A DNA stretch of 24,732 nt, taken from NCBI GenBank assembly GCA_945787595.1, contig CALZJV010000153.1, positions 1 through 24,732 of the forward strand, read 5' to 3'. The DNA comes from an uncultured Desulfobacterales bacterium. Lineage in GTDB: Bacteria; Desulfobacterota; Desulfobacteria; Desulfobacterales; JAFDCJ01. A model generated the notes under the pieces. The model searched no databases. It was not told the DNA's origin and saw only the letters and a program-made list of their open reading frames with translations. Positions 1 to 24,732 of the stretch are shown here, piece after piece. Each line of letters starts with the position of its first letter. The stretch's first letter is position 1. The position numbers and the translations under genes are program-made.

Positions 1-789
1 AACCATTGAGATCGGATGCACCGGTGCTTGTGCCGAGCACCAGTGGATTGTGTGCGTCCATCAGCCGGATGATCAATTTTTCATACGATGCCAGCGGAAT
101 CCCAGATCGTTCCAGGACCATGCCTTGAATATACGGGGCAGTGGCTTTGTTTAAAAGCTCTAGAAATGGTTTTGGAAGATCTTTGCCTTTGCCGATATCC
201 AACGCTTGTCTGATCAAGCCTAAAGCGATAACAGCTTCACTGCCGGGGTTACAACCTAACCAATGATCGGCATTCGCACCGGTCAAAGATTGATACGGGC
301 TAATCTGGAAGAATAGATTTTTTTTCCCGTCCTTAAGTGCATGCATGGCTTTAAATTTCCATGCATATTCGACGGGTGACAGCCAGGTTTCAAGAAAATC
401 AGCGCCGAAGGACACTAGTATATCGGCCTTTTCCATGCGATAAGACACCAACCCGTCAACGTCGAATACCTTTTGATTGGCTGTTTTTAATGATTCATAG
501 GCGTATGGTTCAAATACCAAGGGCGGCTGGGCGTTTAAGTTTGTCAAAGCAGCTGTGAGCAGAGCGGGTTGCCCTCAATTTTGATGACACGACCTTCCCT
601 GTTTTTGACAAGGATACCGCAGCCTGCCGGGCATTCGCGGCAGGTGGATGCATACCAGGTGGCCTCACCGACGACCATATCGTCAGGGGCTTGAACAAGA
701 GAAAAAAGATTCTTTTGAGGAGGATTGCAGCCAAATGCAAAAGAGATGCTGCCCATACCGGCAATTTTAAGAAAGGTGCGCCGATTCAT
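1..789 (-). pseudogene. qrcB: QrcB-like molybdopterin oxidoreductase, internally deleted and frameshifted, runs off the left edge
   Basis: Intact QrcB is the large molybdopterin-family subunit of the membrane menaquinone reductase (Qrc) that passes periplasmic electrons to the quinone pool in sulfate reducers. I start it at the ATG ending at 789, which has GGGAGA about 9 bases upstream and opens with a Tat-like NRRTFLKIAG and then a lipobox-like FAFGC. A Fe-S type stretch STCRECPAGCG follows, then the reading VIKIEGNPL. At about 560 this frame changes to CSQLL and stops at UGA (544-546). A different frame resumes the same family from about 559 with LVFEPYAYESLK, VSFGADFLETWLSPVEYAWK and HWLGCNPGSEAVIALGL, and stays open to base 1. 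From memory of the family, roughly 90-100 residues, including the fourth Fe-S cysteine, are missing at the junction, and the join is out of frame. No qrcA cytochrome gene precedes it. It is either a real pseudogene or an assembly join. Family call fairly sure; the Qrc assignment over other molybdopterin enzymes is less so. Confidence 0.8.
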
Positions 790-901
790 ATTTAAAAAGA
801 TCTCCCGAAATATTTCAGATGGGATGGATTGGAAAATTCCGTGCTGATGGTGTTCACCTTTGCCATAAACCAACTACTCAAACGATCTGAACCCCTCCGT
901 T

Positions 902-930
902 TTTATAAAAAAATGTGAGTTGCTTGTCAA
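902..930 (-). promoter_or_regulatory. sigma70-type promoter for the qrcB-like gene
   Basis: On the minus strand TTGACA (930-925) and TATAAA (907-902) are separated by exactly 17 bases. This is close to the consensus and sits about 110 bases before the chosen start codon at 789. It implies the gene is transcribed alone, not from an upstream qrcA. Confidence 0.7.
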
Positions 931-1288
931 GCCGATATGATTGAAAAAATACGGGATATTTTTATACATATTTTTGCAGGGCACCTCGCTTGTCCGGTTG
1001 ACAGGCACCTTTGAATGTTTATCGCTATATATTAGGTATTGTCAATTGTTTTCAACCATACACTAGATATAGCCATCCAAAGGAATCATCAATGAATGAA
1101 CCGTAATCAAATGAAAACGGAATATGGTGTGCAATGCCGCGATCGGATGTTAAATAAAAGCCGCAGTGCCAAGCTGTTCATCCATAACGATCCCTAATGG
1201 TCTCAGACAGCATCCGCTTTCGCTGGCGATCATCCACTGCGCTATAATCAAAGGCTTGCGCTGAAAACTCCCCGACCCTTCAACTATC

Positions 1289-1316
1289 TGACACCCGAAA
1301 CCTGACACCTGAAGCC
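1289..1316. repeat. four tandem 7-base words in the 790-1383 intergenic region
   Basis: TGACACC (1289), CGAAACC (1296), TGACACC (1303) and TGAAGCC (1310) follow each other without gaps. The word TGACACC recurs at 5142-5157 (inverted) and 5545-5560. The rest of the roughly 590-base stretch 790-1383 holds only the promoter at 902-930 and a weak inverted repeat, GGATTTC (1341) with GAAATCC (1369), just past the aminopeptidase stop, which could be a weak terminator. I see no convincing gene in it. Confidence 0.6.
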
Positions 1317-1383
1317 CTCCGTATTTAAGCTCAGCAGTTTGGATTTCCACAAGCGGTCTTTATTTCAAGAAATCCGGTTGAGC

Positions 1384-3867
1384 TCACAACGCATTTCGCA
1401 TCCTCAGGTTGATCTCCAGTCGCTCCAGAGACAATTTGATAACATCTTTGGCCTTATCGGATTTTTTCAAATAATCGGCAAAAAACGTTTTCACCTCATC
1501 GGCTCTCTTTACTCCGGCAACCGGGACGATTGCGGCGATGACCCGTTCATAAAGCATGGGGTGAAATTGTTCAATCTCCTCCAAGTTGCATACATACCAA
1601 TCCCACAGCAATGGGATCGCATAGGGATTTGAAGCCATGGCCACCACCGGCATAAACTTGTTACGTGCCGGGACGGTATCCAGAGTGTATTGTTGGGATT
1701 TCATTATCAAGGCTTCATCTTTGAAGCAACCAAGGGCGGATAACATATTCAGGCGTTCATGTTCGATTTTAGATTCCTGCAGCTGCCGAACAAACCAGTC
1801 AAACGTCTTATCGTCGCCGGACAGTGCGCCCACCCGCATCACGCTTTTCATAATGTCGGCATGGACGGTATCGCCTCGCATCAAAGCGGCAAATTGGTTG
1901 CCGGCAAAATCCAGGGCCGGCTTTGAACCATACAGCACCGCATCCCAGAGGAGTTGATCCCGTAAAAGTGATGTTGTATGATTTTCGTCCGATACCGGGT
2001 CGTATCCGATTCTTTCCAATATATCTTCAAAGCGGGATTTTGCCAGGGATGAAATTCTACGCCGCCAGCTATCCTCCAGCACAAGATAGGCCGAGTAAAG
2101 ATGACTCGCTATGCCGGTCAACGGCAGGTAGGCGTCTTCTTTTTGATAACAGGAAATGAATTTCAGATATTCTTCAAAGGAAGCGTCCCCGCTTTTAACC
2201 AGGGCAAAAAAATCGTTCTCAAGTCCCCAACGATCTTCGGGCGGCAATGATTTTTCCAACACCCGTTTGCCGAGTTCATCAAGATTTTTCACATCGCCGT
2301 ACTTGACGCGGTAAAATCCTGTTTGCCGATCGTTGATTTTGTAAGCCAGGATATCTTCATCCAGCTCTATTACCTGTTCGATATCGTCTAACAGGGTGGT
2401 TACCTGTCGCGTCGATCCCGTTTTGGGAAAAAGGCGGATAGTGATCGGTACCTGCCATTTTTGATCGGATTCGTTTGGCAGATAGGTAAACTTTTTCTGG
2501 GTCATTACCAGCCGAGGGCCTTGCCGTTTGACCGTGATTATCGGAAAACCCGGTTGTTCGATCCAGCTTTTCATCATCGCGCTTATGGGCTGCTGCGCCA
2601 CGGTTTCAAAAGATTGCCAGAGATGGTGACTGGCGGCACATCCGTACTCATAAGTCTTCAGATAATGCTGCAATCCCTTTTGGAAATTATCCTTTCCAAT
2701 GTATCCTTCAATTTGCCTCAATATGCTGCCGCCTTTGCTATAAATAATCGGGGCTGTGCTGGCATTGATGACGACGTGTTCGCCGCCCGGGATTTCGATG
2801 GCAAATGTTTCGTGCAGGGCGTCACGCGCCAGGGCCGAGCCGGTCTGGCCGTTAAGAAACTGCTGCCAGGTAGCCCATTTGGGATAGTAATGATCGACGA
2901 CCCCGAATCCGAAATAGGTGGCAAAGCTTTCGTTGAGCCAGAGGTATCTCCAGTCGGAAGGGGTGACCAGGTTGCCGAACCATTGGTGGGCAATTTCATG
3001 AGCGATGACCTCGCATATTCTTTCTTCGCCGAATTTAGAGGTAATTTCCGGATAATGAAGCAGCAAATTTTCACGAAAAGTGATTGCTCCCCAGTTTTCC
3101 ATGGCACCAAAGGCAAAATCCGGGATTGCAATGAGATCCATTTTGGGCAGAGGATAGTTGATTTTGTAATAGGTCTCGCTGAATTGAAGGGACTTACGGC
3201 CGAATTCAGCCCCAAATTGTGCATATTCTTTCATGCCTGGAAGGGTGACTACCCGAACCCGGCTGTCCTTTTCATCCTGGGTTAACTCAAATTCACCCAC
3301 ACCGAAGAAAACAAGATAGGTCGACATTTTTGGGGTTTGCGCGAATGTGATCCGCTTTTTTCCATTATCGAGTTGATCTTCCTTTTTTACAGCCTCGTTG
3401 GAGATTGCCACCAATTTATTGTCGACGTCGATTTTTATATCAAAGGTTGCTTTTTTGGCGGGGTGATCCATGCATGGGAAAGCCCGCCGGGCATCACTTT
3501 CTTCAAACTGGGTGACGGCGATAAATCTGGTTTCCCCCTGATAGGTATATTTGCTGCGGTAAAAGCCGGCCATTTTATCGTTGATCGACCCCTGGTAATC
3601 GATTTTCAGCCTGATTTTGCCGGATTTGGGTTCGGGCAGAATTACACGAACTTCTTCTCCTGCAGGATGCACCGTAAACGAACAATTCACGAATTCATCA
3701 CCCTGCTGGAGCCGACAGCTCCAGATGGCGATTTCAAGAATATTCAAGGACACTTCGGAAACGGCCTGTGGCGCGTCCAGCAGAATTTCGCAGTTGCCAT
3801 CAAATTTGAAATGGGTTAGATCAGGCACCAGATGGATACGGTAGTTTAATGGATTTAATTCCTGCAT
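1384..3867 (-). CDS. M1 family zinc aminopeptidase
   Basis: A cytosolic-type zinc aminopeptidase that removes N-terminal residues from peptides. The 827-residue protein has the M1 order: an N-terminal beta domain, the substrate-anchoring GAMEN motif at about 254-258, the zinc site HEIAHQW at about 290-296, then the third zinc ligand E313 in LWLNESFATYFG (HExxH-18-E), and a long helical C-terminal domain. No signal peptide is seen. I choose the ATG ending at 3867 (MQELNPLNYRI) over an ATG six codons earlier because GGGGAG lies about 6 bases before it. Length and layout resemble the puromycin-sensitive/ERAP-like branch more than E. coli PepN. It is a single gene with its own promoter. With the PepF gene at 5655 it suggests active peptide turnover. 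Family call secure; substrate preference cannot be read. Confidence 0.95.
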   Translation of the reverse strand: MQELNPLNYRIHLVPDLTHFKFDGNCEILLDAPQAVSEVSLNILEIAIWSCRLQQGDEFVNCSFTVHPAGEEVRVILPEPKSGKIRLKIDYQGSINDKMAGFYRSKYTYQGETRFIAVTQFEESDARRAFPCMDHPAKKATFDIKIDVDNKLVAISNEAVKKEDQLDNGKKRITFAQTPKMSTYLVFFGVGEFELTQDEKDSRVRVVTLPGMKEYAQFGAEFGRKSLQFSETYYKINYPLPKMDLIAIPDFAFGAMENWGAITFRENLLLHYPEITSKFGEERICEVIAHEIAHQWFGNLVTPSDWRYLWLNESFATYFGFGVVDHYYPKWATWQQFLNGQTGSALARDALHETFAIEIPGGEHVVINASTAPIIYSKGGSILRQIEGYIGKDNFQKGLQHYLKTYEYGCAASHHLWQSFETVAQQPISAMMKSWIEQPGFPIITVKRQGPRLVMTQKKFTYLPNESDQKWQVPITIRLFPKTGSTRQVTTLLDDIEQVIELDEDILAYKINDRQTGFYRVKYGDVKNLDELGKRVLEKSLPPEDRWGLENDFFALVKSGDASFEEYLKFISCYQKEDAYLPLTGIASHLYSAYLVLEDSWRRRISSLAKSRFEDILERIGYDPVSDENHTTSLLRDQLLWDAVLYGSKPALDFAGNQFAALMRGDTVHADIMKSVMRVGALSGDDKTFDWFVRQLQESKIEHERLNMLSALGCFKDEALIMKSQQYTLDTVPARNKFMPVVAMASNPYAIPLLWDWYVCNLEEIEQFHPMLYERVIAAIVPVAGVKRADEVKTFFADYLKKSDKAKDVIKLSLERLEINLRMRNAL

Positions 3868-3911
3868 ATTTATCTCCCCGTGCATATAGGATTCGAATTT
3901 AAGACTGCGAG

Positions 3912-3940
3912 AGTATAGAGAAAGAAGATAGATTTGTCAA
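3912..3940 (-). promoter_or_regulatory. sigma70-type promoter for the M1 aminopeptidase
   Basis: Reading the minus strand, TTGACA (3940-3935) and TATACT (3917-3912) are separated by 17 bases, ending 45 bases before the start codon at 3867. A very good match to a housekeeping promoter. Confidence 0.75.
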
Positions 3941-4160
3941 TTTTTCAAATACCTAGGTTGAACCACTCAATTTCGGAATTAGCAACAAAAATCGCAAGTG
4001 CTTGAATTTGATCTCACGATGCTTACTTTTTTTGAACGAATAAAAATAGGCCGGGAAGCACTGTCGGCCAAATTAAATTCTGGAGAGCTAGGCCTGCGGG
4101 CGTGAATTCGTTGCGTTCATATTTTTGATATCCATATTTCTAATATCTGGGGTGTTAAAA

Positions 4161-5072
4161 ATGCTTAATTCAGCAAAATATGATGTGGTTATTCTGGGAA
4201 CCGGACCGGCCGGTTTACAAGCGGCCATTCATGCGGCCCGCAAGAAAGTCTCCGTACTTGTGCTGGGCAAAGAAACGAAAAGCAGTCTGTTTCATGCCCA
4301 CGTCGAGAATTTTTGCTGCCTGTTTAACGTATCCGGTGAAGATATGCTCAGTGTCGGGCGACAGCAGGCAGTGAACTTCGGCGCCGAGATGCTCGAAGAA
4401 GATGTTCTGAATGTTGGGCCCGATGGAGCGGTCTATAAAATCGTTACCGAAAGCGGAGTTGTGCTTCAAAGCAAATCGCTCATTATTGCCACCGGAACCA
4501 CCCGCAATAAGCTGGGAGTTGCCGGAGAAAAAGAACTGCTGGGCCGTGGCGTCAGTTATTGTGTGGAATGCGATGCCAATTTTTATAAAGGAGAAGATGT
4601 TGCTGTGATCGGTAGTGCCAGTGCGGCGGTATCCGGTGCACTGACCATGCTTGACTATGCCGAATCCGTTCACCTGATCTGTGGTAAACCTGACGTCACC
4701 AAAGTTCTCGAAGAACAGTTAAGAAACAGCAATGTCATCGTTCACGAAGACGCTAAAGTCAAAAATATCATCGGTCAAGACAGTGTAGAGGCAATCAGCC
4801 TGGAAGACGGATCAACCATTTCGATCAAGGGCGTATTTATCGAGCTCGGTGCCAAGGGTATCATGGAGCTTGCCACCCATCTAGGAGTTTTGCTGGATGA
4901 TGAGATGAAGTATATTCAGACGAACAAAAAGATGGAAACCAATGTTGCCGGCGTGTTTGCGGCCGGTGACATTTGCGGCCCGCCCTGGCAGATGGCCAAA
5001 GCCGTGGGCGAAGGCTGCGTGGCAGGTATCGGAGCTGCCGGATATGCGAAGAAGGTGGGTAAAGGGGAGTAA
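4161..5072 (+). CDS. thioredoxin-reductase-like FAD/NAD(P)-dependent oxidoreductase
   Basis: A two-domain flavoprotein of the thioredoxin reductase superfamily, 303 residues, which would move electrons from NAD(P)H through FAD to a redox cysteine pair and on to a thiol partner. Visible parts are the N-terminal FAD loop GTGPAG (13-18), the redox pair C134-V-E-C137 followed by D (CVECD, where classical TrxB has CATCD), a second nucleotide-binding stretch VAVIGSASAAVSGA, and the C-terminal FAD motif GVFAAGDICGPPWQMAKAVGEG. The second loop reads GSASAA, not the usual GGGDSA, so NADPH preference is doubtful. Start at 4161 follows GGGG about 9 bases upstream; an earlier in-frame start at 4125 adds a hydrophobic stretch with no ribosome site. 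No thioredoxin gene is adjacent. Superfamily call strong, true TrxB function uncertain. Confidence 0.88.
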   Translation: MLNSAKYDVVILGTGPAGLQAAIHAARKKVSVLVLGKETKSSLFHAHVENFCCLFNVSGEDMLSVGRQQAVNFGAEMLEEDVLNVGPDGAVYKIVTESGVVLQSKSLIIATGTTRNKLGVAGEKELLGRGVSYCVECDANFYKGEDVAVIGSASAAVSGALTMLDYAESVHLICGKPDVTKVLEEQLRNSNVIVHEDAKVKNIIGQDSVEAISLEDGSTISIKGVFIELGAKGIMELATHLGVLLDDEMKYIQTNKKMETNVAGVFAAGDICGPPWQMAKAVGEGCVAGIGAAGYAKKVGKGE

Positions 5073-5213
5073 ACCGGGATGGTGAAAATTACTCGTAACA
5101 TGCCCTCTAAATTTTATCCCAATCAACGGGTATATGGTTTAAGGTGTCAGGTGTCAGTATTCAATTCGCGGGTGCCTCCGTTCTGACACCTCGTGTGAAA
5201 CTACATTTAATTA

Positions 5214-5287
5214 GACAGGATTTACAGGATTTACAGGATTTTTTTTGTTAAGTATGGTTATATCCTGTCCATCCAGTTGATCCTGTC
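5214..5287. repeat. inverted repeat built of 9-base words (ACAGGATTT type)
   Basis: Left arm GACAGGATTTACAGGATT with a further ATTTACAGG copy; right arm ATCCTGTCC followed by ATCCAGTTG and ATCCTGTC. The outermost 7 bases, GACAGGA (5214-5220) and TCCTGTC (5281-5287), are exact complements. The words here are 9 bases long, unlike the 7-base words of the neighbouring elements. From memory, similar ACAGGATT palindromes are common between genes in Desulfobacterota and other environmental genomes. Confidence 0.7.
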
Positions 5288-5353
5288 AGAAAAATAAAAT
5301 TGCATTTCGTTTAGTTTCTTCTCCAAGGCGGCGCTTGTATGAAACTTCATGGA

Positions 5354-5490
5354 ATGACGAATGATGATTGATCCGCCGGAGGCGGAACGAATTGTGGATG
5401 TCGCTTCGCTCTGCTATTTTTAGCAAATAAAATAGAAAGAATTCCTTAATTCGTCATTTGTCACTCGTTGCTCGTTATTCGTTATTCGTT
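5354..5490. repeat. heptad-word palindrome with shared core hairpins
   Basis: Left arm words ATGACGA (5354) and ATGATGA (5361); right arm words TCGTCAT (5451), TTGTCAC (5458), TCGTTGC (5465), TCGTTAT (5472), TCGTTAT (5479). The core holds the hairpin CCGCC-GGA-GGCGG (5373-5385) and GTGGATGTCGCTTCGCTC (5394-5411). The last recurs exactly, inverted, at 11180-11197. Confidence 0.75.
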
Positions 5491-5654
5491 TTTTTTGAGT
5501 TTCTTCTTCGATTAGACCGGCCGTTTTTTTGGCCGGCGGCTGGGCTGACACCTGACACCTTTTGCAAGTCAAAATTATTTATGCGCTTTGTGGCTTGGCG
5601 AGAGACGATAAGTCAAAAAATTACCCGGGTAAGATTTTAATTAGGAGAATTGTC

Positions 5655-7457
5655 ATGGTCGGCAAAATGATACCGCCACGCAACGAAACGCCCCATGAGC
5701 ACCAATGGGATCTGACACCCCTATTTGAATCCGACGAAAGATGGGAAGCCCAGTTTGTCGAAGTTGAAACGCAGTTATCGTCTTATCAAAAATACAATGG
5801 TCATCTGATAGATTCAGTTTCGATTTTTAAAGAGGCAATTGATTTTCACCTGGGACTTAACCGTAAAATTGATAAACTTTATACGTATGCACATCTCAAG
5901 AGCGATGAAGACAAATCCAATCAGCTTTATCTGGGCTTTCAGCAAAGGGCCCTCAATTTTTTGACCCGTTCCGCAGAAATGGCTAGTTTTATGACACCGG
6001 AGATACAGTCCATCCCCAATGAGATCATAAACCAGTATATGGAAGACGTCTCTTTAGGTGAATACAGATTCTACCTGGAAAAAATTCTGCGGTACAAACC
6101 CCATACCCGCAATGAGATGGAAGAAAAGATTCTGGCCATGAGCCGGGAGATCGCCAATGGACCGTCCCAGGTGTTCGGTCAGCTTGACAATGTAGATTTG
6201 AAATTTGGAACCATCACCGATGACGGCGGGAATGAAATTGAATTAAGCCACGGGAATTTTACAACCTTCTTGACCAACTCCCAGCGGGAGCTTCGCCAGA
6301 AAGCCTTTTTCCAGTATTACCAGGCTTACCAGGATCATAAGCATACGCTGGCAGCAACGCTGTCAAACTCAATTAAAAAGGACTTTTTTTATTCGCGGGT
6401 TAGAAAATTTGATAATTGTCGGGTTTCAGCCCTTTTCAGTGACAATATCCAGGAGGCGGTCTATGATAACCTTATCGAATCCGTGAAGAATAATCTGAAA
6501 CCTTTGTTCAAATATTTAAATTTCAGAAAAAAAGCCCTTGGGCTAAAAGAACTTCACTTTTATGATACCTATGTTCCGATTATCGAAGATGTCGATTTTC
6601 GTATGCCCTATGAAGAAGCCGTCGATATAGGTATTTCTGCGATGGGTCCTCTGGGAGAGGAGTATTGCGAGGTTCTTGAAGAAGGCCTTTTGGGCGGCTG
6701 GGTGGATCGTTATGAAAACCGCGGTAAGAGAAGCGGCGCCTATTCTTCCGGTTGTTATGATTCGCCGCCGTATATCCTGCTTAATTACGATGAGCTCAAC
6801 CTTAACAGCCTCTACACCCTGATTCACGAAGCCGGACATTCCATGCACTCTTACTACTCAAGAAAAAATCAACCCTATGTGGACCATGATTATACGATCT
6901 TTGTGGCCGAAGTGGCCTCCACTTTCAATGAAGATCTTCTGAGCAGGTATTTGCTGGAATTATATAAAGACAATCCGAAGATGAAAGCATTTATCCTAAA
7001 TCGAGAAATCGACAACATCCGGGCTACCCTTTTCAGGCAAACCATGTTTGCGGAATTTGAACAGATCACACACGCGATTGTTGAAGCCCATGATCCCCTG
7101 ACGTTGGAGGTGATGACTGAAAACTATCATAGACTGCTTCAAATTTATTTCGGCGAGAGTCTGGTCCTTGATCCTGAGTTGTCACTCGAATACTTGCGGA
7201 TCCCTCATTTTTATTCCGCCTTCTACGTTTACAAATATGCGACTGGTGTCTCCGCGGCGATTGCGCTGGCGGAAAAGGTGGTCAACGCGGGTGAAACTGG
7301 CCGGCTAGCCTATTTGGATTTTCTAAAACTCGGCGGCAGCAAGTTTCCCCTGGATGAATTGCTTGATGCCGGAATCGACATGCGCTCACCGGAGCCTATC
7401 GAGCAGGCCGTTGCGCATTTTGGAGATCTGGTGGACCTGCTGATTGAAATTCAATAG
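5655..7457 (+). CDS. pepF: oligoendopeptidase F, M3 family zinc peptidase
   Basis: A cytosolic zinc endopeptidase that cuts short peptides. The 600-residue chain opens with HQWDLTPLFESDERWEAQF, typical of PepF/M3B. It carries the zinc motif HEAGH at 391-395 (LIHEAGHSMHSYYS) and the distal zinc ligand E419 in FVAEVASTFNEDLL. The C-terminal part (IPHFYSAFYVYKYATGVSAA, then LKLGGSKFPLDELLDAGIDM) matches the family end. Start at 5655 is set by TTAGGAGAA about 6 bases upstream; an upstream TTG-start extension from 5562 lies in repeat-derived DNA and is not credible. The next gene (GNAT) starts 67 bases after the stop on the same strand, so co-transcription is possible. Family call secure. Confidence 0.95.
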   Translation: MVGKMIPPRNETPHEHQWDLTPLFESDERWEAQFVEVETQLSSYQKYNGHLIDSVSIFKEAIDFHLGLNRKIDKLYTYAHLKSDEDKSNQLYLGFQQRALNFLTRSAEMASFMTPEIQSIPNEIINQYMEDVSLGEYRFYLEKILRYKPHTRNEMEEKILAMSREIANGPSQVFGQLDNVDLKFGTITDDGGNEIELSHGNFTTFLTNSQRELRQKAFFQYYQAYQDHKHTLAATLSNSIKKDFFYSRVRKFDNCRVSALFSDNIQEAVYDNLIESVKNNLKPLFKYLNFRKKALGLKELHFYDTYVPIIEDVDFRMPYEEAVDIGISAMGPLGEEYCEVLEEGLLGGWVDRYENRGKRSGAYSSGCYDSPPYILLNYDELNLNSLYTLIHEAGHSMHSYYSRKNQPYVDHDYTIFVAEVASTFNEDLLSRYLLELYKDNPKMKAFILNREIDNIRATLFRQTMFAEFEQITHAIVEAHDPLTLEVMTENYHRLLQIYFGESLVLDPELSLEYLRIPHFYSAFYVYKYATGVSAAIALAEKVVNAGETGRLAYLDFLKLGGSKFPLDELLDAGIDMRSPEPIEQAVAHFGDLVDLLIEIQ

Positions 7458-7524
7458 TCGCAACGTTTGATTAATTTTCATGCAAGAATCAAGTGAAAAA
7501 CTATCTGTACTTGGAGGACTTTTT

Positions 7525-8016
7525 ATGTTGCCAGTTGAGATAGTGCAAGCAGACCTCAACCGCGCAGATCATCAGCACACCGTCCTCGAGCTTATCGATG
7601 CCTATGCGAAGGACCCCATGGGTAATGGTAAACCCCTTACCGACGAGGTGCGACGCGCTCTGATACCCGCGCTGCAGCGACGTCCCACTTCTTTAATTTT
7701 CCTTGCCTACCGAAACGACAAAGCTATCGGTATTGCGACCTGCTTTCTCGGATTTTCAACCTTCACTGCCAAACCGCTGATCCATATCGATGACCTGGCA
7801 GTACTGCCCGACTATCGCAGACAAGGGGTCGGTCGGCAACTCCTGATAGAAATCGAACGGGAAGCCCGGAAAATGGACTGCTGTAAGCTCACCTTGCAGG
7901 TGCAGGAGAACAATCACCAGGCCCGCCTGGTCTATGAAGCGGTGGGGTTTGCGCAAGCGGGATATGTAAAAGCAGCGGGAGGTTGTCTTTCGCTATCAAA
8001 ACCGATTGTTACCTGA
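7525..8016 (+). CDS. GNAT family N-acetyltransferase
   Basis: A 163-residue acetyl-CoA-dependent acetyltransferase of the GNAT fold. Motif A is clear: IDDLAVLPDYRRQGVGRQLL, with the pyrophosphate-binding RRQGVG near residues 98-103. The motif B region KLTLQVQENNHQARLVYEAVGF is typical. The start at 7525 (MLPVEIVQ) has TTGGAGGA 5 bases upstream and is preferred to an ATG at 7480. It sits 67 bases after pepF and 38 bases before the DUF302 gene on the same strand, so the three may form an operon. The substrate (small molecule, peptide or protein N-terminus) cannot be read from the sequence. Confidence 0.92.
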   Translation: MLPVEIVQADLNRADHQHTVLELIDAYAKDPMGNGKPLTDEVRRALIPALQRRPTSLIFLAYRNDKAIGIATCFLGFSTFTAKPLIHIDDLAVLPDYRRQGVGRQLLIEIEREARKMDCCKLTLQVQENNHQARLVYEAVGFAQAGYVKAAGGCLSLSKPIVT

Positions 8017-8054
8017 GTAAGGACTCACTAAAATGATCAAAAAGGAGGATTAGC

Positions 8055-8507
8055 ATGCGACAAATACTTTACACGATCACAGCATTATTCTTATTGACGT
8101 CAATGGCTTATGCGGACAATGGTATTATCAGTGTAAAAAGTTCTCATGAGGTAAAAGCGACGGCAGACCGACTCGAAAATACGCTCAAGCAAAAGGGGAT
8201 GACCGTTTTTATCAGAATCAACCATGCCGAAGGCGCACAAAAAGTAGGCAAAAAATTGCGCCCGACAGAATTGGTCGTCTTTGGCAATCCGAAAGTGGGC
8301 ACACCCCTGATGCAGTGTCGTCAGAGTACTGCGATTGATCTTCCGCAAAAAGCGCTGATCTGGGAAGATCAAGAAGGTACAGTATGGTTTTCTTATAATG
8401 ATCCAAATTATCTGGTTGAGCGCCACGGGATCACGGGATGTGCCGAGGTCATAAAAAAAATAGAAAAAGCACTGAGCAATTTTGCTAAAGCGGCAACGAT
8501 GCCGTGA
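8055..8507 (+). CDS. secreted DUF302 domain protein
   Basis: A 150-residue protein with a cleavable signal peptide (charged MRQ, hydrophobic core ITALFLLTSM, likely cut after AYA at about residue 20) followed by a single DUF302 domain. The domain is recognised by the segments ENTLKQKGMTVFIRINHAEGA, LRPTELVVFGNPKVGTPLMQ and LIWEDQEGTVWFSYNDPNYL. DUF302 proteins are small exported proteins of unsettled function. AAGGAGGA lies 7 bases before the ATG, a strong ribosome site. It follows the GNAT gene by 38 bases. Confidence 0.92.
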   Translation: MRQILYTITALFLLTSMAYADNGIISVKSSHEVKATADRLENTLKQKGMTVFIRINHAEGAQKVGKKLRPTELVVFGNPKVGTPLMQCRQSTAIDLPQKALIWEDQEGTVWFSYNDPNYLVERHGITGCAEVIKKIEKALSNFAKAATMP

Positions 8508-8540
8508 TTAAAAGGCACTTGTTATTTTTATTCTAAAATT

Positions 8541-8885
8541 GAAAACCTGGTCCTCCCTCTCTCCGAGCTGTAGGCTCTCCGAGCCGGAAGCCGGGCTATA
8601 GGCCCTACGGGCCGGAAGCTGGGCCAGGTCAGAGACAGTTGCCTATGCCGTCAAAAGGGTCGATAGGAATACAGAACTCAGGAGATAGAATTCAGAATAA
8701 GGTATTCGCCTTCGGCTCAGCCGGAAAATATAAATAGTGTCGGCGCGAAGCGACATCATTCTATTCTGACTCCTGACTCCTGACTTCTGGCTGCTGAATT
8801 CTGAGTTTCAACACCGGCTATCGTTAAAAGCCCTTTCCAAGGGCAAACCAAAGCCTGGTCCTCTGCCAGGATTCTTTACTCTTAC
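8541..8885 (+). other. candidate structured RNA frame, copy A, enclosing a heptad palindrome
   Basis: The gene-free stretch 8508-9055 holds an ordered structure shared with 13811-14098. The left side has AAAACC, a hairpin closing CCTGG (8546-8550) with CCAGG (8624-8628), then TCAGAGACAG, TTGCCTATGCCGT. The right side has a hairpin GCCCTT-TCC-AAGGGC (8830-8844), CAAACCAAAGCC, a hairpin CCTGG-TCCTCTG-CCAGG (8854-8870), and GATTCTTTACT. In this copy the loop of the left hairpin carries two 28-bp tandem repeats (8567-8594 and 8595-8622, beginning GCTGTAGG and GCTATAGG). Some segments recall pieces of the GEMM cyclic-di-GMP riboswitch (AAAGCC before a hairpin, a TGCCG tail), but the order does not fit a full one. 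Biochemical role unknown. Confidence 0.4.
8672..8805. repeat. heptad-word palindrome (CAGAATT/AATTCTG type)
   Basis: Left arm words CAGAACT (8672), CAGGAGA, TAGAATT, CAGAATA; right arm words TATTCTG (8762), ACTCCTG (8769), ACTCCTG (8776), ACTTCTG, GCTGCTG, AATTCTG (8797-8803). Between them are a GC hairpin region (CGCCTTCGGCTCAGCCGG) and GCGAAGCGACATC (8745-8757), a core segment shared with the elements at 5354 and 11006. Confidence 0.75.
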
Positions 8886-9055
8886 TATTGCAGGTGAAAC
8901 AATGGCAAAAGTTCAGTATCCATAATTACTATCTCAGCACAAAAACCCATATTTGGGCCTTTAAAAAAGTGGGATTGAAATTGAAATTCCTATTTTTTGT
9001 GCCTTCGTGTCTTGGTGGCTGAAATTTTACAATTAACCTTCAATTGGAGCATATC

Positions 9056-9610
9056 ATGAAAACCGGACTCATTCTTGTTGACATTCAAAACGATTATTTC
9101 CCCGGCGGCTCCATGGAGCTGGTTGGAATCCGGGAGGCTGTGACCAAGGCCAAAGTGTTGCTGTCATTTTTCCGCGAGAATCGTTGGCCGACTTATCATA
9201 TCCAGCATATTTCCGGACAGGAAGATGCGGCTTTTTTTCGACCTGATACCCCGGGTGTCGAGATTCACGACGACATAAAACCTTTTGCAGATGAACGGAT
9301 CATAACAAAACATTATCCGAACAGTTTTCGGGAAACGGGACTTCTGGAAGAGCTCAACAAAGATGGCATCAGGCGGCTGGTGATTTGCGGGGCCATGAGC
9401 CACATGTGCATTGACGCTACTACTCGGGCGGCCTTTGATCTTGGATATAATAGCGTGGTTATCCAGGATGCCTGTGCCACAAGGAATCTTGAATTCGGCG
9501 GCAAGACCATCTCAGCAGACCTGGTTCACGGATCGTTTATGGCTGCGCTGGGTTCGGTGTATGCCCGGGTTCTGAGCTTAGAGGAGTATAAGGAATGCGA
9601 AAGCAACTAA
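9056..9610 (+). CDS. cysteine hydrolase, isochorismatase-like family
   Basis: A 184-residue hydrolase of the isochorismatase/nicotinamidase superfamily, which hydrolyses amide or vinyl-ether bonds with a Cys nucleophile. All three catalytic residues are in place: D9 (LILVDIQNDYF), K85 (RIITKHYPNSF) and C118 (GAMSHMCIDATTRAAFDLGY). The late part, VIQDACATRNLEFGGKTISA, is also characteristic. The start at 9056 has TTGGAG about 7 bases upstream; a TTG four codons earlier overlaps this ribosome site and is unlikely. The exact substrate is unknown; nicotinamidase-specific metal-binding residues are not evident. It stands alone. Confidence 0.93.
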   Translation: MKTGLILVDIQNDYFPGGSMELVGIREAVTKAKVLLSFFRENRWPTYHIQHISGQEDAAFFRPDTPGVEIHDDIKPFADERIITKHYPNSFRETGLLEELNKDGIRRLVICGAMSHMCIDATTRAAFDLGYNSVVIQDACATRNLEFGGKTISADLVHGSFMAALGSVYARVLSLEEYKECESN

Positions 9611-9698
9611 GCCCCTCAGACAGTTTCACGATTTGCAACCAAACATCCACCGGCTTTTAGCGAGAACCCTTGTTTTTATTATAGAATCGAATAATTTC

Positions 9699-9726
9699 TT
9701 GACATTTTAGCCAAATTCGATATTAC
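9699..9726 (+). promoter_or_regulatory. probable sigma70-type promoter for the LysM gene
   Basis: TTGACA (9699-9704) and TATTAC (9721-9726) with 16 bases between them, ending about 90 bases before the LysM-protein start at 9817. The -35 is perfect and the -10 moderate. Confidence 0.5.
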
Positions 9727-9816
9727 CGATCATAATACTATAGATTTATTACTTTTTCAGCAATCCACGTCCGCTGTGCGGGGATATTTATCTGCTGCAA
9801 AAAGGGGGACCACAAG

Positions 9817-10935
9817 ATGTCGGTATACATCGTTAAGCCGGGTGACACGTTGTCTAAAATCGCCACCGGTACTTTAGGCGCGGCCGGAAAATGGCGAATT
9901 ATTGCAGAGCTCAACGGGATCATCAACCCAGAAAAGATACGGGTGGGGCAGCGCCTGCAGTTGCCTGAGGAGGTTAGCGAGGTTCCCAGCGTTGTCAACA
10001 CTTCTGCTGGTGTTAAGGCGGCTACCAAAGAACGGATTAGAATCAGTGTCGAAAATAAGGTTATCTACGCAACGCTGCTGTCAAAACCGGAGAAGATCTT
10101 TGTAGGTCGGCTACATCGCAAAGGCCTGTATCGGGTTGGGTTGCAGGAGCCGGAAACATTTATCGGCAACCATCGGGAAAAGTTGCTGGAAGTAAACCTG
10201 ACCGATTCAGAAATGAACGTTATCTTTGCCACTTCTGAAAATGAAGGAAATTTGGACGCGGTCAATACCTGGGACAATCAATTTATCAGTTTCGGCATGT
10301 TTCAGTGGACAGCCGGCGGCCCCGGCAAACCCGGTGAACTGCCGGTTCTGATAAAAATTATAAAGGAACGCTATCCGGACGATTTTCAACACTATTGGGG
10401 TCAGTTCGGTCTGGATGTGGTCGATGTCGACAACAAAACCGGGTGGTTCAGTTATCGCGGGAAAAAATTAGCTTCCGCTGCTGATAAAACCATGCTGCGA
10501 GAACATATTTGGGCTTATCGGTTTGCGCGAGCGGGAGCCGATATCGAGGTCCAGGCGGCCCAGATCCTGCATGCCATCAATCGCATCAATCAGTTTTACT
10601 TCGTCAAATCATCCAAGCTGGACGGTTATGCCTTGGTTGATCTGATTACTTCGGAATTCGGTGTCGCTCTGCTGCTGGATAACCACGTCAACCGCCCGGG
10701 ATATGTACGCGGCTGCGTGGCCGCGGCGCTGGAACGCAGCAATCTGACAGCCGAAGAGATGGCCCGGGGTGGCGACGACGAAGAACAGCTGATAATAAAA
10801 AATTATTTGGATATTCGGCAGACATATGGCAAGTACCCCATGACCGATGCCAGACAGCGGGCCTCTGTCACCCGGGGGTATGTGGTGGACGGCATCATAT
10901 CAGACGGCAGGGGGTCGTTTGTTTCCAGTGGCTAG
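9817..10935 (+). CDS. LysM-domain protein with a lysozyme-like body
   Basis: A 372-residue protein whose first ~50 residues are a clear LysM peptidoglycan/chitin-binding module (YIVKPGDTLSKIATGTLG ending NPEKIRVGQRLQLPEE). It has no signal peptide; the LysM starts at residue 2. After a linker, residues ~75-370 contain ATSENEGNLDAVNTWDNQFI followed by SFGMFQWTAGGPGKPGELP. An acidic residue in an S-E-N-E-G-N context (E141 or E143) before a SFG-FQWT segment is the layout of lysozyme-fold peptidoglycan glycosidases, so muralytic activity is plausible but not proven. The absent signal peptide suits release by lysis or a contractile/phage-derived apparatus, but no such genes are adjacent. AGGGGG lies about 8 bases before the ATG. 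LysM certain; catalytic role inferred. Confidence 0.85.
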   Translation: MSVYIVKPGDTLSKIATGTLGAAGKWRIIAELNGIINPEKIRVGQRLQLPEEVSEVPSVVNTSAGVKAATKERIRISVENKVIYATLLSKPEKIFVGRLHRKGLYRVGLQEPETFIGNHREKLLEVNLTDSEMNVIFATSENEGNLDAVNTWDNQFISFGMFQWTAGGPGKPGELPVLIKIIKERYPDDFQHYWGQFGLDVVDVDNKTGWFSYRGKKLASAADKTMLREHIWAYRFARAGADIEVQAAQILHAINRINQFYFVKSSKLDGYALVDLITSEFGVALLLDNHVNRPGYVRGCVAAALERSNLTAEEMARGGDDEEQLIIKNYLDIRQTYGKYPMTDARQRASVTRGYVVDGIISDGRGSFVSSG

Positions 10936-11005
10936 GTCTTTATGAATTATTTTTGTGCATTTTGTGGCAAAAAATTTTATTGGGATATTTTCGCTATCTT
11001 CATAT

Positions 11006-11230
11006 GATTGAATATTTTCGATTGAAGATTGAATATTTAAGGTTCGCCTCCGGCGGATCAATTATAAAAAAACCATCAACGAATCCCTGGAGGCAAGTCA
11101 CGGGGTACCATCTAATGCAAAACAAATTTTATCGCAGGAAGTTGCGGGGAGCTATACCCTAATAGAGATTAAATTGACGGAGCGAAGCGACATCCACAAA
11201 CATTCAATTTGCAATCTTCAATCTTCAATT
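11006..11230. repeat. heptad-word palindrome (GATTGAA/TTCAATC type)
   Basis: This fills the gene-free stretch 10936-11317. Left arm words are GATTGAA (11006), TATTTTC, GATTGAA (11020), GATTGAA (11027), TATTTAA; right arm words are TTCAATT (11203), TGCAATC (11210), TTCAATC (11217), TTCAATT (11224). The core has CGCCTCCGGCGG (11045-11056) and GAGCGAAGCGACATCCAC (11180-11197), the latter exactly the inverse of 5394-5411. Confidence 0.78.
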
Positions 11231-11235
11231 CCGGC

Positions 11236-11250
11236 TTAGGTTTAACCTAA
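11236..11250. promoter_or_regulatory. 15-bp perfect palindrome upstream of the OsmC-like gene
   Basis: TTAGGTT-T-AACCTAA is a perfect 7-bp dyad around one base, 67 bases before the OsmC-like start codon. It has the shape of an operator for a dimeric repressor. It does not match the PerR box I know, and no regulator gene is adjacent. Confidence 0.4.
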
Positions 11251-11317
11251 ATTAAGCGTCTAATACTCAATTATCAACGCTCTCAGACACAATTCCACTG
11301 GGATGAAAGGAGAAATT

Positions 11318-11791
11318 ATGAGCGATGACGTTGCTTACACATCAAAAGTTAGAATCGAACGCATAAAAGGACCGTTGCGGCGGGCATATTTGCCGCAGGT
11401 GGAATCGCCGGTTTTGTTCGGCGTGCATTCCGAGGTTGCTGAACATTACGGAGTTGATCCGGATGTACATTCCCCCCAGGCAACCACCCTGGACTACGTG
11501 GTGGCTTCGGCAGCCGGCTGACTGACCGGCACGTTTGGCGGCGCGCTGGAAGCGCGCAAGATTCCTGCCGGGGAAGGTGTTCTAACCTCAGAGGCAAAAG
11601 GGGAGATTGAAAAAGACGGAAACGTCTTGGTAATCAAAAGAATCCACGTGACGTATCACCTGAAATTAAAATCGGATCAGCGAGAAACTGCGGGAAAAGT
11701 ACATGGTTTTCACGCTGATTTTTGCCCGGTGGCACGCTCCGTCAAAGGGTGTATAGACATTACCACGGAGCTGCAAATGGAAGATATATAA
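11318..11791 (+). CDS. OsmC-like selenoprotein (in-frame UGA read as selenocysteine)
   Basis: A 157-residue OsmC/Ohr-superfamily protein, a group of thiol-dependent peroxide-reducing proteins. The frame starts at ATG 11318, with AAAGGAGA 5 bases upstream, and runs through ATTLDYVVASAAG to a UGA at 11519-11521 (codon 68). The same frame then continues without another stop for 90 codons: LTGTFGGALEARKIPAGEG, then HADFCPVARSVKGC with the second conserved cysteine C136, ending at UAA 11789-11791. In OsmC-like relatives the UGA position is, from memory, the catalytic cysteine (AAGCLTGTF), and OsmC-like proteins are an established bacterial selenoprotein family. A perfect SECIS-like hairpin lies 19 bases after the UGA. 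Both the stop position and the intact downstream frame argue against a simple nonsense mutation. A standard gene caller would truncate it at 67 residues. No selA/B/C/D genes are in the window. Confidence 0.87.
11541..11557 (+). promoter_or_regulatory. SECIS-like hairpin downstream of the UGA
   Basis: GCGCGCT (11541-11547), loop GGA (11548-11550), AGCGCGC (11551-11557): seven perfect pairs. The loop starts 26 bases after the UGA and has G in its first two positions, both within the known limits for bacterial SELB-binding SECIS elements. It is inside the coding frame, as bacterial SECIS elements are. Confidence 0.75.
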
Positions 11792-11794
11792 GAG

Positions 11795-11822
11795 CTCAAA
11801 GCTCAAAGTTCAAAGCTGAAAG
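11795..11822. repeat. four tandem 7-base words after the OsmC-like gene
   Basis: CTCAAAG (11795), CTCAAAG (11802), TTCAAAG (11809), CTGAAAG (11816) follow directly with no gaps, three bases after the stop codon. No facing inverted arm was found nearby. Confidence 0.7.
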
Positions 11823-11892
11823 AAAGGTGGATGAAATTTCTCAAGCTGTGCGGTTAAAAAAGTATCTGGATTTTCTACGAGATGTATTTATT

Positions 11893-12175
11893 CACCGCAA
11901 AGACGCAAAGAACGCAAAGGTTTATTTATTTTTTGTTTTCCGGTGATCCACCCAAAATGACGGCGGACAGGAAAACCGGAAAACAAAAAGAACCAGCTTT
12001 ATCAAGTAAATCTCATTGCCAGGGGCAACTATAATTGTAACATATCTAAAACCCCAATTATTTTCAGTAAAAGTGCTCTTTTATTCTTTGCCGTCCTCCC
12101 TGTTCGCCGGTATTTTTGGGGGATCAACGGCAAAGAATAAGAAAAAACATCTCTGCGTCCTTCGCGTCTCTGCGG
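11893..12175. repeat. large palindrome with CGCAAAG arms and two inner perfect hairpins
   Basis: This fills the gene-free stretch 11792-12225. The left arm (11893-11920) repeats CGCAAAG every 8-9 bases; the right arm (12151-12175) is its degenerate inverse (CTCTGCGTCC, TTCGCGTCTC, TGCGG). Inside are two perfect stems: TTTTTGTTTTCCGG (11930-11943) with CCGGAAAACAAAAA (11976-11989), and TTATTCTTTGCCG (12081-12093) with CGGCAAAGAATAA (12128-12140). From memory, ACCGCAGAGACGC-type repeats are common in environmental bacterial genomes. Confidence 0.75.
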
Positions 12176-12225
12176 TAAAAACAATCTGATAAATATGACA
12201 GTAAAACCAATACGAGGAGCATTCA

Positions 12226-13014
12226 ATGAGCGAATTAATCGAGCTGGTGAAAACGGATGCCATTGTCCAAATCGCTCTAAATCGACCCGAAGCATACAAT
12301 GCCTTTAATTATAATTTGGTTTCTCAATTGACGAGCCATCTGACGACCCTGGCCGGAGATGACAGCGTGCGCGGTGTGGTGATCACCGGCAGGGGCAAGG
12401 CTTTTTGTGCCGGTGGTGATCTCAAGTGGGCCCTTGGATATCCGGCCAAACCGGGGGCCGCCTTTCACACGCTGGCTTCCCAATTTCACCTGGCTATCGT
12501 GGAGATCCGCAGAATGAAAAAGCCGGTGGTGGCAGCCATCAACGGTGTTGCCGCCGGTGGTGGATTTTCTCTGGCACTGGCATGTGATTTTAGAGTAATG
12601 GAAAAATCCACAGTTTTAAGACAGGCATATACCTCAAACGGATTATGCATTGACGGCGGCGGAACCTTTACCTTGCCGAGGTTGGTCGGATATGCGCGTG
12701 CACTTGAAATTGCCGCCTTTGACGAACCCATTTCAGCCGATCAGGCACTGTCCTGGGGGCTTGTAACGAAAGTGGTAGAAGATGGGCAGGCACTGGTCGA
12801 GGCCACGGCAATGGCACAGCTTCTGGCCCGCCGAGCGCTGAACTCTTATGCCTGGTCAAAAAAGCTTATCACCGACGCTTTTAATACATCTTTTGAGAGC
12901 CAGCTTGAATTGGAGAGAGCCGCGCTTGAAGCATGCGCCGATCATGCCGACGGCCGGGAAGGGTTGGCGGCGTTTTCTGAAAAGCGTAAACCCAAATATG
13001 GCACGGATGGTTAA
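12226..13014 (+). CDS. enoyl-CoA hydratase/isomerase family protein (crotonase fold)
   Basis: A 262-residue crotonase-fold enzyme acting on an acyl-CoA thioester. Both oxyanion-hole segments are present: GKAFCAGGDLKW near residues 61-72 and NGVAAGGGFSLALACDFRV near 105-123. The region that carries the acidic catalytic residues in hydratases reads SNGLCIDGGGTFTLPRLVG, closer to the isomerase-type relatives (GL-PDGGGT-LPRLVG) than to a classic hydratase with two glutamates. It ends FSEKRKPKYGTDG, the usual F-EKR-P-F/Y ending. GAGGAG lies 7 bases before the ATG. No acyl-CoA dehydrogenase, thiolase or CoA ligase is adjacent, so the pathway cannot be fixed. Confidence 0.92.
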   Translation: MSELIELVKTDAIVQIALNRPEAYNAFNYNLVSQLTSHLTTLAGDDSVRGVVITGRGKAFCAGGDLKWALGYPAKPGAAFHTLASQFHLAIVEIRRMKKPVVAAINGVAAGGGFSLALACDFRVMEKSTVLRQAYTSNGLCIDGGGTFTLPRLVGYARALEIAAFDEPISADQALSWGLVTKVVEDGQALVEATAMAQLLARRALNSYAWSKKLITDAFNTSFESQLELERAALEACADHADGREGLAAFSEKRKPKYGTDG

Positions 13015-13105
13015 GCCCCAGTTTGCCCCTAACTTAGGCCCTTATATCTGATGTTTTGCGTTTTTATGTCAAAAAAACAAAATACAATCAAACCACAATG
13101 ATTAA

Positions 13106-13205
13106 TCCGCCGCCGGCGGACCAATCAATTGGCTTTTAATCTTTGAGATTTTGATATTGTAATTTGAAATTTATTTGAAATTTGGTGCTTGTAATTTGTT
13201 ATTTC
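13106..13205. repeat. heptad-word palindrome (xxxxTTG words) with core hairpin
   Basis: The core hairpin TCCGCCGCCGGCGGA (13106-13120) is followed by the small palindrome CCAATCAATTGG (13121-13132). The right arm runs GATATTG (13153), TAATTTG (13160), an 11-base unit AAATTTATTTG (13167), AAATTTG (13178), GTGCTTG (13185), TAATTTG (13192). The left arm (about 13077-13100) is shorter, with CAAAATA, CAATCAAAC and CACAATG. GTGCTTG and the 11-base spacing also occur in the element at 13880-14015. Confidence 0.7.
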
Positions 13206-13286
13206 CGGTTTATCCGGGTTAGGGTTCACGAAGAAATAAATTCACAATTTCAGCTATGCAGGAACTAGAACAAGTACTGAAAGACT

Positions 13287-13796
13287 ATGCGGCCTTTGAG
13301 CTGTAAATCGGTATATTGCCGGGAGACTATTGAAAGTCCCTTTCTCCTTTTATTGATAAAAAAATACTCCCACCAAATTTATAATAACAATCAAAAAGCC
13401 TGGTTGAGCGAAGCCGGGTGTAAACTTTCGGTCGGGCGGCCACCTGTCTGTTACGAATTTTTGTGCGCTAACATCCTCGAGGCCCAGAAAACTGTATTGC
13501 AGCGATATGCCATGATCGTCCTCTCCAAACTGATTTCCCATATTGGAAAAAGGGCCCTTGGCTCAATGCATCTCATTGAGGTCATGGATCCAGCCGATCT
13601 AAAAAAGGTCAGATATTCACGATTTCAAAAGCGTTTGTCGGAGGCTCGTAACGCATTTGATGTCGTTCAGTTGTTTTTTAGCGGTGATAAACTTAAAGAT
13701 GGCGCTTTGAAGGTTCTGTCCAAGATTTCTTGCCTGAATTCCGGGCAAGCCCTTTCCAGAATTGGTGAAGAAGTGAGAAGTGTCGATATTGGGTAA
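13287..13796 (+). CDS. hypothetical Cys-containing protein, possibly frameshifted at its 5' end
   Basis: A 169-residue product I do not recognise. Visible features are a cluster of cysteines in the first half (C at LSCKSVYC, EAGCKLS, RPPVCYEFLC), with the stretch GCKLSVGRPPVCYEFLC resembling the metal-binding C-x(n)-RP-C segments of small Fe-S/zinc proteins, and a helical second half rich in Lys and Arg. No membrane segment is certain. The ATG at 13287 has no convincing ribosome site. A frame just upstream, starting at 13256 (MQELEQVLKDYAAFEL), ends right where this one begins and is offset by one base. The true gene may therefore start at 13256 and be broken by a frameshift near 13290-13305. 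Moderate confidence that it is coding, low on its integrity. Confidence 0.55.
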   Translation: MRPLSCKSVYCRETIESPFLLLLIKKYSHQIYNNNQKAWLSEAGCKLSVGRPPVCYEFLCANILEAQKTVLQRYAMIVLSKLISHIGKRALGSMHLIEVMDPADLKKVRYSRFQKRLSEARNAFDVVQLFFSGDKLKDGALKVLSKISCLNSGQALSRIGEEVRSVDIG

Positions 13797-13810
13797 TTTT
13801 ATTCGATTTT

Positions 13811-14098
13811 AGAAAACCTGGTCCTCAGGGCCAGGTCAGAGATAGATGGCTCTGCCGTGAAGTTTTGTGTCTAAAATCACAAATTTCAAGCACCAAAATT
13901 CAAACAAATCTCAAATTCCAATATTCAATGACTAAAAGCTTCCAGGACGAGATATTGTTTGGATTTTCGAATTTTGGTCATTGGAAATTAGTTGATATTT
14001 GATATTTGTAATTTCAATTATTCAAGGAACTTCCAACAAAGCAAATCCCCTCCGGGGTGCACTAAAGCCGGGCCCTCTGGACCCGGATCTTTACTTTT
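13811..14098 (+). other. candidate structured RNA frame, copy B, enclosing a heptad palindrome
   Basis: Same order of parts as 8541-8885. Left: AAAACC, hairpin CCTGG-TCCTCAGGG-CCAGG (13817-13835), TCAGAGATAG, ATGGCTCTGCCGT. Right: hairpin CCCC-TCC-GGGG (14047-14057), then CTAAAGCC, hairpin CCGGG-CCCTCTGGA-CCCGG (14068-14086), GATCTTTACT. Compared with copy A the right stem changes from CCTGG/CCAGG to CCGGG/CCCGG, a paired (compensatory) change, and the TCC loop of the preceding hairpin is kept while its stem differs. This copy lacks the 28-bp loop insertion. Its right end lies six bases from the stop codon of the convergent LmbE-like gene. Confidence 0.4.
13880..14015. repeat. heptad-word palindrome (CAAxxxx facing xxxxTTG)
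   Basis: The cleanest example of the rule. Left arm: CAAATTT (13880), CAAGCAC (13887), CAAAATT (13894), CAAACAA (13901), a 4-base ATCT, CAAATTC (13912), CAATATT (13919), CAATGAC (13926). Right arm: AATTTTG (13970), GTCATTG (13977), an 11-base unit GAAATTAGTTG (13984), ATATTTG (13995), ATATTTG (14002), TAATTTC (14009). The 11-base unit (7+4) mirrors the 4-base break in the left arm, and CAATGAC/GTCATTG are exact inverses. Confidence 0.8.
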
Positions 14099-14104
14099 CC
14101 AGGA

Positions 14105-14965
14105 CTATAAGCCCTCGAAGAGATCTGTTTCTTTGGTATCGGTTGAAGTACATCCATGAACACACTCGAAATGTTCGTATCCCATGACCTCCTCTCTAAA
14201 TTTCTCGGACATTCGCCTTAAAATACTATTTGGATTCATTTGGCTCTGGTGGCAATTGAGAGCCTCCAGCTTCTGAGAGAGATATTCCCTGACATCAACA
14301 ACGGTTGATATTTTTTCTTCCGGCGTTCCTATCACATCGGGATCGAAGCCGGGTTCTTCGCCCCGTTCCTTAACCATTCTATGCATCTTGCGCATCCTTT
14401 TCAGAGGAATGGCCGTGTAGTACAGCTTGGCCGGTCGCCAGGGCTCGAGTACTTCTCCAATCTCGAATCGGGCGTCTCCGGATGCTTGAAGGGCACGCAA
14501 GGTCACTCTGTTTGCCATGATATGGTCGGGGTGAAGATATGTTCCCTTCTCATTGTAAGTTACTATCACATGTGGGCGAACACGCCTTATTATTTTCACC
14601 AGTTTGGCTGTGGCTTCCTGGATATCCGCCTGGGCAAAGGTCTGTGGATGATTATTCTCCTGACTACCGGCCATGCCGGAATCACGATAACCTAAAAAAT
14701 ATACAGATCCAATCGCCAGTACCTTGAGGGCTGCTTTCAACTCAATTGCCCGGATCTCTTTTATTTTCAATCCGGGTTTGGGAGCGACAAACTCCGGATT
14801 CAGAATGTCACCCGCCTCGCCCCCGGTACCATATGCCAGGACCGTCCTGCAGCCCATTGCAGAATATTTTGCAAGTATGCCACCGGTACTGATGGACTCA
14901 TCATCCGGATGGGCATGGACGGCCAGTAAGGTTAATTCATTATTTCTAACAGTGGGCAGATTCAT
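14105..14965 (-). CDS. LmbE/PIG-L family deacetylase, copy 1
   Basis: A 286-residue zinc-dependent N-deacetylase/amidase of the LmbE (PIG-L) family. The family signature AHPDDE is at 18-23 (H19, D21, D22) and the later zinc histidine is in YLHPDHIMANRV (H145/H148). Length and the segments RGEEPGFDPDVIGTPEEKIS and LSQKLEALNCHQSQMNPNS resemble the MshB/Mca branch, which acts on GlcNAc-inositol thiols or their conjugates, but a thiol substrate in this organism is only a guess. A second gene of identical length lies at 18232-19092; by hand count about 39 of 286 residues differ. I start both at MNLP because it is common to both; the ribosome site (AAGGAAAG) is distant. It converges on the structured element at 13811-14098. 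Confidence 0.93.
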   Translation of the reverse strand: MNLPTVRNNELTLLAVHAHPDDESISTGGILAKYSAMGCRTVLAYGTGGEAGDILNPEFVAPKPGLKIKEIRAIELKAALKVLAIGSVYFLGYRDSGMAGSQENNHPQTFAQADIQEATAKLVKIIRRVRPHVIVTYNEKGTYLHPDHIMANRVTLRALQASGDARFEIGEVLEPWRPAKLYYTAIPLKRMRKMHRMVKERGEEPGFDPDVIGTPEEKISTVVDVREYLSQKLEALNCHQSQMNPNSILRRMSEKFREEVMGYEHFECVHGCTSTDTKETDLFEGL

Positions 14966-15067
14966 TTTTGAAAATTTCTTGCTTTCTTTCCTTGCTAATG
15001 TATCGTAAATACTAATACATAGATTTAATAAAACAACTCAGGCTGATGGAAAATATCGGCTCAATAT
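14966..15067 (-). repeat. duplicated upstream region of the two LmbE-like genes
   Basis: The ~100 bases before copy 1 closely match those before copy 2 (19093-19195), including ATGTATCGTAAATA, TAATACATAGATT and GATGGAAAATATCGG. Similarity stops at about 15067/19195 on this side and at the stop codons on the other, so the duplicated unit is gene plus promoter region, about 960 bases. It very likely contains the promoter, but I cannot pick the boxes with confidence. Confidence 0.8.
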
Positions 15068-15083
15068 TAAAAAGAGTCGAATG

Positions 15084-15096
15084 CTTGTCGGACCAA
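15084..15096. repeat. 13-bp direct repeat flanking the toxin-antitoxin segment, left copy
   Basis: CTTGTCGGACCAA here and exactly at 16185-16197. The left copy is 17 bases beyond the end of the LmbE duplication. The rest of 15097-15481 has no gene or clear element, only AT-rich sequence and CCTAAGGCTGAAAACCGGCC (15392-15411), an imperfect inverse (17 of 20) of 16237-16256. Confidence 0.55.
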
Positions 15097-15481
15097 ATTA
15101 ACTAATTGAAGATCAATGGAATAGATGCCAAATGAGGGGTTGTTTAGGGTCTTAGAACCAACTTTTTGATAGCAAAAAAGTGGTTTCAAGGAAAATCCAT
15201 AAGGGGATGGGATATCAGACCACCGTAAATGCCTGACAATTAGCGAAGTAAGCGAAAGATAGTCCAATTTTTTAGGCTTAAAGTGATGTTTTTGAAATAA
15301 AAAAGGGCGGTTTAAGAAAAAGAGATATACTGGAGTTGCACCGAGGCGCCTGTTTCCCTTAAATATAATTTTTTGATGGTAAGAAGGGCATCCTAAGGCT
15401 GAAAACCGGCCTTGTTTTTAAGCACATGCCTTAGTTACCAGTGTTCTACCGTGGTTCGATCCCAATTTTATATTGTCTTTT

Positions 15482-15871
15482 TTACCAAATAGTTTTGACT
15501 TTAGGTAGATTTTGAAGGACTGTGTCTTTTGTGATGATTGGGACTTTGAGATATTTTGCGGTTGAGACAATGATTTTGTCATGAAGCTCAGGGATTTCTG
15601 TTAAGGCCACCATTTTTTCGAGAATGGGATAATCAAGTGCAATGAGCACAAAATTTTCACTGTCGTTTATTTTTTTGAATAAATTTTTAAAGTTGAAGGA
15701 GATACGTTTTTTGTCAAAGATGCTGAGTGCTTCTGCAATTACAATTGAGGGAATGAAAATGATATTTTCTCCTGCTTCACATTTTTCAAAGATCCCCGAA
15801 GCTTTTGGACTGATTTTCGGACTGTCTGTAAACCACCAAAGTAGGGCATGTGTATCTGCAACAAAGTTCAT
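15482..15871 (-). CDS. PIN-domain toxin, VapC-like ribonuclease
   Basis: A 129-residue PIN-domain protein, the usual size of a VapC-type RNA-cleaving toxin. The four acidic active-site positions are visible: D6 (FVADTHALLWW), E47 (IPSIVIAEALSI), D98 (IPELHDKIIVSTAKYL) and D116 (PIITKD). The start at 15871 is set by the PIN opening MNFVADTHALLWW and by the antitoxin stop 7 bases upstream; an extension to 15946 would overlap the antitoxin gene in another frame. DTHALLWW places it with the type II VapC branch that often pairs with short helical antitoxins. Translationally linked to the antitoxin before it. Confidence 0.9.
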   Translation of the reverse strand: MNFVADTHALLWWFTDSPKISPKASGIFEKCEAGENIIFIPSIVIAEALSIFDKKRISFNFKNLFKKINDSENFVLIALDYPILEKMVALTEIPELHDKIIVSTAKYLKVPIITKDTVLQNLPKVKTIW

Positions 15872-15878
15872 AAGTATC

Positions 15879-16094
15879 CTACATTTTTGTGCTGCTATAA
15901 AGAGATTTTTTTGCAGAGGCGATTTCTTGCTCGGTAATATCAACACCCTTAAGGATACCCTTGAGCGATATAACCTTTTTACCAGAGGGAGAGAGATCCT
16001 TTAGAATAGATAGCTTTAAATCCATAACCTCTTTTTCAATGTTTTCGATCTTATGGAGGATGTCAGCAGTTGTTATGGATGGTACATGTTTCAT
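15879..16094 (-). CDS. antitoxin partner of the PIN toxin
   Basis: A 71-residue protein directly upstream of the PIN toxin and ending 7 bases before it, the standard antitoxin-first order. The N-terminal half is a predicted helix/coil (ADILHKIENIEKEVMDLKLSIL). The C-terminal segment VISLKGILKGVDITEQEIASAKKSLYSS is the type of tail seen in antitoxins of VapC-like toxins, which occupies the toxin active site. The start at 16094 has AAAGGAGA about 8 bases upstream and is preferred to an earlier in-frame start at 16139. It probably represses its own promoter as part of the toxin complex. Confidence 0.8.
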   Translation of the reverse strand: MKHVPSITTADILHKIENIEKEVMDLKLSILKDLSPSGKKVISLKGILKGVDITEQEIASAKKSLYSSTKM

Positions 16095-16160
16095 TTTAAA
16101 TGTCTCCTTTTCTATCTGCTTTTTTTGAAAAGATACCATAAGCCGGATTTATTGTCAAAA

Positions 16161-16256
16161 TCGGTACGCTTCTTCGGTACGCTTCTTGTCGGACCAAGCT
16201 ATATGTTTATAATTTATTAAGAAACCTGCCAAATATGGTCGTTTTTCAGTCTTAGG
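16161..16256. repeat. short tandem repeat, right-hand 13-bp direct repeat and inverted-repeat partner
   Basis: TCGGTACGCTTCT occurs twice in tandem (16161-16173, 16174-16186) and runs into CTTGTCGGACCAA (16185-16197), the right copy of the direct repeat at 15084. GGTCGTTTTTCAGTCTTAGG (16237-16256) is the imperfect inverse of 15392-15411. These bracket the toxin-antitoxin pair. Confidence 0.5.
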
Positions 16257-16308
16257 CTGCATTTTTCAGGGTCAAAAACACGATTGTAAGGACTTTAGGC
16301 TTCAGGCT

Positions 16309-16417
16309 ACGCCTCCGGCTTCGACCCGACAGGTCGCTTCCAGCTTCCGACTTCGCTCTTCGAGCTTCCGACTTCGCTCTACGAGCTACGACGGGACAAG
16401 ACGACGGGACAAGACGA
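16309..16417. repeat. GC-rich heptad/21-bp tandem repeats and 13-bp repeats
   Basis: A 21-bp unit occurs twice, at 16342-16362 (begins AGCTTCCGACTTCG) and 16363-16383, and reads as three 7-base words. Similar words extend left (GGCTTCA, GGCTACG). It is followed by ACGGGACAAGACG twice (16391-16403, 16404-16416). Together with the repeats at 16161-16256 this accounts for most of the gene-free stretch 16095-16472. Confidence 0.65.
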
Positions 16418-16472
16418 CCCAATAGGTTGGGGTTCTTTAAGCTCATATCATCATCAGATTATTAAAAAAAAA

Positions 16473-17933
16473 TTAAACAAAAAAATCCTTCAACGTTACC
16501 TCATTGTTAACAATTTCAGTGGAATATGAATTTGTTTTAACGCCTTCAACTGTCACCATCACCAAAAAAATACTTTTATTTGTCGTTGTTTTTTCGCGGA
16601 AAACACCAATTTTATTTTTTAATTCTTGGGCATATTTTTTATCTATGGAAAATTCACTGGAGTGGCATTTTATCTCACAGATCGAAATAACATTGTCGTT
16701 TCGGTCAAGCAGAAGGTCAATCTGAGCCCCTTTTTCAGAGCGATCGCTCTTTTCCGGGGTATATTGCCACGAAGCCTCTTTGGTGATGACACCGCTGATG
16801 CCTAGAGCTACTTTGATAAACCGGACATGTTTGAAGCATACGGTCTCAAATGTATATCCTGACCACGTCTTCCATCGTTGCGATCCTAACATTGTCTGCC
16901 AGTACTGGCTCCTAAGGTCGTTTAAAATGCTGCTGTCCAAGCCTTTGATCCAGTGTAGATAAAAATAGCTGTATTCATCAATAAGGCGATATCGCGCTCC
17001 TCTCTTTTTCTTACCGTATGACGGAAAAGGCGCAATGAAGCCGGCTTCCCGTAAATTTTCAAGAATACGGTTTATCGTGCCGCCGGTCTTAACAGCTAAT
17101 TTTTTTGCAAGGTCCTTTCGGGGCAGTCCTTTCCGCGATTTTGCAAGTGCTGTAACGATTGTTTTGTAATTGGCGGAGTTAGTAAATAATGAATCGTATA
17201 GTTTGTTAAACTCGTCAACCAAAACGCCGTCTTTACAAAAACACAAATTATTAATATTTTGAACCGAAGACATTCCCTTTTGCAAATGCCGCAAATAATA
17301 CGGTATACCACCCATTACCATGTATATATCCAAAATCTGTCTATCGTTCAGCTTAACTCCCCTGTATTCCAAATACATTTTGGTTTCAGACAAAGTAAAC
17401 GGAAGCAACCGAATTGTAGCCGTTATCCTGTTGTGAAGCCCCTCTTTTGAATTTACAATGTTTCTCAACATCCATGATGAAGCCGAGCCACATGCAATCA
17501 GTTTTATGTTTTTTTGCCTCGACGCCCACGTGTTCCAGAAATATTCAAGCGCACTGAGAAAACCTGAATTTTTGAAAGCAAACCAGGGGACTTCGTCAAT
17601 AAAAAGGATGATTTTCCTTTTGCTTTTTGTTTTAAGAATGGCGTCCTTCAACATCCTAAAGGCTTCAGGCCATGTGTATGGGGGGGTAATTTCAATACCG
17701 TGATAAAACACTTGAGCCAAAGCGATTGAAAAGTTTTCAAGCTGAATCGATTTTTTGGCGTTTAATTGTCCGGTGGCCTCAAAATACAATCCCTTGTCTC
17801 TGCAAAACTCACTGACCAAATATGTTTTGCCAACCCGCCTTCTTCCGTAAACAGCTATAAATTCGGACTCCTTTGAAGACAAATTCCTTTTAAGAAGCTC
17901 TTTTTCGTTCTCTCTTCCTATTATCTTGTCCAT
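16473..17933 (-). CDS. ATPase of the ATPase_2/DUF234 type with nuclease-like C-terminus
   Basis: A 486-residue protein. Residues ~1-230 are a STAND/AAA-like ATPase: Walker A GRRRVGKT (30-37), Walker B IILFIDEVPW (D113, E114), and a sensor-like IKLIACGSASSWM. Residues ~240-320 form a winged-helix region (KGLPRKDLAKKLAVKTGGTINRILENL). The C-terminal part carries a PD-(D/E)xK-like core: AQIDLLLDRNDNVISICEIKC (D near 404, E-x-K near 419-421). This is the architecture of the archaeal-type ATPases with DUF234, common in archaea and patchily spread in bacteria; the role is not established, though defence or mobility is often suspected. The start at 17933 has GGGGA 7 bases upstream. AT-rich codon use and its position between the duplicated LmbE-like genes suggest transfer. 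A 55-bp-period dyad array lies just upstream. Confidence 0.88.
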   Translation of the reverse strand: MDKIIGRENEKELLKRNLSSKESEFIAVYGRRRVGKTYLVSEFCRDKGLYFEATGQLNAKKSIQLENFSIALAQVFYHGIEITPPYTWPEAFRMLKDAILKTKSKRKIILFIDEVPWFAFKNSGFLSALEYFWNTWASRQKNIKLIACGSASSWMLRNIVNSKEGLHNRITATIRLLPFTLSETKMYLEYRGVKLNDRQILDIYMVMGGIPYYLRHLQKGMSSVQNINNLCFCKDGVLVDEFNKLYDSLFTNSANYKTIVTALAKSRKGLPRKDLAKKLAVKTGGTINRILENLREAGFIAPFPSYGKKKRGARYRLIDEYSYFYLHWIKGLDSSILNDLRSQYWQTMLGSQRWKTWSGYTFETVCFKHVRFIKVALGISGVITKEASWQYTPEKSDRSEKGAQIDLLLDRNDNVISICEIKCHSSEFSIDKKYAQELKNKIGVFREKTTTNKSIFLVMVTVEGVKTNSYSTEIVNNEVTLKDFFV

Positions 17934-17983
17934 TATTTATCCCCGAACTTTAAAACGGTTTTTTCTCAATACAAACATGCGGA

Positions 17984-17992
17984 ATTCTACCA
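17984..17992 (-). promoter_or_regulatory. possible extended -10 promoter of the ATPase gene
   Basis: Minus-strand TGGTAGAAT (17992-17984) fits an extended -10 (TGnTATAAT-like), about 50 bases before the start codon. The -35 position is occupied by the first TAAGTCCA site of the array at 18009, so the array could act as operator or activator site. Confidence 0.4.
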
Positions 17993-18008
17993 TAAAAACT
18001 CAAGACGA

Positions 18009-18126
18009 TGGACTTATGTTAAGCAACTATATAGATAAGTCCAAAACAAAGCAAGTTAAATTGTGGACTTAAGTAGTAAAAAATATGAGAAAAGTCCAAA
18101 ACAAGATAATTTTCAAAGTGGATTTA
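18009..18126. repeat. 55-bp tandem array of alternating TGGACTTA / TAAGTCCA sites
   Basis: Sites at 18009 (TGGACTTA), 18036 (TAAGTCCA), 18064 (TGGACTTA), 18091 (AAAGTCCA) and 18119 (TGGATTTA), alternating in orientation at steps of 27, 28, 27 and 28 bases. Units 18009-18063 and 18064-18118 are both 55 bases and share AAGTCCAAAACAA. The array lies in the 298-base gap between the ATPase start and the second LmbE-like gene. Confidence 0.8.
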
Positions 18127-18231
18127 TGTGGAAAAAGAATTTATAGGGTCAAAGCTTGAATTGTGAATTATAAATTATATTTATCATGTCTAATGATTCT
18201 TAATGTAGCCAAGAACTATCCGAATTTTGGG

Positions 18232-19092
18232 CTATAAGCCTTCGAATAGCTCTGTTTCCTTGGTATCGGCCGCAGGGCATCCCTGAACGCACTGGAAGTG
18301 TTCGTATCCCATGGCCTCCACCCTCATTTCCTCAGACATACGCCTGATAATACTATTTGGATTCATTTGACTCTGGTGGCAATTGAGAGCCTCGAGCTTC
18401 TGAGAAAGGTATTCCCTGACATCGATAACGGTTGAGATTTTGTCCTCCGGAGTGCCGATCACATCGGGATCGAAACCTGGTTCTTCGCCGCGTTCTGTAA
18501 CGATTCTATGCATCCTGCGGATCCTTTCCAGAGGAATGGCCGTGTAGTAAAGCTTGGCCGGTTGCCAGGGCTCGAGTGCTTCTCCAATCTCGAATCGGGC
18601 GTCTGCGGATGCTTGAAATGCACGCAAGGTCACCCTGTTTGCCATGATATGGTCGGGGTGAAGATATGTTCCCTTCTCATTGTAGGTCACCATCACATGT
18701 GGGCGAACACGCCTTATTATTTTCACCAGTTTGGCTGTGGCTTCCTGGATGTCCGCCTGGGCAAAGGCCTGTGGATGATGATTCTCAGGACTACCGGCCA
18801 TGCCGGAATCACGGTAACCCAAAAAATATACGCTTCCCACTGCCAGTACCTTGACGGCCGCTTCCAACTCAGTTGACCTGATCTCTTTTATGTTCAATCC
18901 GGGTTTGGGAGCAACGAATTCCGGATTCAGAATGTCACCTGCCTCTCCCCTGGTACCATATGCAAGGACCGTCCTGAGGCCCTTTGCGGAATATTTTGCG
19001 AGTATGCCACCGGTACTGATGGACTCATCATCCGGATGGGCATGTACGGCCAGTAAGGTTAATTCATCATTTCTAAGATGGGGCAGATTCAT
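18232..19092 (-). CDS. LmbE/PIG-L family deacetylase, copy 2
   Basis: A second 286-residue LmbE-type zinc deacetylase, the same length as the gene at 14105-14965 and about 86 percent identical to it by hand count. AHPDDE (18-23) and YLHPDHIMANRV are intact, so both copies look active. Differences concentrate at the C-terminus (CVQGCPAADTKETELFEGL against CVHGCTSTDTKETDLFEGL) and in a few surface positions; the zinc-site surroundings are unchanged. A TTG eleven codons upstream (19125) is in frame, but copy 1 has TTA there, so MNLP at 19092 is the common start. The upstream ~100 bases match those of copy 1. Direct tandem orientation with ~3 kb of unrelated genes between them points to duplication followed by insertion, or to insertion by recombination between copies. 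Confidence 0.93.
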   Translation of the reverse strand: MNLPHLRNDELTLLAVHAHPDDESISTGGILAKYSAKGLRTVLAYGTRGEAGDILNPEFVAPKPGLNIKEIRSTELEAAVKVLAVGSVYFLGYRDSGMAGSPENHHPQAFAQADIQEATAKLVKIIRRVRPHVMVTYNEKGTYLHPDHIMANRVTLRAFQASADARFEIGEALEPWQPAKLYYTAIPLERIRRMHRIVTERGEEPGFDPDVIGTPEDKISTVIDVREYLSQKLEALNCHQSQMNPNSIIRRMSEEMRVEAMGYEHFQCVQGCPAADTKETELFEGL

Positions 19093-19195
19093 TTTTGAAA
19101 ATTTCCTGCTTTCTTTCCTTGCCAATGTATCGTAAATATTAATACATAGATTGAATAATACAACTCAGCCGGATGGAAAATATCGGTTCGATATT

Positions 19196-19732
19196 CAGGT
19201 CAATTCCAGGCTGAACGGTAAAAGGAATTTCTAAAAAAGCCTGAGGATAGTTGAGGTGGAAAACAACTCTATGAAAATGTTGCTTAAAAACGGGAAGCGG
19301 GTTTTATTTCCGTTCGAGACCCCAGATTGACCCCAATGTTGGTTACGCTTAAAACAACGCCGAAAATCGGAGGACTTCAGATCCTGTGTTGTTACGCCGA
19401 CGGCGGACGCTAACGCTTGACATTGCATCGTGACAGCACGGGCGACAAAAAAATGACAAAATATTGAAAATAAAGCAATATTGACTTCAAGCCTCATCTC
19501 ACCAAACCTTTTTTGTCAAGACTTTCTCAAGATATCCTACTCAAATGTATACCTTTTCTAACCCGGGCAGCCTATCCCCTATGACTAAAATGTCCGAATT
19601 TTGATCCAAATTAATTGGCTCGACTTTTGCAAATAAAGGCAAGAACACGGATGACGTCCGGCAAGGTTTCCTCATAATTCACTTGAATCTTGGTGGTGAA
19701 TACTAAAAAACATAAGATTACCTGTCGCAAGG
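19196..19732. other. gene-free stretch
   Basis: About 540 bases with no ORF I can support. An 88-codon minus-strand frame (19231-19497) has no ribosome site or recognisable motif. No repeat of the heptad type was seen here. Confidence 0.5.
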
Positions 19733-19856
19733 CTTAGTCCATCGATCCGTAAATTCGATCACGAATTTACTCACTCAGGACTAAGTGCTGAGTGAGCAAA
19801 TGGATTGAATTGATCGAATTGCCTAACTTACTGTAATTTCGAATCGAAGCACTTAG
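19733..19856 (+). promoter_or_regulatory. structured leader with mutually exclusive pairings upstream of the hybrid kinase
   Basis: Perfect inverted pairs crowd into 124 bases: GTAAATTCG (19749) with CGAATTTAC (19762), loop ATCA; CTCACTCAG (19770) with CTGAGTGAG (19788), loop GACTAAGTG. That loop region can instead pair with CTTAGTCC (19733-19740, against GGACTAAG 19778-19785) or with GCACTTAG (19849-19856, against CTAAGTGC 19781-19788). AATTCGATC (19752) also pairs with GATCGAATT (19812). The alternatives exclude one another, as in attenuators or riboswitches. The kinase start follows 36 bases later. Confidence 0.45.
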
Positions 19857-19891
19857 GCCTTATTGATAGGGATAAGGAGTTTGTTAATATC

Positions 19892-22800
19892 GTGGCAATT
19901 GTCCAAGATAATGAGTCAACTGAGGTCTCTAATTTAAATCGTATAAAAACAAATGTGAAAATCGTTCAGAACGATTCTACAGCGACAAAACACGCCTCCG
20001 AGATCCTGGGGGATAAGGACAGCACAATTATTGACCATAAAATCAGCGAAGGAACCCATCCGCATCAATCATTCGACGATACAAGAGGTTCTTTTCAGAT
20101 TCTGACCAAACCGGAGTGGGAACTTCACCTGGATGGCTACGCTGTGAAAGCTGAACTTGTTGACGGTAACATCCTTCATTCTATTTCCAGCGGCTACTTT
20201 GAGGAAAAGCATGTGGAGGCTATTGAAAAGCTGCGTCGTGAAGCGAGCGAATCTGCCTCACCATCAGGTAATATACAATATTTCCTCGTCGGTGTGTCCG
20301 ATCTCCAGGGCGGCAGCCGTAAAGCACGTAAGCTATATTTGGATTCGCTTATGGAATGGCATAAATCCAAACCGTATCGGATGTGCGTTCTATACGGAAC
20401 CAATAAATTCATGCGCGCAGCTGCTAACTTACCCAGGCCTTTTGCAGCCTTCAAGATCAGAACGGCTAAAGACCTGCCAAGTGCCCTGAATCTTATCAGG
20501 GAAGACCGGGCTGAATGCGTTTATTACAGCGACGGTCAAGTGCCACAGTCTGTTAACAACGATCACGCCGGTGAGGACCAGTTTCGACGATATCGGGATG
20601 AAATTATGCGGTATCTCGGGGGCATCAATTGGGAGCAAGACGGCTTGAGGGACAAACCGGAAATAGCCGATTCGCATCCGTTTCGCGAGGTGTTTGATGG
20701 CATCACCCTCATAAAGGGGGAATTGGACGATCTTCTGCGGGAACGGGACAAAACCGAAAAGGCGCTGAAAAAGGAAAGAGATCGGGCTCAAACACATCTC
20801 GATATTGCAGGGGTCATCATTGTTGCACTAAATTCCGACCAAACCGTTTCTATGATCAACGCCAAAGGGGCTGAGGTTATAGGGTATCCCGCAGAAAAAA
20901 TTGTCGGTAAGAATTGGTTTGATACCTTTATTCCGCAAAACCATCGGCAGCAGGTCAACTCTCTTTTTCAACGTGTATTAAATGGTGAAATCAAGCTGGT
21001 CGAATACTATGAAAATCCGATTCTCACTCATAGCGGCGAAGAAAGGACGATTGCCTGGCATAACAATGTGATAAGGGATGCTGCCGGAAAAATTACGTCC
21101 ACCCTAAGTTTCGGTGAAGATATCACCGAGCGAGTCATGGCTGAAAAAGAGTTGGAGAATGCCATCGAGCATGCCCAGGTTCTGGCGTTGGAAGCTGAGT
21201 TGGCCAATCAGGCCAAGAGCGAGTTTTTAGCCAACATGAGCCATGAGATCCGAACGCCGATGAATGCCATTATCGGCATGACCCACCTGGCCCTGGAGAG
21301 TGATTTGAACCGGGAGCAGCGTGATTATATTAAAGCGGTGAAAACATCGGCGGCTAACCTGCTGGATATCATCAACGACATTCTGGATTTTTCAAAGATA
21401 GAAGCCGGTCAACTTGACCTGGAGAAGATCGATTTTGGACTGCATGACACGATGGAGTCTGCCGCCGATACTCTGGCGGTTAAAGCCCATGAGAAGGGTT
21501 TGGAGCTTAATTGCCATATAAAGTCCGGTGTGCCCGAGTACCTGAAAGGTGATCCCGGCAGATTGCGCCAGATTTTTCTGAACCTGGGCGGCAATGCCAT
21601 CAAGTTCACCGATTCAGGAGAGGTGTCGATCTCCTGCGAGGTGGAGGAACAGGCGGATGAATCCGCGCGGTTGCATTTCAGGGTGTCGGATACCGGCATC
21701 GGGATTGCCGCCGACAAGTTGGATACCGTTTTTGAAAGCTTCAAACAGGCGGACGGATCTACCACGCGGGAATATGGCGGAACGGGACTGGGATTGTCCA
21801 TATCCAAGCAGTTGACGGAGCTGATGGGCGGTAAGGTCTGGGTTGAAAGTGGGCCGGGCCAGGGCAGCACGTTTCATTTTACCGCTGATTTTAGCATCCA
21901 GACCGATCCGGTGATAGAATGCATTGATGCTGATTGTCTGAGCATCCAGGGCAAGCGGATTCTGGTTGTGGACGACAATGCCACCAACCGGCAGATCGTT
22001 GGGGAGATGCTATCGGGTTGGGGAGTTTTGTATGAAGAAGCTTCCGAGGCCGACAGTGCTCTGGCAGCCATGGAAGCGTCTGCGAGGGGGAATGAGCCCT
22101 TCGATCTGGTGCTGACCGACGGTGAGATGCCGGGCATGGATGGATTTGAGTTAAGCCGGCGTATTAAAGACAACCCGCTTCTGACGGATACGGTCATTAT
22201 CATGCTGACCTCCATGGGGCTGCGGGAAGATGCCGCCCGCTGTCGAGAGCTTGAGATTTCGGCCTATCTGGTCAAACCGATCAAGCGCTCGGAACTATTT
22301 GATGCGATTCGCGCCGTGCTGGGTTCCGCAGAAGGGGAAACAGGGCGGGAAGCGGAGAAGGTTGTCACCCGTCAATCCATGCCTGAAGAGCCTGAGAACC
22401 AGACCGTGAGGATATTGTTGGCGGAAGACAATGCGATCAACCAGAAGATGGCGGTCAAGCTGTTGGAGACCCTGGGTCATTCGGTGATAGTGGCCGGCAA
22501 TGGCCAAGAGGCTGTAGAGATTGTTGGGCAGCAGGATTTTGATCTGGTGCTGATGGATGTGCAGATGCCGGTCATGGACGGAATTGCGGCTACCCGGAAG
22601 ATCCGGAGATCAAATCCGGAGACCGGGGCCATACCGATTATCGCCTTGACCGCCCACGCGATGAAGCAGGACCGCGAAAGATGTCTTAAGGCAGGGATGG
22701 ATGATTACATCTCCAAGCCGATTGACCCGGAGCAGCTTCGAGAAGTTGTTGCAAAATACGGCAAAAATATCCAGCCGGCTGCTGAAGCTGAAACGATATC

Positions 22801-23179
22801 AACGGGCCAAAAGGACGGTAAAGGTCCAGCCGATAAGGGGTTGCCGATCGACATGGAGGCCGCGCTTAAAAGGGCGATGGGAGACAGTGCTTTTTTGGAA
22901 GAATTGATTGTGCACTTTATAGAGAATCTGCCCGATGAAATCAAAGCACTTAATGATGCGTTGGACCGTAAAGATGCGCCAGGCATTGCCAAACGGGCCC
23001 ATACAATCAAGGGTTCGGCAGCCAATCTGAGTGCCGACGGCATTGCAAAGGCAGCATTTGAGCTAGAACAGATGGGCCGAACAGGGAACCTGGCTAATGG
23101 TCAAAAAATCATTGATGACCTCAAAGATGAGTTAAGCCGTCTGGAAGAGTATGTCCGCAGGAATAATGGAAATATTTAG
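19892..23179 (+). CDS. PAS-containing hybrid histidine kinase (HisKA-HATPase-REC-REC-Hpt)
   Basis: A 1095-residue multi-step phosphorelay sensor without transmembrane segments, so probably cytosolic. Order: an N-terminal input region (~70-290) with [20 protein letters not shown] and [18 protein letters not shown], of a type I associate with deltaproteobacterial kinases; a short coiled coil; a PAS domain (~300-415) ending FGEDITERV; HisKA with phospho-acceptor H451 ([12 protein letters not shown]); HATPase with N-box [16 protein letters not shown] and [13 protein letters not shown]1 with D743 ([11 protein letters not shown]) and VKPIK; REC2 with D889 ([11 protein letters not shown]) and SKPID; and an Hpt domain with H1037 ([11 protein letters not shown]). 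The whole relay is in one chain; no output regulator is adjacent. The GTG start is 12 bases from AAGGAG, a suboptimal spacing with no better start in frame. The leader upstream is structured. Confidence 0.95.
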
Positions 23180-23342
23180 GTCCAATGAACCCCTTGTTTT
23201 TGACGAATCCGATCAGGTCTCTGGGGAATATGCCGCGCTTAAAGCCATTCAGTGTTATAAAGGAAAGAAACCGCAACGCTATCGATTAATCTTTACTATC
23301 CGCCCCCCTGCTGACAGATATGCAAACTATCCGGGTTTCTTA

Positions 23343-23537
23343 TTATCCTCCGCCTTTCCATTTCAGCCGGTAAACAGCATCTGAAGTTTGTACCTCTTTG
23401 CCATGTATCATTTCTTTTATAGCCGGGGTGATCTTGTTATAAATTTTATATAATCCATCCATCAGTTCGATATCTGAGATCTCTTCCCAGTGGTTCTTAT
23501 GGAAATATTTAGCTTCATAGCAAGGCATTTTATACAT
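23343..23537 (-). CDS. small conserved-looking protein of unknown function
   Basis: A 64-residue charged protein with no signal or membrane segment: YEAKYFHKNHWEEISDIELM in the first half and ITPAIKEMIHGKEVQTSDAVYRLK in the second. The pattern (short KYY/KYF strand, W-EISD, later I-EML-GKEV-T-D-VYR) is one I associate with small uncharacterised Desulfobacterota proteins, but I cannot name a family. The ATG ending at 23537 has GGGGAAGG 4 bases before it, a good ribosome site, and a second in-frame ATG follows at 23528. It lies opposite to and downstream of the hybrid kinase. Codon use and the ribosome site support coding. Confidence 0.6.
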   Translation of the reverse strand: MYKMPCYEAKYFHKNHWEEISDIELMDGLYKIYNKITPAIKEMIHGKEVQTSDAVYRLKWKGGG

Positions 23538-23694
23538 CGCACCTTCCCCGTTTTACGTAAACACCTTCAGGAAAAATTATGCCTTAAGTTAGGCTTCCCA
23601 AAGATTACAATAGAATTGAATATCGAACTGACGTGCCCATAGGCTTTATATCGGCGATGTAGGTAACAACTTTAACACTAATTAAGGGCAACAC

Positions 23695-23717
23695 TTACCT
23701 GTATGGCTCACAGGTAA
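23695..23717. promoter_or_regulatory. 8-bp perfect inverted repeat upstream of the nitroreductase
   Basis: TTACCTGT (23695-23702), 7 bases, ACAGGTAA (23710-23717). It ends 37 bases before the likely -35 of the SagB-type gene, a position suited to an activator or repressor site. Nothing else recognisable lies in 23538-23880 except the promoter at 23755. Confidence 0.4.
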
Positions 23718-23754
23718 CTCGGAGGCCTTTGAAGCTCAAACTTGATCAATTTTC

Positions 23755-23783
23755 TTGACATTTTTTAATGAATTATGGATATC
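23755..23783 (+). promoter_or_regulatory. possible promoter of the SagB-type gene
   Basis: A perfect -35 TTGACA (23755-23760), with a weak -10 17 bases later (GATATC, 23778-23783). About 97 bases before the start codon at 23881. Confidence 0.4.
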
Positions 23784-23880
23784 TACCCAAACACTGGAAG
23801 AATAACACCTAGAACCAATCAGTTTAGGTAACATGAGATCAGCCGGATCTTTTTGCTGCATTCATCTGAAGGGATTGAAC

Positions 23881-24639
23881 ATGAATAATACCGAACAGTA
23901 TCGATATTTTCTTAAAGACACCATTCGAAAAACCATCGACTTTCGTAATACCGATCAGAATAGAGGCGTCCCGGTACCTCCAATAGAGAAACCATATGAT
24001 TCGGATGCTCCCCGCTTTCAGCTGCCAACATCAGACCAGTGGACCCGGCAATTTGATAAAAAGGATATCATCTCTGCGATATCCAACCGAAGAAGCCGGC
24101 GTAAATTCACAACAAAAGAACTGTGCATCGACGAACTTGCTTTTCTGTTATGGGCTACGCAGGGAATCAGGCAACCGGATAGCGGGAACTTCGCCTATCG
24201 GACGGTCCCGTCGGCAGGTGCACGCCATAGCTTCGAGACTTATCTTTTTGTAATGCGGGTGGGGGGTATTCGGCGTGGGCTTTATCGTTATCTACCCGTG
24301 TCGAACGAACTTCTGTTCGTTGGTGAAGTGGAGAACATGGAGATCAGCCTTGCTCGTGCCTGCCTTGGACAAGCTTTCGTCGCCAAAGGAGCAGTGACGT
24401 TTATCTGGACAACCATACCGTATCGTATGGAATGGCGATACTCCCTTGCGGCGCATCGGGTTATCCTGATCGATGCCGGACATGTCTGTCAAAATCTTTA
24501 TCTCGCGTGTGAAGCCATACAGGCAGGTACCTGTGCCGTGGCTGCCTACGATCAGGAGCAATTGGACCAATTGCTAAATATTGATGGGAAAGACGAGTTC
24601 TCCGTATATCTGGCACCTGTGGGGAAAATTATAGCTTAA
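23881..24639 (+). CDS. SagB-type nitroreductase family dehydrogenase
   Basis: A 252-residue FMN-dependent nitroreductase-fold protein of the SagB-type dehydrogenase group. The FMN phosphate-binding SNRRSRRKFTTKEL lies near residues 66-80, followed by LLWATQGIR and the SagB-like RTVPSAGARHSFETYLFV. Later parts are GLYRYLP, the RMEWRYS loop and DAGHVCQNLYLACEAIQAGTCAVAAYD, and the chain ends YLAPVGK. SagB enzymes oxidise azolines to azoles in peptide natural products, but most stand-alone members, like this one with no YcaO or precursor peptide beside it, have unknown substrates. The ATG at 23881 has GAAGGG about 7 bases upstream; an earlier in-frame ATG at 23833 adds a Cys-rich stretch without a ribosome site. 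Confidence 0.92.
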   Translation: MNNTEQYRYFLKDTIRKTIDFRNTDQNRGVPVPPIEKPYDSDAPRFQLPTSDQWTRQFDKKDIISAISNRRSRRKFTTKELCIDELAFLLWATQGIRQPDSGNFAYRTVPSAGARHSFETYLFVMRVGGIRRGLYRYLPVSNELLFVGEVENMEISLARACLGQAFVAKGAVTFIWTTIPYRMEWRYSLAAHRVILIDAGHVCQNLYLACEAIQAGTCAVAAYDQEQLDQLLNIDGKDEFSVYLAPVGKIIA

Positions 24640-24732
24640 AGGCAGGCTGCCAATCGCCGCCGGTGATGTACAGTGTCTATCTCATCAAAATATTTTTTAA
24701 GAACAGCGCGAATCGGATTCAGCCGCTGGAAA

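Follow-up and report, generated by a model that had tools for sequence, protein, structure and literature searches.

The window, the whole 24,732-nucleotide stretch of DNA analysed here, carries a gene for an OsmC-like protein on its forward strand at 11318–11791. The gene starts with an ATG at 11318–11320, preceded at a distance of 5 nt by an AAAGGAG sequence (11306–11312, forward strand) that likely serves as its ribosome-binding site. Its 157-codon frame is interrupted only once, by a TGA at codon 68 (11519–11521), after which 89 sense codons lead to a TAA at 11789–11791. Translated through the UGA, the protein matches the Pfam OsmC family (PF02566) with 46.6 bits against a cut-off of 27.5, and the match covers residues 58–151, spanning the UGA. 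An ORF list made with table 11 contains just a 72-residue product, which starts at an earlier ATG (11303) and ends at the UGA. The sequence-only reading had claimed that the frame runs on beyond codon 68 with a HADFCPVARS motif and that automated annotation would truncate it; both the continuing frame and the motif are seen in 11318–11791, and truncation is what the ORF list delivers. Within this motif, the CPVARS cysteine, Cys136 (codon 11723–11725), is probably the resolving cysteine, as judged from its column across homologues and a profile alignment; the column is Cys in 119 of 121 rows, comprising the query and 120 listed of 890 database proteins.

The gene's surroundings point to no shared pathway. 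In a comparison of the window with 22 loci, the flanks being short in some cases, no recurrent operon partner was found beyond close relatives: a LysM-protein gene lies upstream in the window, L002, L006 and L014, and other neighbour clusters connect three or four loci. Elsewhere in the window, the reverse strand of 1–873 holds a gene whose start, on inspection by eye, resembles a molybdopterin oxidoreductase and which changes frame near 540–560. Its 109-aa ORF stops early and homologous-looking sequence continues in another frame, reflecting a lesion or a sequence error. A closely similar pair of PIG-L family deacetylase genes (14105–14965 and 18232–19125, reverse strand) flanks an ATPase-like ORF and a putative PIN-type toxin/antitoxin pair (15482–16139, identified by eye).

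Relatives of the gene retain the UGA almost without exception. The search query carried Cys in place of Sec, so the genome searches are not biased towards UGA; the protein database disfavours it. One scan of a genome collection yielded 22 named relatives with 58–91% identity to the window protein, and codon 68 is UGA in every one of them. Placement at residue level across 130 loci, with four places counted twice (L004/L053, L006/L023, L016/L083 and L022/L120), gives 129 TGA and one TGG. Six phylum samples (cut-off E 1e-15, phylum names from record titles), each including a centre genome picked for having the gene, together contain a relative in 180 of 1641 genomes. Their 226 matches comprise 218 with TGA, six with Cys, one with Trp and one that falls short of the site, with TGA counted within the match, not positioned residue by residue, where a match was unfetched. 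The gene is present in 36 of 395 genomes of the Desulfosarcina sample (G006), with one TGA in all 36 matches, in 33 of 350 genomes of the sample titled Chloroflexi (G004; one TGA in 34 of 35 matches, the other being the TGG locus L074), and in 26 of 347 genomes of the Acidobacteriota sample (G016; one TGA in 28 of 28). The Gemmatimonadales sample (G022) has it in 65 of 200 genomes, with TGA in 104 of 105 matches and the other short of the site; the sample titled Acidimicrobiaceae (G021) in 19 of 149, with TGA in 15 of 21 matches and Cys in the other six; and the sample titled Rhizobiales (G014) in one of 200, namely contig L014. By record titles, the subfamily extends over at least six phyla.

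Several of these loci have features of their own. At L074 the Sec codon is TGG instead of TGA; its genome, G719, possesses SelB, and the locus may be decaying or contain a sequence error. L014 is a 3290-bp contig in a Rhizobiales MAG, with a protein 91% identical to that of the window and the same LysM gene upstream. It is probably mis-binned, since its genome has neither SelB nor tRNA-Sec over the cut-off and the 200-genome phylum sample contains no other match. In the Gemmatimonadales sample, 39 of the 65 gene-bearing genomes have two or three matches, and most second matches are 30–42% identical with one TGA; these probably represent paralogues that carry a UGA, but some are fragments of a single gene.

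Downstream of the UGA lies a SECIS-like hairpin at 11541–11557 on the forward strand, with a perfect 7-bp stem (11541–11547 paired with 11551–11557) and a GGA loop (11548–11550) placed 26 nt from the UGA, just as the sequence-only reading had described it. Bacterial SECIS elements follow a spacing rule of 16–37 nt, and here, as in such elements, the hairpin comes just after the UGA and a G opens its small loop. Folded on its own, the 61-nt stretch does not stand out from dinucleotide shuffles (z −0.32; equally good folds in 78 of 200 shuffles). When codons were shuffled synonymously within each of 126 genes, duplicate loci included, the 36-nt segment that spans codons +4 to +15 downstream of the UGA beat its shuffles with a mean z of −1.2, 37 of the 126 genes falling under −1.5 and the window gene reaching −3.5; mean z at the other 26 offsets lies between −0.45 and +0.38.

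The pairing itself is also conserved. In 92 distinct sequences outside a group with MMGT or MTGT motifs, pairing holds in 97.5% of the cells of the 7-bp stem, compared with 19–69% in a control on the same sequences with the partner slid by 1–3 columns. These 92 sequences include 16 both-sided stem changes (GC, AT and CG at pair 27–35; CG and TA at pair 26–36), and all have G as first loop base. The 33 MMGT/MTGT sequences, a group defined by motif only that may include a few genes carrying the 7-bp stem instead, have a different hairpin closer to the UGA that is 87.1% paired (13–55% when slid). Some of the stem is dictated by the protein motif GALEAR, so the case for selection rests on the changes at both sides of the stem and on the shuffling of synonymous codons. 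The hairpin after the UGA is under selection.

Of the machinery for selenocysteine insertion, which the sequence-only reading had proposed to look for, SelB and tRNA-Sec were sought in the host genomes of the relatives, and most of these have both. SelB scores over its cut-off in 20 of the 22 genomes hosting named relatives (missing in G002 and G014) and tRNA-Sec in 19 (missing in G003, G014 and G018), where 120 of several hundred tRNA-Sec candidates were scored per genome, so that an absence carries little weight. A tRNA-Sec close to selB was looked for in G003 and G018 and not found. In the Gemmatimonadales sample, SelB occurs in 63 of 65 gene-bearing genomes (all except G1233 and G1271) versus 86 of 135 gene-free genomes (Fisher p 3e-8). 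In the Acidimicrobiaceae sample, 14 of 14 additional Sec-form genomes have SelB, as against none of four Cys-form genomes; of 12 gene-negative genomes chosen among those listed, 10 have it.

The window protein is predicted to adopt the OsmC fold. Against OsmC and Ohr peroxidase structures (1ukk, 1nye, 2onf and 4xx2), residue 68 falls within the central helix, where the attacking cysteine sits, and Cys136 occupies the position of the resolving cysteine. A PDB profile search aligned the active site; querying the PDB with the single sequence returned a weak OhrB match whose alignment was shifted there, and this was discarded. In XfOhr, Glu51 precedes the attacking Cys61 by ten residues (PMC5962072). 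This catalytic Glu position is not kept in the subfamily, where residue 58 is Leu, Ile or Val in 49 of 49 rows and the next residue is Asp59 in 48 of 49. Arg21, conserved in 43 of 49 rows, is a candidate for the catalytic Arg. Residues specific to the subfamily are this Asp59 together with H37 (47 of 49 rows), Y44 and T72 (49 of 49 each).

A selenoprotein reading of 11318–11791 is strongly supported. The best explanation as a whole, which we regard as quite probable, is a working selenoprotein gene of an OsmC subfamily distinct from the UxxT type, whose product would cycle between Sec68 and Cys136 with an organic or lipid hydroperoxide. It draws on the conservation of the UGA, the selected hairpin, the co-occurrence with SelB and the predicted fold. 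Sec insertion in the source organism would proceed through SelB, which, with Sec-tRNA, would bind the hairpin at 11541–11557 and allow UGA codon 68 to be decoded as selenocysteine; the product would be an OsmC-fold protein of 157 residues. By homology with OsmC and Ohr, Sec68 would attack and Cys136 would resolve: an organic or lipid hydroperoxide, the presumed substrate, would oxidise selenolate 68, the oxidised Sec68 and Cys136 would form a selenenylsulfide, and a dithiol would be the reductant that restores both.

The protein might instead be a real selenoprotein that is not a peroxidase, with Sec68 serving another redox or transfer reaction on, for example, disulfides, persulfides or electrophiles. 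We consider this possible though rather unlikely. It would suit the residues peculiar to the subfamily (H37, Y44, T72 and D59) and the loss of the Ohr Glu position. The host genomes also carry OsmC-family genes without in-frame stops, by which peroxide work may already be covered, and no conserved neighbour beyond close relatives indicates a pathway. Against it, the fold and both redox positions are those of OsmC and Ohr, and Arg21 could supply the catalytic Arg of a peroxidase.

Database proteins bear on a different question, namely whether the UGA encodes tryptophan, through another genetic code, or is simply read through without targeting. Among the 120 matches listed of 890, the Sec column holds 95 Trp, 17 Cys, 2 Leu, 2 Gly, 1 Ala, 1 Arg and 2 gaps, and the Trp residues, like the TGG codon of L074, are what a tryptophan reading would expect. 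Among the matches listed, however, most Trp-bearing entries are from contigs no longer than a few kb, where gene callers may pick code 4, and the Trp residues probably arise from callers reading UGA as Trp. In the window, UGA also acts as an ordinary stop, ending 3 of 16 delimited genes, and TGG codons are frequent (58). The genomic alternative to UGA is Cys, in genomes without SelB, and a selected hairpin follows the UGA; a tryptophan or untargeted reading is thus very improbable. The sequence-only reading had placed the catalytic Cys of relatives at the UGA position and proposed this column as a check: the column is UGA, rarely Cys, in relatives, with few exceptions (the one TGG locus, and Leu, Gly, Ala or Arg in 6 of the 120 listed proteins). 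The same entries expose an annotation fault, with Trp written at the active site in most listed homologues and one NCBI entry, P0119 (89 aa), starting at the Met directly after the UGA position.

A nonsense-mutated or mis-sequenced pseudogene, for which the sole point in favour is the in-frame UGA itself, is refuted by the UGA at the same codon in every named relative and most of the 226 sampled matches, where a pseudogene would be expected to have scattered lesions, and also conflicts with the intact frames after the UGA and the selected hairpin, so that we assign it almost no probability.

The selenoprotein reading leaves the relation between Sec and Cys forms to be considered. A quick tree of 122 rows (17 Cys) places the Cys forms among the Sec forms with five Sec/Cys changes. 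The best tree of a second, 109-row set (23 Cys) needs eight changes, at least three of them forced by well supported branches, and a single Cys clade in that set is not rejected (p-AU 0.105); both trees have many weak branches and an unsure root. These patterns suggest Sec-to-Cys replacement within the subfamily, a change that PMC13188914 calls rare. An order with Sec first is suggestive only, because the outgroup branches of the 122-row tree are very long. We tentatively propose, as an idea with somewhat less than an even chance, that Sec is the original and normal residue of a separate, widespread OsmC subfamily with an active site unlike the Ohr triad, that the Cys forms are secondary in lineages without SelB, and that the subfamily was missed because searches for UGA/Cys pairs need abundant Cys homologues and callers truncate the gene or write Trp. 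This would reverse the usual Cys-to-Sec direction. Since, in the Acidimicrobiaceae sample, SelB accompanies 14 of 14 Sec-form genomes versus none of the four Cys-form genomes, the paired enzymes can be used to test why certain enzymes retain selenium.

One OsmC-like selenoprotein, with a UxxT motif, is catalogued in the accessible parts of PMC1088965, PMC2398784 and PMC13188914, and the last of these treats proteins of the same architecture with different Sec motifs as distinct subfamilies. The claim of an established OsmC-like selenoprotein family therefore stands as far as a catalogued family exists, but that family has the UxxT motif and is another subfamily than the window gene. The window motif is ULTGT, with Gly at +3 and Thr at +4 in 131 of 131 aligned rows. 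The NCBIfam model NF041052 (OsmC_like_Se, OsmC-related (seleno)protein; cut-off 95 bits), which probably represents the published UxxT family, does not match the window protein at E 0.01. It matches 27 of 49 alignment members at that threshold, the best at 1.3e-6, and the best single-scored member of the U(L/M)xGT type reaches 27.1 bits against the cut-off of 95. The U(L/M)xGT proteins thus form a separate, widespread OsmC subfamily that is nearly always Sec and apparently uncatalogued; a literature search, with subscription papers mostly outside its range, found nothing on it beyond the UxxT entry. PMC1088965 retained a cluster only when it contained two or more Cys homologues and more than 50% of its pairs were TGA/Cys, and a rule of this type would pass over a nearly Sec-only family. 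If the assignment is true, a large subfamily of this kind joins the prokaryotic selenoproteome.

Two further UGA-bearing OsmC-type genes were observed. L161 (523–1134, reverse strand; genome G001) has an ATUMTTT motif of the UxxT type and a stable hairpin after its UGA; it scores 54.3 bits with NF041052, under the family cut-off, and pairwise comparison with the window protein gives no significant similarity. Judged from sequence, G001 would hold two OsmC selenoprotein subfamilies, represented by L161 and a relative of the window gene. L163 (418–861, reverse strand), from the Olavius symbiont genome G007, is a third OsmC-type candidate known from one sequence only, with the motif ALUASMD and a hairpin after the UGA; it shares 33% identity with the L160 Cys protein, its UGA facing Cys.

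The catalogued UxxT selenoprotein has in common with the window protein its OsmC domain, a Sec where the attacking cysteine would be and a SECIS-like hairpin after the UGA, whereas the window subfamily differs in its U(L/M)xGT motif, the lack of an NF041052 match for the window protein and its nearly Sec-only composition. Prx, GPX-like and AhpD-like proteins have folds unrelated to OsmC. As listed in PMC13188914 (Table 1), these other Sec-containing thiol oxidoreductases likewise have a selenol at the place of the catalytic thiol and a hairpin just after the UGA.
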